Source: Bacteroidota bacterium (GTDB lineage: Bacteria > Bacteroidota > Bacteroidia > B-17B0 > Aurantibacillaceae). Taken from it: a stretch of 64,000 bases of DNA. The notes under the pieces were generated by a model that was not told the DNA's origin, did no database searches, and was given only the letters and a program-made list of their open reading frames with translations. Every line of letters begins with the position of its first letter. Position 1 is the first letter of the stretch. Made by a program: the position numbers and the translations under genes. This document shows positions 1 through 64,000 of this stretch, in pieces. The stretch covers positions 1 through 64,000 of the forward strand of contig JANYEQ010000003.1 in the NCBI GenBank assembly GCA_025363015.1, given 5' to 3'.

Positions 1-2
1 TA

Positions 3-731
3 AAACCCACAAATTCAGCAGATGACCAAACGCCAATTGTTTTTGTAGCTACATACGATTTACCAAACAATAAATTTATACCTGTAGCTGGTAACACTCC
101 GTTTAATATGACTTGTGCTCAAAAAGTTGAAACCGCACCGGTTACATTAGGCCAACCTTTTATTAGTAATGCTTATACAAGTACCTTAGTTACCGGAAAT
201 GCTATTACTAACGCAGTTAATAGCGATATTTATGTAGACCCGCCAGTTTATGTAGGTTTTGAGGCATATTCGAGTATTAAATTGATAGACAGGTTTCAAG
301 CACAACCACAAGGTAATGGCTTGTTTAGAGCTTATATAAGCCCGAACGCAGGTTTTTGTGAAAACAGCGATAACGCTTTGCAGGTAAAAAGTTACTTTGG
401 TAGTTGTACACCTTCTGCTTTAGATAGAAAAGCCCATATTACTGATAACAATAATTTGATTTCTAACTTACAAATTTCTAACTTCGATTTAAAAATGTAC
501 GTTGCACCTAACCCTAATACAGGTAATTTTAAACTAATGTTTAATAAAAATGTTGAGGGTGGTGCAATAAAAATTTTAAATACTATGGGTCAGGTAGTTT
601 TAACTAAAACTTTAACCGGAAATATAAGCGTGCAGGAAATTACCTTAGATGAAAACCTTACCAGTGGCACTTATTATATTTTGTGGAACAATAATAACTT
701 TACAAAAGCTCAAAAGTTTATAGTTGAATAG
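3..731 (+). CDS. Secreted protein, C-terminal part, with T9SS type A sorting domain (5' end outside window)
   Basis: The frame is open from the first bases of the window, so the gene begins upstream and only about 242 residues are visible. The last ~80 residues form a type IX secretion (Por) sorting domain: a PNPNTGNF start, the ILNTMGQVV strand, an SGTYYI turn and the C-terminal KAQKFIVE. Such domains direct proteins across the outer membrane through the T9SS and are then usually cleaved. The part upstream is Asn/Thr-rich and not recognised; it may belong to a repeat-rich adhesin or enzyme. The stop overlaps a possible TTG start of the next gene by 8 bases. Confidence 0.8.
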   Translation, partial: KPTNSADDQTPIVFVATYDLPNNKFIPVAGNTPFNMTCAQKVETAPVTLGQPFISNAYTSTLVTGNAITNAVNSDIYVDPPVYVGFEAYSSIKLIDRFQAQPQGNGLFRAYISPNAGFCENSDNALQVKSYFGSCTPSALDRKAHITDNNNLISNLQISNFDLKMYVAPNPNTGNFKLMFNKNVEGGAIKILNTMGQVVLTKTLTGNISVQEITLDENLTSGTYYILWNNNNFTKAQKFIVE

Positions 732-1263
732 TTTTAGTAAATATACCTTGTTATTTATTGTAGTATCCTTCTTGCTAAGTAATTGCAAGAAGGATACTAT
801 TAAAATGGATATTCTGCCACTAGAAGAACAAAAAAATAATCATTTAACTTTTGTATTTGTTAATAGGATTGGTTTTAGAAATGACTCTACACATCACGGC
901 ATTAACGATACTGTTTTTCAAGGTCCTTGCTTAGATGGATTATATTACAATAAAAAAAAGAATGTTACTACACTAACAAATACGTGTTATAATAGAAATT
1001 TTGCACCAAACAATTTTCCAACTACTGATTCAATTATATTTAGTTCTTCTGTTTTAGCTTTAGGAGATAAGTATGGCTACCAAGTAGAATTAGTCTGGAA
1101 ATGCCCAACTTATCCTTATACTACAAAGGTATTACGCTATAACACAAAAAATTATTTTACAGGTAACGATACTATAAAGAGAGATAAAGACACTATAATA
1201 AAATTTATATGGCCTAATGATACAAATTCGGGCAGGTTTATTAAAACGTATCAATTTCCTTAA
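724..1263 (+). CDS. Putative lipoprotein of unknown function
   Basis: 179 residues beginning at a TTG codon that overlaps the end of the preceding gene by 8 bases; no ATG precedes the signal peptide. The N-terminus has a hydrophobic stretch ending in a lipobox-like LLSNC (Cys21) followed by KKD, as expected of a lipoprotein. The mature part is rich in Asn, Thr and aromatic residues and contains several Cys. I do not recognise a family. The tight overlap with the upstream T9SS-substrate gene suggests co-transcription. Start choice is inferred from the signal peptide. Confidence 0.65.
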   Translation: MNSFSKYTLLFIVVSFLLSNCKKDTIKMDILPLEEQKNNHLTFVFVNRIGFRNDSTHHGINDTVFQGPCLDGLYYNKKKNVTTLTNTCYNRNFAPNNFPTTDSIIFSSSVLALGDKYGYQVELVWKCPTYPYTTKVLRYNTKNYFTGNDTIKRDKDTIIKFIWPNDTNSGRFIKTYQFP

Positions 1264-1295
1264 TTTATAATTTTGAAAAAAATTACCCCCACTCG

Positions 1296-1324
1296 TCCTC
1301 GTTTGAGCAAAGCGGTAACGAGGA
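1296..1324. repeat. Small palindromic repeat (hairpin with 8-bp arms)
   Basis: Arms TCCTCGTT (1296-1303) and AACGAGGA (1317-1324) are perfect inverted repeats around the 13-base core TGAGCAAAGCGGT. It lies in the 116-bp convergent gap between the lipoprotein gene and moeB and is more GC-rich than its surroundings. The core resembles that of the palindrome at 32384-32407 (GAGTAAAGTCGA). It could be a REP-like repeat or could act as a bidirectional terminator; no T-run follows the stem. Confidence 0.55.
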
Positions 1325-1379
1325 TGCTTTATACCAATATTCGTTCAATAAAATACACTAATTTGTAACTATTATCTGC

Positions 1380-2090
1380 TTAATACTTTAACTTTTTAAG
1401 CTCCCAATTAAGGGTATTAATAATTAATAGCTGGTTGGTTAAAGTAGGTAGTTGTAAAATTAGCTTTAGGGTTTCTAAGGCCATTATACTGCCAATGGTA
1501 GCTGGTAAAGCACCAAGTACGCCATTTTCATCGCAATTAGGTACCTCTTCGGGGTTGGGTGGTTCGGCAAATAAGTGGCGTAAATTTTTACTACCATTTA
1601 CATTAAAAACAGCTACTTGCCCTTCAAAATGTAATATACTACCATAAATTAAGGGTTTATTTAGGCGCACACAAGTATCATTTACTAAATAGCGCGTATA
1701 AAAATTATCACAGCCATCTACCACTATTTCAAATTGCGAAATAATAGCTTGGGCATTTTGTTCGGTTAATACCTCGTTAAAAGTTATAATATTAATATGC
1801 GGGTAATTTTGGTTTAACTTTTGTTTGGCAACGTTTACTTTTTGTTTTCCAACATCGGCCACGCCATATAATATTTGACGGTGTAAATTATGTAGTTCAA
1901 TTTTATCAAAATCTATAATACCAATAGTGCCTACCCCACAAGCCGCTATGTATTGTATAACGGGGCAACCCAAACCACCCGCCCCAATTACTAATACGTT
2001 GGCGGTATTTATTTTTTGCTGCCCAGCAAAGCCAATTTCATCTACCATCATTTGGCGGCTAAATAATGCTAATGGGTTATTGCTACTCAT
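1380..2090 (-). CDS. moeB: HesA/MoeB/ThiF family protein (adenylyltransferase of ubiquitin-like sulfur carriers)
   Basis: 236 residues, an E1-like adenylating enzyme of the kind that activates the C-terminal Gly of MoaD or ThiS. Visible features: Rossmann motif GAGGLG (36-41), the acidic nucleotide-binding loop before NLHRQILY (68-75), VVDGCDNFYTR (123-133) and the conserved VPNCDENGVLG containing Cys186, the position of the MoeB active-site Cys. Both CxxC zinc pairs of E. coli MoeB are missing: the first is replaced by sequence around NLRHLF and the protein ends before the second. There is no rhodanese domain. MoeB and ThiF cannot be told apart from sequence alone; no molybdopterin or thiamine genes are adjacent. 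Last gene of a minus-strand run, 24 bp after the aspartate kinase. Confidence 0.8.
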   Translation of the reverse strand: MSSNNPLALFSRQMMVDEIGFAGQQKINTANVLVIGAGGLGCPVIQYIAACGVGTIGIIDFDKIELHNLHRQILYGVADVGKQKVNVAKQKLNQNYPHINIITFNEVLTEQNAQAIISQFEIVVDGCDNFYTRYLVNDTCVRLNKPLIYGSILHFEGQVAVFNVNGSKNLRHLFAEPPNPEEVPNCDENGVLGALPATIGSIMALETLKLILQLPTLTNQLLIINTLNWELKKLKY

Positions 2091-2114
2091 GGTACATTTT
2101 AAAACTACATTAAT

Positions 2115-3386
2115 TTATTCTGCTTGGCTTAATACCATTTGTAAAGTGTTACGGCTACGCTGCTCTATTATTACTATTTTATCTTGTGTTAATTGTTTTA
2201 TAATATCGGGGTTGTAATTTCTAACCGTCATTAACTCCACATTGGTATTATATAATACTTTAAATTGTAATTGTAATTCAGCAATTAAAGGAGTAATTTT
2301 ATGTACATCATAATCTACACACACACTAAAACTAATGGCCGAATTTTGTGTAATGTTGGCGTGTACATTATACTTGTTAAACAAACTAAATATGGCACTT
2401 AAATTTTCTTCGGCAATAAAGCTAAAATCTTTTGGTTGAATGGAAAGTAGTAACTGATTTACTTTAAAAATATAGGTTGTAATGCTTGAACGATTTTCGC
2501 TATTATTTATTACCGTACCGCTTTCGCTTGGTTTAATAAACGATTTTACATACAATGGTATATTTTTGTTTTGTAATGGCTTAATTGTTTTTGGGTGTAT
2601 AACCGATGCGCCATAGTAGGTAAGTTCAATGGCATCGTGGTAGGTAAGCTCGTCAATTTTTTTTGTGTTTTTAAAATATTTAGGGTCGGCATTTAAAACA
2701 CCGGCTACATCTTTCCAAATAGTAACGTGGGTGGCATTGGTAAAATAAGCCAATAGTGCGGCAGTGTAATCGCTGCCTTCTCGTCCCAAAGTAGTGCAAT
2801 AATTTTCGGAAGTGCCACCAATAAAGCCCTGTGTAACTACTAACTTGGTGTTTGTAAATAAGGGTAGCAATTGTGTATTTACTAATGTTTCGCTTAACTC
2901 GTAATTTACTTTGCCTTCGCGGTAGGTATTATCTGTTTGAATAATGCCTCTTATATCTACCCAAGTATTTTTTAAATGAATAGTGTTTAAGTAAGCCGAA
3001 ATTATTTTAGTAGCCAATACTTCGCCCTGACTTACTATTTGATCGTAATGAAAATTATAATTTTGGGTTAATTCATCTTCTAAACCCCAAGCAATTTCGG
3101 TAAATACATTCTCAACCTCCCCATAAATGGCATCATTTGGGTTTATAAATAATTGTTGAATAATGTGAATGTGAAACGATTTTATATCGTTTAGAATAGT
3201 ATTGGTATTGCCTTCCTTATAAAAATAGGCGTTTACTAACTCTTCTAACTTATTCGTTATTTTACCCATGGCTGATACTACAACAATTGTAGGCATAGCG
3301 GCATGTTGTTTTAAAATTTCAGAAATGTTTTTTACCGCTTCGGCATCTTTTACAGATGCGCCACCAAATTTAAAAACTTGCATCAT
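2115..3386 (-). CDS. lysC: Aspartate kinase (first of two in the window)
   Basis: 423 residues. Phosphorylates L-aspartate, the first step to Lys, Thr and Met. The kinase signature KFGGAS is at residues 6-11, and the substrate/ATP loop TLGREGSDYTA is near residues 200-210. The C-terminal part (about 300-423) has the size of a tandem ACT region but is divergent, so feedback ligands cannot be predicted. The start ATG overlaps the stop of the capD-like gene by 4 bases (ATGA), which indicates translational coupling; a second in-frame ATG follows immediately. The other aspartate kinase, at 23360-24676, differs clearly in sequence, so this is not a recent duplication. Confidence 0.88.
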   Translation of the reverse strand: MMQVFKFGGASVKDAEAVKNISEILKQHAAMPTIVVVSAMGKITNKLEELVNAYFYKEGNTNTILNDIKSFHIHIIQQLFINPNDAIYGEVENVFTEIAWGLEDELTQNYNFHYDQIVSQGEVLATKIISAYLNTIHLKNTWVDIRGIIQTDNTYREGKVNYELSETLVNTQLLPLFTNTKLVVTQGFIGGTSENYCTTLGREGSDYTAALLAYFTNATHVTIWKDVAGVLNADPKYFKNTKKIDELTYHDAIELTYYGASVIHPKTIKPLQNKNIPLYVKSFIKPSESGTVINNSENRSSITTYIFKVNQLLLSIQPKDFSFIAEENLSAIFSLFNKYNVHANITQNSAISFSVCVDYDVHKITPLIAELQLQFKVLYNTNVELMTVRNYNPDIIKQLTQDKIVIIEQRSRNTLQMVLSQAE

Positions 3387-5275
3387 TTATGTTCATCTAA
3401 TTTTTCAAATACCGAATTGTTACTTTTAAATTCGGGTACTAACTCTTTCATCCGTTGCACAATTACTTGATTATTTTGTGTGTTAAACGATACTATTAAT
3501 TCATCAATAATATGCTTAACATCGTTATAATTATATTCGCGTACTTTACCAATTAATATTTGTGGGTGATGCGTTGGCAATGAGTTTTCGGTATCGGCCA
3601 ACAATTCTTCAAACAGTTTTTCGCCAGGGCGAAGGCCCGTAAATATGATATTAATATCTTTACCTTCTTTTAAACCACTTAGTAAAATCATTTTACGAGC
3701 AAGATCAACTATTTTAACAGAATTGCCCATGTTAAATACAAATATTTCGCCTCCCTTTCCCATACTTGCTGCTTCAATTACTAATTGACTGGCTTCGGGG
3801 ATGGTCATAAAATAACGTGTAATATCAGGGTGCGTAATGGTTATAGGGCCCCCCTCTTCTATTTGTTTTTTAAAGCGTGGGATAACCGAGCCGTTACTGC
3901 CTAATACATTACCAAAACGGGTAGTGATAAATTTTGTAGGCGATTGTTTGCCCAAACTTTGTATGTAAATTTCGGCAATGCGTTTGCTGGCGCCCATAAC
4001 ATTGGTAGGGTTTACAGCCTTATCGGTACTTACAAACACAAAACGCTCAACCGCAAATTGATGCGCTAAATCTGCCATATTTTTAGTGCCTAAAATATTT
4101 GTTAGAATAGATTCGGACGGATTATTTTCCATCATGGGCACATGTTTGTATGCCGCTGCGTGAAACACCAATTGCGGTTTAAAGGTATTAAATACATTTT
4201 TCATGCGCTCGGTATTGCGCACATCGGCCATTACTACTTCAAATTGTATGTGCTTGTATTTGTCGTTAAACTCTAATTCTAAATCGTGTAGAGGACTTTC
4301 AGCTTGATCTAATAAAAATATTTTTTCAGGGTTAAATTTTACGCACTGCCTTGCTAATTCGCTACCAATACTTCCGGCAGCCCCAGTAATTAAAATAGTT
4401 TTAGCGTTTAGTTGCGCATTAATAGTAGCGTTATCTAATTTAATAGCATCGCGTTGCAACAAATCTTCTATGTTTATACTTTTTATTTGATTAAAACTTA
4501 ACTCGCCATTTATCCATTTAGTAACGGGTGGCACGTTTAACACGCGCACGTTGTTTGTTAAGCACACATCGGCAATTTCGTTTTTCTTTTTAGGAGAAAT
4601 ATTTTGAACCGATATAATAACAAATTCTATTTCGTTATCGCTTATTAGTTGTTGTAACTTTGTAGGCGAATAAATAAAAATGCCTTCTAAACTTCTATCC
4701 CATTTTTTTTCGTTATCGTCTATAAAACCTACTACTTTATACTTAATGGCAGCATCTCTATCTAAGGTTCGTTTGGTAATTATTCCGGCTTCGCCAGCGC
4801 CGTAAATAATGACATTCATTTTTTCTTTAGTAGGATTTTTGGTTTCAAAATAAATAGCTTTAATGGCCAAGCGCGAGCTGATCAATAAAAACAAGCTAAC
4901 CAATGCATCAATAATAATTACTGAATTTGGTATAAAATAAAAATTATAAATAAATTTTAAAGCAACAACATTTAATAAAAACACCAATCCACTTCCACCT
5001 ACAATGACTAAAAATATGCGTACCGTATCGCGCGAGCTAGTGTAACGCACTACTCCTTTATATGTTTTTGATATAAAAAACGAAATAAAACGAACGCCTA
5101 AAACAATGGCATAGTCGTAAGGCAAATTTTTAGCATCGGCTATGGGTATGGCATCAAAATTAAAACGCAATAAAAACGCAATGGTTAGGGCAAAGGCGCA
5201 AATGCCAGTATCAATAACTAAAATTGACCAGCGGGGTAAATTATATGTCCAAAATAATTTGAAAAGCCTGTACAT
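3383..5275 (-). CDS. Membrane-anchored nucleotide-sugar 4,6-dehydratase, CapD/WbpM family
   Basis: 630 residues. The N-terminal ~140 residues hold four predicted membrane helices. A first Rossmann-like domain begins at VIIYGAGEAG (155-164). The catalytic SDR domain begins at ILITGAAGSIGSE (294-306), with the STDKA strand at 416-420 and Met427-x3-Lys431 in place of the usual Tyr-x3-Lys, the arrangement typical of WbpM/FlaA1-like UDP-GlcNAc 4,6-dehydratases. It acts on UDP-HexNAc at the inner face of the cytoplasmic membrane for surface polysaccharide or glycan synthesis. There is no polysaccharide cluster around it, and it overlaps the aspartate kinase start by 4 bases. Confidence 0.9.
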   Translation of the reverse strand: MYRLFKLFWTYNLPRWSILVIDTGICAFALTIAFLLRFNFDAIPIADAKNLPYDYAIVLGVRFISFFISKTYKGVVRYTSSRDTVRIFLVIVGGSGLVFLLNVVALKFIYNFYFIPNSVIIIDALVSLFLLISSRLAIKAIYFETKNPTKEKMNVIIYGAGEAGIITKRTLDRDAAIKYKVVGFIDDNEKKWDRSLEGIFIYSPTKLQQLISDNEIEFVIISVQNISPKKKNEIADVCLTNNVRVLNVPPVTKWINGELSFNQIKSINIEDLLQRDAIKLDNATINAQLNAKTILITGAAGSIGSELARQCVKFNPEKIFLLDQAESPLHDLELEFNDKYKHIQFEVVMADVRNTERMKNVFNTFKPQLVFHAAAYKHVPMMENNPSESILTNILGTKNMADLAHQFAVERFVFVSTDKAVNPTNVMGASKRIAEIYIQSLGKQSPTKFITTRFGNVLGSNGSVIPRFKKQIEEGGPITITHPDITRYFMTIPEASQLVIEAASMGKGGEIFVFNMGNSVKIVDLARKMILLSGLKEGKDINIIFTGLRPGEKLFEELLADTENSLPTHHPQILIGKVREYNYNDVKHIIDELIVSFNTQNNQVIVQRMKELVPEFKSNNSVFEKLDEHK

Positions 5276-5290
5276 AAAAAGTAAAAATAC

Positions 5291-5998
5291 TTATTTTTTT
5301 TGAGCTTGGTTAGTTGTAGTATAAGTTGGTGTTGCAATTGGCTTTACGGTTTCTATAGGAGGCATAATTTTAATAGGAACTTTAAACGGTTTATCAGCAA
5401 CAGCAATTTCGCAAGCGGTACAAATTGTTTTCCATTTTAACTCCATTTTACAATTAGTAGGCTGAATGTAAATTTTTTTAACCGTGCTATCAGGCATGCT
5501 AAATTGCATATCTGTTGCCATGGTTTTAGGGCCATCAAAGGCAAAGGGTTCTTTAAAATAATCTTCTAAATGAATATCTTTTATATGTACTTTTTTATCA
5601 AATACCATGGTATATAACTCAAAAATGGCGCGCGAAATTTTAATGTAAATTAAATTTTTAGCATTGTCGTAAGTTATTTTTACATCGCCCACTACTTGTG
5701 TTTTATAGCCAAATGGGCCACAGGTTACAAAGGCATCGCAGGTAAAATTACTACTATCGGGGCGTATGTTTATTTTAGGGTTTTTCATTGTCCAATGGTA
5801 TTTACCTTTAATAAACATTACTTCATAATCGTTAGTACCGCTAATATCGCCTATAGCTGTAATTACTTTATTAATAGCTTCCTCGTGCAACACCACCTCA
5901 AAATCATTAATTTCGAGGGTTTTTGGTAATTTTTGCTGTGCTTTATAAACAGTAAAAAAAGAAAAGCAAATAAAAAAGATGGTAATTTTTTTTAGCAT
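5291..5998 (-). CDS. Secreted protein of unknown function
   Basis: 235 residues with an N-terminal signal peptide (MLKKITIFFICFSFF..., probable cleavage after KAQ near residue 21). The mature region is mixed alpha/beta, with two cysteine pairs (TCDAFVTC and CTAC) and a Pro/Thr-rich C-terminal tail. No family recognised. It sits 15 bp upstream of the capD-like gene and 47 bp after the T9SS type B protein on the same strand, so it is probably in the same transcript. Likely periplasmic. Confidence 0.7.
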   Translation of the reverse strand: MLKKITIFFICFSFFTVYKAQQKLPKTLEINDFEVVLHEEAINKVITAIGDISGTNDYEVMFIKGKYHWTMKNPKINIRPDSSNFTCDAFVTCGPFGYKTQVVGDVKITYDNAKNLIYIKISRAIFELYTMVFDKKVHIKDIHLEDYFKEPFAFDGPKTMATDMQFSMPDSTVKKIYIQPTNCKMELKWKTICTACEIAVADKPFKVPIKIMPPIETVKPIATPTYTTTNQAQKK

Positions 5999-6045
5999 TT
6001 TTTGTTTAGTGAAATAATTAAAAGTGGATGGGTTAGTAAGAAAAA

Positions 6046-6888
6046 CTACTTAATTAAGGTGAGGTTACCTTTAAGCTTATATGTTTTACCATCAAAGCCA
6101 ATTGCTTCGGCTACACAAAAATAAATACCCGACTGGCAAGGCTCACCACTGGTAGTATAACCATCCCAAAAACTATTTACTTTATCGCTACTAAAAATAA
6201 TAACACCATAGCGGTTATAAATCCAAACGTTTAACTCTTTAATACCACGCGTAATGGGTTTAAAAATATCATTTACACTATCATTATTTGGAGTAAATAC
6301 ATTTGGTAAATAAATACTACTACTATCTGCTAACCTAAAGGCATAGCGAGAGGTATCGTTACAACCTAATGCCCCAAAACTAATTAATGTAACACTGTAC
6401 GAACCGCTTGCCGTATAACTCTTCACCGTATTTATATTATTATCAACAGCTGCTACATCGCTAAAAAGCCAATTGTAGCTTAATGCGTTGGTAGAGTAAT
6501 TGGTTAAATTTAATTGATTAGGAAAACCAATACTTGTTAAACTGGCGTTAAACGATGCTTTAGCCGATTTTGTAACCGTAATTGTTTTGGTGGTGGTAGA
6601 ATTACTAAAAGAATTTGACACGTTTAAACTTAAAACATACACCCCAGAATTTGAAAAAGTGAGCACTATTGTAGGGCTTGTTTTATCGGGTAAAACACCT
6701 ACCGAAGCGGTAGGCGAAATACTCCAACTATAAGCAGTAGGTGTATTTGTGGTAATACTAGTAAACGTTAATGACTTTGAACTACATAAAGTAGCCGAAG
6801 GGGCAACAATTGTAGCTGTTGGAGTTTGTGCTTTTGCAAACAAAGTACAAAAAACAAGTATTACTATTTTATAAAAATGTTTTGCCAT
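6046..6888 (-). CDS. PKD-like secreted protein with T9SS type B (CHU_C) sorting domain
   Basis: 280 residues. Signal peptide 1-20, ending in FAKAQ. Two Ig/PKD-like beta-sandwich regions cover about 25-105 and 105-185. The C-terminal ~85 residues match the gliding-motility-associated C-terminal domain: YLPNVFTPNNDSVND, then IYNRYGVIIF, FWDGYTTSGEPCQSGIYF and the terminal LKGNLTLIK. Family knowledge: these proteins are exported by the T9SS and type B domains keep them cell-surface attached. It is short for such a protein, a bare pair of Ig-like modules plus the sorting signal. The gap to the acyl-CoA reductase gene upstream is only 4 bp. Confidence 0.88.
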   Translation of the reverse strand: MAKHFYKIVILVFCTLFAKAQTPTATIVAPSATLCSSKSLTFTSITTNTPTAYSWSISPTASVGVLPDKTSPTIVLTFSNSGVYVLSLNVSNSFSNSTTTKTITVTKSAKASFNASLTSIGFPNQLNLTNYSTNALSYNWLFSDVAAVDNNINTVKSYTASGSYSVTLISFGALGCNDTSRYAFRLADSSSIYLPNVFTPNNDSVNDIFKPITRGIKELNVWIYNRYGVIIFSSDKVNSFWDGYTTSGEPCQSGIYFCVAEAIGFDGKTYKLKGNLTLIK

Positions 6889-6892
6889 TAAT

Positions 6893-7936
6893 TTATAAAG
6901 TTAATAAAAATTTTAATGTATTAACATTATCGGCAAAATTGCTAATAACAGGTTGTTGTGAATAACCAAACGGAATATAATTTTTACCCACAATACACTG
7001 CAAATACTCTGTATTTTTGTTTAAATAAGTTGTTATATCCTTCTCATCCTCGTAAAAATCATAATACAAAACACCTACCGGCGAGTGTAAATCAACACTT
7101 TGTTTAAGCATTAAAAAATTATTATCTAAAAAAGGCATTTGTTCTAATAAATAAATAGCGCGGTGGTAATCGTAATTATTACCATATTTTTTGTTGTTAA
7201 TTACAAAGCTAAAATCAATAATTGATTCAAAAAACAAATTAAAATTATATCCCTTAGGTACTAACAATTTGCTCACATTACGGCAACCTAACCCAAAGTA
7301 TAAAAATATATCTTGTGCTAAATTTTTAAAATCTTGCTCGGTTTCGCTACCTGTTAAAATAGCAATAGAAGTGCGGTTTTTGCGAATAATATTTGGGTAT
7401 TTACTAAAATAAAAATTAAAGTAATTAGCCGTATTATTGCTACCAGTGGCTATTACAGCATTAAAGTTAGTTAACTTACCTTGTGCAAATAAAATGTTTG
7501 ATTCAAAATTTGGTTCATAATGTATCAATAATTTTAAGAAAAAGGGTAATAATACATCGTCATCAGTGGATAGTTTTATTAAAACCTTGTGGCCACTTAA
7601 AAGTACACACATTATATCGTGAAAAGCCACCATGGGTATATTTCCAGCGCACACTACGGCCACCGTTTTTTGTTGGCTTACACTATTTTCATCCGTAGCG
7701 CCTTGAGTATTACAAAAATTAATAAGTTCTTTTTCCTCTAAAAGTATAGCAATATTGCCAATAGCGGTATTTATAAATTGAGGTATAAACCAATTATTAT
7801 AAGTATTAGCAGTTTGTATTAAGGCATTTAAACCTTGGTGTAATTGGGCTTCTTTGGCATCAAATTTATTTTCAAAATGTCTGTTTATAAACAATCCAAC
7901 CTTTACAAATGCGGCAATTCTTTCTTTTATTATCAT
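6893..7936 (-). CDS. Acyl-CoA reductase, LuxC-like
   Basis: 347 residues from the ATG at 7936 (MIIKERIAAF). The frame stays open upstream to 8125, but that extension lies antisense to the ferredoxin and looks unlike a protein N-terminus, so it was not used. Family features: VAVVCAGNIPMVAFHD (93-108), a nucleotide-binding loop in an aldehyde-dehydrogenase-like fold, and GLGCRNVSK with the probable catalytic Cys218. LuxC-type enzymes reduce acyl-CoA or acyl-enzyme to aldehyde with NADPH. Divergently transcribed from a dicluster ferredoxin 51 bp away; the two may share redox chemistry (inference). Confidence 0.82.
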   Translation of the reverse strand: MIIKERIAAFVKVGLFINRHFENKFDAKEAQLHQGLNALIQTANTYNNWFIPQFINTAIGNIAILLEEKELINFCNTQGATDENSVSQQKTVAVVCAGNIPMVAFHDIMCVLLSGHKVLIKLSTDDDVLLPFFLKLLIHYEPNFESNILFAQGKLTNFNAVIATGSNNTANYFNFYFSKYPNIIRKNRTSIAILTGSETEQDFKNLAQDIFLYFGLGCRNVSKLLVPKGYNFNLFFESIIDFSFVINNKKYGNNYDYHRAIYLLEQMPFLDNNFLMLKQSVDLHSPVGVLYYDFYEDEKDITTYLNKNTEYLQCIVGKNYIPFGYSQQPVISNFADNVNTLKFLLTL

Positions 7937-7948
7937 AAAAAATGGTAG

Positions 7949-7956
7949 TATATTTG
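7949..7956 (+). promoter_or_regulatory. -7 promoter box (TAnnTTTG) for ferredoxin-lysA
   Basis: TATATTTG matches the Bacteroidota -7 consensus and lies 31 bp upstream of the ferredoxin ATG, inside the short divergent intergenic region. No clear -33 TTTG was seen. Confidence 0.6.
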
Positions 7957-7987
7957 TACTCTTAATTTTTATCAAAAGTATTAAAAA

Positions 7988-8338
7988 ATGGCAATTATAA
8001 TTACAGATGAGTGTATAAATTGTGGTGCTTGCGAACCCGAGTGCCCAAATAACGCTATTTATGAAGGGGGTGCCGAATGGCGTTTTGCTGATGGTACTGG
8101 CGTAAAAGGCACATTTAAAGGGCATAACAGTGGTTTAGAAGTGGATGCTAACGCCCCACAAGTGCCAAAAAATATGGATGTTTATTTTATTGTTTCTGAT
8201 AAATGTACAGAGTGTGTTGGTTTTCACGACGAACCACAATGTGCGGCCGTTTGCCCAGTAGATTGCTGTATTAAAGATGTGGATGTGGTAGAAAATAACG
8301 ACCAACTATTGGCTAAAAAAGCAGCGTTACACGTTTAG
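7988..8338 (+). CDS. 4Fe-4S dicluster ferredoxin
   Basis: 116 residues. First cluster ligands are in [12 protein letters not shown] (Cys9, 12, 15, 19); the second set is CTEC, then a loop, then CAAVCP, i.e. CxxC-x8-CxxxCP as in the longer bacterial 2[4Fe-4S] ferredoxins. A low-potential electron carrier in the cytoplasm. It lies 6 bp before lysA on the same strand and is divergent from the LuxC-like acyl-CoA reductase. The redox partner cannot be named from sequence. Confidence 0.92.
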
Positions 8339-8344
8339 TTAATA

Positions 8345-9517
8345 ATGTTTACGCCACAACACATACAACAATTTAATAGTATTGAAACACCCTTTTATTA
8401 CTACAATACCGCCCTTTTACAAAACACCATTTCTGCTATAAAAGCCGCTGCGCCTAAAAATTACACTATACATTATGCGTTAAAAGCAAATGCACACCCT
8501 ACCCTATTAAACATTTTTAAACACGCTGGTTTTGGTGCCGATTGTGTGAGTGGCAACGAAGTAAAACGCGCCATTGAATGTAATTTTGCACCCAGCCATA
8601 TTGTGTTTGCTGGAGTTGGCAAAAGCGATAATGAAATAAATTATGCCTTAGATAACAACATTTTTTGTTTTAATGTAGAGAGTATTCACGAATTACAAAT
8701 AATAAACCAATTAGCAGCTTTAAAAAATAAAACTGCAAATATTGCATTACGTATTAACCCAAACGTAGATGCCTATACCCATAAATACATTACCACAGGT
8801 TTAGAAGAAAATAAATTTGGTATTAATCCCTATGAATTTGATACCGTTTTAAGTGAACTAAAAAAATTAAACAACCTTCATTTAATAGGTTTACATTTTC
8901 ATATTGGCTCGCAAATACAAGACTTAACCCCCTTTAAAAATTTATGTTTGCGTGTAAACGATATTAATAAGTGGTTTATACAAAAAGGTTATTTGTTGCC
9001 CCATATTAACTTGGGTGGTGGTTTGGGCATAAACTATTCGCAACCCGATACCGAAGCCATTGTTGATTTTGAGAGTTATTTTAATGTATTTAAACAATTT
9101 TTAGAACTACAACCCCAACAACATGTACATTTTGAATTGGGGCGCTGTATTGTAGGCCAATGCGGTAGTTTAATTAGCAGAGTGCTCTATATTAAAAATG
9201 GCATTAATACCAATTTTGCTATTTTAGATGCAGGAATGACAGAACTTATACGTCCTGCACTTTATCAAGCCTTTCATAAAATAGAGAATATATCAGCTAA
9301 TTGTGCATCTCCAGTCTCTCATCTTCCATCTTCTATCATTCATTTAAAGTACGATGTTGTTGGCCCTATTTGCGAAAGCAGCGATTGCTTTGGCAAAGCC
9401 GTTAGTTTACCCGAAACTAAACGTGGGCATTTAATTGCCATACGCAGTGCTGGCGCTTATGGTGAGGTAATGAGTAGCCGTTATAATTTACGTAATGAGG
9501 TAAAATCAGTATTTTAA
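8345..9517 (+). CDS. lysA: Diaminopimelate decarboxylase
   Basis: 390 residues. A PLP enzyme of fold type III that converts meso-diaminopimelate to L-lysine, the last step of the DAP route. The PLP Lys is Lys47 in HYALKANAHP; HFHIGSQI and NLGGGLGINY form the phosphate-binding part; the CESSDCFGK motif near residue 345 supplies the active-site Cys and acidic residue from the other subunit. Length is normal. Starts 6 bp after the ferredoxin stop and is probably co-transcribed with it. Confidence 0.93.
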   Translation: MFTPQHIQQFNSIETPFYYYNTALLQNTISAIKAAAPKNYTIHYALKANAHPTLLNIFKHAGFGADCVSGNEVKRAIECNFAPSHIVFAGVGKSDNEINYALDNNIFCFNVESIHELQIINQLAALKNKTANIALRINPNVDAYTHKYITTGLEENKFGINPYEFDTVLSELKKLNNLHLIGLHFHIGSQIQDLTPFKNLCLRVNDINKWFIQKGYLLPHINLGGGLGINYSQPDTEAIVDFESYFNVFKQFLELQPQQHVHFELGRCIVGQCGSLISRVLYIKNGINTNFAILDAGMTELIRPALYQAFHKIENISANCASPVSHLPSSIIHLKYDVVGPICESSDCFGKAVSLPETKRGHLIAIRSAGAYGEVMSSRYNLRNEVKSVF

Positions 9518-9575
9518 TGTAACATTATTATATCTAAGATTTTATATTAGAATAAATAAAAAATTATCTGAATTA

Positions 9576-9583
9576 TAAATTTG
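9576..9583 (+). promoter_or_regulatory. Possible -7 promoter box
   Basis: TAAATTTG, an exact TAnnTTTG match, 94 bp before the ATG of the MORN-repeat gene. The remainder of the 160-bp gap (9518-9677) shows nothing recognisable. Confidence 0.4.
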
Positions 9584-9677
9584 AAGGGTATCACATCAAA
9601 AACCAATTACCATTAAATTGTTTATAAAAAGTGTAACCAATCTATATTTATTGCATTACATAAATTAATTTTATAAA

Positions 9678-11426
9678 ATGCGCTATTATAATTACCTCTA
9701 TACCTTTTTGTTTTTATGCATGACTTCCTTTAGTTGTTTTGGGCAATTAAAACAAGAGTTTTACGATGCTCAACAAACAAAATTAAAGTCCGAAACTGAT
9801 TTCTATAAAGGTATGCCCAATGGTCCACATACCGAGTTTTACAAAAGTGGTAACGTTAGCCGTAAAGGCTTTTATAGCTATGGCAAAGAAGATAGCTTAT
9901 GGGTTATATATTACGAAGACGGAACTAAAAAAGCCGTTGAACGTTATTTTAAAGGCAAAAAATGGGGCACCAATACTTACTTTTTTAAGTCGGGTAAAAT
10001 AGCTCAAATTACCCGTTATGTAAAAGATTTAGCCGATAGCACTTGGACAGCCTTTTACGAAGATGGCAAAATAAAAAGTAGAGAACCTTTTGTAAACGGA
10101 AAAAGAGACGGCGAATGGATTTACTTTTTTGATAACGGACAAATAGAAAGTAAAGGTATTTTTGAAAAAGATAAACGAAATGGTAAAGTTGAAACCTTTT
10201 TTAAAACAGGGCAAATATGTGCCATTCAAAATTTTTGTAATGGTAAACCCTGTGGTCAATGGGATGAATATTACGAAAAAAATAATCAAAAAAAATTCGT
10301 AAAAGAATACAAAGATAGCACCCTGTACCTAATTAATTTATGGGATAATACAGGTAAACAACTGGTAACTAATGGTAACGGAAGCATTACTGCAAACTAT
10401 GATAATGGTATTATTAAAGCCATGGGGCAATATAAAAATGGTTTACAAGATAGCTTATGGCGTTTTTTTCACGCCAATGGCGAGTTAGATTACGAAGCCA
10501 ATTATCAACAAGGACTTTTAAACGGCTATTACTCCTCCTATTTTCCAAATCATAAACTAAAAAGTGAAGGTAACTTTAGCAACAATAAAAAAAATGGTGT
10601 GTGGAAATTTTATACCCCAGAAGGTTTCCCCGAAATGATAGGAACCCTAAAAGATAACTTACGCGATAATAAATGGACTTACTATTACAGTAACGGTAAA
10701 GTTGAAAGCGAAGGCTATTATCTTAATGATAAACAAACTGGCACTTGGAACTATTTTTATAAAGGTGGCGAAAAATGGCGACAAGGCGATTATGCTGACG
10801 GACTTAAAACAGGTATTTGGACAACCTGGTTTGAAAACGGTAAAAAATTACAAGAAGGCCCCTACAAAAACGGAAAATCCAATGGCTTGTGGTTAAGTTG
10901 GTGCGAAAATGGTACAAAAAAAGACGAAGGCAGCTTTAAAGATGACCAACTTTTTGGCGATTGGACAGGTTGGTACTGTAATGGCAAATTAAATTATGTT
11001 GGCAATTATAATAGTAAAGGTAAAAAATCTGGTAAATGGAATTATTACTACGAAAGTGGGCAACAACGCGAAGTGTGTAGCTACGTTAATGGTATTAAAC
11101 ATGGTAATTATACCCAATGGTTTGAACGAGGTAATTTTATTGATACCAAAGGTAAATACCGTAAAGGTCACCAACAAGGCGAGTGGACGTATTACTACGA
11201 AACAGGAGGTATTAATCGCATACAACACTTTAAAAAAGGTAAACTAAGTGGTACAAGCCTTTCCTACTATTCCAATGCCAAATTACAAAGCGTTTGTAAT
11301 TATACCATTATAAAAGATCGCCGCAAAGGTAAAGTACAAAGCGTAGCGGATGGAGAATGGATTTTTTACGATAAAAATGGTAAAGAAATGACTAGAATTA
11401 TGTACCAAAACGGAATTAAAAAATAG
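9678..11426 (+). CDS. MORN-variant repeat protein (YwqK-like), secreted or periplasmic
   Basis: 582 residues with a signal peptide (1-22, ending CFGQ) followed by about twenty ~23-residue repeats of the type G.W..YY.NGK...EG.Y..GK, the MORN_2/YwqK repeat. Such repeats form an elongated beta-hairpin array and are very common in Bacteroidota; no catalytic domain is present. Databases often label these 'antitoxin', but nothing here supports a toxin partner. The role is unknown, possibly protein- or envelope-binding. The neighbouring lipoprotein gene starts 38 bp later with its own promoter box. Confidence 0.85.
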   Translation: MRYYNYLYTFLFLCMTSFSCFGQLKQEFYDAQQTKLKSETDFYKGMPNGPHTEFYKSGNVSRKGFYSYGKEDSLWVIYYEDGTKKAVERYFKGKKWGTNTYFFKSGKIAQITRYVKDLADSTWTAFYEDGKIKSREPFVNGKRDGEWIYFFDNGQIESKGIFEKDKRNGKVETFFKTGQICAIQNFCNGKPCGQWDEYYEKNNQKKFVKEYKDSTLYLINLWDNTGKQLVTNGNGSITANYDNGIIKAMGQYKNGLQDSLWRFFHANGELDYEANYQQGLLNGYYSSYFPNHKLKSEGNFSNNKKNGVWKFYTPEGFPEMIGTLKDNLRDNKWTYYYSNGKVESEGYYLNDKQTGTWNYFYKGGEKWRQGDYADGLKTGIWTTWFENGKKLQEGPYKNGKSNGLWLSWCENGTKKDEGSFKDDQLFGDWTGWYCNGKLNYVGNYNSKGKKSGKWNYYYESGQQREVCSYVNGIKHGNYTQWFERGNFIDTKGKYRKGHQQGEWTYYYETGGINRIQHFKKGKLSGTSLSYYSNAKLQSVCNYTIIKDRRKGKVQSVADGEWIFYDKNGKEMTRIMYQNGIKK

Positions 11427-11437
11427 GAATATTATAT

Positions 11438-11445
11438 TATATTTG
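11438..11445 (+). promoter_or_regulatory. -7 promoter box (TAnnTTTG)
   Basis: TATATTTG lies 18 bp upstream of the ATG of the lipoprotein gene at 11464. Confidence 0.55.
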
Positions 11446-11463
11446 TAAAACCTTTAGCCGTTT

Positions 11464-12294
11464 ATGACAAAATTTTTAAAACAATTATTATTTTTTACAT
11501 TTATTCTTTTGTTAAGTGCTTGTAAAAACGAAAAAATAGAAGACACAACTGTATTAGAAGACGAGAGTACTAAAAAAGCAGTAATTGAAACCAAATTAAA
11601 TGCGCAGAATGTATTTAACACTGTACCCGATCGGGTAAAAATTTTAAAATTAATTGAAGAAAATAAAATAGAATATAACGGCAACTTATTAAACAATCCC
11701 AACTCAATAACAAAATATAGCGTTGAGTTTTATAAAGCCGTAAACTTAGGTATTTATGGCACCGATTTAAGCATAGCCAATTCGTTTGAAGAAACACAAG
11801 AAAGTTTAATATTTTTAAAATGTGTAAACTCTTTAGCTTCAAATATTGGAGTTAGTAATGCTTTCGATCAAAAAATGTTTGATAGAATGGAAGCTAATAA
11901 AGAAAATAAAGACAGTACGTTAGAAATCATCACAGGCGCATTTAAAAAATCAGACGAAATTTTAAAAAACGATGGCAGAGCCGCAACATCGGCGGTAATA
12001 CTTGCTGGTAGTTGGATTGAAGGACTATATGTAGGCTGTAGTTTTGCTAAAGCAGTAGGTTCTGAAAGTTTAGTACAAGCCGTATTAATACAGCAAGAAT
12101 CTTTAAAAAATTTAATCATTATGTTAGAGGCCTCTAACCTTGATGAAACCTCGCAGTTTTTGGTATTAGATTTAAAAGCCTTACTAATTTGTTACAAAAC
12201 AAAAGAAGGCATTAAAACGTTTAATTTAAATTCAATAAAAGACATTAACGAAAAAATTACTGCTTTACGTAATAAATTAGTGTCGGGCTTATAA
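11464..12294 (+). CDS. Putative alpha-helical lipoprotein
   Basis: 276 residues. Lipoprotein signal peptide with LLLSAC lipobox (Cys20) followed by KNEK. The mature part is predicted almost entirely helical (long Leu/Glu/Lys-rich heptad-like segments) with a central Ala/Gly-rich stretch (AATSAVILAGSWIEGLYVG) typical of a helix-packing core. No family recognised with confidence. Monocistronic by its own promoter box; the methionine operon control region follows. Confidence 0.7.
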   Translation: MTKFLKQLLFFTFILLLSACKNEKIEDTTVLEDESTKKAVIETKLNAQNVFNTVPDRVKILKLIEENKIEYNGNLLNNPNSITKYSVEFYKAVNLGIYGTDLSIANSFEETQESLIFLKCVNSLASNIGVSNAFDQKMFDRMEANKENKDSTLEIITGAFKKSDEILKNDGRAATSAVILAGSWIEGLYVGCSFAKAVGSESLVQAVLIQQESLKNLIIMLEASNLDETSQFLVLDLKALLICYKTKEGIKTFNLNSIKDINEKITALRNKLVSGL

Positions 12295-12358
12295 AAATAA
12301 AACTCACACCTTCTAAAACCCTTACCAATTAAACAAAACTAAATTATTTTAAAATTTA

Positions 12359-12391
12359 TTTGCTTTAATAAAAATTAATTCTTTAAATTTG
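12359..12391 (+). promoter_or_regulatory. Promoter of the methionine operon
   Basis: A -33-like TTTG (12359-12362) and an exact -7 TAAATTTG (12384-12391), separated by 21 bp, match the Bacteroidota sigma-ABfr promoter. The expected start of transcription is a few bases later, just before the 5' strand of riboswitch helix P1 at 12416. Confidence 0.65.
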
Positions 12392-12415
12392 TACACGATT
12401 AACTCACACAGTGTG

Positions 12416-12553
12416 TTTTAATTTATTAAGATGCGGCGAGAGAATAGGCTCACTAACCCGCAGGCAACCAACTAATAGTATCAATAAAACGATATTGGAA
12501 AACCGGTGCTAAATCCTACCCTTGATGAGAGTAAAGGGAACAATAAATTAAAA
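12416..12553 (+). promoter_or_regulatory. SAM-I (S-box) riboswitch
   Basis: All four helices can be drawn. P1: 12416-12427 with 12542-12553, 12 perfect pairs. P2: TGCGG 12432-12436 with CCGCA 12458-12462, enclosing a kink-turn/loop region where the usual GGG:CCC pairing is replaced by GAG:CUC. The conserved GGCAACC follows at 12463-12469. P3: AGTATC with GATATT. The invariant GGTGCTAAATCC is at 12505-12516. P4: CCCTT 12519-12523 with AAGGG 12534-12538. The family binds S-adenosylmethionine, which stabilises P1. The 3' strand of P1 ends two bases before the ATG of the leader peptide, so SAM would be expected to hide the A-rich initiation region rather than act through a terminator. Downstream genes (metX, hom) fit a methionine signal. 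Confidence 0.93.
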
Positions 12554-12555
12554 AA

Positions 12556-12675
12556 ATGAAAATGAAAAACGCACACATCCAAAATCAAAACAACAAACTA
12601 AGTACTCACGCGAGTATAGTTAAATTTTTTACTTCAGTTACACCTTGTATGTGTTGCTGTTGTTGTATGTGCTAA
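12556..12675 (+). CDS. Cys/Met-rich 39-residue leader peptide (putative attenuator uORF)
   Basis: ATG (12556) directly follows riboswitch helix P1; a second ATG is at 12562. The frame runs 39 codons and ends PCMCCCCCMC-stop: seven Cys and two Met codons in the last nine. The rest is unremarkable (Asn/Gln/Thr-rich). Its place between a SAM riboswitch and metX, with competing hairpins starting at its last codons, is what a ribosome-stalling leader for sulfur amino acids should look like. Alternatives: a metal-binding or thiol peptide that acts as such, or chance. I know no named family. No homology is claimed. Confidence 0.7.
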   Translation: MKMKNAHIQNQNNKLSTHASIVKFFTSVTPCMCCCCCMC

Positions 12676-12754
12676 GCATTTCTTAAACTTTACAGTTTAA
12701 ACTTTACTTAGCAAATGCTAAGTAAATAATGTATTTGATGATTCCTCATCAAAT
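12670..12754 (+). promoter_or_regulatory. Mutually exclusive hairpins after the leader peptide (putative attenuator)
   Basis: Four elements. (a) TGCTAAG 12670-12676, covering the leader's last codon and stop. (b) Hairpin 12683-12689/12694-12700 (TTAAACT/AGTTTAA). (c) An 11-bp perfect hairpin 12703-12713/12716-12726 (TTTACTTAGCA/TGCTAAGTAAA). (d) A 9-bp hairpin 12733-12741/12746-12754 (ATTTGATGA/TCATCAAAT). Segment (a) is identical to 12716-12722 and can pair with 12707-12713 instead, so a ribosome sitting on the Cys codons would change which structure forms. None of the hairpins is followed by a T-run, so a classical terminator is not seen; the output could be translational or Rho-dependent. 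Confidence 0.5.
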
Positions 12755-12817
12755 CAAAATCAAAAAAATAAAATTGACTAATCTGTTCCATAAACCGAAC
12801 AAAAAAAATTATATAAA

Positions 12818-13042
12818 ATGAGAAATAATAATACTAAAACCTCCACAAAAAATTTACTTACCGACAATAATTTTATTGATATCATAAAATTTGAAGCCGA
12901 CTATGCTCAAAAAGTAAAAGGCGGGCATTTGCCTTACTACATTGGTGTTGAAAAAATAGCCCGTTTAGTTAGCCCTATAAATTATCTATCAAGTAATGAA
13001 AAACAAAACTTAGTAAAATCAAATTATATAAGTAAAAATTAA
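12818..13042 (+). CDS. Unknown 74-residue protein of the methionine operon
   Basis: ATG at 12818, stop 5 bp before metX, so probably translated together with it. The protein is basic and Asn/Lys-rich, with a central part (about residues 18-58: FIDIIKFEADYAQKVKGGHL and following) that looks like an ordered small fold. It has no Cys and no Met after the initiator. No family recognised. It could be a real small protein, a second regulatory ORF, or a remnant of a longer gene. Confidence 0.6.
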   Translation: MRNNNTKTSTKNLLTDNNFIDIIKFEADYAQKVKGGHLPYYIGVEKIARLVSPINYLSSNEKQNLVKSNYISKN

Positions 13043-13047
13043 AAATT

Positions 13048-14100
13048 ATGTCGTTACAAACATTTATATTTTCTCAACCTTTTAAATTAGAAAGCGGCGA
13101 ACAGCTTCCTGAAATAGAAATTGCCTATCACACATTTGGAAAATTAAATACAAAAAAAGATAATGTAATATGGGTTTGCCATGCATTAAGTGCTAATAGC
13201 AATGTATTTGATTGGTGGCAAGGTTTATTTGGCGAAAATTGTTTATTTAATCCGCAAGATTATTTTATTGTTTGTGCTAATAATTTAGGATCTAGCTATG
13301 GCACCACTGGAGCATTATCGCATAATAAGTATACAAACCAACAATGGTTTAGTCATTTTCCTCACATTACCATTCGCGATATGGTAAACGCACACGAACT
13401 ATTACGCCAACATTTAAATATTGATAAGATACATACAATTATTGGTGGCTCGCAAGGTGCACAGCAAGTAATGGAGTGGGCAATTTTTCACCCCTCATTA
13501 TTTAAACATAGTATTTTAATTGCAACTAATGCTAAACATTCTCCATGGGGCATTGCCTTTAACGAAAGCCAACGCTTAGCCATTAAAGCTGATAGAACCT
13601 ATTATTCTAACACTATTAATGGTGGCGAAAAAGGTTTAGCGGCTGCAAGAAGTATAGCCTTATTAAGTTATAGAAATTACGAAACCTACAATCAATCGCA
13701 ACACGAAAAAACTAACGAAAAAACAAATGATTATAATGCAGCAAGTTATCAGCGTTATCAAGGGCAAAAATTAATTAGTCGGTTTAATGCCTATTCGTAC
13801 GTTACACTTATAAACGCTATGGATTCTCATAATGTAGGCAGAGGAAAGCAATCAATTGAGAAAGCGCTTGAAACTATTACTGCAAAAACCCTAGTAATAG
13901 GTATTAGTACAGATATGTTGTTTCCGCCACACGAACAAATGTACCTATCTCATCATATAAAAAATAGCAGTCTAAAAATTATCGATTCGTTTTATGGCCA
14001 CGATGGTTTTTTGTTAGAAACAAAACAGCTTACCACCATTATTAGTGAATTTTTAATTTCAAATCAACAAAATACAAATAAATTAGTTTTAACCTTATAA
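13048..14100 (+). CDS. metX: Homoserine O-acetyltransferase
   Basis: 350 residues, alpha/beta-hydrolase fold. Transfers an acetyl group from acetyl-CoA to L-homoserine, committing it to methionine. The nucleophile is Ser135 in GGSQGAQQVMEW; Asp289 (STDMLFPPHEQ) and His318 (FYGHDGF) complete the triad. AMDSHNVGRG (257-266) and NNLGSSYGTTG are further family signatures. Since some MetX-family members use succinyl-CoA, the acyl donor is inferred. In the riboswitch-controlled operon, between the 74-aa protein (5 bp) and homoserine dehydrogenase (8 bp). Confidence 0.93.
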   Translation: MSLQTFIFSQPFKLESGEQLPEIEIAYHTFGKLNTKKDNVIWVCHALSANSNVFDWWQGLFGENCLFNPQDYFIVCANNLGSSYGTTGALSHNKYTNQQWFSHFPHITIRDMVNAHELLRQHLNIDKIHTIIGGSQGAQQVMEWAIFHPSLFKHSILIATNAKHSPWGIAFNESQRLAIKADRTYYSNTINGGEKGLAAARSIALLSYRNYETYNQSQHEKTNEKTNDYNAASYQRYQGQKLISRFNAYSYVTLINAMDSHNVGRGKQSIEKALETITAKTLVIGISTDMLFPPHEQMYLSHHIKNSSLKIIDSFYGHDGFLLETKQLTTIISEFLISNQQNTNKLVLTL

Positions 14101-14108
14101 AAAACAAA

Positions 14109-15347
14109 ATGGCGAAAAAATTAAAAATAGGATTGTTTGGCTTTGGCTGTGTTGGTCAAGGTTTGCACTACGTATTAAACAATAGTACAGGCTTTAAAGC
14201 CGATATTGTAAAAATTTGTGTAAAAGATAAAACTAAAAAACGCATAGTTTCTAAAAGTTTAATTACCTACGATAAAAACGAAATTTTAAACAACCCAGAA
14301 ATTGATGTGATTGTTGAGTTAATTGACGATGCCACCGAAGCCTTTAAAATTGTAAGTCAGGCTCTAAAAAAAGGCAAACATGTAGTAACTGCTAATAAAA
14401 AAATGTTGGCGCTGCATCTACAAGAATTATACGAATTACAACAAAAAAATAATGTGTCACTTTTATACGAAGCCTCGGCGTGTGGCAGTATTCCTATTAT
14501 TAGAAGTTTAGAAGAATATTTTGATAACGAAGAATTAGAAAAAGTAACAGGTATTTTTAACGGCACTACCAATTATATTTTAACCAAAACAATTAGCGAA
14601 AAGTTATCGTACCCCATTGCGTTAAAACAGGCACAAGAAAAAGGCTTTGCAGAAACCGATCCTACAAACGATGTACAAGGTTTTGATGCAAAGTTTAAAG
14701 CGGTTATCATTTCGTTACACGCCTTTGGCTTAATTATTAAGGCAGAAGAGGTATTAAACATTGGCATTACAACCTTACACGAAAACGATATTAATTATGC
14801 TTCTGAAAAAGGGTATAAAATAAAACTAACGCCCATTATTCAACGCCTATCCAACAATAAAATAAGCGTATTTGTAGTACCGCGTTTTATAGAAAACAAC
14901 AATCAATTATTTAACGTAGATAACGAATTTAATGGTGTAATTGTAGAAGGTAAATTTAGTGGCGAACAATTTCTGCAAGGCAGAGGCGCAGGCAGTTATC
15001 CAACGGGGGCAGCTGTATTATCTGATATTTCTGCACTTTCGCATGGCTATAAATACGAATTTAAAAAGCATATACAAAAACACGCAAATGGTTTTACAAA
15101 CAATGTAATTATAACTATTTATTTACGATATAATTCAATTGCCGATTTAGAAAAAATAAAATTTACCAAAGTTTTAGAAAAATATACAGGCAACCATTAT
15201 AACTACGTTGTGGGTAAAATAAATTTACAAACTTTATTAAGCGAACGAGAATATATTTTAAAAAACAAATTATTTATTTCGTTAGTAAATGATACGGTTA
15301 CTCTAAACGAAAGCAAATCAGTAACAAAACAAATCAACCATAAATAA
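14109..15347 (+). CDS. hom: Homoserine dehydrogenase
   Basis: 412 residues. Reduces aspartate semialdehyde to homoserine with NAD(P)H. N-terminal Rossmann motif GLFGFGCVGQGL (about 8-19), VVTANKKMLA, the FNGTTNYIL substrate-binding loop and the AETDPTNDVQGFDAKFK signature are all visible. The last ~85 residues are where an ACT domain is found in longer homologues but are divergent. It is monofunctional, not fused to aspartate kinase. Last gene of the methionine operon, supplying MetX with substrate, and followed by a strong terminator. Confidence 0.93.
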   Translation: MAKKLKIGLFGFGCVGQGLHYVLNNSTGFKADIVKICVKDKTKKRIVSKSLITYDKNEILNNPEIDVIVELIDDATEAFKIVSQALKKGKHVVTANKKMLALHLQELYELQQKNNVSLLYEASACGSIPIIRSLEEYFDNEELEKVTGIFNGTTNYILTKTISEKLSYPIALKQAQEKGFAETDPTNDVQGFDAKFKAVIISLHAFGLIIKAEEVLNIGITTLHENDINYASEKGYKIKLTPIIQRLSNNKISVFVVPRFIENNNQLFNVDNEFNGVIVEGKFSGEQFLQGRGAGSYPTGAAVLSDISALSHGYKYEFKKHIQKHANGFTNNVIITIYLRYNSIADLEKIKFTKVLEKYTGNHYNYVVGKINLQTLLSEREYILKNKLFISLVNDTVTLNESKSVTKQINHK

Positions 15348-15399
15348 TTAGCTTTTAAGTCTTTTATTACTCAAATGAAGTTATGAATAATTTTATATT

Positions 15400-15434
15400 A
15401 AAAAAGGCTTTTAAAAATTTAAAAGCCTTTTTTT
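15400..15434. terminator. Bidirectional intrinsic terminator
   Basis: A 16-bp perfect stem (15400-15415 with 15418-15433) around an AA spacer, with an A-run on the left and seven T on the right. It ends transcription of hom on the plus strand and of the convergent permease on the minus strand. Confidence 0.85.
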
Positions 15435-15436
15435 GT

Positions 15437-16921
15437 TTAGTTATTATCTTTTTGTTTTTCTAAATTACTATTACGTTTGCTGTATAAAAAGTAAACGATT
15501 ATTCCTATAGTTCCCCATATTAAAAAGGCAACCCAAGTTTCGGGGCGAACAAAACACATTAAAAATATATTAAACCCTACCCCTAACGAACCCACTAAAT
15601 ATAAAGCAGGCGTTCTATATGGTCTATCCAATTCTGGTTTTTTATAGCGTAACATCATTACAGCAACACATACCATGGCAAAGGCTAATAAAGTGCCCAT
15701 ACTACACATCTCTGATATTTTGCCTATTGGTGTTACTGCAGCAATAATAGATACTATTGCTCCTACCAAAATAGTGCTTTTATAAGGTGTTTTAAATTTA
15801 GGGTGTAAAGCGCCAAACATTCCTTTTGGTAATAAACCATCTTTGGCCATTCCTAAAAATATACGTGTTTGCCCTAACATCATTACTAACATTACTGAAG
15901 TTAAACCAGCAGTAGCAGCAATGGTAATAAAAAATACCGCCCAATTTAAACCAATACCACTAAAAGCAGATGCTACAGGCGCCGCTTTATCTAATTGATC
16001 GTATCTAACCATACCCGTTAATACTAAGGATACCAAAATATATAAAACGGTACAAATAATTAGTGAAGCTACTATGGCAAATGGCACATCTTTTTTAGGA
16101 TTAATGGCTTCACCCGCTTGGGTAGAAACGGCATCAAAACCTATGTAAGCAAAAAACACAATAGTAGCAGCAGTTAATACACCACCAAAACCAAAAGTAA
16201 ACTTGCCAGTAGCAACACCATCTTCGCCAAGTACTGGTATTTTATCTGGAATAAAAGGTGTCCAATTTTCGGTTTTAATATAAAATGCACCTACAATAAT
16301 TACAAATAAAACAACTGCAATTTTAATAATAACTATAATGTTATTTGTACTGGCAGCTTCTTTAATACCTTTAATTAATACTGCTGTTACTAACCAAGTA
16401 ATTAATAAAGCAGGTAAATTAAATGCAAATCCTGGGGCTTCAATGCCTAATGCTACGCACTTTTCAGTAGCGGTAGTCATATCATTACATAACCAAATAG
16501 GGAAATCAATATTAAATAAATGTAATAATTTTACAAAATAACCGCTCCAGGCTACTGCAACGGTTGTAGCGCCCATCATGTATTCTAAAATTAAATTCCA
16601 ACCAATAAACCAGGCAAATAACTCACCCACAGTACCATAGGCATAAGAATATGCACTTCCTTCAACTGGTAGTACCGATGCAAATTCGGCATAACACAGC
16701 GAAGCAAATAAACAGCCAATACCAGCAATTACAAATGATAATGCTAAGGCTGGGCCCGCAAAATCATGCGCTGCAATACCTGTAAGGGTAAAAATTCCAC
16801 CCCCAATAATAGCACCAATACCCAATGAGGTTAAACCCCAACGTGTTAGTACACGCTTTAAATCACTTTTCTTCATTTCAGCCTCAAATGCTGAAATAGG
16901 TTTTATTCTCCAAACTGACAT
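15437..16921 (-). CDS. APC-superfamily amino-acid permease
   Basis: 494 residues with about 12-14 predicted membrane helices. The N-terminal KRVLTRWGLTSLGIGAIIGG and following GIFTLTG is the conserved first helix of the cationic amino-acid transporter (CAT/YfnA) branch, and ALSFVIAGIGCLFASLCYAE and GEAINPKKDVPFAI are further family motifs. Imports amino acids across the inner membrane; the substrate cannot be decided. Convergent with the methionine operon and monocistronic. Confidence 0.88.
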   Translation of the reverse strand: MSVWRIKPISAFEAEMKKSDLKRVLTRWGLTSLGIGAIIGGGIFTLTGIAAHDFAGPALALSFVIAGIGCLFASLCYAEFASVLPVEGSAYSYAYGTVGELFAWFIGWNLILEYMMGATTVAVAWSGYFVKLLHLFNIDFPIWLCNDMTTATEKCVALGIEAPGFAFNLPALLITWLVTAVLIKGIKEAASTNNIIVIIKIAVVLFVIIVGAFYIKTENWTPFIPDKIPVLGEDGVATGKFTFGFGGVLTAATIVFFAYIGFDAVSTQAGEAINPKKDVPFAIVASLIICTVLYILVSLVLTGMVRYDQLDKAAPVASAFSGIGLNWAVFFITIAATAGLTSVMLVMMLGQTRIFLGMAKDGLLPKGMFGALHPKFKTPYKSTILVGAIVSIIAAVTPIGKISEMCSMGTLLAFAMVCVAVMMLRYKKPELDRPYRTPALYLVGSLGVGFNIFLMCFVRPETWVAFLIWGTIGIIVYFLYSKRNSNLEKQKDNN

Positions 16922-17011
16922 ATATCCTTTATTTAATTTAAATTTATTATTAAGCCAAATTAACTAATTAAACTTTAATAAAGCAAAATAAAAAAGCATC
17001 TTTGCAAGGTT

Positions 17012-17923
17012 TTGTCAAACGCCTTAAAAGGACATATCGCTTTATTTGCTGCACAAATTGTGTATGCCTTAAATTATACTATTGCTAAAGGCTTAATGCC
17101 CCATTTTATTAGCCCTTTAGCCTTAGTTTTTTTACGTATTGTAGGGGCATGCATTTTATTTTGGGTATTGAGTTTATTTGTAAAAACACAAAAAGTAAAA
17201 CCCGCCGATTTAAAAAAAATGATGTGGTTAACTGTATTTGGTGTAATAATTAACCAAGTATTTTTTATTTATGGCTTAAGCCTTACCGAGCCTATAAACA
17301 GTGCCATTATTATGATTAGCAACCCAATTATTGTATTTATTTTTACCTTAATTGTTTTAAAAGAACGCATTACCTTTTTAAAAGTAAGCGGCTTAACACT
17401 GGCTATTTGTGGTGCACTAACCCTAATACTATTTAAAGGTAATTTTGAGTTGGGCAGCAAAACCATTAAAGGCGATTTAATGACTCTTATAAACGCTACC
17501 TCGTGGGCAATTTTTGTAGTAATGGTAAAACCCGTTATGCAAACCTATAATACTGTAACCGTTATGCGATGGATGTTTTTATTTGGCACTATTTATATTA
17601 TGCCTATTGGCTTATACGACACCTTACACACCAATTGGCATGCTTTTACAGGGCATGCCGTATTTGCTACTTGCTTTGTAATAGTAGCTACTACTTTTTT
17701 TGCGTATCTTTTAAATATATACGGTTTACAATCGTTAAGCCCAAATGTGGTAAGTATGTATATTTATTTACAACCTTTTTTAGCCTCATTTTTTGCTATT
17801 TTAATGGGAGAAGATAAATTAACACCCACAAAATTATTTTCGGGTGCACTCATAATTTGTGGCTTATATTTGGTAAATTATAAAAGCAACTCTACAACTA
17901 AAAAAATTGTAACACATGATTAA
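17012..17923 (+). CDS. EamA-family (drug/metabolite) transporter
   Basis: 303 residues, ten predicted membrane helices in two EamA repeats (about 5-140 and 150-295). TTG start; no ATG lies before the first helix, which carries the conserved AQIVYALNYTIAK segment. Inner-membrane exporter or exchanger of small metabolites, substrate unknown. A near-match to the -7 box (CATCTTTG, 16997-17004) lies immediately upstream. The stop overlaps the yicC start by 8 bases. Confidence 0.85.
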   Translation: MSNALKGHIALFAAQIVYALNYTIAKGLMPHFISPLALVFLRIVGACILFWVLSLFVKTQKVKPADLKKMMWLTVFGVIINQVFFIYGLSLTEPINSAIIMISNPIIVFIFTLIVLKERITFLKVSGLTLAICGALTLILFKGNFELGSKTIKGDLMTLINATSWAIFVVMVKPVMQTYNTVTVMRWMFLFGTIYIMPIGLYDTLHTNWHAFTGHAVFATCFVIVATTFFAYLLNIYGLQSLSPNVVSMYIYLQPFLASFFAILMGEDKLTPTKLFSGALIICGLYLVNYKSNSTTKKIVTHD

Positions 17924-18785
17924 ATCAATGACAGGCTTTGGAAAAGCCACTTTAGAATTAGAAAATAAAACTATAAATATTGAAATACGCTCTCTTAACA
18001 GCAAAGGCGCTGATGTTAGCATACGCTTATCATCTGTTTACCGTAATTACGAATTAGAATTACGTAACGATATTGCTAAACAATTAGAGCGTGGTAAAAT
18101 AGATGTAAGCGTTTATATAGAAAACAAACAAGAAGAAACGCCAATAGAAATAAATATAGCCTTAGCAAAAGCCTACAAACAAAAACTACAAACCTTAGCA
18201 ACCGAATTAAACGAGCCTTTAAACGATGTTATTTATCAGGTTTTAAAATTACCAGATGTATTAAAGGGCGAACGCAAAGAGGCAGATGAAAACGAATGGA
18301 AAAACATAAAAGCAGGCATTAGCCAAGCTATTTTACAACTAAATAATTTTAGAGATATGGAAGGCCAATCTTTAAATAAAGATTTTGTAGAACGCTTAAC
18401 TAAAATTAAAAATTGCTTAGATGAAGTAAAAACATTAGATGAAAAGCGTATTAATATTATAAAATCTCGAATTAGAACCAACTTATACGATGTAGTAGCA
18501 AAAGATAAAATAGACGAAAATCGTTTTGAACAAGAACTTATTTATTACATTGAAAAATTAGATATTAATGAAGAAAAAGTGCGCTTACAAACACACTTAG
18601 ATTATTTTTTAAGTACAATGATAGAGCCAAGTGCTGGTCGTAAATTAAATTTTATAGCGCAAGAAATTGGAAGAGAAATTAATACCATAGGCAGTAAAGC
18701 CAATGATGCTCAAATACAAAAAATTGTGGTGTTAATGAAAGACGAATTAGAAAAAATTAAAGAACAATGCAATAATGTATTGTAA
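17916..18785 (+). CDS. YicC/YloC family endoribonuclease-like protein
   Basis: 289 residues. The diagnostic N-terminus MIKSMTGFGKA and the C-terminal DUF1732 part (GRKLNFIAQEIGREINTIGS) are intact and the length is that of the family. E. coli YicC is an RNA-decay factor. In many bacteria, including Bacteroidota, yicC precedes guanylate kinase; here gmk is absent and a lipoprotein gene follows 29 bp later. Overlaps the upstream transporter by 8 bases. Confidence 0.9.
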   Translation: MIKSMTGFGKATLELENKTINIEIRSLNSKGADVSIRLSSVYRNYELELRNDIAKQLERGKIDVSVYIENKQEETPIEINIALAKAYKQKLQTLATELNEPLNDVIYQVLKLPDVLKGERKEADENEWKNIKAGISQAILQLNNFRDMEGQSLNKDFVERLTKIKNCLDEVKTLDEKRINIIKSRIRTNLYDVVAKDKIDENRFEQELIYYIEKLDINEEKVRLQTHLDYFLSTMIEPSAGRKLNFIAQEIGREINTIGSKANDAQIQKIVVLMKDELEKIKEQCNNVL

Positions 18786-18814
18786 AAATTAATAATTAAT
18801 TAATAAAAAAGTAA

Positions 18815-19333
18815 ATGCTCATAAAAAATTATATTACCATTAGTTTAGTTGCTTGTTTGTTATTTAACTGCGATTCTAAACTAAATCCAGAAGATAATAT
18901 TCCCACTAGTAAAACCGAATTAATTACTACTTTAGATGAAGTAGATGATACTACAAAAGTAATTAACCAAACAGAAATTAAAACAGAAACGGTTGTTACA
19001 ACCGAAAAAGAAAACGTACCAACAGCAAAGCCATTGTTAATTGCTCGTGGTAGTGAGCCAGGTTGGTATGCTGAGTTTTTTAAAAACAAATTACGTTTGC
19101 TATTAAATTATGGTAAGGATAGTGTAAATATTGAAAATAATTTTTTAGATATTACAGCTAATAAAAACTATAAGTGTACCATTAATCAAACAAATAAAAA
19201 CACAAAAATTAATTTAGCTATAAGTATTGATTTAAAAAACTGTACCGAGGAAGCGAGCGGCGAAACGCGCGAACGGACAATTTTAATAATTTATAATTCT
19301 AAAACCTACAAAGGCTGTGCCACAATAAAATAA
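18815..19333 (+). CDS. Lipoprotein with COG3650/HslJ-like domain
   Basis: 172 residues. Lipobox LLFNC (Cys19), then an acidic Thr-rich linker (about 20-75), then a small beta domain with the ARGSEPGWYAEF motif (about 78-89) and C-terminal ...YKGCATIK, as in COG3650 lipoproteins whose two Cys form a disulfide. Anchored in the envelope; function unknown. The stretch coding for EEASGETRER (near 19246-19275) is unusually GC-rich for this genome. Confidence 0.72.
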   Translation: MLIKNYITISLVACLLFNCDSKLNPEDNIPTSKTELITTLDEVDDTTKVINQTEIKTETVVTTEKENVPTAKPLLIARGSEPGWYAEFFKNKLRLLLNYGKDSVNIENNFLDITANKNYKCTINQTNKNTKINLAISIDLKNCTEEASGETRERTILIIYNSKTYKGCATIK

Positions 19334-19343
19334 AAAAGGTACT

Positions 19344-19365
19344 AAAAACATAGTGTTATGTTTTT
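19344..19365. terminator. Convergent terminator-like hairpin
   Basis: AAAAACAT (19344-19351) and ATGTTTTT (19358-19365) form an 8-bp stem with a 6-base loop between two convergent genes, with A- and T-runs at the base. It overlaps the stop codon of the DUF1003 gene. Confidence 0.55.
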
Positions 19366-19904
19366 AATTTTTCTGAAATTTTAGTTTCTATTGATTTTAA
19401 TATTTCTAATTGTTTAGCTTGGCTTTCAAACAATACTTTAATTTGTTCTTCCAGTAATAAGTCTATTTTTTTGTGTAAACCTCTAATTTCTAATTCTGCT
19501 TTCATATTAATTAAATAATCATTCTCGCTGCGCTTTCTATCTTTTTCTTCTTGCCTATTTTGGCTCATCATAATTATTGGGGCTTGTAGTGCCGCAATAC
19601 AAGATAGAATAAGGTTCATTAAAATAAATGGGTAAGGATCAAAGTCTGCTGCCTTTGGTGCAAGTGTGTTAAATAAAATCCAAAAAAATAGTATAATAAA
19701 AAATGTGATTATAAAGGCCCAACTGCCGCCAAACCTTGCAACCTTATCCGAAATCTGTTGTCCTTTAGTAAGAATTTCTTTTGGTGGATTTAATAAATTT
19801 TCAATTATTAAATTTTCGTCATCAATAGATTTTTTAACAATATCTTGCAACTTTTTAAGCTGTTCGTTTTCAGAATGCAATAGCTTACTTATATCTTTAT
19901 CCAT
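19356..19904 (-). CDS. DUF1003 domain membrane protein
   Basis: 182 residues. An N-terminal helical region, then two membrane helices (about 70-92 and 96-118: FIITFFIILFFWILFNTL and FILMNLILSCIAALQAPII), then a charged coiled coil (about 120-180). The FGGSWAFI and APIIMMSQNRQ motifs are those of the DUF1003/COG4420 family. Function unknown. It follows the paa genes and a 35-aa membrane peptide on the same strand. Confidence 0.85.
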   Translation of the reverse strand: MDKDISKLLHSENEQLKKLQDIVKKSIDDENLIIENLLNPPKEILTKGQQISDKVARFGGSWAFIITFFIILFFWILFNTLAPKAADFDPYPFILMNLILSCIAALQAPIIMMSQNRQEEKDRKRSENDYLINMKAELEIRGLHKKIDLLLEEQIKVLFESQAKQLEILKSIETKISEKLKT

Positions 19905-19927
19905 TATATTTTTTCATAAATTAATAA

Positions 19928-20035
19928 TTATAAAACAAAAATTGCTGCTATTATCATTATTACAATAATAACTAAATACTGCCATACATCAACAAAATAA
20001 GGCGATAGCTTTCTCCAGCTTTCTTTAAAACTCAT
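19928..20035 (-). CDS. Small single-pass membrane protein (35 aa)
   Basis: MSFKESWRKLSPYFVDVWQY, then a 15-residue hydrophobic helix rich in Ile/Val ending at the stop. The layout (charged/aromatic head, one C-terminal membrane helix) is that of a genuine small membrane protein. It fills the gap between paaC (28 bp) and the DUF1003 gene (23 bp) on the same strand. No family known to me; could be spurious. Confidence 0.45.
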   Translation of the reverse strand: MSFKESWRKLSPYFVDVWQYLVIIVIMIIAAIFVL

Positions 20036-20063
20036 ATATAAAGTTGGTAGCCAAAAAATAATT

Positions 20064-20810
20064 TTACCATTTTTGCATTGGAAAAGCACGCGCTAAACTT
20101 TGCATTTCGGCTAAAATATACCCTAAATGTTCGGTATGTAGGCCATTTTTACCGCCACTTTGCATAAAGGTATTTTCGGGTAATTTTAAATTAGCTTCGG
20201 CAAATAAACTGGTAATTGTTTTTGTCCATTTATCTTTAAATAAATTTACATTAACCGCTATACCTTGTTCAATAGCCCATTGTTCAGTCTCATCAGTATA
20301 AAATAATTCACCACTAAAACGCCAAAGTTCGTCTAGGGCTGTTTGTGCACGTTGGTTGCTTTCTTCGGTTCCTAAACCAAAACGCAATACCCAGTTGCTT
20401 GTATGGCGGTAATGATACGTAATTTCTTTTACAGATTTGGCAGCTATTCCGGCAAGTGTTTCATCTTTACTTTTTTGCAATTCGGTATAATGTAATAAAT
20501 CAAAATAATCTACCATTACTTGTTTAATAATTGTTTGCGCATAATCGCCATTGGGTTGTTCTACCAACTTGGTATTAAAAAAGTCGCGTTCGCCACGATG
20601 GTAAGCCAAGGTATCTTCGGTTTTACCTGTATTATCAATTTTTGCAGCGTATTCTAGTAATAATTTACTACGCCCTAAAATATCTAAAGCAATATTTGTG
20701 AGGGCTAAATCTTCTTCTAAAAATGGGCCATGCCCTGTCCATTCCGTTAACCGTTGTGAATTAATTAATCCGTTATCGGCAAGGCGTAAAATATATTTGT
20801 AGTGATTCAT
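20064..20810 (-). CDS. paaC: 1,2-phenylacetyl-CoA epoxidase subunit PaaC
   Basis: 248 residues. Structural partner of PaaA in the multicomponent monooxygenase that epoxidises phenylacetyl-CoA. Signatures: LADNGLINSQRLTEWTGHGP near the N-terminus, EEDLALTNIALDILGRS, YHYRHTSNWVLRFGLGTEES and the C-terminal HTEHLGYILAEMQSLAR. As expected of PaaC, it does not keep a full diiron site. On the minus strand after paaA and paaB, but separated from paaB by a disrupted four-helix-bundle gene. Confidence 0.92.
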   Translation of the reverse strand: MNHYKYILRLADNGLINSQRLTEWTGHGPFLEEDLALTNIALDILGRSKLLLEYAAKIDNTGKTEDTLAYHRGERDFFNTKLVEQPNGDYAQTIIKQVMVDYFDLLHYTELQKSKDETLAGIAAKSVKEITYHYRHTSNWVLRFGLGTEESNQRAQTALDELWRFSGELFYTDETEQWAIEQGIAVNVNLFKDKWTKTITSLFAEANLKLPENTFMQSGGKNGLHTEHLGYILAEMQSLARAFPMQKW

Positions 20811-20865
20811 TATTTAATTTGGAAATATTATGTATGATTGTAAAAAATTATATGTTATTATAAAA

Positions 20866-21291
20866 AAAGATTGTGAAATGTTTAGTGTTATTTTGCGTAT
20901 ATATTATTTACTTTTTTGTTTTGTGTAGTTTTAAATATTTTATAAAATTACTTAATTGTTTACTTAACTCTAAGCAATCATTTTTTAAGAAAATAAGTAA
21001 CTCATCTTTTATATACCCTATCAGTAATTGTAATTTGGGTTCTTAACTCGCCACAATATGCTTTTAAAATTATTAAAAAATTTATAAGTGGATTGTTACT
21101 TTCTCTTTCTAAACCTTTAGTAATATTTGAAGCAACTGACACAACTGTTTTTCTTAATTGATCTTTTAGTGGGAAATCCATTTTCGATTCATCAACACAT
21201 TTATATGTTTTTTCGAATAAATCCATTGCCTTCTGCCAAACTCCCAACTCTTCAAATGTGTTAATTTTTGCCATCGAGTTTTACAATCTTT
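20866..21291. repeat. Imperfect inverted repeat bounding the four-helix-bundle cassette in the paa operon
   Basis: AAAGATTGTGAAA (20866-20878) and TTTTACAATCTTT (21279-21291) are inverted copies with 12 of 13 matches, lying on either side of the disrupted gene at 20908-21274. The region is AT-rich, so chance is possible, but the second cassette at 31707-32112 has the same arrangement. Confidence 0.4.
20908..21274 (-). pseudogene. Four-helix-bundle protein (23S rRNA IVS / S23 family), frameshifted
   Basis: The open frame from ATG 21274 gives the family N-terminus and centre (MAKINTFEELGVWQKAMDLF, then VVSVASNITKGLERES and LKAYCGELRTQ) but breaks at a CCCAAA run (plus strand 21034-21039) and stops after 90 residues at 21002. 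Removing one A restores LQLLIGYIKDELLIF... down to a stop at 20908, giving 121 residues, the normal family length, ending FIKYLKLHKTKK. So this is a recent single-base frameshift, a sequencing error, or slippage. Family members are encoded in 23S rRNA intervening sequences and elsewhere; function unclear. It separates paaB from paaC. Confidence 0.8.
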
Positions 21292-21330
21292 CTAATCATT
21301 CAAAATATTTTAATCTTTACAAATTAAAAG

Positions 21331-21618
21331 CTACATGTGTTTAATAATATCGGGCACTTGATAAAATGTGGGGTGACGAAATATTTTATCGTTAGCGGGC
21401 TCAAAAAACGAACCTTGGTCTTCGGGGCTACTGGCCACAATATGCTCAGATAATACTACCCATAAAGCCATTCCTTCCATGCGGCGTGTATATAAATCGC
21501 GGGCATTTTGTAATGCCATTTCTTTATCAAAGGCATGTAAATTACCACAATGTACAAAAGGCTGACCTGATTTTTTTTGCACAAATACTTCCCACAAAGG
21601 GCCTTGAGAATCTGACAT
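21331..21618 (-). CDS. paaB: 1,2-phenylacetyl-CoA epoxidase subunit PaaB
   Basis: 95 residues, the normal length. Small subunit that bridges PaaA-PaaC heterodimers. Signature: LWEVFVQKKSGQPFVHCGNL, then HAFDKEMALQNARDLYTRRMEG and ALWVVLSEHIVAS. 73 bp downstream of paaA on the same strand. Confidence 0.92.
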   Translation of the reverse strand: MSDSQGPLWEVFVQKKSGQPFVHCGNLHAFDKEMALQNARDLYTRRMEGMALWVVLSEHIVASSPEDQGSFFEPANDKIFRHPTFYQVPDIIKHM

Positions 21619-21691
21619 AATATATTAGTTATTAGTGCTTAATGGCTAGTTTTTTAATATTAAAAACTAATCACTAAAAATTAATTATTTT

Positions 21692-22636
21692 TTAAGCTGC
21701 TATATTTTTTTCGTTTTGATGTTTTGCATAGGCTGTTGCTGCTTCACGAACCCACTCACCATTTTTATGCGCTTCGTTACGGGCTTTTAAACGCTCTTTA
21801 TTACAAGGGCCATTGCCATGTATTACGTTTTTAAACTCTGCCCAATTTGGCTCACTAAAATCGTATTGCTGCCTCTCTTCATTCCATTTAATATTAGAAT
21901 TTGTAGGGATTTGTAACCCTAAGTATTCAATTTGAGGCATTGTTTGGTTAACAAAACGCTGGCGAAGTTCATCATTTGTTTCACGTTTAATTTTCCATTT
22001 TACAGCATTATCACTATTTGGACTTTCGCTATCGGGTGGGCCAAACATCATTAGTGTTGGAAACCAAAAACGGTTTAAAGCATCTTGCGCCATCTGTTTT
22101 TGTTCAGCACTTCCAAAAGCCATCGTTGTCATAGCTTCATAACCTTGGCGTTGATGAAAACTTTCTTCTTTACAAATACGTATCATGGCACGGCTATAAG
22201 GTCCGTATGATGAACGTTGCAGCATTACTTGATTCATAATAGCAGCACCATCAACCAACCAGCCAATAGCGGCCACATCGGCCCATGTTAAGGTTGGGTA
22301 ATTAAAAATAGAAGAATATTTTGCTTTGCCAGTGTGTAAGGCATCTAACATCTCATCACGACTTGTACCAAGGCTTTCGGCAGCAGTATATAAGTATAAA
22401 CCATGTCCCCCTTCATCTTGTACCTTTGCTAATAATACAATTTTACTTCTTAAACTTGGGGCTCTTGTAATCCAATTTCCTTCGGGTAACATCCCCACAA
22501 TTTCGCTATGTGCGTGTTGCGATATTTGGCGGATTAGGTGCTTACGATAATTATCGGGCATCCAATCTTTTGGCTCAATCATTTCGTTTTTAGCTAACTT
22601 AGCCTCAAAAATGCTTTCTAAATTAATGGTTTCCAT
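21692..22636 (-). CDS. paaA: 1,2-phenylacetyl-CoA epoxidase catalytic subunit PaaA
   Basis: 314 residues. Diiron catalytic subunit; diiron and nearby residues are in [20 protein letters not shown] and [15 protein letters not shown], in ferritin-like helices. [11 protein letters not shown] and [15 protein letters not shown] are conserved family segments. It opens the aerobic ring-epoxidation route for phenylacetate. Only paaA, B and C are in this window; the reductase PaaE, PaaD and the downstream ring-cleavage genes are not. A -7 box (22656-22663, minus) lies 19 bp upstream. Confidence 0.93.
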
Positions 22637-22655
22637 AAAATAAATTTTGCTTATA

Positions 22656-22663
22656 CAAATATA
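22656..22663 (-). promoter_or_regulatory. -7 promoter box for paaABC
   Basis: CAAATATA on the plus strand reads TATATTTG on the minus strand, an exact TAnnTTTG match 19 bp before the paaA ATG. Confidence 0.6.
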
Positions 22664-22728
22664 CTCTTTATTGTTGTTTTTATTAATAAAACATTTATAA
22701 TTTTTTTAACTTATACCAATTAGTTTTT

Positions 22729-22736
22729 TACTTTTG
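22729..22736 (+). promoter_or_regulatory. -7 promoter box for gldD
   Basis: TACTTTTG, an exact TAnnTTTG match, ends 12 bp before the ATG at 22749. The 5' leader would be only a few bases. The box covers the in-frame TTG at 22734 and so argues against that codon as the start. Confidence 0.6.
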
Positions 22737-22748
22737 TTTGCACAAATT

Positions 22749-23348
22749 ATGGGCATTAAAATTTACATATTAATTATTATCTCTTTATTTTTTAGTGCTT
22801 GCGATACTGAAGACGAAATATATTCGCCAAAGCCACGAGGTTATTTTAGAATAGATTTTCCGGCAAAAAAATATAAATTATACGATAGTATTTGCCCTTA
22901 TACCTTTGAAATACCAGAATATACCAACATGGTAAACGATAAACACATGGGCGCTGAACCTTGTTGGCTAAATTTAGAGTTCCCTAAATTTAATGCTACT
23001 TTAAATTTAACCTATAAGGCGGTTAACAATAATATTCAAAGTTATTTACAAGATTCGCACGATTTTGCTAACCGCCATCAAGTAAAAGCTACTGGCTTAG
23101 ATGAAGTTGTAATTATTAAAGATAGCGCAAAAGTATATGGTTTATTGTTTAATATTGAAGGTAATACCGCCTCTGCCCTTCAATTTTATTTAACCGATAG
23201 CACACATCATTTTTTACGTGGCGCTTTGTACTTTAATTCTGTTCCAAATATCGATTCGCTGAGGATAGTGGTAGAATATATTAAGCAAGATGTGTTACAT
23301 TTAATTAATACCACTCATTGGAAAACACAAACACCAATAAAAAAATAA
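22749..23348 (+). CDS. gldD: Gliding-motility lipoprotein GldD
   Basis: 199 residues from the ATG at 22749; the frame is open to a TTG at 22734, but that codon is part of the promoter box. Lipobox FFSAC, then the characteristic PKPRGYFRIDFPAKKY and CPYTFEIPEY. GldD is a periplasm-facing lipoprotein required for gliding and T9SS function in flavobacteria. 11 bp upstream of an aspartate kinase gene; no other gld gene is near. Confidence 0.85.
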   Translation: MGIKIYILIIISLFFSACDTEDEIYSPKPRGYFRIDFPAKKYKLYDSICPYTFEIPEYTNMVNDKHMGAEPCWLNLEFPKFNATLNLTYKAVNNNIQSYLQDSHDFANRHQVKATGLDEVVIIKDSAKVYGLLFNIEGNTASALQFYLTDSTHHFLRGALYFNSVPNIDSLRIVVEYIKQDVLHLINTTHWKTQTPIKK

Positions 23349-23359
23349 TTTACTAAAAT

Positions 23360-24676
23360 ATGCTTACTGTATTAAAATTTGGAGGCACTAGTGTTGGCAG
23401 TCCACAACGTATAAAAGACCTTGTTATACTTACCGTAAATGCAACACCTAAAATTGTTGTATTAAGCGCCATGAGTGGCACTACAAATGCCTTGGTAGAA
23501 ATTAATAACGCCCTTTACAACAAAGATGTTAGTAAGGCTAATACATTAATTGATGCGCTAAAAAATAATTATAAAAACGTAGTAACTCAACTATTTACCA
23601 AACCACAAAGTATTGAAAAAGGCGAGAGTTTAATTACAAATCATTTTAATTATATTAAAGCGTTTACCTTAGATATGTTTACGGCTAACGAAGAAAAAGC
23701 CATTTTAGCACAGGGCGAATTACTTAGCACGGCCTTATTTCATTACTATTTAGAAGAAATTGGAGTGGCCTCTGTTTTATTACCTGCTCTTAATTTTATG
23801 CGAGTAGATGAAAATGATGAGCCCGATTTAAACTATATTGAAACAAATTGCATTGCTGAAATAAAAAAATACCCCAACCAAAATTTATTTATAACACAAG
23901 GGTACATTTGCCGAAATGCCTTTGGCGAAATAGATAATTTAAAACGTGGGGGGAGTGATTATACCGCATCGTTAATTGGTGCTGCTATTCGTAGCCCCGA
24001 AGTGCAAATATGGACAGACATTGATGGCATGCATAATAACGACCCTCGTATTGTACAAAACACAAAACCTATTGATGAATTAAGTTTTGACGAAGCGGCA
24101 GAGTTAGCTTATTTTGGTGCCAAAATTTTACATCCTACCTGTATTTTACCAGCTCAAAAACGTAACATACCGGTTCGATTAAAAAATACTATGCAACCAC
24201 ATGCCCTAGGCACATTAATTGCAAACCTTATTACCAGCGAAGGCATTAAAGCCGTTGCCGCAAAAGATGGAATTACTGCAATAAACATAAAAAGCGATAG
24301 AATGTTATTGGCACATGGTTTTTTACGCTCTGTATTTGAAATATTTGAACGTTATAAAACCCCAATTGATATGATTACTACCAGCGAAGTAGCCATATCG
24401 CTTACTATAGATAATAATACAAATTTACACGCTATTTTAAAAGAATTGAACGATATTGCCACTGTAGAAGTAGATGAAAACCAAACTATTATTTGCGTAG
24501 TTGGACAAATACCAAAAAATAAAGCGGGTTATGGCTTTAAAGTATTACAGGCTTTAAAAGATATTCCTTTACGAATGGTATCATACGGCGGCAGTGCTAA
24601 TAATGTTTCGGTGTTAATAAATGGCAGTTTAAAAAAAGAGGCTTTACAAGCCTTGCACACTAGTTTATTTAATTAA
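23360..24676 (+). CDS. lysC: Aspartate kinase (second copy, with ACT domains)
   Basis: 438 residues. Kinase signature KFGGTSVGS (6-14); NLKRGGSDYTASLIGAAI is the active-site loop; EAAELAYFGAKILHPTCI is typical of the catalytic C-end. Residues ~300-438 form two ACT-like modules (GITAINIKSDRM and IPLRMVSYGGSANNVSVLI), the usual site of Lys or Thr feedback. It follows gldD by 11 bp and is convergent with the epimerase gene, 2 bp apart. With the enzyme at 2115-3386 the organism has two aspartate kinases, possibly with different feedback. Confidence 0.9.
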   Translation: MLTVLKFGGTSVGSPQRIKDLVILTVNATPKIVVLSAMSGTTNALVEINNALYNKDVSKANTLIDALKNNYKNVVTQLFTKPQSIEKGESLITNHFNYIKAFTLDMFTANEEKAILAQGELLSTALFHYYLEEIGVASVLLPALNFMRVDENDEPDLNYIETNCIAEIKKYPNQNLFITQGYICRNAFGEIDNLKRGGSDYTASLIGAAIRSPEVQIWTDIDGMHNNDPRIVQNTKPIDELSFDEAAELAYFGAKILHPTCILPAQKRNIPVRLKNTMQPHALGTLIANLITSEGIKAVAAKDGITAINIKSDRMLLAHGFLRSVFEIFERYKTPIDMITTSEVAISLTIDNNTNLHAILKELNDIATVEVDENQTIICVVGQIPKNKAGYGFKVLQALKDIPLRMVSYGGSANNVSVLINGSLKKEALQALHTSLFN

Positions 24677-24678
24677 AC

Positions 24679-25086
24679 TTATTTAATTTTTTCTTGGCAC
24701 AATTCAACCAAAACACTATTTGTAAATTTTGGATGTAAAAAACAAATACGTTTATTATCGGCACCATCTTTAGGTTGTTGATGTATTAATTCAAAGCCTT
24801 CGTTTTTTAACCGTTGCATTTCGGCAACAATATCATCTACTTCAAAGGCAATGTGGTGAATACCTTCGCCTTTTTTTTCAATAAACTTGGCGATAGCACT
24901 ATTTTCGGTAGTAGCTTCTAACAACTCTATTTTAGTTTGCCCCACCATAAAAAACGATGTGCTAACACCTTCACTTTCTACAGCTTCTATTTTATAATTT
25001 TGTACCCCAAATAATTTTTCAAATAATTGATTGCTCTCGTTTATATTTTTTACAGCAATACCTATATGCTCAATTTTTTTTATCAT
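24679..25086 (-). CDS. mce: Methylmalonyl-CoA epimerase
   Basis: 135 residues from ATG 25086 (MIKKIEHIGIAVKN); an upstream extension to 25107 is unlikely. Vicinal-oxygen-chelate fold of two beta-alpha-beta3 modules. Metal ligands by family: His7 (EHIGIA), the His pair in GEGIHHIAFEVDDI and Glu in SVLVELCQ. Interconverts (R)- and (S)-methylmalonyl-CoA between propionyl-CoA carboxylase and mutase. Its start overlaps the end of the J-domain gene by 17 bases. Confidence 0.9.
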   Translation of the reverse strand: MIKKIEHIGIAVKNINESNQLFEKLFGVQNYKIEAVESEGVSTSFFMVGQTKIELLEATTENSAIAKFIEKKGEGIHHIAFEVDDIVAEMQRLKNEGFELIHQQPKDGADNKRICFLHPKFTNSVLVELCQEKIK

Positions 25087-25594
25087 AACCTGTTGTTTTA
25101 CTTGCACTATCGTTAACGGTACTTTTAATTTTGTTTACGTTTAATTGTTTTCTATCTGGCGTTGCCATTGTAACCAGTATTAAAAATAGTAATACGGCAA
25201 TGGGTGTAGCAAATAAAATATACTTATACTCATTATAATTAGTTTTTATCTGTTGCTCAACGTTTTGATGTTTATACTTTTTTGCATGTTTTTTTATATG
25301 TTCGTTATAATATTGCCTACGTTTTAATTCTTGTTCGCTAAAGGTATAGTTTTTAGCAGTTGGCTTTACTTCAGTAAAAGATTGATGTTGGTGATAAGTT
25401 AATTTATAATCGTAACTCGCTTTTAAATTAGGGTTAGAGAGAGCTTCGTAAGCTTTTAAAATTTTGGTAAATTGCTCTTTTCCGTCTGGATTTTTATCAG
25501 GATGATATAATTTAGCTAATTTACGAAAGGCAATTTTAATATCGCTAATGCTTGCTTGAGGTGTTAGCCCTAATATTTGATAGTAATTTTGCAA
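25070..25594 (-). CDS. DnaJ (J-domain) membrane protein
   Basis: 174 residues. J-domain at 1-65 with intact HPD (31-33), which stimulates DnaK ATPase. The middle (65-120) is Lys/His/Tyr-rich, one membrane helix follows (about 128-148) and a short polar tail. There is no Gly/Phe region and no zinc finger, so it is a type III J-protein, probably recruiting DnaK to the inner membrane. Overlaps mce by 17 bases. Confidence 0.85.
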   Translation of the reverse strand: MQNYYQILGLTPQASISDIKIAFRKLAKLYHPDKNPDGKEQFTKILKAYEALSNPNLKASYDYKLTYHQHQSFTEVKPTAKNYTFSEQELKRRQYYNEHIKKHAKKYKHQNVEQQIKTNYNEYKYILFATPIAVLLFLILVTMATPDRKQLNVNKIKSTVNDSASKTTGYDKKN

Positions 25595-25620
25595 TTTTAT
25601 AAAATTACAAAAAAAACAGT

Positions 25621-26634
25621 TTAGTTTGTTTCTGTAATAATTGATTTTAATTGTGGCGTTTCAAATACTTGATAATTCCCTTTATCATCGCTATAAATTA
25701 AATACGCTTGTAATTCTGTATGTAGTAATAAAAACGCTTTAGCTTTTTCTAGTCCCATAACTAAAATACCTGTTGCATTGGCATCGGCCGAAATGCAATC
25801 TTTTGCAAACACCGATGCACTTAATAAATTATTTTTAGTGGGGTAACCCGTTTTAGGATTAATATGATGTGCGTATTTTATGCCGTCTTCAATAATAAAA
25901 CGGCGGTAATTACCAGAAGTAGCGAGGGCCATATTTTCTATTTTTGCAATTGCTTTTAGTGGGTTTTCAGATTCTTTGTTATCAATAGGTTTTTCAATGC
26001 CTACTGACCAATTGTCTCCGTTTGGCTTTTTACCTTTTGCATATATTTCTCCCCCAATTTCTACAAGATACGAGCGTGCGCCCTTAGTATTAAAAAATTG
26101 TGCTACCACATCAACCGAATAGCCTTGAGCAAAGGCATTAAAATCTAACGCCACTCGGGGATCTTTTTTAATAATTTTATTGCCTTTTAATGTTATTAAA
26201 TTAAAGCCTACAAATTTTAAAATACTATCTATTACCGCTTTTTCTATTTTTTGTTTTTTACCAGGACCAAAGCCCCAAGCATTTACTAGAGGGTAAACGG
26301 TAGGATCAAAAGCCCCACTAGTATTTTTATAAACTTGTTTTGCTTTATTAAAACAGGCCATAAAATAAGCGTCAACTTCTACATTTTTTTGGTTTGTGTT
26401 TATTCTCGATATAATTGAAGTAGGCAAATAAGTTGATACCGATTTATCAAAATCTTGTAATATTTTTTCAATTTCGGGTTTAAAATCTCTATTTAAACTA
26501 TCAAAATAAGTAATATGATACGTGGTGCCTTGAGCGTAACCGTCTATTTTAAAAGGATCTGAGGTGTGTTGTGCAAAAATTAAGTTTATAAAAAATATAA
26601 AACAAAAAGTAAAATTTATTTTAAAATTATTCAC
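25621..26634 (-). CDS. apbE: FAD:protein FMN transferase (ApbE family)
   Basis: 337 residues if translation starts at GTG 26634, which gives a compact signal peptide and an 8-base overlap with the DinB gene; an ATG at 26667 (41-base overlap) is an alternative. Flavinyltransferase that attaches FMN to Thr of exported redox proteins such as NqrB/NqrC. Signatures: FDPTVYPLVNAWGFG, DFNAFAQGYSVD, LVEIGGEIYAKG, HHINPKTGYP and SADANATGILVMG with its metal-binding Asp. Envelope-located by its signal sequence (FCFIFFINLIFAQ). Confidence 0.88.
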   Translation of the reverse strand: MNNFKINFTFCFIFFINLIFAQHTSDPFKIDGYAQGTTYHITYFDSLNRDFKPEIEKILQDFDKSVSTYLPTSIISRINTNQKNVEVDAYFMACFNKAKQVYKNTSGAFDPTVYPLVNAWGFGPGKKQKIEKAVIDSILKFVGFNLITLKGNKIIKKDPRVALDFNAFAQGYSVDVVAQFFNTKGARSYLVEIGGEIYAKGKKPNGDNWSVGIEKPIDNKESENPLKAIAKIENMALATSGNYRRFIIEDGIKYAHHINPKTGYPTKNNLLSASVFAKDCISADANATGILVMGLEKAKAFLLLHTELQAYLIYSDDKGNYQVFETPQLKSIITETN

Positions 26635-27214
26635 TACTTGTTTTTTTATTGGGATTAATGTATTCATCTGTAAAGTGTGTTTTGCTCTTTTCTTTTGAAA
26701 ACTTTTCTGCATTATAAGAAGTTGAATTTCCTTTTGGAATGGATAAAGATATCCACTTTTCATTACACAACATTTTACCAATAAATACAATTTGGCCAAT
26801 GTGATAAGGATAATGAGCCAGCTGGCGGTTAACAGCTTCTGTTATGGTGTGCCCCTGATTACGTATGTATATTAATTTGTTATAATCAGCTTCAGTTATT
26901 GAATTTAAGGCTTTAAACAGGCAATGCCACCCTTTTTCCCAAAGTTGTAAAATTTGTATTTGAGTAGTACTACTATCGTTTTCAAATTCAGCATCGCGGT
27001 TACGCCATTCTTTTTCACCATCGCTGGTAAAAACATCTGTCCAACGGCTTTGCATATTGCCACTTAAATGTTTTATAATGGTAGCAATACTGTTACTTTC
27101 GGCATTATATTGCCAAAATAATTGTTGGGGGCTAAGTTGGTTTATTGTTTTTTCGCCAAGTTGCTTGTAATATTCAAATTGTTTTATGGCGCTGGTTAAG
27201 TATTGTTGGTTCAT
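26627..27214 (-). CDS. DinB-like protein (DUF1572)
   Basis: 195 residues, predicted four-helix bundle of the DinB/YfiT superfamily. Conserved segments are IATIIKHLSGNMQSRWTDV and RQLAHYPYHIGQIVFIGK, whose His residues form the metal site of these putative thiol-dependent transferases. Substrate unknown. Between DUF1571 (12 bp) and apbE (8-base overlap) on the minus strand. Confidence 0.85.
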   Translation of the reverse strand: MNQQYLTSAIKQFEYYKQLGEKTINQLSPQQLFWQYNAESNSIATIIKHLSGNMQSRWTDVFTSDGEKEWRNRDAEFENDSSTTQIQILQLWEKGWHCLFKALNSITEADYNKLIYIRNQGHTITEAVNRQLAHYPYHIGQIVFIGKMLCNEKWISLSIPKGNSTSYNAEKFSKEKSKTHFTDEYINPNKKTSSE

Positions 27215-27226
27215 ACTTAAAATAAG

Positions 27227-28081
27227 TTAAAACTTATAATCCTTATAATCTCTAGTAAATTCGCCCTCTTCAAACTCGGGATTTACTTGTAAAAAATGGT
27301 AATTATATTCTTCAAACAAACCGCCGTCGTCACTAATTTTTATGCTTATTGGTAAAAAATAAAATTGATCGATATACATTACCACCGATTTGCAATACCA
27401 AGTAGGTATTTTAATAACTTGTCCTTTTTTTAATATATCAAAGTAATCGTTAAATTTTGGATTTTTTTCTACAATCATGTACTCACTCACATAATTTTTT
27501 CGGGCAATAGAGGTAATGCTTTCGTTATCGCCAACGATATAATCTGTATAACCAAAATCTTTATTTTCTATTGTAATTTTGTAACAAGGACGATTGTTTA
27601 TACGTTCTTCTCCCACATATTTAAAGGTATCGTCAAATTTATCGGCCATTTTATTAACACTATACTCAATAATATTAGCAAAATAATCGTAACCCATTTC
27701 GTTTAAGGTATGGTGCTGGTCTTGACGCATTAAGTTACCCATAGGGTCTAAACTTAAATTTATATATGGAAATGAGTTGGGTTTAACGTAGGCTTTTCCT
27801 TTATTTTTACCTTCTAACCAAAGTAACTCAATACCTTTAATATATAAATAAATTTGGCGTGGTTTTTTTTGAAATTTTACAGCACTTTCGTAATTATTAA
27901 AGCCTTTTTTACCACGTTCGGTTATTTTTAAATGATATTTTAAGCCTTTTACATCTTTAATTGCCTTTAAGCTTTTCGTCATCATTTCTTTACATGTTAA
28001 CGTAGGTTTTTGAGCATAACCGAGGCTGTATAGCGTAAAAATTGCGATAATAGCAACTAATTTATTAAGTTTTGTGTACAT
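27227..28081 (-). CDS. DUF1571-like envelope protein with an inserted LysM domain
   Basis: 284 residues. Signal peptide 1-23 (SLGYAQ). The body resembles DUF1571, a LolA-like beta fold reported in Bacteroidota and Planctomycetota (LKYHLKITERGKKGFNNYES, then RQIYLYIKGIELLWLEG). Residues ~181-226 read as a LysM: YIVGDNESITSIARKNYVSE through ...ILKKGQVIKIP, after which the beta fold resumes (SVVMYIDQFYFLPISIKI). LysM modules bind peptidoglycan, so this may hold the protein on the cell wall (inference). Confidence 0.7.
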   Translation of the reverse strand: MYTKLNKLVAIIAIFTLYSLGYAQKPTLTCKEMMTKSLKAIKDVKGLKYHLKITERGKKGFNNYESAVKFQKKPRQIYLYIKGIELLWLEGKNKGKAYVKPNSFPYINLSLDPMGNLMRQDQHHTLNEMGYDYFANIIEYSVNKMADKFDDTFKYVGEERINNRPCYKITIENKDFGYTDYIVGDNESITSIARKNYVSEYMIVEKNPKFNDYFDILKKGQVIKIPTWYCKSVVMYIDQFYFLPISIKISDDGGLFEEYNYHFLQVNPEFEEGEFTRDYKDYKF

Positions 28082-28184
28082 TTTGCGTAAAAATACGGCA
28101 AATTAATTGCTTTTAAAAAAATCTTAATAAATAAATTAGTTTAGTAAAAATGCAATAATTACTTTTAAATGTAAATTAGAAGCA

Positions 28185-28192
28185 TATATTTG
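28185..28192 (+). promoter_or_regulatory. -7 promoter box (TAnnTTTG)
   Basis: TATATTTG lies 13 bp upstream of the ATG of the HU/SPOR gene at 28206. Confidence 0.55.
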
Positions 28193-28205
28193 TTGCCCCT
28201 AAAAA

Positions 28206-29288
28206 ATGAATGTACAACACACCATAATAAAAAGTATAACAGAGCAGTTGTATGTGCACAACTATTTGGTTGTACCTAATTTTGGCGGCTTTGTATTAAA
28301 AACACAGTCGGCACAGTTAAATTTTAATGGTGTCGTAATTATACCTCCTTCAAAAACAATTAGTTTTAATGCACAATTAAAGCAAAACGATGGCGTTTTA
28401 GCAATTTGTTTACAATCAAAATTAAATTGTACAGCAAACGAGGCACTAAATTATTTAAACGATTTTGCAACTTATTGTACCAGTATTTTAAATACTAGCA
28501 AACGTATTACCTTTGAAAATATTGGTTTTTTTTATATTGATTTTGAAAACAACATTTGTTTTGAGCCACAAACCAATACTAATTTTTTAACCAGTAGTTT
28601 TGGCTTAACGCCGCTCACACTTAAAAAAATAGAGGTAGAGACCATCAAAAAACAAACATTATTTGTTGATAAAACTCACCAAAAAGCAATACAGCAACCA
28701 ATAATTACTACTAAAAATTATAAAAAAGTTATAATACCAACTTTAATTGCAATTACTATGGCTAGCTTATTAGCGTTATTTATTTCAAATAATAAAATAA
28801 CGGGGAGTTTAAAAGCAACTATACTTGGCACCAATACAAAAATTAATTATAAGCCACTAACTTATTTAGAGCTAAAATTACAAACCAACAACAATTTAAA
28901 TACTACGTATGTGGCCGATGCAAATGGCATTGCTACTTTAAACTTAGAAGAAACAAAAACTATTTTTGTTAATACAGTGGCTAATTTAAGCACAAACAAT
29001 TTAGCAGTTACCACAAAAAAAACTACAGCAAAACATAGCCCAAATTTTGAAACTGTAGCTACTAACTCTTACAAAATTGTATTGGGTTGCTTTGGTATAG
29101 TCGAAAATGCAGAAAGAATGATTAGCACTTTAAAAAACAGTAATATTAATGCTAATTTAAGTGGTAAAAACAACAACGGTTTATTTATAGTAAGTAATGG
29201 TAGTTTTGCAACTAAACAAGCTGCTTTAGAACAATTGGCACAAATAAAAGGTACTTGCCCCAACGCTTGGATTAAAAACCCCGAATAG
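28206..29288 (+). CDS. HU-like (CCDC81-type) and SPOR domain membrane protein
   Basis: 360 residues. The N-terminal ~130 residues carry the double HU-like module found in Bacteroidota (LYVHNYLVVPNFGGFVLK at about 15-32, and FENIGFFYIDFENNICF). One membrane helix at ~178-196 (VIIPTLIAITMASLLALFI), then a linker and a C-terminal SPOR domain (about 285-358: YKIVLGCFGIVENAERMI through FIVSNGSFATKQAALEQL). SPOR binds denuded glycan at division sites, so it may connect a cytoplasmic HU-like part with septal peptidoglycan (inference). Convergent with rsmE. Confidence 0.83.
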   Translation: MNVQHTIIKSITEQLYVHNYLVVPNFGGFVLKTQSAQLNFNGVVIIPPSKTISFNAQLKQNDGVLAICLQSKLNCTANEALNYLNDFATYCTSILNTSKRITFENIGFFYIDFENNICFEPQTNTNFLTSSFGLTPLTLKKIEVETIKKQTLFVDKTHQKAIQQPIITTKNYKKVIIPTLIAITMASLLALFISNNKITGSLKATILGTNTKINYKPLTYLELKLQTNNNLNTTYVADANGIATLNLEETKTIFVNTVANLSTNNLAVTTKKTTAKHSPNFETVATNSYKIVLGCFGIVENAERMISTLKNSNINANLSGKNNNGLFIVSNGSFATKQAALEQLAQIKGTCPNAWIKNPE

Positions 29289-29293
29289 TTTTA

Positions 29294-30010
29294 TTAACTT
29301 AGTAATGCTGCCGCCTGGCAAACATATAATCCTGCTGTTTCGGTACGCAATCTGTTTATTCCTAAACTAATAGGTTCAAATTTATTTTCAATAGCAAAGG
29401 CTATTTCTTCTTTGGTAAAATCGCCTTCTGGACCAATTAATACTAGTGTTTTTTTATCTTTAAAATTAATATTTTTAACATCGTTTTTGGATGCTGAACC
29501 TTTAATAGTATCGTTTTCAAAACAATGGGCTATAAGTTTTTGAGATTGGCTACTGTTTTTAATTAAATCTTTAATTAAAACTAACTCATTTACCTTTGGT
29601 ATATATGCCTGTAAACTCTGCTTTACAGCACTTTCTACTACTTTTTTAATTCTATCTATTTTAATATTAGTGCGTTCAGAATTTTTACACTGCATAAAAC
29701 TAATTTCATTTACTCCAATTTCTACCATTTTTTCTATTGCCCATTCTATCCTATCTATTTGCTTAGTGGGTGCAATGGCTATGTGTAAGTAATAATTAGC
29801 TTTAGTTTGTATAGGCAAGTTTTTAGTAATTTTTGCTACACATTTTTTTTCGCTCACAAATTCAAGTTCGCCCTCAAACATACCACCTATTCCATCTATT
29901 AAAAACAATTTATTACCTATTTTGTTTCGTAGCACTTTGTAGCAATGCCAACTTTCTTCGACCGTAAGCGTTGCCGTTGTTTCATTTATAGTAGCAATAA
30001 AAATGTTCAT
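29294..30010 (-). CDS. rsmE: 16S rRNA (uracil-1498 N3)-methyltransferase
   Basis: 238 residues from ATG 30010 (MNIFIATINE); the frame is open a little further upstream, but that part overlaps the start region of the divergent gene and is not family-like. SPOUT fold: an N-terminal PUA-like domain, then IAPTKQIDRIEWAIEKMVEIG and the knot VLIGPEGDFTKEEI through SLGINRLRTETAGL. Methylates U1498 of 16S rRNA using SAM. Confidence 0.9.
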   Translation of the reverse strand: MNIFIATINETTATLTVEESWHCYKVLRNKIGNKLFLIDGIGGMFEGELEFVSEKKCVAKITKNLPIQTKANYYLHIAIAPTKQIDRIEWAIEKMVEIGVNEISFMQCKNSERTNIKIDRIKKVVESAVKQSLQAYIPKVNELVLIKDLIKNSSQSQKLIAHCFENDTIKGSASKNDVKNINFKDKKTLVLIGPEGDFTKEEIAFAIENKFEPISLGINRLRTETAGLYVCQAAALLS

Positions 30011-30024
30011 AGGGTAAAAATAAC

Positions 30025-30032
30025 TAATTTTG
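30025..30032 (+). promoter_or_regulatory. -7 promoter box for acpH
   Basis: TAATTTTG ends 4 bp before the GTG start at 30037, so transcription would start at or next to the start codon (leaderless mRNA). Confidence 0.5.
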
Positions 30033-30036
30033 TTGT

Positions 30037-30606
30037 GTGAACTATTTAGCACACGCATTTTTATCAAACAATAATACTGATTTATTAATTGGTAATTTTA
30101 TTGCCGATCACTTACGAGGTAATAATTTTGATAATTATTCAAGCGAAGTTAAAAATGGTATTATTTTACACCGTAATATTGATACTTTTACCGACAATCA
30201 TCCCAACTTTAAACTGGCTAAACGTATATTTTACGATGGCTTTGAGAAACATAGTGGCATTTTAATTGATATTTATTTTGATTACTTTTTAGCCAAAAAT
30301 TTTAACCATTATTCGTCTGTTTCGCTAGAAGAGTTTTGTAAAAACACGTATAACATTTACCAACAACACCAAGCCATTTTACCAAAAACAAGTGCTAATT
30401 TTTTAAATTATGTAATGCAAAACAATATTTATCAAGCCTATTCAAATCTTCAAGGTATCGAAAAAGTGTTGTTTCACTTATCACATCGTATAAAGCACAA
30501 TATTTGGTTAAATCAATCGGTAATTATATTTAAAAATAATGAGCAAGAATTATATCAGCATTTTAAAATTTTGTTTTCCGATGCTATAAATAAATTTAAT
30601 GTGTAA
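30037..30606 (+). CDS. acpH: Acyl-carrier-protein phosphodiesterase-like protein
   Basis: 189 residues, GTG start (MNYLAHAFLSNNN), right behind a promoter box. HD-like hydrolase of the AcpH/YajB family, which removes 4'-phosphopantetheine from acyl carrier protein. Metal and active-site residues: LLIGNFIADHLRGN, GIILHRNIDTFTDNHP, and DIYFDYFLAKNF. Length is that of the family. Divergent from rsmE across 26 bp. Confidence 0.85.
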   Translation: MNYLAHAFLSNNNTDLLIGNFIADHLRGNNFDNYSSEVKNGIILHRNIDTFTDNHPNFKLAKRIFYDGFEKHSGILIDIYFDYFLAKNFNHYSSVSLEEFCKNTYNIYQQHQAILPKTSANFLNYVMQNNIYQAYSNLQGIEKVLFHLSHRIKHNIWLNQSVIIFKNNEQELYQHFKILFSDAINKFNV

Positions 30607-30634
30607 AACCTTTTTACTATTACCAAAATTCTGT

Positions 30635-30642
30635 TAAATTTG
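30635..30642 (+). promoter_or_regulatory. -7 promoter box for pdhA
   Basis: TAAATTTG, exact TAnnTTTG match, 23 bp upstream of the pdhA ATG. Confidence 0.6.
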
Positions 30643-30665
30643 TCATTCAACTAAATTATTGGCTC

Positions 30666-31691
30666 ATGGCTAAAATGGCAACCGAAAAAAAAACAAATTC
30701 TAAATTAAAATTTACTAAACAACAATATCTAAATTGGTACGAATCAATGTTATTGATGCGTAAGTTTGAAGAAAAAACAGGGCAAGTTTATGTGCAACAA
30801 AAAATAAAAGGCTTTTGCCATTTATACATTGGGCAAGAGGCTATTGTTGCTGGTACTGTAAGCGCTACAAAACTAGGAGACAAACACATTACCGCTTATC
30901 GCGACCACGCCCACCCTATTGGTTTAGGTTTGCATCCAAAATATGTAATGGCCGAAATGTATGCAAAAATTACTGGCTGTAGCAAAGGCAAAGGCGGTAG
31001 TATGCATATTTTTAGTAAAGAACATGGCTTTGTTGGTGGGCATGGAATTGTAGGTGGACAAGTGCCATTAGGCGCTGGTATTGCTTTTGCCGAAAAATAT
31101 AATGGAACCGATAATGTTTGCGTTTGTTCAATGGGCGATGGTGCTGTACGTCAAGGTGCTTTGCATGAAGCCTTTAACATGGCTATGACGTGGAAATTGC
31201 CTGTTGTATTTATTGTTGAAAATAACCAATATGCAATGGGCACATCTGTTGAACGAACTAGTAATGTTACAGAATTATGGAAGTTAGGTTTAGCTTACGA
31301 TATGCCAAGTAAACCCGTTGATGGTTTAACTGTAGAAGCTGTGCACGAAGCCATGGAAGAAGCAGTAGACAGAGCTCGCCGCGGAGATGGGCCCACTTTT
31401 TTAGAAATGAAAACCTATCGTTATAAAGGGCATAGTATGAGTGATGCTCAAACCTACCGCACTAAAGACGAGGTAAAAGAATACCAAGAACAAGATCCCA
31501 TTTTAAAAGTACTAGCTACTTTAAATGCAAATAAATGGATTACCGAAGCAGAGATTGAAGCCACCGAAGCACGTGTAAAAGCATTGGTTGATGAAAGTGT
31601 AAAATTTGCTGAAGAAAGTCCTTACCCCGAAGTGGATGAATTATATAAAGATGTGTACTCAGAACCGAATTATCCGTTTATTATAGAGTAA
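30666..31691 (+). CDS. pdhA: Pyruvate dehydrogenase E1 component, alpha subunit
   Basis: 341 residues. Thiamine-diphosphate enzyme that decarboxylates pyruvate and passes acetyl to E2. The ThDP motif runs from SMGDGAVRQGALHEAFNMA to VENNQYAMG; RDHAHPIGLGLHP and YKGHSMSDAQTYRTKDEV (phosphorylation-loop region in eukaryotes) are conserved. The E1 beta gene is not here, as usual in Bacteroidota where pdhB lies elsewhere. pdhC follows, but with a four-helix-bundle gene inserted between. Confidence 0.92.
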   Translation: MAKMATEKKTNSKLKFTKQQYLNWYESMLLMRKFEEKTGQVYVQQKIKGFCHLYIGQEAIVAGTVSATKLGDKHITAYRDHAHPIGLGLHPKYVMAEMYAKITGCSKGKGGSMHIFSKEHGFVGGHGIVGGQVPLGAGIAFAEKYNGTDNVCVCSMGDGAVRQGALHEAFNMAMTWKLPVVFIVENNQYAMGTSVERTSNVTELWKLGLAYDMPSKPVDGLTVEAVHEAMEEAVDRARRGDGPTFLEMKTYRYKGHSMSDAQTYRTKDEVKEYQEQDPILKVLATLNANKWITEAEIEATEARVKALVDESVKFAEESPYPEVDELYKDVYSEPNYPFIIE

Positions 31692-31706
31692 ATAATTAAA
31701 AATTCA

Positions 31707-32112
31707 AAATTAAAGATTAAAAATTGCTTACTGAAACACATACTAAAGGTAAAAATTTAATACAAGAAAAAAGTTTTGAATTTGCAGTTAGTATAATCAA
31801 GTATTACAAACAATTAAAAACTCAAAACGAATTTGCTATAGCAAACCAATTATTAAGATCGGGTACAAGTATAGGTGCTAATGTAGAAGAAGCATTAGGA
31901 GGATCTTCAAAAAAAGATTTTATAAATAAAATGACTATTTCTCTTAAGGAAGCCCGAGAATCGAAATACTGGTTAAGATTAATTATTGAAAGTGATATTG
32001 ATAAAAATATTACTCACTTGTTAGCAGATGCAAATTCATTGGTTAATATTTTATCTAAAATTGTAAAAACATCTAAAAACGAAACTCAAACATAATTTAT
32101 AATCTTTAATTT
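31707..32112. repeat. 19-bp inverted repeat bounding the four-helix-bundle gene between pdhA and pdhC
   Basis: AAATTAAAGATTAAAAATT (31707-31725) and AATTTATAATCTTTAATTT (32094-32112) are inverted copies with 18 of 19 matches. The left arm runs into the TTG start and the right arm begins inside the stop codon of the enclosed gene, so the repeat delimits it exactly. In the mRNA the arms could pair and present the gene as a large stem-loop, the structure known for 23S rRNA intervening sequences. Confidence 0.7.
31724..32095 (+). CDS. Four-helix-bundle protein (23S rRNA IVS / S23 family)
   Basis: 123 residues, TTG start. Family signatures: KSFEFAVSIIKYYKQL, ANQLLRSGTSIGANVEEALG, KKDFINKMTISLKEARESKYWL and a final helix LLADANSLVNILSKIVKTS. 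Intact and of normal length. Homologues are encoded in intervening sequences of 23S rRNA and as free-standing genes; the related Avd protein works in diversity-generating retroelements. No reverse transcriptase is present here. The gene sits between pdhA and pdhC inside an exact inverted repeat, so it looks like a mobile cassette placed so as not to break either gene. Confidence 0.88.
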   Translation: MLTETHTKGKNLIQEKSFEFAVSIIKYYKQLKTQNEFAIANQLLRSGTSIGANVEEALGGSSKKDFINKMTISLKEARESKYWLRLIIESDIDKNITHLLADANSLVNILSKIVKTSKNETQT

Positions 32113-32120
32113 AAAAAGAT

Positions 32121-33803
32121 ATGGCCGAAATAGTAAGAATGCCCAAACTAAGTGATACCATGACAGATGGCGTAATAGCCAAATGGCACAAAAAAGTTGG
32201 TGATAAAGTAAAAAGCGGCGAATTGCTTGCCGATATTGAAACCGATAAAGCCACTATGGAGTTTGAATCCTTTCAAGATGGGGTATTACTGCACATTGGG
32301 GTTCAAGAAAAAGAAGCTGTGCCTGTAGATTCTATAATAGCAATTTTAGGAGTACAAGGCGAAGATATTTCTGCAACTCTTGGGTCGCTGAGTAAAGTCG
32401 AAGCGACAAACGGGACTCAAAAGACTGACGCGGTTGTTGAGCCTGTCGAAACAACAATTAATGCTTCGACAAGCTCAGCCACCAGCCTATCTTCAACTTC
32501 AAACAACCAATCTCCAAAAACTGAAATCCCCCACGGCGTAGAAGTGGTGCGTATGCCTAAACTAAGCGATACAATGACCGAAGGCGTGATTGAAAAATGG
32601 CATAAAAAAGTAGGCGATAAAGTAAAAAGTGGCGAACTATTGGCTGATATTGCAACCGATAAAGCCACTATGGAGTTTGAATCCTTTCAAGATGGAGTAT
32701 TAATTCATATTGGGATTGAAGAAGGTAAACCTATACCTGTAGATAGTATTATTGCTATTTTAGGAAAGGGTGGCGAAGATGTAAAGACACTACTTGATAT
32801 TGTTAATTCTGCTGGAGGCAAAAGTCAAGATAGTAAAACAGTAGTTACTAAATCGAATGATGACAAGGCTCAAGACGCTAGCCCTATTAAACACTCAATA
32901 GTAAGCGCAAATAACTCCACCGAAAGTGGTCGCATAAAAGCAAGCCCATTAGCCAAAGCCTTAGCCAAAGAAAAAAATATTGACTTATCAAAAATAAATG
33001 GTACTGGCGATAACGGTAGAATTACAAAAACGGATGTTGAGAACTTTAAAGGAGGCTCTGTGGCTTCGACAGGCTCAGCCACCACTAAGTCGCAAAGCGC
33101 TGGTACTGTTGCATTAGGTACAGAAAGCTTTACAGACGAACCTATTTCGCAAATGCGCAAAGTAATTGCACGCCGTTTGTTAGAAAGCAAAAACGGAGCG
33201 CCACATTTTTATTTAAATATAGAGTGCGATATGGATAACGCCATAGCCGCTCGCAATGCCATTAACACCATTCCTGATACAAAAGTGTCGTTTAACGACC
33301 TTGTAATTAAAGCCTGTGCGGCAGCATTAAAAAAACATCCGCGCGTTAATACCTCATGGCTAGTAGATAAAATTCGTACCTATTCACACATACACATTGG
33401 TGTGGCCGTTGCCGTTGAAGATGGTTTATTAGTGCCCGTAGTGCGCTTTGCCGATCAAAAATCATTATCACAAATTTCAGCCGAAGTAAAAGATTTAGGC
33501 AAACGTGCCAAAGATAAAAAACTGCAACCTGCCGATTGGGAAGGCAATACCTTTACGGTATCTAATTTAGGTATGTTTGGTATAGAATCGTTTACCTCAA
33601 TTATCAATAGCCCCGAAAGTTGTATTTTAAGTGTAGGCGCTATTCGCCAAATACCTGTTGTAAAAAACAATGCTATTGTACCTGGCAATGTAATGAAACT
33701 AACCCTTGCCTGCGATCACAGAACTGTTGATGGTGCTACTGGTGCTGCCTTTTTACAAACCTTAAAGGGCTTTATCGAAAATCCGGTAACAATTTTGGTG
33801 TAG
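32121..33803 (+). CDS. pdhC: Dihydrolipoamide acetyltransferase (E2 of pyruvate dehydrogenase)
   Basis: 560 residues. Two lipoyl domains (1-80 and 142-222) with lipoyl-Lys43 and Lys181 in TDKATMEFES; a peripheral-subunit-binding domain at ~275-312 (KASPLAKALAKEKNIDLSKI); a CAT-fold core at ~335-560 with the active-site DHRTVDGATGAAF. Transfers acetyl from lipoyl to CoA. The linker between the lipoyl domains (about 88-130) and the one before the catalytic core (about 312-325) contain translated palindromic repeats. The two lipoyl segments share a 42-base identical block, suggesting gene conversion. Confidence 0.93.
   Translation: MAEIVRMPKLSDTMTDGVIAKWHKKVGDKVKSGELLADIETDKATMEFESFQDGVLLHIGVQEKEAVPVDSIIAILGVQGEDISATLGSLSKVEATNGTQKTDAVVEPVETTINASTSSATSLSSTSNNQSPKTEIPHGVEVVRMPKLSDTMTEGVIEKWHKKVGDKVKSGELLADIATDKATMEFESFQDGVLIHIGIEEGKPIPVDSIIAILGKGGEDVKTLLDIVNSAGGKSQDSKTVVTKSNDDKAQDASPIKHSIVSANNSTESGRIKASPLAKALAKEKNIDLSKINGTGDNGRITKTDVENFKGGSVASTGSATTKSQSAGTVALGTESFTDEPISQMRKVIARRLLESKNGAPHFYLNIECDMDNAIAARNAINTIPDTKVSFNDLVIKACAAALKKHPRVNTSWLVDKIRTYSHIHIGVAVAVEDGLLVPVVRFADQKSLSQISAEVKDLGKRAKDKKLQPADWEGNTFTVSNLGMFGIESFTSIINSPESCILSVGAIRQIPVVKNNAIVPGNVMKLTLACDHRTVDGATGAAFLQTLKGFIENPVTILV
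32240..32281 (+). repeat. 42-bp direct repeat within the two lipoyl domains (other copy 32654-32695)
   Basis: An identical 42-base block that encodes the lipoylation site TDKATMEFESFQDG occurs at 32240-32281 and 32654-32695. The flanking lipoyl-domain DNA differs at many third positions, so the identity points to recent gene conversion or strong constraint. Confidence 0.75.
32384..32407. repeat. Palindromic repeat in pdhC linker (element 1)
   Basis: Arms GTCGCT (32384-32389) and AGCGAC (32402-32407) around the core GAGTAAAGTCGA. Translated as SLSKVEAT. Same design as elements 2 and 4. Confidence 0.65.
32433..32455. repeat. Palindromic repeat in pdhC linker (element 2)
   Basis: Arms GTTGTT (32433-32438) and AACAAC (32450-32455) around the 11-base core GAGCCTGTCGA. 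Translated as VVEPVETT. The core is the exact reverse complement of that in element 4. Confidence 0.7.
32463..32479. repeat. Palindromic repeat in pdhC linker (element 3, short arms)
   Basis: GCT and AGC arms around TCGACAAGCTC, a one-base variant of the reverse-complement core of element 2. Translated as ASTSSA. It follows element 2 after 7 bases in opposite orientation, so elements 2 and 3 together also form a larger inverted repeat. Confidence 0.6.
33060..33082. repeat. Palindromic repeat in second pdhC linker (element 4)
   Basis: Arms GTGGCT (33060-33065) and AGCCAC (33077-33082) around the core TCGACAGGCTC. Translated as VASTGSAT. It lies between the subunit-binding domain and the acetyltransferase core, where a linker is tolerated. 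Confidence 0.7.
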
Positions 33804-33835
33804 CTAAAACAGTAACAAGTAGATTATACTTATAA

Positions 33836-34277
33836 ATGAATACTAATTTTAAAATATAAAAAGTTGTATTCGTATTTGTACTATTTTTTATTTTTAGTTG
33901 TTCTAACAAAAATGAAATTAATAAAAAAGCAAATCTATATTATTTATTAAGTTTTAATCGTTCAGAAAAAGTAGATACAATTAATTTTACGAAGGCTTTG
34001 ATCCAATAGTTTTAGGTAATGTGTCGGGACATCCCAAATAAAAAAGCATTTGACAATTATACTTTTATTTTACGCACTTACTTATATTTCATAGGATAAA
34101 AATTCTATTCATTTTGGAGTAAGACTTTTCAAAGAATTGGACGCCCCATTTAGTTTTAAACGAAAACTTCAGAAAAATGAATACAGTTTTAATTACGGTT
34201 TTGCACTTCGCGTCAAATATCTTCGGACTATAAACAACCAGATAAACGTTGGGCTTAAGACTGAGCCTAATTTATAG
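33836..34277 (+). pseudogene. Decayed lipoprotein gene
   Basis: This stretch explains most of the 588-bp gap between pdhC and msrA. Starting at ATG 33836 the frame meets a TAA after seven codons, then continues as VVFVFVLFFIFSCSNKN, a lipoprotein signal with lipobox FSC. It then shifts frame to EGFDPIVLGNVSGHPK, has further stops near 34040 and 34100, and ends with KNSIHFGVRLFKELDAPF through LKTEPNL-stop at 34277. At least two frameshifts and several stops are needed to join these pieces. The original family is not recognised. Confidence 0.6.
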
Positions 34278-34391
34278 TTTAGCCATTTTCATCTTAATTC
34301 AGTAATACTTTTTTTATACCAACGTTAAAAATAGTTACAAGGTTTTTATATATTAATATTGAGTTGTAATTTTATATAAAATAAGTTTAAA

Positions 34392-35072
34392 ATGATTAGC
34401 CTAAAATTAAATACCAAAACAACTCTCGGTTTTTTTACTATTGCACTTTTTACCACTAGCTGTGGGCAAACTAAAACTAATACAATGAATAAAGAAGAAA
34501 ATAAAGCAACTACAATTACAACTTCTAAAAATGCAAACACTATTGATACTGCTACTTTTGGTGCAGGTTGTTTTTGGTGTGTTGAAGCCGTTTTTCAGCG
34601 CCTAGAAGGCGTATTAACTGTTAAAAGTGGTTACAGTGGTGGCACTGTAAAAAACCCTTCGTACCACGAGGTAAGCGAGGGAAGTACCGGGCACGCCGAA
34701 GTTTGTCAAATTACCTATGATAATACGAAAGTTAATTTTGACGAGCTTTTAGAAGTGTTTTGGAAAACCCACGACCCCACTACTTTAAACCGTCAAGGAA
34801 ATGATTTTGGAACCCAATACCGTTCGGTTATTTTTTACCATAACAATGAGCAAAAATTAATTGCCGAAAAATATAAAATAGAAATTAACAAAAGCAGCGC
34901 TTATCCAAACCCTGTAATTACCGAAATTAGTCCGCTAACCAATTATTACCCAGCCGAAGAATACCACCAAAATTATTTTAATCAAAATGGCAATCAGGGC
35001 TATTGCAAATTTGTAATACAACCCAAGGTAGATAAGTTTGAAAAAATTTTCAAATCAAAGGTAAAGCACTAG
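34392..35072 (+). CDS. msrA: Peptide-methionine (S)-S-oxide reductase, lipoprotein form
   Basis: 226 residues. Lipobox FTTSC (Cys24), a ~30-residue Thr/Asn linker, then the MsrA domain from ~54 with catalytic Cys60 in GAGCFWCVEAVF. TGHAEVCQITYD, GTQYRSVIFYHN and YHQNYFNQNGNQGYCKF (resolving Cys) are conserved. Repairs S-methionine sulfoxide in envelope proteins; its lipid anchor places it outside the cytoplasm. No MsrB neighbour. Preceded by the pseudogene remnant. Confidence 0.92.
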   Translation: MISLKLNTKTTLGFFTIALFTTSCGQTKTNTMNKEENKATTITTSKNANTIDTATFGAGCFWCVEAVFQRLEGVLTVKSGYSGGTVKNPSYHEVSEGSTGHAEVCQITYDNTKVNFDELLEVFWKTHDPTTLNRQGNDFGTQYRSVIFYHNNEQKLIAEKYKIEINKSSAYPNPVITEISPLTNYYPAEEYHQNYFNQNGNQGYCKFVIQPKVDKFEKIFKSKVKH

Positions 35073-35140
35073 ATGACAAAATATATGTCACACTTAGAGA
35101 AGTTAAAGTAGTATTAAAGTGTTGAGGTCTCAAGTAAAAG

Positions 35141-35172
35141 AAAAGCCTGGGTGATAAATTGCTTTGGCTTTT
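35141..35172 (+). terminator. Weak terminator-like hairpin after msrA
   Basis: AAAAGCC (35141-35147) and GGCTTTT (35166-35172) pair across an 18-base loop, and four T end the stem. The rest of the gap 35073-35296 contains only the atpD promoter box. Confidence 0.35.
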
Positions 35173-35257
35173 ATCAAATTAACTAACTATCCAACTAATT
35201 TGTTTAAAAGCCTTTAATAATTGTGTTAATTTTATTTAGAAATTACGATTAAAGTAT

Positions 35258-36802
<1,545 letters not shown>

Positions 36803-36804
36803 TT

Positions 36805-37041
36805 ATGAAATTAGAAATTATAACACCTGATAAAAAATTATTTGAAGGCTCTATTAAATCAGCCATTTTTCCTGGAAGTGAAGGTAGTTTTGGTGTATAT
36901 GATAACCATGCAGCGATGATTGCTACTTTAAAAGAAGGCAAAGTACAATTAATTGAAGATAATAATAACAAAATAGAATTTGCTGTTAAAGGTGGTGTAG
37001 TAGAGGTTAATAAAAACAAAGTAATTGTTTTGGCTGAGTAA
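36805..37041 (+). CDS. atpC: ATP synthase F1 subunit epsilon (short form)
   Basis: 78 residues. Only the N-terminal beta-sandwich is present (MKLEIITPDKKLFEG, then FPGSEGSFGVYDNHAAMIA and AVKGGVVEVNKNKVIVLAE). The C-terminal helical hairpin of the ~135-residue E. coli protein, which inhibits ATP hydrolysis, is absent, as in many Bacteroidota. Co-transcribed with atpD and followed by a strong terminator. Confidence 0.93.
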   Translation: MKLEIITPDKKLFEGSIKSAIFPGSEGSFGVYDNHAAMIATLKEGKVQLIEDNNNKIEFAVKGGVVEVNKNKVIVLAE

Positions 37042-37059
37042 TTTTATATTTATTTCTAT

Positions 37060-37097
37060 AAAAAAAAATTCTAAGTTATAGCTTAGAATTTTTTTTT
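37060..37097. terminator. Bidirectional intrinsic terminator after atpC
   Basis: Stem CTAAG/CTTAG (37071-37075 with 37082-37086) extended by TT/AA and nine A:T pairs, loop TTATAG. Nine T follow on the plus strand. It serves atpDC and the convergent cupin gene. Confidence 0.85.
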
Positions 37098-37110
37098 ATA
37101 CTTATATTTT

Positions 37111-37461
37111 TTAGTCAACTTTATCTCTCAAAAAATGGCCATCTATTATTAGCAACTTAGCCCCTTTATCCGAAACAGAGCGATGAGAACTTAAATTATC
37201 CGAAACAACATACATCATTCCCTTTGTTAAAGTATAATTATTACCATTTTCAAGTTCCGACACAAAACTACCCTCCAAACAATGCACAATGTGCCCCTTT
37301 ACACACCAATGGTCGGCTAAATAGTTGGCCGAATATTCAACAATACGCACGCGTAACCCCTCAAATTGTATAGTTTGCCAAAACGAAGTACCCGTTTGCC
37401 CCTTGTATTCAATTTTTTTAATACTTGCCCAATCATAGGTTAAAAACGGAATAGCTAACAT
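37111..37461 (-). CDS. DHCW-type cupin-fold protein
   Basis: 116 residues, one cupin barrel. The ADHWCVKGHIVHCLEG segment (about 49-64) holds the metal-ligand-like residues and fits the small 'DHCW motif cupin' family; the ELENGNNYTLTKGMMYVV strand pair completes the barrel. Function unknown. Monocistronic, convergent with atpC. Confidence 0.8.
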   Translation of the reverse strand: MLAIPFLTYDWASIKKIEYKGQTGTSFWQTIQFEGLRVRIVEYSANYLADHWCVKGHIVHCLEGSFVSELENGNNYTLTKGMMYVVSDNLSSHRSVSDKGAKLLIIDGHFLRDKVD

Positions 37462-37544
37462 TGTGTGGTTTAAATTTTAAGTATAAATTTATAAAATAAT
37501 TTTAACACAATTAATTTAATTTTTTTAGCACAATCATTTAATAT

Positions 37545-38996
37545 TTGAAAAATTACGCCATAAGCAAAACAGCTTTTATAAAATTTGATCAATGCCAAAA
37601 AGCATTTTTCTTATATAAAAATCACCCTTATTTACGCGATAAAATAAGTACAGATACCAAACTTACCTTTAAACGTGGGCACGATGTAGGTTACTTTGCC
37701 CAACAATTATTTGCAGGTGGCATTGATGTTTCGGCCAATTCTAAAAATGTTTTAGAAACCGAAAAATTAACGGCACAACATATACAAAATAAAACACCCA
37801 TAATTTACGAAGCTACTTTTATTTATAATGGCGTTTTAATTATGGCAGATATTTTATGTTTAGAAAACGGCATTTATAATGCGTACGAAGTAAAAAGCAG
37901 TATAAAAGTATCTGAAGTTTATTTAAAAGACGCCTGTTTACAATACTATGTTTTAAAAAATACACTGCCAAATTTTAACGATTTATTTTTAGTAACCCTT
38001 AATGCTGATTATGTTTTACAAAACCAAGTAAACCCAAAACAATTATTTAAAAAACGAAGTGTAAAAAAACAAGCCGAGCAAAACTTAATTTTTTTTAACG
38101 ATAAAATCAATCACGCACATTTGTTATTAGAAGAAAATAAAATACCAAACATTGCCATTGGTAAGCATTGCTTTAAACCTTACCAATGCGATTTTTTTAA
38201 CACCTGTTGGAAAGATGTAATAACCCCAAATAGTATATTTAATTTACCACGTTTAAATAAAGATAAATTGTTTGAATTATATGATGCCGGCATTAAAACA
38301 CTTAATCAACTTACAACAGAACTTACAGCCAACCAAATTAACGACGACCTAAAAACTGCCTTTGTAAATAATACTCCCATTATTAATAAACAGGCAATTA
38401 ATGAGTTTTTACTAAGCATTAAACAACCCTGTGTGGCCATGGATTTGGAGATTTGGGCCACCGCCATACCACAATTACAAAATACAAAACCATTTGAACA
38501 AGTACCATTTTTAGCCTGTTTTTATAACGGAACAGAGCATACCTATTTTATTACCGAGCATACAACAGATGATAGATTAAACTTTGCACTTCAACTAATT
38601 GCAAACACGCAAAATTATAACTGTATTTTGGTGTACGATAAAACAATGGAAGTTTTAGCTATACATAAATTAATAGAGCTATTTCCACATTTAAAAATTG
38701 AATTAGAAATTATAATTATAAAAATTATAGATGTTTATCCTGTAATTGCTAACTTTAATTACTATCATCCAAAATTTAAAAATAATTTTTCGTTAAAAAC
38801 AGTGGCCGATATTTCATTAAGCAATATTACATATTCTGATATTCAATCGGGCTTACAAGCTATGGCTTATTTTGAAAATTATAGAAACAGCACTAATATA
38901 ATAGATAAAGAAACACTGAAACAAAACCTTATAACCTATTGCCAAACCGATACTTTAGCAACTTTTGAATTAGTTAATTTTTTTAAATTGGTATAA
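37545..38996 (+). CDS. DUF2779 protein with RecB/Cas4-like nuclease domain
   Basis: 483 residues, TTG start; conserved residues (ISKTAFIKFDQCQKAFFLY) begin at once, so no later start fits. N-terminal PD-(D/E)xK domain: Glu in IIYEATFIYNGV, Asp in MADILCLENG, and the EVKSS motif, followed by a QYYVL helix as in Cas4/RecB-family nucleases. A CDFFNTCW segment is suggestive of a cluster Cys but there are too few Cys for a full Cas4 4Fe-4S site. The C-terminal half is DUF2779, with an RNase H-like core (VAMDLEIWATAIPQL; the final CQTDTLATFELV) typical of DnaQ-like exonucleases. Role unknown; no CRISPR nearby. Confidence 0.8.
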   Translation: MKNYAISKTAFIKFDQCQKAFFLYKNHPYLRDKISTDTKLTFKRGHDVGYFAQQLFAGGIDVSANSKNVLETEKLTAQHIQNKTPIIYEATFIYNGVLIMADILCLENGIYNAYEVKSSIKVSEVYLKDACLQYYVLKNTLPNFNDLFLVTLNADYVLQNQVNPKQLFKKRSVKKQAEQNLIFFNDKINHAHLLLEENKIPNIAIGKHCFKPYQCDFFNTCWKDVITPNSIFNLPRLNKDKLFELYDAGIKTLNQLTTELTANQINDDLKTAFVNNTPIINKQAINEFLLSIKQPCVAMDLEIWATAIPQLQNTKPFEQVPFLACFYNGTEHTYFITEHTTDDRLNFALQLIANTQNYNCILVYDKTMEVLAIHKLIELFPHLKIELEIIIIKIIDVYPVIANFNYYHPKFKNNFSLKTVADISLSNITYSDIQSGLQAMAYFENYRNSTNIIDKETLKQNLITYCQTDTLATFELVNFFKLV

Positions 38997-39092
38997 TCTT
39001 GGCAATAAAGATATAACATGTACAACTACAAATAACTTATAATTACAGCATAAAATTAAAATAATAACTAACTTTATAAAAATAAAATTTGT

Positions 39093-39461
39093 TTGAATAC
39101 ATCCTATAAATATATTGATTTAACGTCATTAATAAATTTTTCGAATAACGACGAAAAGTTTATTAAAGAAATAATTACAATAGCTATACAACAAACCACA
39201 ACCGATGTTTCTAACTATCAATCAGCACTTTTATCTAAAGATTATAAACAAATAAGCTCTATCTGTCATAAAATTTGTTCATCTATGAACTATATTGGCG
39301 CACGTGCTGATATCATTGCTAAAATTAAGTTAATTGAAACTATAATTTACGAAGGAAAAGATTATCTTAAAGTTGACACGAGTTCTGATGAAATAATAGA
39401 AATAATTTTAAATACTATTAATGAATTAAAATTAATATTAAAAAAATTAGCTTTAAAATAA
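39093..39461 (+). CDS. Histidine phosphotransfer (Hpt) domain protein
   Basis: 122 residues, TTG start. Predicted four-helix Hpt bundle; the phospho-accepting residue is His59 in SSICHKICSSMNYIGA, matching the HxxK..S...G pattern of Hpt domains. A free-standing phosphorelay intermediate. It lies 44 bp upstream of the FAD oxidoreductase and a few kb before a histidine kinase and two response regulators. Confidence 0.75.
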   Translation: MNTSYKYIDLTSLINFSNNDEKFIKEIITIAIQQTTTDVSNYQSALLSKDYKQISSICHKICSSMNYIGARADIIAKIKLIETIIYEGKDYLKVDTSSDEIIEIILNTINELKLILKKLALK

Positions 39462-39505
39462 ACAATAAATATTGCTTATTTTTCTAAAAAAATAAATTTA
39501 GTTTT

Positions 39506-41182
39506 ATGAAGGTAGCCATATTTGGAGGCGGTGTAGCTGGCCTTAGTGCAGCACACGAATTAATTAATAGAGGTTTTGAAGTAGAGGTTTACGAAGCAAC
39601 AACTGCTACCGGAGGAAAAGCTAAAAGCACAGGCGTTGTTGGATCTGGCAAAGATGGCAGAAAAGATTTACCTGCCGAACATGGCTTTCGTTTTTTTCCT
39701 CGATTTTACAAACACATTGTTGCAACAATGGCACAAATTCCTTTAAAAGATAACAAGGGTTTTGTTGTAGATAATTTAGTTGAAACTCAAAAAATTCGTT
39801 TAGCGCAATTTGATAAGCCTTCGGTAACAATGCCCGCCCGATTTCCTCGTTCACTTAAGGAACTTAAACTTATTTTAAACGAAGGCTTGGGTGGAAATTT
39901 AGGATTAACCAAACAAGATAAAGACGATTTTGCCTTAAAATTATGGCAATTAATTACTAGCTGTGGTAAACGAAGAGACAACGAATACGAACGTATTTCG
40001 TGGTGGGAATTTATGGATGCCGATAACCATTCTAATGCCTACCAAACTATTTTGGTAAAAGGTTTAACCCGAACATTAGTGGCGGCGCGTGCTGAAAAAG
40101 CAAGTACAAAAACAGGTGGCGATATTTTTATACAATTAATTTTTGATATTGCTCGCCCAGGTATTAGTAGCGATCGTATTTTAAATGCACCTACTAACGA
40201 TGCTTGGATAAACCCATGGATGGATTATTTGACGAAGAAAGGCGTTAAGTTTTTTTATAATTCGCCACTTAAAAATTTTAATTGTAATAAACAAACTATT
40301 ATAAATGCACTCATTACAAATGAGGGTAACTACAAAACCGTACAGGCCGATTTTTATTTAGCCGCAGTACCCGTTGAAGTAATGGCTAATGTAGTAGATT
40401 CAAATTTATTAGCCATTGACCCTACTTTACAAAGCATAAAAACCTTAAGTGAAGAAGTTTCATGGATGAATGGCTCACAATTTTATTTAACAGAAGATAT
40501 ACAAATTTGCCAAGGACATACCATTTATATTGATACACCCTGGGCACTTACTTCTATTTCACAAAAACAGTTTTGGCCTAATGTAAATTTGCAAGAATAT
40601 GGCGATGGAAAAGTAAAAGGTATTTTATCAATTGATATTTCTAACTGGGATGCGCCAGGAATTATATATAACAAACCTGCAAAAGAATGTAATAAAACCG
40701 AAATCATAAAAGAAATTTGGGAGCAACTAAAAAAAAGTTTAAATGTAAACGGAACAATTGTTTTAAAAGATTCGCATTTACACGATTGGTATATTGACTC
40801 AGATATTGAGTTTGATATCCCTAAAAAAAATAAAGAACCCTTACTAGTAAATACAGTTAACTCATGGCAACTTCGCCCATTTGCTTATACACACGTACCT
40901 AATTTATTTTTAGCAAGCGACTACGTAAAAACATATACCGATTTAGCAACCATGGAAGGCGCTAATGAAGCCGCTCGTAGGGCGGTAAATTGCATTATTG
41001 ATTGTTCTAAAAAAAATGTAGCCAAATGTAAAGTATGGGATTTACATGAACCTTGGATATTTACTTTATATAGATGGAGAGATAATAAACGCTATGAAAA
41101 AGGCTTACCTTGGAACGAAAAACTGCCCATGTTTTTTGAAACTATACAACGAATTTTACTTTTTTTTAAACGATTATTTTAA
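39506..41182 (+). CDS. FAD-dependent oxidoreductase, phytoene desaturase / HpnE-like amine oxidase superfamily
   Basis: 558 residues. N-terminal dinucleotide motif FGGGVAGLSAAHEL (7-20), then GGKAKS and the substrate-gate segment EHGFRFFPRFYKHI. The C-terminal FAD-contact motif is NLFLASDYVKTYTDLATMEGANEAARRA (split over 470-500), as in phytoene/zeta-carotene desaturases and hydroxysqualene dehydroxylase. A ~60-residue tail ends in a basic-aromatic helix that may touch the membrane. Twelve bp upstream of a Pyr4/PaxB-like membrane terpene cyclase homologue, which suggests an isoprenoid substrate (inference). Confidence 0.82.
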   Translation: MKVAIFGGGVAGLSAAHELINRGFEVEVYEATTATGGKAKSTGVVGSGKDGRKDLPAEHGFRFFPRFYKHIVATMAQIPLKDNKGFVVDNLVETQKIRLAQFDKPSVTMPARFPRSLKELKLILNEGLGGNLGLTKQDKDDFALKLWQLITSCGKRRDNEYERISWWEFMDADNHSNAYQTILVKGLTRTLVAARAEKASTKTGGDIFIQLIFDIARPGISSDRILNAPTNDAWINPWMDYLTKKGVKFFYNSPLKNFNCNKQTIINALITNEGNYKTVQADFYLAAVPVEVMANVVDSNLLAIDPTLQSIKTLSEEVSWMNGSQFYLTEDIQICQGHTIYIDTPWALTSISQKQFWPNVNLQEYGDGKVKGILSIDISNWDAPGIIYNKPAKECNKTEIIKEIWEQLKKSLNVNGTIVLKDSHLHDWYIDSDIEFDIPKKNKEPLLVNTVNSWQLRPFAYTHVPNLFLASDYVKTYTDLATMEGANEAARRAVNCIIDCSKKNVAKCKVWDLHEPWIFTLYRWRDNKRYEKGLPWNEKLPMFFETIQRILLFFKRLF

Positions 41183-41194
41183 TATCTTAACAGC

Positions 41195-41860
41195 ATGCAA
41201 AACTGGTTAAATACACAAACTTACACTACATTAGAATTAAGCTTATTTGGAGTAGGCGCATTTTTTTGGCTAATATGTTACCTATTTGTAATACGCGGTA
41301 TTATAAAATATAAATTTGTAGGTATATCGGCTGGCGTAGTAGGCGCCAACATTGCTTGGGAGTTTTTATGGGCGTTTGTGTTTAAACAAGATATGGGGAA
41401 ACTTTTACAAATTGGCTATTTAGGTTGGTTTTTGTTAGATTGTTTTATAGTGTGGGGAATTTATAAATACGGTAGCAAACAAGTAAACGATAAAGTAAAA
41501 CCGCATTTTAAATTTTTATTTACATTTTCAATCATTGGTTGGCTGGCCGTGTTGTATTTTTTTACTTACGGTTTTGTTTATGAAACCACTCAAATTGGAG
41601 CCAATTCGGCATACGCTATACAATTATTAATTTCGGTAAGTTGTTTGTTAATGCTCATTAATAACCCAAACGAAAAAGGAATAAGTTATATTGCCGCTTG
41701 CGGAAGAACATTGGGCTCGTTATTTTGCGGCATAATGTGTATAATGCACTGGAAAGATAATTTATGGATACCAACAATGGTGGTGGTGTATATGATTATT
41801 GATATTTATTATTTAGTAATGGCCACAAAAAAAATTAAAATAACCGGATTTTATTGGTAA
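41195..41860 (+). CDS. Integral membrane protein resembling Pyr4/PaxB-type terpene cyclases
   Basis: 221 residues, about seven predicted membrane helices. From memory of the fungal family, shared features are: GAFFWLICY in helix 1; GANIAWEF (50-57) with Glu56, matching the NIAWE of PaxB and the essential Glu of Pyr4; SAYAIQLLISVSCL; GISYIAACGRTLGS, matching PaxB GASYTLWLSRFLGS; and Asp203 in the last helix (MIIDIYYL), where the family has its second essential acid. Length and helix order agree. In fungi these enzymes cyclise epoxy-prenyl chains. The bacterial function is unknown; a non-enzymatic sensor is possible. One bp before the histidine kinase. Confidence 0.68.
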   Translation: MQNWLNTQTYTTLELSLFGVGAFFWLICYLFVIRGIIKYKFVGISAGVVGANIAWEFLWAFVFKQDMGKLLQIGYLGWFLLDCFIVWGIYKYGSKQVNDKVKPHFKFLFTFSIIGWLAVLYFFTYGFVYETTQIGANSAYAIQLLISVSCLLMLINNPNEKGISYIAACGRTLGSLFCGIMCIMHWKDNLWIPTMVVVYMIIDIYYLVMATKKIKITGFYW

Positions 41861-41861
41861 G

Positions 41862-43106
41862 ATGGGAAAAGCTATTTTAATAAAAAACGAAAAAGAAAGG
41901 ATAAAATTTATTAACCAATTTTGCTATTTAACGGCAGTTTTGGCAAGTCCTTATCTCTACATTTTATACTTAAACAAGCTAATTTTTTCTACTGGGGTAA
42001 TGCTTCTTATTATTTTTCTTTTTTTAACTAGTGTTTATCTTAATAAAAATAACAAACCCAATTTTTCAAAAGCACTAATAATTTTTACAACTAATTTTGC
42101 AGTAACCTACTTTTCTTTACTACTAGGTTTCGATTCAGGAGTTCATCTTTTTTTATTTTCGGCACCACTTATTACCTATTTGTTATTTGATTTTATTAAA
42201 AAAACAAATATAATTTTTACTATGTTGTTGTATGTTTTAAATTTTTTTACAATATATATCATTAATAAAATGCATTTAATTGTTAATGCGCAATTAGAAA
42301 ACAATACTCATCAGCTTTTATATTTTATGAATTTTTCGTTTAGTATTACGCTTTGTTTTTCTCTTATTATTTATTTTGCCAACAATAACTCGATGTACAT
42401 TAATTTATTAAAAGAAGCTAATATTACTCTTGAAGCACAGCAAATGCAAATGCAAATTAAAAATATAGAAAATACTGAAACCAATAAGAAACTAAGTGAA
42501 ACCTTAAAAGAAAAAGAAACGTTACTTTCGGAAATTCATCATCGGGTAAAAAACAATTTAGCGGTTATTTCAGGATTAATTGAATTACAAAATATACATG
42601 TAACAGATGAGTTGGCCTCTCGCATACTAAAAGAATCGCGCAATCGCATTAAATCAATTGCTTTACTGCATGAAAAATTTTATGAAAGTAAAAATATAGA
42701 TTCTATTGAAATTCGAACTTATGTTAACGAGCTTATACATCTTATAAAATTATCTTTTACTAATAATAATATTAAAATTCACGCGCAAATAGATACTATT
42801 GAATTATCTATGACAGAAGCACTTCCGTTTTCATTATTACTTAACGAACTTATTACGAACTCTTATAAACACGCTTTTAAACAAAAAAAAGAAGGTAATA
42901 TTTACATCACTTTTACAAAAACTAATAATGAGTATGTATTAAATTATAAAGACGACGGCTCAGGCTTTGATACAAAGGCAAGCTTTAAAGAAAAATCGTT
43001 GGGTATGAATTTAATAGAAGCCTTTTCTAAACAATTAAAGGGAAAAGCAATTTGGACATCTGAAATAGGAAAAGGGATAAATTTTAACTTAAATTTTAAA
43101 CACTAG
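41862..43106 (+). CDS. Membrane sensor histidine kinase (HisKA_2 / LytS-EnvZ-unlike type)
   Basis: 414 residues. Six predicted membrane helices (about 20-175) without a large extracellular loop, a coiled coil (180-222), then a HisKA_2 phosphoacceptor helix with EIHHRVKNNLAVISGLIELQ (His227) and an HATPase domain (NELITNSYKHAF, DDGSGFD, SLGMNLIEAFSKQLKG). The membrane module could sense a lipid or small hydrophobic ligand. It lies 1 bp after the terpene cyclase-like gene and 3 bp before a receiver gene, so these three are almost certainly one transcript. Confidence 0.9.
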   Translation: MGKAILIKNEKERIKFINQFCYLTAVLASPYLYILYLNKLIFSTGVMLLIIFLFLTSVYLNKNNKPNFSKALIIFTTNFAVTYFSLLLGFDSGVHLFLFSAPLITYLLFDFIKKTNIIFTMLLYVLNFFTIYIINKMHLIVNAQLENNTHQLLYFMNFSFSITLCFSLIIYFANNNSMYINLLKEANITLEAQQMQMQIKNIENTETNKKLSETLKEKETLLSEIHHRVKNNLAVISGLIELQNIHVTDELASRILKESRNRIKSIALLHEKFYESKNIDSIEIRTYVNELIHLIKLSFTNNNIKIHAQIDTIELSMTEALPFSLLLNELITNSYKHAFKQKKEGNIYITFTKTNNEYVLNYKDDGSGFDTKASFKEKSLGMNLIEAFSKQLKGKAIWTSEIGKGINFNLNFKH

Positions 43107-43109
43107 TAA

Positions 43110-43466
43110 ATGAAAAAAATACTAATAGTAGAAGACGATTTTTTATTGAGCATGATAAACACAAAATATATTGAAATGCTTGGATATAAAGTAGTAGCTT
43201 GTGTTACTAACGGTTTAGATGCTATTGAAGCTGTAAAAGAACATAGCCCCGACATTGTAATAATGGATGTGCGAATAGATGGGGGGATGAACGGAATTGA
43301 AGCCATGGAAGAAATTTCTAAATTTTCGAGTACGGCCGTTATTTATTTAACCGGGAATTCAGAAAAAGAACTTAAAGAACGAGCCGCTAAAACCAATATG
43401 CTAGCTTTTTGTGTTAAGCCCGTACATTTCGAAGAATTATCAAAAATTTTAAAAAATGAAAAATAA
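43110..43466 (+). CDS. Single-domain response regulator (receiver only)
   Basis: 118 residues, a CheY-like receiver: acidic pair Glu8/Asp9/Asp10, phospho-acceptor Asp53 in IVIMDVRI, Thr in YLTGNS and Lys in FCVKPVHF. There is no output domain, so it probably passes phosphate on or acts by binding, possibly with the Hpt protein at 39093. 3 bp after the kinase gene. Confidence 0.9.
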   Translation: MKKILIVEDDFLLSMINTKYIEMLGYKVVACVTNGLDAIEAVKEHSPDIVIMDVRIDGGMNGIEAMEEISKFSSTAVIYLTGNSEKELKERAAKTNMLAFCVKPVHFEELSKILKNEK

Positions 43467-43496
43467 TACTCGTTACTACAAGTAATCTAAATTGAG

Positions 43497-43504
43497 TATA
43501 TTTG
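43497..43504 (+). promoter_or_regulatory. -7 promoter box for the LytTR regulator
   Basis: TATATTTG, exact match, 42 bp upstream of the ATG at 43547. Confidence 0.55.
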
Positions 43505-43546
43505 TTACAGAAAAAAAATAAAGCAACATCTATATTTAAATAATAA

Positions 43547-44233
43547 ATGAATTGTATAGTAATAGATGATGATAAAGTAGCACAGAAAGTTATTCAGTTT
43601 TTAATTGCACAAACATCTGCTTTAAATATTATTGGCATATTTAATAGCGTTACCGAAGCGCTCCCAATTATTAACACAAAACAAGTTGATTTAATTTTTT
43701 TAGATATTGAAATGCCCGAAATCAGTGGTATTGATTTTATAAAAAATTTTGGCGATTTACCTCAAATAATTATTTGTTCTTCGCGTAGAGAGTATGCTGC
43801 CGATAGTTATGAATTTAATGTAGCTGATTACTTAATAAAACCAATCAGCTACCAACGCTTTTTAAAGGCTATTGAAAAGGTAAAAAGTACACGCGATGAT
43901 TTTAAGCCTAATTTAATAAAAGACGACTCTTATTTTATAAAAAATAAAGGTAGTTATGTAAATGTAAATTCAAAAGATATTCTTTATTTCGAAGCCCTAT
44001 CAGATTATATAAACATTTATACCACAACAAATAGATACACTATTAGCTCCACTATGCGTTCTATTGAATCAAAATTACCCTCTACCGAATTTATACGCGT
44101 GCATCGTTCGTTTATTGTTAGAATAGATAAAGTTACAATACTTGAAGAAGGACATTTATTTATACGCGATAAATCAATACCAATAAGTAAATCGTACAAA
44201 AAAGAATTAATGAAAGTATTAAGTTTTTTGTAA
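43547..44233 (+). CDS. LytTR-family response regulator
   Basis: 228 residues. Receiver (1-120) with Asp53 in IFLDIEMPEISG and the KPISYQRFLKAI helix; LytTR DNA-binding domain (about 128-228) with FIKNKGSYVNVNSKDILYFEAL, FIRVHRSFIV and DKSIPISKSYKKELM. Has its own promoter box but follows the receiver gene by 80 bp on the same strand. Probable transcriptional output of this signalling cluster. The 191-bp gap after it (44234-44424) shows nothing recognisable. Confidence 0.9.
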   Translation: MNCIVIDDDKVAQKVIQFLIAQTSALNIIGIFNSVTEALPIINTKQVDLIFLDIEMPEISGIDFIKNFGDLPQIIICSSRREYAADSYEFNVADYLIKPISYQRFLKAIEKVKSTRDDFKPNLIKDDSYFIKNKGSYVNVNSKDILYFEALSDYINIYTTTNRYTISSTMRSIESKLPSTEFIRVHRSFIVRIDKVTILEEGHLFIRDKSIPISKSYKKELMKVLSFL

Positions 44234-44424
44234 TTCTATACAACAAATATTACATCATAAAAAAGTTTTTTAAAAACAAATGTTAATTTATTTTTAAGCT
44301 AATTAAAAAATAGCCAAAATAAGTTCACTTACGGTTAATATAATCCCATCTAACGAGTTTATTATTAAATAAGCATTCTATTCTTTTACTTTATTAGGAT
44401 TAAAACCTAAAACATTTTAGTATT

Positions 44425-47400
44425 ATGAATAAAGTTTATTTATTTTTTATTTTTGTTTTTGTACAACATACTTTTTTTTCTCAATCATTAGCAAATTATT
44501 CCACTGTTAGAAATACTGGAATTGCATACACATCAATAAACACTACAGGCAATGCCTTTAACAGTTGGCGTAACACCGCGGCCTTTACACAAGATGATAA
44601 CCGATCTGATTTTACAGATATTGGATTTGACTTTTGGTACGATGGTGTGCGTTATACAAAATTTAGTGTTTCCACCAATGGCTATTTAGATTTCTCTTCT
44701 TCTACTGCTGATGGTGGCCCAACTACTGGGGCTTATGGATACGATAATACTGCCTTTACTAGTTTTAGTAATTTAACGGGCACAGCTATAGCCCCTTTTT
44801 ACGACGATTTAACCGCACAAGGTGGTGTAAACCCTTTAGGTACTAGTATTAAATACTATTTAGCAGGCAGCGCGCCAAGCCGCACGTTAACTATAGAATG
44901 GATAAACATGGCGGTGTATTTAAATACCACGCCTAGCCTCAATTTTCAAGTAGAATTAGTTGAAACCACAGGGCAAATACTAATACATTACGGTACGATG
45001 AATACTGGTACTCAACTATTTTCTTACAGTATGGGTTTAAATAGCCCAAGCTATGCAGGTGCAGTTCCTAACGCAACGGAGTTAAAAGAATTACAAACTG
45101 CAAATGCCAATACATTTAACAATACATTACAAAATGGTTTATCGGCCATGCCAACTGCAAACTCACAATATATTTTTACATCTCCAATACCTACGCCTAC
45201 TGCAGGAACCCTAACATTTTCAGGTGTTTCACAAAATAGCATGACTTTAAATTGGACAAATTGGGCTACTAACGAAGTAGGTTATGTTTTATACCTATCT
45301 ACCGATGGCGTTAATTATTCTTTTTACGGCCAAACCGCTTCAAATGCTGTAACCTTAGGCGCAACTGGTTTATTACCCCTAACAACCTACTATTGGAAGT
45401 TGTTTTCTGTTACCGAAGGATGTCTTAGCAACCCAATTTATGGCACACAAAATACAAGTGCTGGAGGCAACAAAGTATCAATCATATCTGGTAACTGGAA
45501 TACAGCCACCACATGGTCGCCCACAGGTGTGCCCGTTGCTGGCGATAATGTTACCATCTCTAACGGACATGTAGTGACTATAAATACAGCGGCTCAATGT
45601 AATATATTAAATGTAGGCGCTGGCTCTGCTGCTACCTTACAATTTGGAACAACTACAGCACGAAGTTTAATTATTAATAATAATTTAATTATAAACCCAA
45701 ATGCTAATTTTATAGTTGACCCAACAGCATCAGCAACTCACTCCGTTTATTTTAGGGGCGATGTAACCAATAATGGTGTTATAAATTTTGCAACAGCTGC
45801 CGCTAATTTATGTAATGCTTTTTTTATTAAAACAGGTAACCAAAACATTTTAGGAACTGGCACTGTTACCAAATTTAATTTAATGCAATTAAATTTGGGT
45901 AATAGCGCAAATAATGTGCTAGATATTACATCGTCAAACTTCTCAGCGCCTTTAAATTTTTTATCGCTTGTTAATGGTACATTCAAATTGTCAACGCCAA
46001 ATACAGTAAACTTAGTACCTTTTGTTAGTCCCGTTACGCTAAGCCAATATACGGGCCTATGGCTTAATGCTGCTAATGCAGTAGTTACATTAAGCACAGG
46101 CATTACATGTTCGGGAAAAGTAACCGTTTCAAACGGCACGCTTAATATAGGAAGTTTGGTAAATCAAGATTTTTTATCCTCGGGCGGTACTTTTAGTATA
46201 ACGGGGGGTGTTGCAAATATTGCGGGTAAATATTATTCAACAGGTTTAAATAACTTAAGTTATTTTAGTATAAGCGGTGGTACTTTAACGGTGCCCACCA
46301 TATCATCAACAAGTACTACCGATGCTCCTTTTCAAATAGCAGGGGCAGGTTCAAAATTTGATATGATGGGGGGAGTAATTGTTATTCCTCGCGAGGGTGG
46401 GCTTGGTATACAAAATTTTGGTTTTATAAACACAGGCGCTACTTTAGGCTCAGTAACGGGAGGCACATTACAAATCGGTAATTCCACTACTCCTGCTGGT
46501 CAAACAATAAGTATAAACTCAAGTGCCTTAATAGCAAATGTGTTGGTTAATAGCAGTAATGTAATTGCAAATGTTAGCACTAATCCTCTATTGGTAGTTA
46601 ATAATATAACCATTGCAAGTGGAACGCTAAACAGTAATGCCACTGGCATAACCTTAGGTGGTAATTGGAATAATGTGGGCGGATTATTTTTACCCACAAC
46701 TTCAACCGTAAACTTTAATGGCACTTCTTCTCAAAGTATTTTTAAAACTAGTGGGGAAATTTTTAATCATTTGTATTTTACTGGTGCAGGCATAAAAACA
46801 TTAGCTTCTCCTATAAAAACTATTGGTAATTTTTCGATTAACACTGGATCAAATTTTGATGTAAGTGTATCTAATTACTCAGTACTTGTTAATGGAAATT
46901 TTATAAATAGTGGCAATTACAACGCGCGTACCGGCGTAACTACATTTAGCGGTACTGTTGTCCAAAACATTGGAGGACTTTCTACTACTAATTTTTATGA
47001 TATTACGTTAAACAACACTGCTGGCGCTACTCTCACAAATGCCGAAAATTTAGTAGGCACCTTAAACTTAAAAAATGGTGCATTTAATACTAATGCTAAA
47101 GTATTTACAATGATTTCAGATGCAAATGGTACAGCGCGTATTGCTGCACTTGCGGGTACTGGAGATATAGTTGGTAACGTTACGGTACAACGTTTTGCAC
47201 TAGGTGGTACTACCGGGTGGACAAATATTGGTACACCCATATCATCGGCTCTTACCTTTGCCGATTGGAATGATAACATACCTATTAGTTGCCCTATTTG
47301 CCCACAAGGTACTGCTGGTGGCTTTACTTCTATTTACGGCTATAACGAGGTGGCAACAGGCTCATATTCAAATCCTGCAGCCTACGTAGCTATTAATAAC

Positions 47401-49068
47401 ATTACCGACCCTATTAGCCCCCTAAAAGGCTATTGGGTTTATTTAGGCAACGGCGCTGTAACCACGTCAAACATTGTTATTGATGTAACTGGTACTGTAA
47501 ATAAAAATAATATTGCTATTAACTTAATGTACACAAATACGGGTTCGGCAGCTGATGATGGCTGGAATTTAATAACAAACCCTTATCCATCGGCTATTAG
47601 TTGGGCATCATTAAAAGGCATTACTACTAATATTGATAATGCTATTTATGTTTACAACCCCGATTTAAATGGTGGTGCTGGTGGAAGCGCTACTTATGTT
47701 AGTGGCATTAGTAGCCCTGCAGTTGGCAGTGGTGGTATTGGCGATGTAATACCAATGGGACAAGGCTTTCAGGTACACGTTACCGCTGCAACTACATTAA
47801 ATGCCAAAGAAATAAATAAAGTAGCAGGTAACCCTACGTTTTTAAAAACAAGTGCGGCAACAAGTAGCGCTAGTCAACCCCTCATGCGCCTACAATTATT
47901 AGGCGCACCTAACTACAACGACGAAACTGTTTTATATTTAGAGCCAAGTGCTACTGATTTTTTTGACTCAGATTTTGATGCTGTAAAATTAGCAGGACAA
48001 GATCCATTTGCTCCAAGCATAGCCCTCGAAAAAGGAAATACCGTATTTCAAATAAATGCCGTTGCGCCTATTACTGGCAATTTTATAATGCCATTAAAAA
48101 CACTAACAGGTTATTCGGGCAGTTATACCCTAAGTTTACAAGATTTTAGCTCGTTTCCTGCTGGCGCTTGTATTAATTTATACGATAAATTTACAAATAC
48201 CTCTACCGATTTAAAAGCAAACAATTATGTATTTAATTTAATAGATACAACTACTGTGGCCCGTTTTAATTTATTAATTACAATTAACCCATTAATTATA
48301 AATTCTAACATTACCGCGCCCACTTGTGCTTCGCCAAATACAGCTTCTATTACAGCCATTGGTGCATCTAGTGGTCCTTGGAATTATAAATGGACAAACA
48401 GTGGTGGAGCACTTGTAAAGCAAAGCCTTAATAAATTAACAAAAGATAGTATAACCAACCTAATCAGTGATACGTATCAATTAGAAATAAATACGGTAGG
48501 TATGTGCGATAACAATATATCTAACTTTACCATTCTACCCATACAATTAACCAATGCACAATTTAATTGTGTAGATTCTGTTAATCTTAACTTAAGCGGA
48601 CAAGTTACCTTTACCAACACCTCCATAAACGCAAGCTATTATAATTGGGACTTTGGCGATGGCATAGGATACTCATCCTTAACAAACCCTGTATATAACT
48701 ATAATACAATGGGTACTTACAGTGTACAATTAGTAGCTACAAGTATTAATGGCTGTAATGATACGCTAACAAAAACTATTGTAGTTACTAATGCTACAGC
48801 CGTAGGTATAAACCAAATAATAAGTACACCAACCCAACTATTATTAAAAAAACAAATAGCAAATATTTACGAACTTGACTGCCTAAGCCAAAATTTTGCA
48901 GAGTATAACGTTACACTATTTGATGCATTAGGTAAAAAAATAAAAAACTTTGGGCCATTACAAAACCAAACATTGCAAATTAACCTAAACGATTATAGCC
49001 AAGGCATTTATTATTTAAATGTAACAAGTCCTAATTTTTATAAAACATATAAGTTGGTAAAAGAGTAA
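44425..49068 (+). CDS. Very large secreted protein with FN3, G8-like, PKD and T9SS type A sorting domains
   Basis: 1547 residues. Signal peptide 1-20 (FFSQS). An N-terminal beta-sandwich (about 25-250) is followed by a fibronectin type III module (about 256-345: TLNWTNWATNEVGYVLYLS). A G8-like start (SIISGNWNTATTWSPTGVPV, about 350) leads into a long Asn/Thr-rich beta-helix region to ~930. Two segments reading GWTNIGTPISS and DGWNLITNPYPSAISW follow. A PKD domain lies at ~1380-1450 (YYNWDFGDGIGYSSLTNPVY), then the sorting domain (LFDALGKKIKNFG, SQGIYYLNV, final YKLVKE). A cell-surface or released adhesin-like protein. Low-complexity beta-helix repeats suggest binding rather than catalysis. 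Confidence 0.88.
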   Translation: MNKVYLFFIFVFVQHTFFSQSLANYSTVRNTGIAYTSINTTGNAFNSWRNTAAFTQDDNRSDFTDIGFDFWYDGVRYTKFSVSTNGYLDFSSSTADGGPTTGAYGYDNTAFTSFSNLTGTAIAPFYDDLTAQGGVNPLGTSIKYYLAGSAPSRTLTIEWINMAVYLNTTPSLNFQVELVETTGQILIHYGTMNTGTQLFSYSMGLNSPSYAGAVPNATELKELQTANANTFNNTLQNGLSAMPTANSQYIFTSPIPTPTAGTLTFSGVSQNSMTLNWTNWATNEVGYVLYLSTDGVNYSFYGQTASNAVTLGATGLLPLTTYYWKLFSVTEGCLSNPIYGTQNTSAGGNKVSIISGNWNTATTWSPTGVPVAGDNVTISNGHVVTINTAAQCNILNVGAGSAATLQFGTTTARSLIINNNLIINPNANFIVDPTASATHSVYFRGDVTNNGVINFATAAANLCNAFFIKTGNQNILGTGTVTKFNLMQLNLGNSANNVLDITSSNFSAPLNFLSLVNGTFKLSTPNTVNLVPFVSPVTLSQYTGLWLNAANAVVTLSTGITCSGKVTVSNGTLNIGSLVNQDFLSSGGTFSITGGVANIAGKYYSTGLNNLSYFSISGGTLTVPTISSTSTTDAPFQIAGAGSKFDMMGGVIVIPREGGLGIQNFGFINTGATLGSVTGGTLQIGNSTTPAGQTISINSSALIANVLVNSSNVIANVSTNPLLVVNNITIASGTLNSNATGITLGGNWNNVGGLFLPTTSTVNFNGTSSQSIFKTSGEIFNHLYFTGAGIKTLASPIKTIGNFSINTGSNFDVSVSNYSVLVNGNFINSGNYNARTGVTTFSGTVVQNIGGLSTTNFYDITLNNTAGATLTNAENLVGTLNLKNGAFNTNAKVFTMISDANGTARIAALAGTGDIVGNVTVQRFALGGTTGWTNIGTPISSALTFADWNDNIPISCPICPQGTAGGFTSIYGYNEVATGSYSNPAAYVAINNITDPISPLKGYWVYLGNGAVTTSNIVIDVTGTVNKNNIAINLMYTNTGSAADDGWNLITNPYPSAISWASLKGITTNIDNAIYVYNPDLNGGAGGSATYVSGISSPAVGSGGIGDVIPMGQGFQVHVTAATTLNAKEINKVAGNPTFLKTSAATSSASQPLMRLQLLGAPNYNDETVLYLEPSATDFFDSDFDAVKLAGQDPFAPSIALEKGNTVFQINAVAPITGNFIMPLKTLTGYSGSYTLSLQDFSSFPAGACINLYDKFTNTSTDLKANNYVFNLIDTTTVARFNLLITINPLIINSNITAPTCASPNTASITAIGASSGPWNYKWTNSGGALVKQSLNKLTKDSITNLISDTYQLEINTVGMCDNNISNFTILPIQLTNAQFNCVDSVNLNLSGQVTFTNTSINASYYNWDFGDGIGYSSLTNPVYNYNTMGTYSVQLVATSINGCNDTLTKTIVVTNATAVGINQIISTPTQLLLKKQIANIYELDCLSQNFAEYNVTLFDALGKKIKNFGPLQNQTLQINLNDYSQGIYYLNVTSPNFYKTYKLVKE

Positions 49069-49090
49069 TTTCAAATAAAATTAAATGATT

Positions 49091-49120
49091 AAAAGCTCAG
49101 CAAAATTGTTGAGCTTTTTT
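49091..49120 (+). terminator. Intrinsic terminator after the large T9SS gene
   Basis: AAAAGCTCA pairs with TGAGCTTTT (with a G-T pair inside the extended stem), short AA loop, then six T. 22 bp after the stop codon. The following 170 bp to 49294 contain nothing recognisable. Confidence 0.8.
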
Positions 49121-49294
49121 AATTGTTTAATATGTTAAAAGCAGAACATGTTTTATAAATAGAATTAATATTCTGACTACCGTACCAACAATTTAATAGT
49201 TTAGCTTATTTGGTAACAAATTACACTATTTAAAAATTACACTAAAACGCTTGTTTTTTTAAAGGAAATGTAGCAATAGCTTGATTTAAAACAC

Positions 49295-49317
49295 AAAAAA
49301 GCCCCAGTTAAGGGGCT
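49295..49317 (-). terminator. Intrinsic terminator of tRNA-Asp
   Basis: Read on the minus strand: AGCCCC, loop TTAACT, GGGGCT, then a run of T, 8 bp after the tRNA 3' end. Confidence 0.85.
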
Positions 49318-49324
49318 ATATTTG

Positions 49325-49398
49325 CGGACTGGACGGGACTCGAACCCGCGACCTCCGCCGTGACAGGGCGGCATTCTAACCAGCTGAACTACCAATCC
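49325..49398 (-). tRNA. tRNA-Asp (anticodon GTC)
   Basis: 74 bases. On the minus strand: acceptor GGATTGG pairing with CCAGTCC (one G-U), D-loop AGTTCAGCTGGTTAGAAT, anticodon stem CCGCC/GGCGG with loop CTGTCAC (anticodon GTC), T-arm GCGGG TTCGAGT CCCGT, discriminator G. The CCA end is not encoded. Promoter and terminator are both visible. Confidence 0.97.
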
Positions 49399-49425
49399 GT
49401 TTTCCCAAAACTTAATTCGGGAGTG

Positions 49426-49433
49426 CAAATTTA
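49426..49433 (-). promoter_or_regulatory. -7 promoter box of tRNA-Asp
   Basis: CAAATTTA on the plus strand reads TAAATTTG on the minus strand, 27 bp before the tRNA 5' end. Confidence 0.6.
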
Positions 49434-49473
49434 ATCAATTAATTTTATTTGCCAAATTTTATTTTATAAATTA

Positions 49474-50826
49474 TTACTCTAAAATTTGCTTTGCATGATT
49501 AGCTGTATCTACTGATTTTACAATACTTTTAATCATCCCTTTCTCATTTATTACAAATGTGGTGCGAATAATGCCATCATATATTTTTCCCATAAATTGT
49601 TTTAAGCCCCAAACATCATAGGCTTTCATTATTTTTAAATCAGTATCTGCTAACAGCGAAAAAGGTAAATTGTATTTTTTAGCAAATTTAGCATGCGATT
49701 TTTCATCATCGGCACTTACACCAAGTACAACGTAATTGTTTTTACTTAAAAATTTATATTCATCACGTAAACTGCAAGCTGTGGCTGTGCAACCCGGCGT
49801 ATCATCTTTTGGATAAAAATATAAAACGATTGTTTTACCCAATAAAGATTTTGATGTTATTAAATTACCATGTTGGTCTTTTGCTTCAAAAACAGGGGCT
49901 TTATTGCCTACTTTTAGTTTTGTGCTATGATTTACAAATTTAGGTTTTGCAACTGTTTTTTTTATAGTGGCTAACACTTTTGTAGTGGCTTTTTTTAAAG
50001 TAGAAGAGGCTGATGAAACTTTCTTTTTTTCTGGGACTGTACTCTTAGTAACAGATTTTTTAGTAGCTATTTTTTTTACTGGCTTTGCTTCTACTCTACT
50101 TTTAGTAGCAATTTTTTTTGCCAATGCTTTTTTTACCATAATTTTAGTTTTAGATAAGGGGGTAATAATTTGTGTTTTATTTTGTTTAAAAAATTCTTTT
50201 TCAAAGTATTTACAATAAGCTGTAAGGCCACACTCTGTGCATTTTGGCGCACGTGCCACACACGTATATCTACCATGTAAAATTAGCCAATGGTGGGCTT
50301 TTGGCACTATTTCTTTAGGAATAAATTTTATTAATTGCAATTCTGATTGTAAAGGTGTTTTAGCATTTGTAGTTAAGCCAATACGGTTACTCACTCTAAA
50401 AACATGAGTATCAACAGCCATGGTGGGTTGATTAAAAATAACAGAGGCAATTACATTGGCTGTTTTACGCCCCACTCCAGGCAATTTTACTAAATCATCA
50501 ACATTATTTGGTATTTGGCTATTAAAGTCGTTTACCAACATTTTTGCCATACCCACTAAATTTTTAGCTTTATTGTTAGGATAACTAATACTACGAATAT
50601 AATTAAAAATAGTGTCGCTAGAGGCATTAGCCAACGCTTCGGCAGTTGAATAATCGTGAAATAGTTTTGGGGTTGTTAAATTAACACGTTTATCGGTGCA
50701 TTGGGCGCTTAAACTTACTGCTACAATTAGTTCGAAAGGGTTTTTATAATTTAATTCCGTTTCGGCTAAGCCAACATTTTTTTCAAAGTAATTTAAAATA
50801 TAAGTATAACGTTCTTGTTTTGTCAT
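49474..50826 (-). CDS. nth: Endonuclease III fused to a BCP/PrxQ peroxiredoxin through a Lys/Ala-rich linker
   Basis: 450 residues, one open frame. Residues 1-~212 are a complete Nth: HhH motif LPGVGRKTANV with Lys121, AVDTHVFRVSNR with Asp139, and the 4Fe-4S ligands Cys189, 196, 199, 205. Residues ~225-298 are a basic Lys/Ala/Thr/Ser tail-like segment reminiscent of histone H1. Residues ~303-450 are a complete thioredoxin-dependent peroxiredoxin with Cys346 (PGCT) and resolving Cys351. Nth removes oxidised pyrimidines from DNA; PrxQ destroys peroxides. An internal ATG at 50139 (residue 230) could also give a free peroxiredoxin with the basic tail. nth-bcp gene pairs occur in Bacteroidota; the in-frame join is unusual. 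Confidence 0.88.
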   Translation of the reverse strand: MTKQERYTYILNYFEKNVGLAETELNYKNPFELIVAVSLSAQCTDKRVNLTTPKLFHDYSTAEALANASSDTIFNYIRSISYPNNKAKNLVGMAKMLVNDFNSQIPNNVDDLVKLPGVGRKTANVIASVIFNQPTMAVDTHVFRVSNRIGLTTNAKTPLQSELQLIKFIPKEIVPKAHHWLILHGRYTCVARAPKCTECGLTAYCKYFEKEFFKQNKTQIITPLSKTKIMVKKALAKKIATKSRVEAKPVKKIATKKSVTKSTVPEKKKVSSASSTLKKATTKVLATIKKTVAKPKFVNHSTKLKVGNKAPVFEAKDQHGNLITSKSLLGKTIVLYFYPKDDTPGCTATACSLRDEYKFLSKNNYVVLGVSADDEKSHAKFAKKYNLPFSLLADTDLKIMKAYDVWGLKQFMGKIYDGIIRTTFVINEKGMIKSIVKSVDTANHAKQILE

Positions 50827-50834
50827 TTAAAAAA

Positions 50835-51404
50835 TTATTCTACATCGGTAACACCACCGCTTACTACAAATTTCATAGCTTCGCTGGCTTCAATATTTAA
50901 AGGCTTTATTTGTTCTTTTGGTACAATAATTAATTTACCCGAAAGAGAATATGATAAGGGCAAGTAAACAGCCACTTTATCTTTAATGTGCATATCACTT
51001 AAATCTTGATGCGTTATAAAACCAATTTCTTCGATATTTGCTAATGGATTGGTTAAGACTAAAACAGGTTTATTAAACTTTTTTTTATTACCAACAAATG
51101 CATTGGTAAAATCTTTTATGGGCGAGTAAATATGACGGATAAATGGGGCGTGTTCTAACTTATCTTCAATAAAATTAAAAAATTGTTTAAACACAAAAGA
51201 TGAGGCTAAAATACCTAATAATGCTATAAAACTAATGGTTAATACTAATCCTAAAGCTGTATTTATGGTTGAGTTGTTACTAAACCCTAAAAAGGCAAAT
51301 AGTCCCGAAAAAAAATCAAATAACTTTAAAAGTATTGCCAAAGTTATAATTAGCGGGATAAATAAGAGTAAACCTTGTAAAAAATAGCGTAAAAAATTCT
51401 TCAT
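50835..51404 (-). CDS. DUF502 family membrane protein
   Basis: 189 residues. Two membrane helices (about 5-30 and 48-75), then a conserved soluble part with HAPFIRHIYSPIKDFTNAF, VLVLTNPLANIEEIGFIT and KVAVYLPLSYSLSGKLIIVP, the DUF502 signatures. Inner-membrane protein of unknown role. 8 bp upstream of the nth fusion gene on the same strand. Confidence 0.88.
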   Translation of the reverse strand: MKNFLRYFLQGLLLFIPLIITLAILLKLFDFFSGLFAFLGFSNNSTINTALGLVLTISFIALLGILASSFVFKQFFNFIEDKLEHAPFIRHIYSPIKDFTNAFVGNKKKFNKPVLVLTNPLANIEEIGFITHQDLSDMHIKDKVAVYLPLSYSLSGKLIIVPKEQIKPLNIEASEAMKFVVSGGVTDVE

Positions 51405-51415
51405 AATTTATACTT

Positions 51416-51423
51416 CAAATTTA
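51416..51423 (-). promoter_or_regulatory. -7 promoter box for DUF502-nth
   Basis: CAAATTTA on the plus strand reads TAAATTTG on the minus strand, 11 bp before the DUF502 ATG; the leader would be very short. Confidence 0.5.
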
Positions 51424-51535
51424 CTTTTAATTATTTAATAATGTTATGTTTGTTATGTTTACAATAAAATAACCATTTGCTATTTTTTTTTAGAATTTAT
51501 ACACTAATTTACCATATTATACGTTTAATATAAAA

Positions 51536-53083
51536 ATGTTTTCGCAAAGCATACATCGTTATTTGTTTTTATTTGGTTGCTGCGCCTTAATGTGCGGTAT
51601 GATGTTAGGCGCTATATTAACAAGTCTTCCACAATTTATAATAGTAGGAAACTGGCTACTTGAAGGTGATTTTAAAAATAAATGGCTTAAATTAAAAACA
51701 AATAAAGTTTTTTGGGTAGTAATTTCTGTTTTTTTAATTCATGTGCTGGGCTTATTATATTCGCAAAATGTAAGCGATGGTTTAAACGATTTACAAATAA
51801 AATTACCTTTATTATTATTACCTATTGTTTTTTTCAGCACTAAATCACCCTCTTTAAACGAATTTTATTTACTATTATATTGTTTTTTATTAGGCTGTGT
51901 AATAAATACCGTTTGGTGCTATATCTATAGCTTTATCTTACATAAAAACGAAACCATAAGGCACGTATCGCGCTACATGAACCACATTAGGCTTGGCCTA
52001 TATTTAAATGTAGCCATTTGCTGTTGTGTATATTTTATTAAACAACATACTAGGTACTTAACAAAAGTATTATTTTGCTTTTTAATACTGTATTATATTT
52101 TTACACTTTACACTTTGGGATTAGCCTCAGGTATATTTACATTATTTTTATTATTAATTATTTTTGTAATGATAGTAGTATTTAAACAAAAATTAATTTT
52201 TAAAGGCCTTGCGGTTGTAACCTTAATAGCGAGTGTTTTTTTTATAACTAATTACATAAAAAGTATTTATAATTTTCAATTTACATTAAATGCTACTGCG
52301 GTCAATGTTCCTATACATTCAAGTAAAAATTACTGGGATACAGTCATTAATTATCAAAAAGAGAATGGCAACTTAGTATTTGTTAATATTAACGAGTTTG
52401 AATTAAAACAACAATGGAAAAAACGCTTTATTGCCGATAGTTTTGATTACAGCACCCGCCATAATATAAATAGGTACTATATTTTACTGCGATACCTTGC
52501 TAGCAAAGGTTTAACAAAAGATTCGGCAGGGGTATCAAAATTATTACCTCAAGATTTTGACAATATTAAAAATAATATTACAAATTATTTGTACCCAAGC
52601 TGGGGCAATTTACATAAGCGTATTTACGAATTAGTAATTGAGTACGATGAATTTAAAAATAACCGAAGTATAAATGGACACTCGCTAACTATGCGTTTAT
52701 ATTTTTGGCATGCGGCATTTAAAGTCATAAAAAACAACCCGTTAATTGGTGTTGGTACGGGCGATGTACAACAACAACTAAACGAAACCTATATAACCAC
52801 CAAATCGCCATTAAGTGCCGAGTGGTATAAGCGCCCCCACAATCAATTTATAACTATTACTGTTGCCTTGGGCATTTTTGGATTACTATTTTTTGTATTT
52901 AGTATTATTTATCCCGTTTTTAAATTAAGAAAACAATTAACAGTTTTGTATTTTCCGTTTTTAATCATTTTAATATCTTCTTTTATGTTAGAAGATACTT
53001 TAGAATCGCAGGCAGGGTTGAGTTTTTTTGTAGTGTTTAATACTTTATTTATTTCGTTAGCTTATAATAAAGCAAAAAGTTAG
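51536..53083 (+). CDS. O-antigen ligase-like membrane protein (Wzy_C)
   Basis: 515 residues, about 11-12 predicted membrane helices with one long soluble loop (about 255-395) before the conserved NPLIGVGTGD (about 403) and YKRPHNQFITI (His near 433), the region that carries catalytic residues in WaaL/Wzy_C ligases. Joins or polymerises surface polysaccharide on the periplasmic face. No neighbouring glycosyltransferases. ATG start, convergent with prmA 2 bp away. Confidence 0.8.
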   Translation: MFSQSIHRYLFLFGCCALMCGMMLGAILTSLPQFIIVGNWLLEGDFKNKWLKLKTNKVFWVVISVFLIHVLGLLYSQNVSDGLNDLQIKLPLLLLPIVFFSTKSPSLNEFYLLLYCFLLGCVINTVWCYIYSFILHKNETIRHVSRYMNHIRLGLYLNVAICCCVYFIKQHTRYLTKVLFCFLILYYIFTLYTLGLASGIFTLFLLLIIFVMIVVFKQKLIFKGLAVVTLIASVFFITNYIKSIYNFQFTLNATAVNVPIHSSKNYWDTVINYQKENGNLVFVNINEFELKQQWKKRFIADSFDYSTRHNINRYYILLRYLASKGLTKDSAGVSKLLPQDFDNIKNNITNYLYPSWGNLHKRIYELVIEYDEFKNNRSINGHSLTMRLYFWHAAFKVIKNNPLIGVGTGDVQQQLNETYITTKSPLSAEWYKRPHNQFITITVALGIFGLLFFVFSIIYPVFKLRKQLTVLYFPFLIILISSFMLEDTLESQAGLSFFVVFNTLFISLAYNKAKS

Positions 53084-53085
53084 TT

Positions 53086-53913
53086 TTATTTTTTCTCAAA
53101 CACTAGCATTGCCCATTCACTATGATTTGTTTGGGTAATATATTCTAAATTATTTTGCTGGGCAATATCTTTTAGTTCATCACAATCGCTTGTAAAAAAA
53201 CCACTTAAAATTAAAGTGCCATTGATATTTAATTTTTTGCTGTAATTTAGTAAATGTTGTTTTAAAATATTTTTATTAATATTGGCAAGTATAATATCAA
53301 AAGGTAATTGATTTTGTAAATAGTCAATATCGCCTTTTACTACTAACACATTGTTAGCAGCATTTGTTATGCAATTTTCTATACTATTTTCAACACTCCA
53401 CTCATCAATATCAATTGCTAATATATCAGTAGCTCCCAATTGTTCAGCTAAAATAGCTAATACGCCTGTGCCACAGCCCATATCTAACACTCGTTTATTT
53501 GTAAAATTTAAATTAAATAAATATTGGCACACTAAACGTGTTGTTTGATGATGCCCAGTACCAAAACTCATTTTTGGCATTATAACAATTTCGTTTTTTA
53601 CACTTGTATTTGTTGGATGAAAGGGTGCACGAATACACAATAAATTATCAATTACAACGGGTTCAAAATTTTTTTCCCACTCACTATTCCAATTTGTAGG
53701 TGCAATTTTTTCGATAGAATACGTGTAAGTAAAATATTCAAAAATTAGTTCGGTTAAATTTACCTCGGCATTATCTTCTTCTTTTATATAGGCTGTAAAG
53801 CCAGTTTCGGTAGTTTCAAAAGTATCAAACTTAAAATCGGCAATTAATGCTATTAAAATTTCGGAGCCTGGTTGTGGGGGCAAAACTATAAAATGATAGG
53901 CTAAGTAATTCAT
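53086..53913 (-). CDS. prmA: Ribosomal protein L11 methyltransferase
   Basis: 275 residues. N-terminal substrate-recognition domain (1-~110) and SAM-dependent methyltransferase domain with motif I VLDMGCGTGVLAILAEQLG (about 146-164) preceded by PKMSFGTGHHQTTR, and ILANINKNIL as motif IV. Trimethylates L11. Start follows directly on the tpiA stop. Confidence 0.92.
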   Translation of the reverse strand: MNYLAYHFIVLPPQPGSEILIALIADFKFDTFETTETGFTAYIKEEDNAEVNLTELIFEYFTYTYSIEKIAPTNWNSEWEKNFEPVVIDNLLCIRAPFHPTNTSVKNEIVIMPKMSFGTGHHQTTRLVCQYLFNLNFTNKRVLDMGCGTGVLAILAEQLGATDILAIDIDEWSVENSIENCITNAANNVLVVKGDIDYLQNQLPFDIILANINKNILKQHLLNYSKKLNINGTLILSGFFTSDCDELKDIAQQNNLEYITQTNHSEWAMLVFEKK

Positions 53914-54672
53914 TTAAAACGAGTTTATGATTGTACAAAAATCATCCGCCTTTAAACTAGCACCGCCAATTAAGCCACCATCCACATCGGCGCAAGCAAA
54001 TAACTGCTTTGCGTTTTGTGCATTACAACTACCACCGTATAATATAGAGATATTATTTGCAGCTTTAGTACTAAATAAATTAGCAATTGTTTTTCTTACA
54101 AAAGCGTGCATATCTTGTGCTTGTTGTGGGCTAGCAGTTTCGCCTGTTCCTATTGCCCAAATGGGTTCGTAAGCTAAAGTTATGTTATGTAAATCAGTTT
54201 CTGTAAAATGGCTTAATACTTGGTTTAATTGTTTTTCAACCGTTGTAAAATGAGTAGTACCTTTTCGTTCTTCTAATTTTTCTCCAAAACAAAAAATAAC
54301 ATTTATGCTATGCTGTAAGGCATTTTTAATTTTTAAAACTAATTGTTGGTTAGTTTCGTTAAAATATTGGCGACGTTCGCTATGACCCACTAAAACATAA
54401 TTACAATTTACAGATTGTAGCATGAGGGCACTAACTTCGCCCGTATAAGCACCATTTAAAAACTCACTACAATTTTGTGCTCCTGTATAAAAATTAGCAC
54501 TGTTATTTATTGTTTTTGCTACCTCAGTAATAAACGGAAAAGGAGGAAAAACAATTTTTAGAACTTCAGAATTAGTATTTTTATTTTTAGAAATTTGTTG
54601 TACTAAATAAATGGCCTCATTTAGCGAGGTATTCATTTTCCAATTACCAGCAACAATTTTTTTTCGACTCAT
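53914..54672 (-). CDS. tpiA: Triosephosphate isomerase
   Basis: 252 residues, TIM barrel. Substrate and catalytic residues: GNWKMN (Asn11/Lys13 region), VLVGHSERR (catalytic His) and LAYEPIWAIGTG (catalytic Glu); phosphate loop ILYGGSCN and DGGLIGGASL. Interconverts DHAP and glyceraldehyde-3-phosphate. 1 bp from the ABC permease stop upstream and abutting prmA downstream. Confidence 0.96.
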   Translation of the reverse strand: MSRKKIVAGNWKMNTSLNEAIYLVQQISKNKNTNSEVLKIVFPPFPFITEVAKTINNSANFYTGAQNCSEFLNGAYTGEVSALMLQSVNCNYVLVGHSERRQYFNETNQQLVLKIKNALQHSINVIFCFGEKLEERKGTTHFTTVEKQLNQVLSHFTETDLHNITLAYEPIWAIGTGETASPQQAQDMHAFVRKTIANLFSTKAANNISILYGGSCNAQNAKQLFACADVDGGLIGGASLKADDFCTIINSF

Positions 54673-54673
54673 T

Positions 54674-55753
54674 TTATTTAACTCTAACGCGGGGGTCTAA
54701 AATACCATAAACAATATCTACAATAATGTTTATAAACACAAAAATAGTAGCAAAAATAAGGGTTGCACCCATTACAACGGGTAAATCGTTTTTACTTAAA
54801 GCTTCAACAACTTCGTAGCCAATACCTTTCCAATTAAATATTTTTTCAACAAAAACGGCTCCTGCCATTAAGCCTGCAAACCAACCCGAAATAGCTGTAA
54901 CAACAGGATTTAAGGCATTTTTTAAGGCGTGTTTTAAAATAATTTTTTTATAACTTAATCCTTTGGCACGCGCAGTTCTAATATAATCTTGCGATAACAC
55001 TTCTAATAACGAACTACGGGTTAATTGTATAATAATACTTAACGGACGCATACCTAGAGTAATAGCAGGTAATATTAAATTTTTAAGTTTTAAAACTTCG
55101 CCATTCCAAGCATCATAATCGTATAAGCTACCTGAGGGGTCTAAACCCGTATAAGCCGAAAGTTTATAACCAAATAACCACATAATAATTAAACCTACTA
55201 AAAACGAGGGGGCACTCATACCAAATACGGTAGCTAATACAAAAATACTTCTATCCAAAAACGAATTTTTACGAGTAGCGGTAACAATACCCAAAGCAAT
55301 ACCAATAATAGAGGCAATAATAATGGCAGTAAAGGCTAAAACAGTGGTTTCGGGTAGGGTGTCGGTAATTATTTCGGATACTTTACGTTTTGTAATATAA
55401 CTTTGGCGTAAATAGGGCATTTTTAGTACAATGACGTCTTGTTTTCCAACGGTAAAAAGGGGTGTCCAGCTATATTTTTGAGGGTTTAAGTACCATAAAT
55501 CATCCGTTTTTTTGTAATTATGAATCGAAATGGGCGATAAATCATTTAAATAATGTCCATATTGTTCTAACAGAGGTCTGTCTGTTCCTAAATCTTTATG
55601 TATAGCTTCCACGGCATCTTTACTGGCATGCTGACCTAACATAACGGCAGCGGGGTCTCCAGGCAAAACAGTGAATAAAAAGAAGATAGTAGTAACAACA
55701 CCAAAAAGCACTATTACACCATAACCTATTTTTTTAAGAACAAATTTTATCAT
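54674..55753 (-). CDS. ABC transporter permease, DppB/OppB family
   Basis: 359 residues. First helix IGYGVIVLFGVVTTIFFLF followed by LPGDPAAVMLGQ, a periplasmic insertion (about 60-120), then five more helices with the EAA loop DYIRTARAKGLSYKKIILKHALKNALNP that contacts the ATPase, ending in the conserved VDIVYGILDPRVR. Peptide or nickel import permease by family. No partner permease, ATPase or binding protein is adjacent; it stands in front of tpiA and prmA instead. Confidence 0.9.
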   Translation of the reverse strand: MIKFVLKKIGYGVIVLFGVVTTIFFLFTVLPGDPAAVMLGQHASKDAVEAIHKDLGTDRPLLEQYGHYLNDLSPISIHNYKKTDDLWYLNPQKYSWTPLFTVGKQDVIVLKMPYLRQSYITKRKVSEIITDTLPETTVLAFTAIIIASIIGIALGIVTATRKNSFLDRSIFVLATVFGMSAPSFLVGLIIMWLFGYKLSAYTGLDPSGSLYDYDAWNGEVLKLKNLILPAITLGMRPLSIIIQLTRSSLLEVLSQDYIRTARAKGLSYKKIILKHALKNALNPVVTAISGWFAGLMAGAVFVEKIFNWKGIGYEVVEALSKNDLPVVMGATLIFATIFVFINIIVDIVYGILDPRVRVK

Positions 55754-55821
55754 TAATTGCTTTTTTAAGCACCGCTAATATAAATATTTATAAGAAATTA
55801 AAAAGGTTTTTAGATAAAGAT

Positions 55822-55829
55822 TAAATTTG
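55822..55829 (+). promoter_or_regulatory. -7 promoter box overlapping a rejected TTG start
   Basis: TAAATTTG, exact TAnnTTTG match. The last three bases are an in-frame TTG (55827-55829) that could be taken as the start of the patatin gene; since it lies inside the promoter it cannot be in the transcript. Confidence 0.6.
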
Positions 55830-55847
55830 TACAGACTAAAACCTATT

Positions 55848-58145
55848 TTGAAGCTAAAAACTGAAATAATCCTCATCTTTTTTTTTACACTCTATACTCT
55901 ATTTATAAAAGGGCAAAAAGTAGGCTTGGTTCTAAGTGGTGGTGGTGCTAGTGGCATTGCTCACATTGGGGTTATTAAGGCCTTAGAAGAAAATGGAATA
56001 CCTATAGATTACATTACAGGGACAAGCATTGGCGGTTTAATTGGGGCATATTACGCTATTGGTTATACGCCTCAACAAATAGAAGAATTAGTTAAAACCA
56101 ATTTTTTTAAAAGTATTACAAAAGGCGAAGTATCAGTAAAATACGAATACATGGTAAAAGAGCGCGAAACTTTTGCCTCTTGGTACACGTTTAAAATAAA
56201 CCCAAATGATCCTTATTTAAAAAACCTACCTACAAATGCCATAAACTCTATACCTATTGATTATTATTTAATGGAAACCTTTAGCGGTGTTTCTAATAAT
56301 GTAAATAATAGTTTTGATAGCCTTTTAGTACCTTATAGATGTGTGGCCTCTGATGTTGAAAGTAAAAAATCAGTAATTTTTAAAAGAGGAGATTTGTCCA
56401 GTGCTATTCGCTCAAGCATGAGTTACCCCTTTTACCTTAGGCCCATATATGTTGAAGGAAAATTATTGTTTGATGGAGGCTTGTACAATAATTTTCCTGT
56501 AAATGTAATGCAAAACGATTTTAAACCCGATTATATTATTGGCTCTAATGTATCTGAAAAAACACAAAGCCCAGATGACGATGACTTGTATTTACAGCTT
56601 AGGCATTTATTAATGAACCAAACCAATTTTAACCCTATTATAGAAAATGGCTTACTTATTGAACCCTGGAGCAATGTTAGTATTTTTAATTTTGACGATG
56701 CTCAACGCCTTATTGATAGTGGCTATTATGCGACCTTGCGTAATATCCCTACATTAAAAAAACAACTACAACGCCAAGTAAATACTACAGATTTACAAAT
56801 TAAACGCAAACAATTTAACTGTTACAAAAATACAGATAGTACCATATTTAATAACGTGCAAATAACAGGTTTTAATAATAAACAAACCAAATTTATAACC
56901 AATAGCTTATTTTTTAAACAACAACCGTTTACCTTAAAGCAATTAAAAAAACGTTATTTTAAACTTGCCAGCGACGATAAAATACGTAATGTTTTCCCAA
57001 TTGCTCTAAAAGATTCGATAACTAATAAATATACATTAAAACTTATCGGCAAAAAAGAAAAGCCTTTTTATATTGATGCTGGCGCTATTTTATCTAACCG
57101 GCCCATTAGCGAAGCTTTTGCTGCTTTGCAATATAATTACTTAGGTAAAATTGGCTTTAGCGCCTATGCCAATGGCTATATAGGTAAATTATACTCAGGT
57201 ACTTTTGCAAAGTTACGATTCGATTTTCCAAGCAAATTACCTTTTTTTATTGAACCCTCGTTTACCTTTTCGCGTTGGGATTATTATACTAGTAGTGTAT
57301 TGTTTTATGATTTTTTAAAGCCCGCCTATTTGGTACAAGAAGATAAATTTGGCGAATTAAAAATTGGAATACCCGTTGGTAACATATCACAATTTAATTT
57401 AGCCGGAGGCTTTACTGAATGGAGAAACCAATACTACCAAAAAGATAATTTTACTAAATTAGACACAACAGATAATACCTATTTTGATTATTGGTATGCG
57501 CAAGCCAATTATCAATTAAATACCTTAAACCGTAAAATGTATGCTACAGAAGGCATGTATTTAAACTTTAGGGCAAGAGCTTTAGAAGGAAAAGAAACTC
57601 ATATACCTGGTAGTACCAGTAGCGATACCACAAAATTTGAAAACAAAATACATCCTGCTTGGTTACAATTAAAATTTACAATAGATAATTATATAAAAAC
57701 CTTTAAAGGCTTTAAAATAGGAATTTTTGGCGAAGCCGTGTACTCTACACAAACATTTTTTAGTAACTACCAAGCTACCATTTTATCGGCCCCAGCATTT
57801 AATCCAACCCCCGAAAGCCAAACTTTTTTTATTGAGGCATTTAGAGCGCACAACTACCTGGCTGGTGGACTAAAAGCAATAGCAACTCCTATAAAGAGTT
57901 TAGATATTAGGCTAGAAGCTTACTTTTTTCAACCTGTAGCTTCTATTATAAAAGCTTCAAATGATAAAGCAAGCTATAGCGCCCCATTTTTATATTATCA
58001 TGTAAGCGGTATGGCTGCCGCTGTTTATAATACGGCTATTGGCCCCATAAGTGTTGGTGTAAATTATTACGACCAATATAAAAACCCTTTTTCATTCTTT
58101 TTTCACTTTGGGTATATTATCTTCAATCGTAAATCTATTGATTAG
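55848..58145 (+). CDS. Patatin-like phospholipase with Omp85-type beta-barrel
   Basis: 765 residues from the TTG at 55848 (MKLKTEIILIFFFTLY, a signal peptide ending FIKGQ); an earlier in-frame TTG lies within the promoter. Patatin domain: oxyanion loop SGGGASGIAHIGVIKAL, nucleophile Ser in GTSIGGLIGA, and catalytic Asp in DGGLYNNFPV. A POTRA-like middle (about 320-400, including VQITGFNNKQTKFIT) and a C-terminal outer-membrane barrel (about 405-765, Tyr/Phe-rich strands ending FFFHFGYIIFNRKSID). Resembles FplA/PlpD-type surface lipases: the phospholipase is displayed or secreted by its own barrel. Confidence 0.9.
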   Translation: MKLKTEIILIFFFTLYTLFIKGQKVGLVLSGGGASGIAHIGVIKALEENGIPIDYITGTSIGGLIGAYYAIGYTPQQIEELVKTNFFKSITKGEVSVKYEYMVKERETFASWYTFKINPNDPYLKNLPTNAINSIPIDYYLMETFSGVSNNVNNSFDSLLVPYRCVASDVESKKSVIFKRGDLSSAIRSSMSYPFYLRPIYVEGKLLFDGGLYNNFPVNVMQNDFKPDYIIGSNVSEKTQSPDDDDLYLQLRHLLMNQTNFNPIIENGLLIEPWSNVSIFNFDDAQRLIDSGYYATLRNIPTLKKQLQRQVNTTDLQIKRKQFNCYKNTDSTIFNNVQITGFNNKQTKFITNSLFFKQQPFTLKQLKKRYFKLASDDKIRNVFPIALKDSITNKYTLKLIGKKEKPFYIDAGAILSNRPISEAFAALQYNYLGKIGFSAYANGYIGKLYSGTFAKLRFDFPSKLPFFIEPSFTFSRWDYYTSSVLFYDFLKPAYLVQEDKFGELKIGIPVGNISQFNLAGGFTEWRNQYYQKDNFTKLDTTDNTYFDYWYAQANYQLNTLNRKMYATEGMYLNFRARALEGKETHIPGSTSSDTTKFENKIHPAWLQLKFTIDNYIKTFKGFKIGIFGEAVYSTQTFFSNYQATILSAPAFNPTPESQTFFIEAFRAHNYLAGGLKAIATPIKSLDIRLEAYFFQPVASIIKASNDKASYSAPFLYYHVSGMAAAVYNTAIGPISVGVNYYDQYKNPFSFFFHFGYIIFNRKSID

Positions 58146-58197
58146 CTTATTAGTTTATATTTTTTATATTTACTTGTAATATAAACTATTTATAAAA

Positions 58198-58680
58198 ATG
58201 ACACCAAAATATTTTTTAGTATTTATTTTAAGCTACTTTTTTATAGCTTGTGCTATTGCACCAAAAAAAGAGTATAAATTACCAAACACCTGGGATAAAA
58301 ATTTTAGCATTACACTATACGAAGGTGGTGGTATGGCATACGAATCTACAAATATTTTATTTTCACTCGATTCGTGTAAATATGTACAAATGAATAATGG
58401 CGTTTATAAAATTAAACGTTTTAAATTATCAGCTAAAGAAAGAGAAGAAGTTTTATTAAAATTAAATTCGTTTAATGTAGGCACCATTGAAACAGCTAAA
58501 GTCCAAGGGCTTATACATGATAAAGAAACTAACCAAATTTGTTTTATTACAAAGCCACAAAGCCAATATTGCATAGAAACTGGCGCTACTACTCAAATAA
58601 AAGAAAAATACCAGCAAAATTTTAATCTAACCTACAGCTATTTAACAGCTTTAGCTATTTCAAAAACTAATCCACAATAA
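58198..58680 (+). CDS. Putative lipoprotein of unknown function
   Basis: 160 residues. Signal with lipobox YFFIAC (Cys18). The mature part has ITLYEGGGMAYESTNILFSLDSCKY and a C-terminal pair of Cys-containing strands; small beta-rich domain predicted, no family recognised. Between the patatin and alpha-2-macroglobulin genes on the same strand (52 and 59 bp gaps). Confidence 0.7.
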   Translation: MTPKYFLVFILSYFFIACAIAPKKEYKLPNTWDKNFSITLYEGGGMAYESTNILFSLDSCKYVQMNNGVYKIKRFKLSAKEREEVLLKLNSFNVGTIETAKVQGLIHDKETNQICFITKPQSQYCIETGATTQIKEKYQQNFNLTYSYLTALAISKTNPQ

Positions 58681-58739
58681 TTTATTTTATTAAATTATAT
58701 GGAATTTTAGTTTACTCTTCATCTTAATAAAAAAACAAC

Positions 58740-61700
58740 ATGATACCCGTAAAAAAAATATTAGTTTTAACATTAGCTTTTTGTGCCTCAATAGCTTTAA
58801 GTTTAGGATTTATTATTAAACTAAAAAACAAACAAAATATACCTTTGTTTGGTAAATACGATAACTACGAAAAATTATGGAAACGTATTGATAGCTGTGA
58901 AAATAAAGGTTTAACCGAAAGTGCATTAAAAATTGTAGATGAAATTTATAATCGTGCCAAAACCGAAAATAATGCTCCTCAGTTTGTAAAGTCTGTAATA
59001 TACAAATTAAAATTTGCACAATATAAAGAAGAGTTTAGTCAAGAAAAAAACATAAACGATTTAACAAAAGAACTTGATAGTGCTAAATTCCCAATAAAAC
59101 CAATTTTGCAAAGCCTTTTGGCCGATGCTTATTGGCAATATTACCAACAAAACCGCTGGAAGTTTTATAACCGAAGTCAAACAACATCTTTTAATAAAGA
59201 AGATATAGCGACTTGGGATTTAAAAGCAATTATAAATGGCTGTATCGTAAATTTTAAGCAATCGTTACAACAAATTAATGATTTAAAAACTACAAAATTA
59301 CAACTGTTTGACGAAATAATTATAAAAGGCACATCTGAAACTCGCTTATGGCGACCAACATTATACGATTTTTTAGCACATAGGGCATTAGATTTTTTTA
59401 AAAATAGCGAAGCCGATGTTACAAAAGCAGCGCAACAATTTGTAGTAAATAACGATGAATATTTAAAGCCTTACCCCGATTTTATAAACTTAAAAATTAG
59501 CAAACCAATAGATAGTTTAGAACTAAAATATTATGCCGTTACTTTGTATCAAGATCTTTATGACTTTAACTTAAAAACCGAAAACGTAAACGGTGTTTTA
59601 GATTTAGAATTTGACCGTTTAGCATTTATAAATACCTATTCTAAAAACGAATTAAAAGACAGCCTGTATTTACAAACCCTAAATTGGCTGCAAATAAAAT
59701 ATGCCATAAGCCCGCGTGTAGCCGAAATTAAACATAAAATGGCCGAATGGTACTTACAAAAATCAAGTTTATACCAACCCTTAAATTCTGATGAATATAA
59801 AGAGTATAAAACAAAAGCCCACACTATTTGTACACAAATAATTCAGCAACACCCAAAAACACGTGGGGCTCAAATGGCTCAAAATACACTTAATAACATT
59901 GAATTAAAAAGCCTACAAATTACTGCCGAGCAAGTGAACGATTTAAACCTACCAAACCGTGTATTACTAAATTATACTAATGTATCTAAACTATATTTTA
60001 AACTCGTTAAAACCGATTACTTTACACTTCGCAATTACCAAAATAAATTTTATAGTGAAAACTTAATTCCTAAATTGTTAAACCTACCTACAGTATTAAA
60101 TTTTGATCAAGAATTACCAAACGATAAAGATTTTAATCCACATTCAGTCGAAATAAAAGTACCCCCAGTAGATGCTGGATATTATGTTTTATTAGCTTCT
60201 ATCACCCCTAATTTTTCTTTAAAAGAAAATATAGTAAGCCATCAAATTTATTCAGTATCTGATTTAGCAACCCTAAACAAGCGTAAATCAAATGGCGAAT
60301 ACGATTTTTATGTATTAAACCGTACTACTGGCAAATCAATTGCCAATGCTACAATACAAGTGTGGTATAATAAATATAATTATAAAATTAGCGAATACGA
60401 ATTTAAAAAAGGAAATCAATTTATCACCGATTCCAAAGGATATGCCTCCGTTAAAGGTACAGGCTCAACAGATGAGTATAATTTTTTTGTAGAAATAAAA
60501 AGCGAAAAAGATAATTTAATAAGTAACGATAATTTTTATTCGTATAAAGATTATGATTACAATGGCACAACAATTCAAACTTCTATTTTTACTGATAGAG
60601 CCATTTACCGCCCAGGGCAAACTGTTTATTTTAAAGCCATTGTAATTAACACAAGTAAAAAAAATAAAGCTGAAATAATGCCTAATCATTTAACGCATAT
60701 AACTTTTTACGATGTTAATTATCAAAAAATTGCCGATCAATCATTAACAACAAACGAATACGGAACAGTATCAGGTTCGTTTATAGCGCCACAAGGGGTT
60801 TTAACAGGGCAAATGAGTATTACAGATGGTAATGGCACCGCTTATATTTCGGTTGAAGAGTACAAACGTCCAAAATTTGAAACCTATTTTGATACCTTAA
60901 AAGGAAGTTACAAATTAAACGATGATGTAAGCGTAAAAGGTATTGCCAAAGCGTATGCCGGAAATTTAGTAGATGGTGCGGATGTAAAATACCGAGTAGT
61001 GCGTAATGTAAATTATCCAAATTGGTGGTATTGGTATCGCCCCTATTATTCGCAAAGTACAGAGGTAGAAATTGCAAATGGCGAAGTAAAAACGAACGAA
61101 AAAGGTGAGTACGAAATTAAATTTAAAGCCCTCCCCGACCCTACTATTAATAAAAAAGATAATCCAAATTATACTTACCAAATTTTAGTCGATGTAACAG
61201 ATATTAATGGAGAAACACAAAGTACACAAACCTATTTTAAAGTGGGTTATCAAGCCATCGAACTATCGATTAGTATTCCTGAAATTGTAAATACACAAAA
61301 CTTGCCAAAAATTTCTATCTACACTCAAAACCTAAATGGTATTGAAGAAAATACAACAGGTACACTAACAATTTATAAATTAACCCAACCCAATAAAATA
61401 TTTCGTAAACGTTTATGGGCGCAAGCCGACAAACATTTGTTTAGTAAAGAAGAGTACTACAAATTATTTCCAAACGATATTTTTACCGATGAAACAAATA
61501 AATACAAATGGGAAAAAGGAAAAATAGCTTTCACTAAAAACTTTGATACAAAAAAAGATAAAAATAGCATTTACAACGAATTTAAAGATTTACCGCAAGG
61601 TGCCTATATTATTGAAGGCTTATGTAAAGATAAATTTGGTTCCGAAGTAAAATCAATTAATTACATTACTATTTATAACCCTACAAACACTGAATTGCCA

Positions 61701-64000
61701 ATAAAATCAGCCATTTGGGGCTTACCTATTAAAACAACTTGCCAACCTAACGAAACGGCAAGTTTTATATTAGCAAGTAGCTATAGTGATGTAAATTTAA
61801 TTTACGAAGTAGAAAGTGAATTAGCGAGAGAAGTAAAATTAACTTCACCATCCTTAACACCATTTCAAATTCCTATTGTTGAAGAAAATCGTGGTGGCTT
61901 AATTGCAAATTCTTACTTTATAAAATTTGGTAGAGTATATAATTATCAGCAATACATTACCGTTCCGTTTAGTAATAAAGAATTAGATATACAATACTCC
62001 ACTTTTCGCAATAAGCTATTACCGGGGCAGCAAGAAGAATGGAAACTCACCATTAAAAATAAAAAAGGTGACAAAGTAGCCGCCGAACTATTAGCAGGCA
62101 TGTATGATGCAAGTCTTGATGCGTTTAAAGCAAACTATTGGAGTTTTAATATTTACAATTCTTTTTACAGTAAATACTATTGGGGTCATAGTTTAGAAGA
62201 CCAAAGTAGCTCTCAAGTGTACAACAATTTTAGTTCTAAATACCAATACATTGATAGATTAGATTACGATTACTTAAATATGTTTGGCTTAAATTATTAT
62301 AACTACTATAACAATGGACCAAGTGGTGGACATTATAGATCTAAAGGAAAAAGCGAAGGTGAATATGATGAGATGGCTAAATCTGAAAGTGTGGCTATGA
62401 GTGCTCCTATTGAAGAAAAATCGATAGATAAAGATCAATCTCCAGCTAAAAAAGCAAGTAAAAATGATTCTGCTAAGGAAATTAGTGATGTTACAACAGC
62501 ATCTACTACCGGAAAAAGTGGTGAAACAAGAAGAGAAGGTAAAGACGGACCTTCAAACGGATTAGGTGGTGTTGCTACACGCAAAAATTTTAACGAAACC
62601 GCTTTCTTTTTCCCGCAATTACAAACAAATGAAAATGGCGAAGTAGTTATAAAATTCACTATTCCAGAAAGCCTTACCAAATGGAAGTTTATGGGCTTTG
62701 CTCATACCAAAGATTTAAGCTATGCTCAAACACAAAACGAAGTAGTTACTCAAAAAGAATTAATGGTTCAGCCAAATGCCCCACGCTTTTTAAGAGAAAA
62801 TGATAAGCTCACCTTTATTAGTAAAGTAGTTAATTTATCAGATAAAGAATTGAGTGGCGTTGCCGAATTAAAATTATTTGATGCCTTAACGGAGCAAGAA
62901 ATTTCTACAAAAATGATAGAAGCTGTGAGTGGTAATTTCCCTACAATTGGTACACGAAATTTTAAAATTGCAAAAGGGCAAAGCACTTCTATTGAATGGA
63001 ATTTAATGATACCCGAAGGTTACCAAGCCATTAAATACAAAATAGTTGCTAAAGCGGGTAGCTATAGCGACGGCGAAGAAATGGCCATTCCTGTATTAAC
63101 CAATTGTATGTTAGTTACCGAAAGTATGCCGCTTCCTATTCGTGGAAACCAAACCAAAGAATTTTCGTTTACAAAGTTTATAAATCAAAATAATAATTCT
63201 ACTACTTTAAAAAATCACGCTTACACACTAGAGTTTACCGCTAACCCAGCTTGGTATGCCGTGCAAAGTTTACCCTACTTAATGGAGTACCCTTATGAGT
63301 GTAACGAACAAACTTTTGCGCGTTATTATTCAAATGCTTTAGCAAGTTATGTTGCCAACTCAAAACCAAAAATTAAACAAATTTTTGAGAGTTGGAAAAT
63401 GAATAGTCCCGAAACTTTTTTATCAAATCTTGAGAAAAATCAAGAATTAAAAGCCGTAGTATTAGAAGAAACACCTTGGGTATTGCAATCTAAAAACGAA
63501 AGTGAAAATAAAAAACGGGTTGGCTTATTATTCGATTTAAATAAAATGAGTAACGAATTAAATGCTGCCTTTTTAAAATTACAAAAAGCACAAACTAGTA
63601 ATGGTGGATGGCCATGGTTTAAAGGCGCTCCAGAAGATTGGTATATTACCCAATATATTGCCACAGGCTTTGCTCACTTACAAAAATTAGGTGTGGTAGA
63701 TTTTAGTAAAGACGCTAAACTAAAAGATATGGTTGAAAAAGCAGTTTTATTTTGTGACAATAAATTACAACAAGATTTTGAATACATGAAACATTATGAT
63801 AAAAATTATTTAAAAAATAATCATTTAGGCTACACACAAATTCAATTTTTATACATGCGTAGCTATTTTAAAGATTTAAAAATAAGTTCTCGTAATAACG
63901 AATCGGTTGACTATTATAAAAAACAATCTCAAAAATATTGGCTAGATAATAGTAGATACATGCAAGGGATGATTGCCTTATACAGTAATCGTTACAACGA
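58740..64000 (+). CDS. Alpha-2-macroglobulin family protein (3' end outside window)
   Basis: Open from ATG 58740 to the window edge, 1753 codons. N-terminal hydrophobic segment (MIPVKKILVLTLAFCASIAL), a helical region to ~480, then MG domains: the MG2 motif TDRAIYRPGQTVYFKAIVIN near 620, beta-sandwiches to ~1200, an acidic/Gly-rich variable stretch (~1190-1280; bait-like position), and the complement-like domain with YPYECNEQTFARYYSNAL, a CxEQ thioester site at Cys1521. Family: traps proteases through a thioester after bait cleavage. In Bacteroidota the family is common and envelope-located. The C-terminal receptor-binding domain is cut off. Confidence 0.92.
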   Translation, partial: MIPVKKILVLTLAFCASIALSLGFIIKLKNKQNIPLFGKYDNYEKLWKRIDSCENKGLTESALKIVDEIYNRAKTENNAPQFVKSVIYKLKFAQYKEEFSQEKNINDLTKELDSAKFPIKPILQSLLADAYWQYYQQNRWKFYNRSQTTSFNKEDIATWDLKAIINGCIVNFKQSLQQINDLKTTKLQLFDEIIIKGTSETRLWRPTLYDFLAHRALDFFKNSEADVTKAAQQFVVNNDEYLKPYPDFINLKISKPIDSLELKYYAVTLYQDLYDFNLKTENVNGVLDLEFDRLAFINTYSKNELKDSLYLQTLNWLQIKYAISPRVAEIKHKMAEWYLQKSSLYQPLNSDEYKEYKTKAHTICTQIIQQHPKTRGAQMAQNTLNNIELKSLQITAEQVNDLNLPNRVLLNYTNVSKLYFKLVKTDYFTLRNYQNKFYSENLIPKLLNLPTVLNFDQELPNDKDFNPHSVEIKVPPVDAGYYVLLASITPNFSLKENIVSHQIYSVSDLATLNKRKSNGEYDFYVLNRTTGKSIANATIQVWYNKYNYKISEYEFKKGNQFITDSKGYASVKGTGSTDEYNFFVEIKSEKDNLISNDNFYSYKDYDYNGTTIQTSIFTDRAIYRPGQTVYFKAIVINTSKKNKAEIMPNHLTHITFYDVNYQKIADQSLTTNEYGTVSGSFIAPQGVLTGQMSITDGNGTAYISVEEYKRPKFETYFDTLKGSYKLNDDVSVKGIAKAYAGNLVDGADVKYRVVRNVNYPNWWYWYRPYYSQSTEVEIANGEVKTNEKGEYEIKFKALPDPTINKKDNPNYTYQILVDVTDINGETQSTQTYFKVGYQAIELSISIPEIVNTQNLPKISIYTQNLNGIEENTTGTLTIYKLTQPNKIFRKRLWAQADKHLFSKEEYYKLFPNDIFTDETNKYKWEKGKIAFTKNFDTKKDKNSIYNEFKDLPQGAYIIEGLCKDKFGSEVKSINYITIYNPTNTELPIKSAIWGLPIKTTCQPNETASFILASSYSDVNLIYEVESELAREVKLTSPSLTPFQIPIVEENRGGLIANSYFIKFGRVYNYQQYITVPFSNKELDIQYSTFRNKLLPGQQEEWKLTIKNKKGDKVAAELLAGMYDASLDAFKANYWSFNIYNSFYSKYYWGHSLEDQSSSQVYNNFSSKYQYIDRLDYDYLNMFGLNYYNYYNNGPSGGHYRSKGKSEGEYDEMAKSESVAMSAPIEEKSIDKDQSPAKKASKNDSAKEISDVTTASTTGKSGETRREGKDGPSNGLGGVATRKNFNETAFFFPQLQTNENGEVVIKFTIPESLTKWKFMGFAHTKDLSYAQTQNEVVTQKELMVQPNAPRFLRENDKLTFISKVVNLSDKELSGVAELKLFDALTEQEISTKMIEAVSGNFPTIGTRNFKIAKGQSTSIEWNLMIPEGYQAIKYKIVAKAGSYSDGEEMAIPVLTNCMLVTESMPLPIRGNQTKEFSFTKFINQNNNSTTLKNHAYTLEFTANPAWYAVQSLPYLMEYPYECNEQTFARYYSNALASYVANSKPKIKQIFESWKMNSPETFLSNLEKNQELKAVVLEETPWVLQSKNESENKKRVGLLFDLNKMSNELNAAFLKLQKAQTSNGGWPWFKGAPEDWYITQYIATGFAHLQKLGVVDFSKDAKLKDMVEKAVLFCDNKLQQDFEYMKHYDKNYLKNNHLGYTQIQFLYMRSYFKDLKISSRNNESVDYYKKQSQKYWLDNSRYMQGMIALYSNRYN

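Follow-up and report, generated by a model that had tools for sequence, protein, structure and literature searches.

In the polycysteine leaders of mycobacteria, a stalled ribosome reportedly frees the next ribosome-binding site. Leader ORFs with Cys runs precede cys operons in actinobacteria, mycobacteria included, with no clear intrinsic terminator (PMC1262725), and polycysteine leader ORFs are also the subject of Canestrari et al. 2020 (doi 10.1111/mmi.14498), cited in PMC13236596. In Rhodobacterales, the cysS uORF motif uORFC-8-2 has two tandem Cys codons and is predicted to act by ribosome-mediated attenuation (PMC8632094). Riboswitches can also act on upstream starts: B12 riboswitches ahead of metE and ppe2 in M. 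tuberculosis control translated uORFs that modulate the downstream gene (PMC11260477), and at S. meliloti metA a SAM-II riboswitch acts at AUG1, upstream of the real start AUG2 (PMC9373788).

Here, we describe a unit of Bacteroidia in which a SAM-I riboswitch is followed directly by a leader ORF with a Cys/Met-rich end, before metX or metY. It has the features of the actinobacterial polycysteine leaders (PMC1262725), namely, a short ORF and a Cys run beside the stop codon before sulfur amino acid genes; unlike them, it belongs to another phylum, precedes metX, metY, or hom, has Met codons interspersed, and starts without a Shine-Dalgarno sequence against SAM-I. The two are likely convergent; the sequences are too short to show common descent. 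uORFC-8-2, unlike the Bacteroidia unit, has an intrinsic terminator, lacks a riboswitch, and targets cysS (PMC8632094). With respect to SAM-I (S box) elements in general (RF00162), the aptamer studied here matches the model over its full length, but the predicted target of its expression platform is the leader ORF, instead of a terminator or the biosynthetic gene itself. A riboswitch is predicted to act on an upstream ORF, as in the M. tuberculosis B12 uORFs, for which the accessible part of PMC11260477 does not describe the sensing of a second amino acid that we propose here. The S. meliloti metA element is likewise a SAM riboswitch acting on a start codon that precedes the true one of a methionine gene, but it is SAM-II, has no Cys-rich leader peptide, and has AUG1 in frame with metA (PMC9373788). 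Our literature search, which covered mostly open-access papers, found no description of SAM-I stacked on a Cys leader; cysteine-responsive leader peptides in Bacteroidota were likewise not described in the literature searched.

We propose that the unit is a widespread two-input gate of Bacteroidia, in which SAM would license a ribosome-based sensor of Cys/Met-tRNA, both sensors being placed on metX and metY (the shared trunk) and SAM-I alone on metH. We put the probability of this reading at roughly 0.6.

RESULTS

Parts of the locus

The window, which is the whole 64,000-nucleotide stretch of DNA analyzed, carries the following parts.

12359..12391 (+): Bacteroidota-type promoter, TTTG (12359-12362) and TAAATTTG (12384-12391; consensus TAnnTTTG), from sequence reading
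12398..12422 (+): 5'UTR hairpin P0 (arms X:Y), ATTAA..CACAC-A-GTGTG..TTAAT, from sequence reading
12416-12427 (TTTTAATTTATT) with 12542-12553 (AATAAATTAAAA): extended P1, 12 bp, all A/U, from sequence reading
12420..12549 (+): SAM-I riboswitch aptamer, RF00162, cmscan 56.5 bits (cut-off, 44.4)
12556..12675 (+): leader ORF, 39 codons, MKMKNAHIQNQNNKLSTHASIVKFFTSVTPCMCCCCCMC, with a Cys/Met C terminus kept at the stop in relatives
12568..12575 (+): early leader codons AACGCACA, predicted to form a duplex with GTGTG (12411-12415) outside P1, enclosing the leader start codon
12670..12676 (+): strand A, TGCTAAG, the last Cys codon, the stop, and G, from RNAalifold and the matched-versus-mismatched test
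12707..12713 (+): strand B, CTTAGCA, pairing partner of either A or C, from the sequence
12716..12722 (+): strand C, TGCTAAG; paired and extended, B and C give a hairpin of 11 bp (12703-12713 / 12716-12726), from sequence and fold
12733..12754 (+): further hairpin, ATTTGATGA-TTCC-TCATCAAAT, from sequence and fold; a hairpin at the same place recurs in many relatives' folds
12818..13042 (+): conserved small protein of 74 aa, between leader and metX
13048..14100 (+): metX, homoserine O-acetyltransferase family, TIGR01392, 1e-102, 343.9 bits (cut-off, 500), below equivalog cut-offs
14109..15347 (+): hom, homoserine dehydrogenase, NF004976, 342 bits, above the cut-off of 205; PF00742

The preliminary description had read a complete SAM-I riboswitch, a 12-bp P1 ending two nucleotides 5' of the leader ATG, and a 39-codon ORF ending PCMCCCCCMC-stop. 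All of this was borne out: the Rfam match covers model positions 1 to 108, and the ATG lies at 12556, 6 nt past the aptamer match and at the stated distance from P1. metX and hom, said to come next, do lie downstream, but a conserved 74-codon ORF sits between leader and metX. Homologues of this ORF occur in 28 aligned loci, with 45% mean column identity, and a conserved protein of 74 to 80 aa (NLIG...QAxYGxAQRGG...RLVSDVNLL...N) is found between the leader and metX or metY at about 40 loci of the family. The 74-aa protein had no Pfam family match, and we do not assign it to a known family; its AlphaFold model was too weak (mean pLDDT, 68.6; pTM, 0.35) for further use.

An Rfam search of the genome gave a second SAM-I match, on another contig (C100; 41.1 bits, below the Rfam cut-off), classed as before metH and without a leader, and no further one. 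The Cys/Met run is unique in the window, even when 3 mismatches are allowed, and appeared in 0 of 100 dinucleotide shuffles.

Distribution and gene specificity

SAM-I was found in 77 of the 87 genomes of the window's family. Most of the short elements there (about 130 nt) are followed within about 15 nt by an ORF ending in, for example, MACCMCCCCCMC, and the Cys/Met run noted in the preliminary description is kept in relatives. We scored as a leader any ORF starting within 55 nt of the aptamer with at least two Cys in its last 14 residues, a lenient rule, and the loci counted share ancestry and do not form an independent sample. In the window's family, a leader followed SAM-I at 35 of 36 metX loci and 12 of 12 metY loci (together 47/48), versus 0 of 39 metH loci. 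In other families of the class, which include f18, f35, f36, and f43, the counts were 14/16 for metY and 4/6 for metX (together 18/22), 1/55 for metH, and 0/13 for metB/Z. Three SAM-I loci ahead of metB/Z-like genes (L003, L007, and L008) lack a leader. A three-Cys rule gave 46/48 (family) and 15/22 (other families) for metX/metY and 0/39 and 0/55 for metH. Shuffled downstream DNA would yield 2.7 leaders at the 36 metX loci and about 1 at the 12 metY loci (roughly 1 in 14). That the leader is tied to metX/metY and missing at metH is more in line with two sensors than with chance.

Two metX loci of the family are exceptions. A stretch of N breaks up one of them (L017). The other (L046, genome G074) has an intact SAM-I before metX and a decayed Cys run (...ACMWCGMRQFGFSF), and its genome is among the few with a stronger CysE-like hit; a loss of the second sensor is possible there. 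Elsewhere (L063, genome G032), a third SAM-I copy, probably a decayed duplicate, retains only a remnant of the start of the leader, and the gene after it is not related to metX, metY, or metH.

We also scanned the DNA of 84,980 species representatives (about 257 billion bases) for the strict pattern MCCCCxMC-stop and obtained 26 places, 25 of them in Bacteroidota records. Seven of the 26 lie beyond those matched to family genomes. In three of the seven (L103, L106, and L118), SAM-I lies above cut-off just upstream; the record of L106 bears the title Crocinitomicaceae. In three more, each from a different genome, the leader occurs with no SAM-I, before metY (L098 and L107) or hom (L117), which marks the leader as a separate module. 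The seventh, in Ruminococcus (L093), looks like an antisense chance match.

Some SAM-I elements have other neighbors. In family f44, one (L215) is followed by an ORF ending GCCCCC-stop before an amino acid permease-like gene. In family f36, SAM-I precedes peroxiredoxin-like genes (L135 and L223) and cysteine-desulfurase-like genes (L164, L224, and L226), an unusual set of targets for SAM-I.

The start of the leader

A TAnnTTTG element lies within 75 nt upstream of SAM-I at 47 of 50 leader loci (4.6 expected), and the full TTTG-N18-23-TAnnTTTG promoter at 42 of 50 (0.5 expected); in most leader loci, the promoter is 31 to 33 nt upstream. The 3' arm of P0 also serves as the outer 5' strand of P1, which puts P0 in competition with extended P1. 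P0 cells were paired at 93% over 46 loci, compared to 83% when 3' arms were dealt among loci, and 0 of 2,000 shuffles reached 93%. Changes in X track changes in Y: ATTAAAAC occurs with GTTTTAAT, and ATTAATTAC with GTAATTAAT or GTAGTTAAT. The alternative 3' partner of Y is either the flank before the ATG or leader codons 2 to 7, as in GTGTGTTTT with AAACACAC, GTGTAGTT with AACTACA, and GTGCG with CGCAC.

In a matched-versus-mismatched test, we compared own-locus pairing with pairing swapped between loci (300 permutations) and repeated the comparison in 19 diverse representatives. Swapped pairing did as well as own-locus pairing in 0/300 permutations for X:Y (1/300 in the representatives), 0/300 for Y with codons 2 to 7 (4/300), and 1/300 for Y with the flank (0/300). 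A helix enclosing the start of the leader ORF, formed by the P1 extension and by Y with leader codons, can be drawn from sequence alone. The swap test supports strand exchange here, and we read it as the way in which P1 would enclose the leader start when bound to SAM, with SAM as the putative cause. Weighing against this, P1 and P0 overlap only partly, and P1 usually appears in MFE folds computed with no ligand.

The alternative that fares best, although we consider it unlikely, is that the two elements are independent: SAM-I would act on the mRNA by a route of its own, such as folding or decay, and the leader would sense Cys charging as in mycobacteria, with no gating of its translation by SAM. 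Leaders without SAM-I in three genomes and SAM-I without a leader before metH agree with this view, as each element works alone; yet at nearly all loci 2 to 15 nt separate the 3' end of the aptamer from the leader AUG, and the P1 flank pairs with early codons of the leader.

The end of the leader

Whether the leader evolves as coding or noncoding DNA was a question raised by the preliminary description, and the 54 leaders compared have a coding pattern. TGT and TGC alternate at nearly every Cys site while Cys is kept. The stop follows directly after Cys in 51/54, Cys stands at positions -4 to -6 in 48 to 49 of the 54, and Met codons stand at -2 in 43/54 and at -8 in 33/54. Length ranges from 25 to 72 aa, the N terminus is variable, and Cys is rare outside the last 14 residues. 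From these comparisons, the constraint appears as selection on codon identity at the end of the leader, not on a folded protein. The runs of f36 vary (VVCCMCCCCC, SQCCCC, NMCCCMC, MYRCC, and MCMCMQ), and some variants have spaced Cys pairs, e.g., CCGTCCPLC and CCCDSTCCPLC. We presume that the leader is translated and that it reads the charging of Cys- or Met-tRNA.

That methionine charging rather than cysteine is the input is improbable. The conserved Met codons at -2 and -8 would suit it, as would downstream genes that make methionine; however, Cys is far commoner and better conserved, several f36 leaders end in Cys alone (e.g., SQCCCC), and the Met codons may be kept for RNA pairing (AUGUGC with GCAUGU). 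We give still less weight to a functional peptide, which would be either a small protein rich in Cys or a nascent chain that stalls the ribosome when it binds a metal or responds to sulfide or redox state: high Cys density and the spaced Cys pairs would be in keeping with it, but a run abutting the stop would still be inside the ribosome when decoded, length and N terminus are not conserved, and the last codons are used in alternative pairings. An untranslated ORF arising by chance or annotation artefact is very hard to reconcile with its conservation, with the way it recurs across several families, varies synonymously, and keeps to particular genes, and with the near confinement of the strict pattern to Bacteroidota records in so large a scan.

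Output to metX

The leader's 3' end can enter mutually exclusive hairpins, A:B and B:C. RNAalifold, run on 21 relatives, chose A:B unprompted as the consensus, with B about 35 nt downstream of A. Swapped pairing of A with downstream sequence equaled own-locus pairing in 0/300 permutations, and again in 0/300 in the 19 representatives. Within the main group, whose columns show hardly any variation, covariation of A:B did not exceed that in shuffles, and single-locus duplex energies and P values of A:B and B:C were mostly unremarkable.

Terminator-like hairpins occurred at 18 of 54 loci versus 11.5 expected from shuffles, with none clear in the window; given this weak enrichment, we do not claim intrinsic termination as the output. 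At two distant loci (L106 and L098), a hairpin of the leader 3' end is directly followed by a U run. At the two metY loci with a leader and no SAM-I (L098 and L107), the leader's own Cys codons have a possible pairing partner immediately downstream, which in L098 precedes a U run.

Metabolic context

In the window's genome, PALP-family matches comprise TrpB, an ACC-deaminase-like protein, and a protein resembling cystathionine beta-synthase, which at 497.8 bits narrowly misses the TIGR01137 cut-off of 510.25. Its Cys/Met-metabolism PLP enzymes are gamma-synthase/lyase-like (NF005871, above cut-off) and O-succinylhomoserine sulfhydrylase-like (below cut-off), and a separate CysK-size enzyme was not found in this genome; CysK-size proteins occur in a few genomes of the family. 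No genome of the family passed the CysE cut-off, and five had stronger subthreshold hits (110 to 166 bits). In the window's family, cysteine most likely comes from homocysteine, which would make metX the shared trunk of Cys and Met and metH a Met-only branch. The f36 genomes have a CysE-like protein, below cut-off at 150 to 174 bits, and the logic of reverse transsulfuration therefore does not extend to f36; as a general reason for Cys sensing, we set it aside.

DISCUSSION

Two sensors in series quite probably govern how homoserine enters the synthesis of sulfur amino acids, as first suggested in the preliminary description; conservation of the run, its coding pattern, the conserved placement of the start at P1, the strand-exchange pairings, and specificity for metX/metY all argue for it. 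The ORF before metX, the leaders that lack SAM-I, and the spread through Bacteroidia go beyond that description. In the mechanism that we propose, without SAM the outer 5' strand of P1 would pair with the 5'UTR (P0), leaving the A-rich region of the leader start accessible. In the presence of SAM, P1, extended into the opening codons of the leader, would close over the AUG and keep the leader from being translated. Under a shortage of Cys-tRNA or Met-tRNA, a translating ribosome would slow at the terminal Cys/Met run and, paused, cover strand A, so that B:C could form. A leader that is untranslated, or finished and vacated, would allow A:B to form, and A:B would be the repressed form. We take it as such because high SAM and ample Cys/Met would then both repress, and because of the U run after the hairpin in L106 and L098; the sign of A:B and the output step to metX are our own commitment here.

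Altogether, the sequence comparisons show conservation, coding constraint, gene specificity, the promoter, and, across the loci as a population, the competing pairings. The unit is real and brings two known kinds of sensor together in a new combination; comparison supports the link from SAM to the leader well and the output step less so. Its recurrence in several families, including f36 with single-contig, near-complete genomes, suggests that a tractable host may exist. If our reading is true, cysteine-responsive leader peptides would extend to Bacteroidota, and there would be a testable reason for the different wiring of metX/metY and metH. A single mRNA leader would then hold a natural logic circuit: whether the ribosome-based amino acid sensor comes into play at all would be up to a metabolite-sensing RNA, and the cell could gauge two sulfur nutrients before it commits any sulfur.
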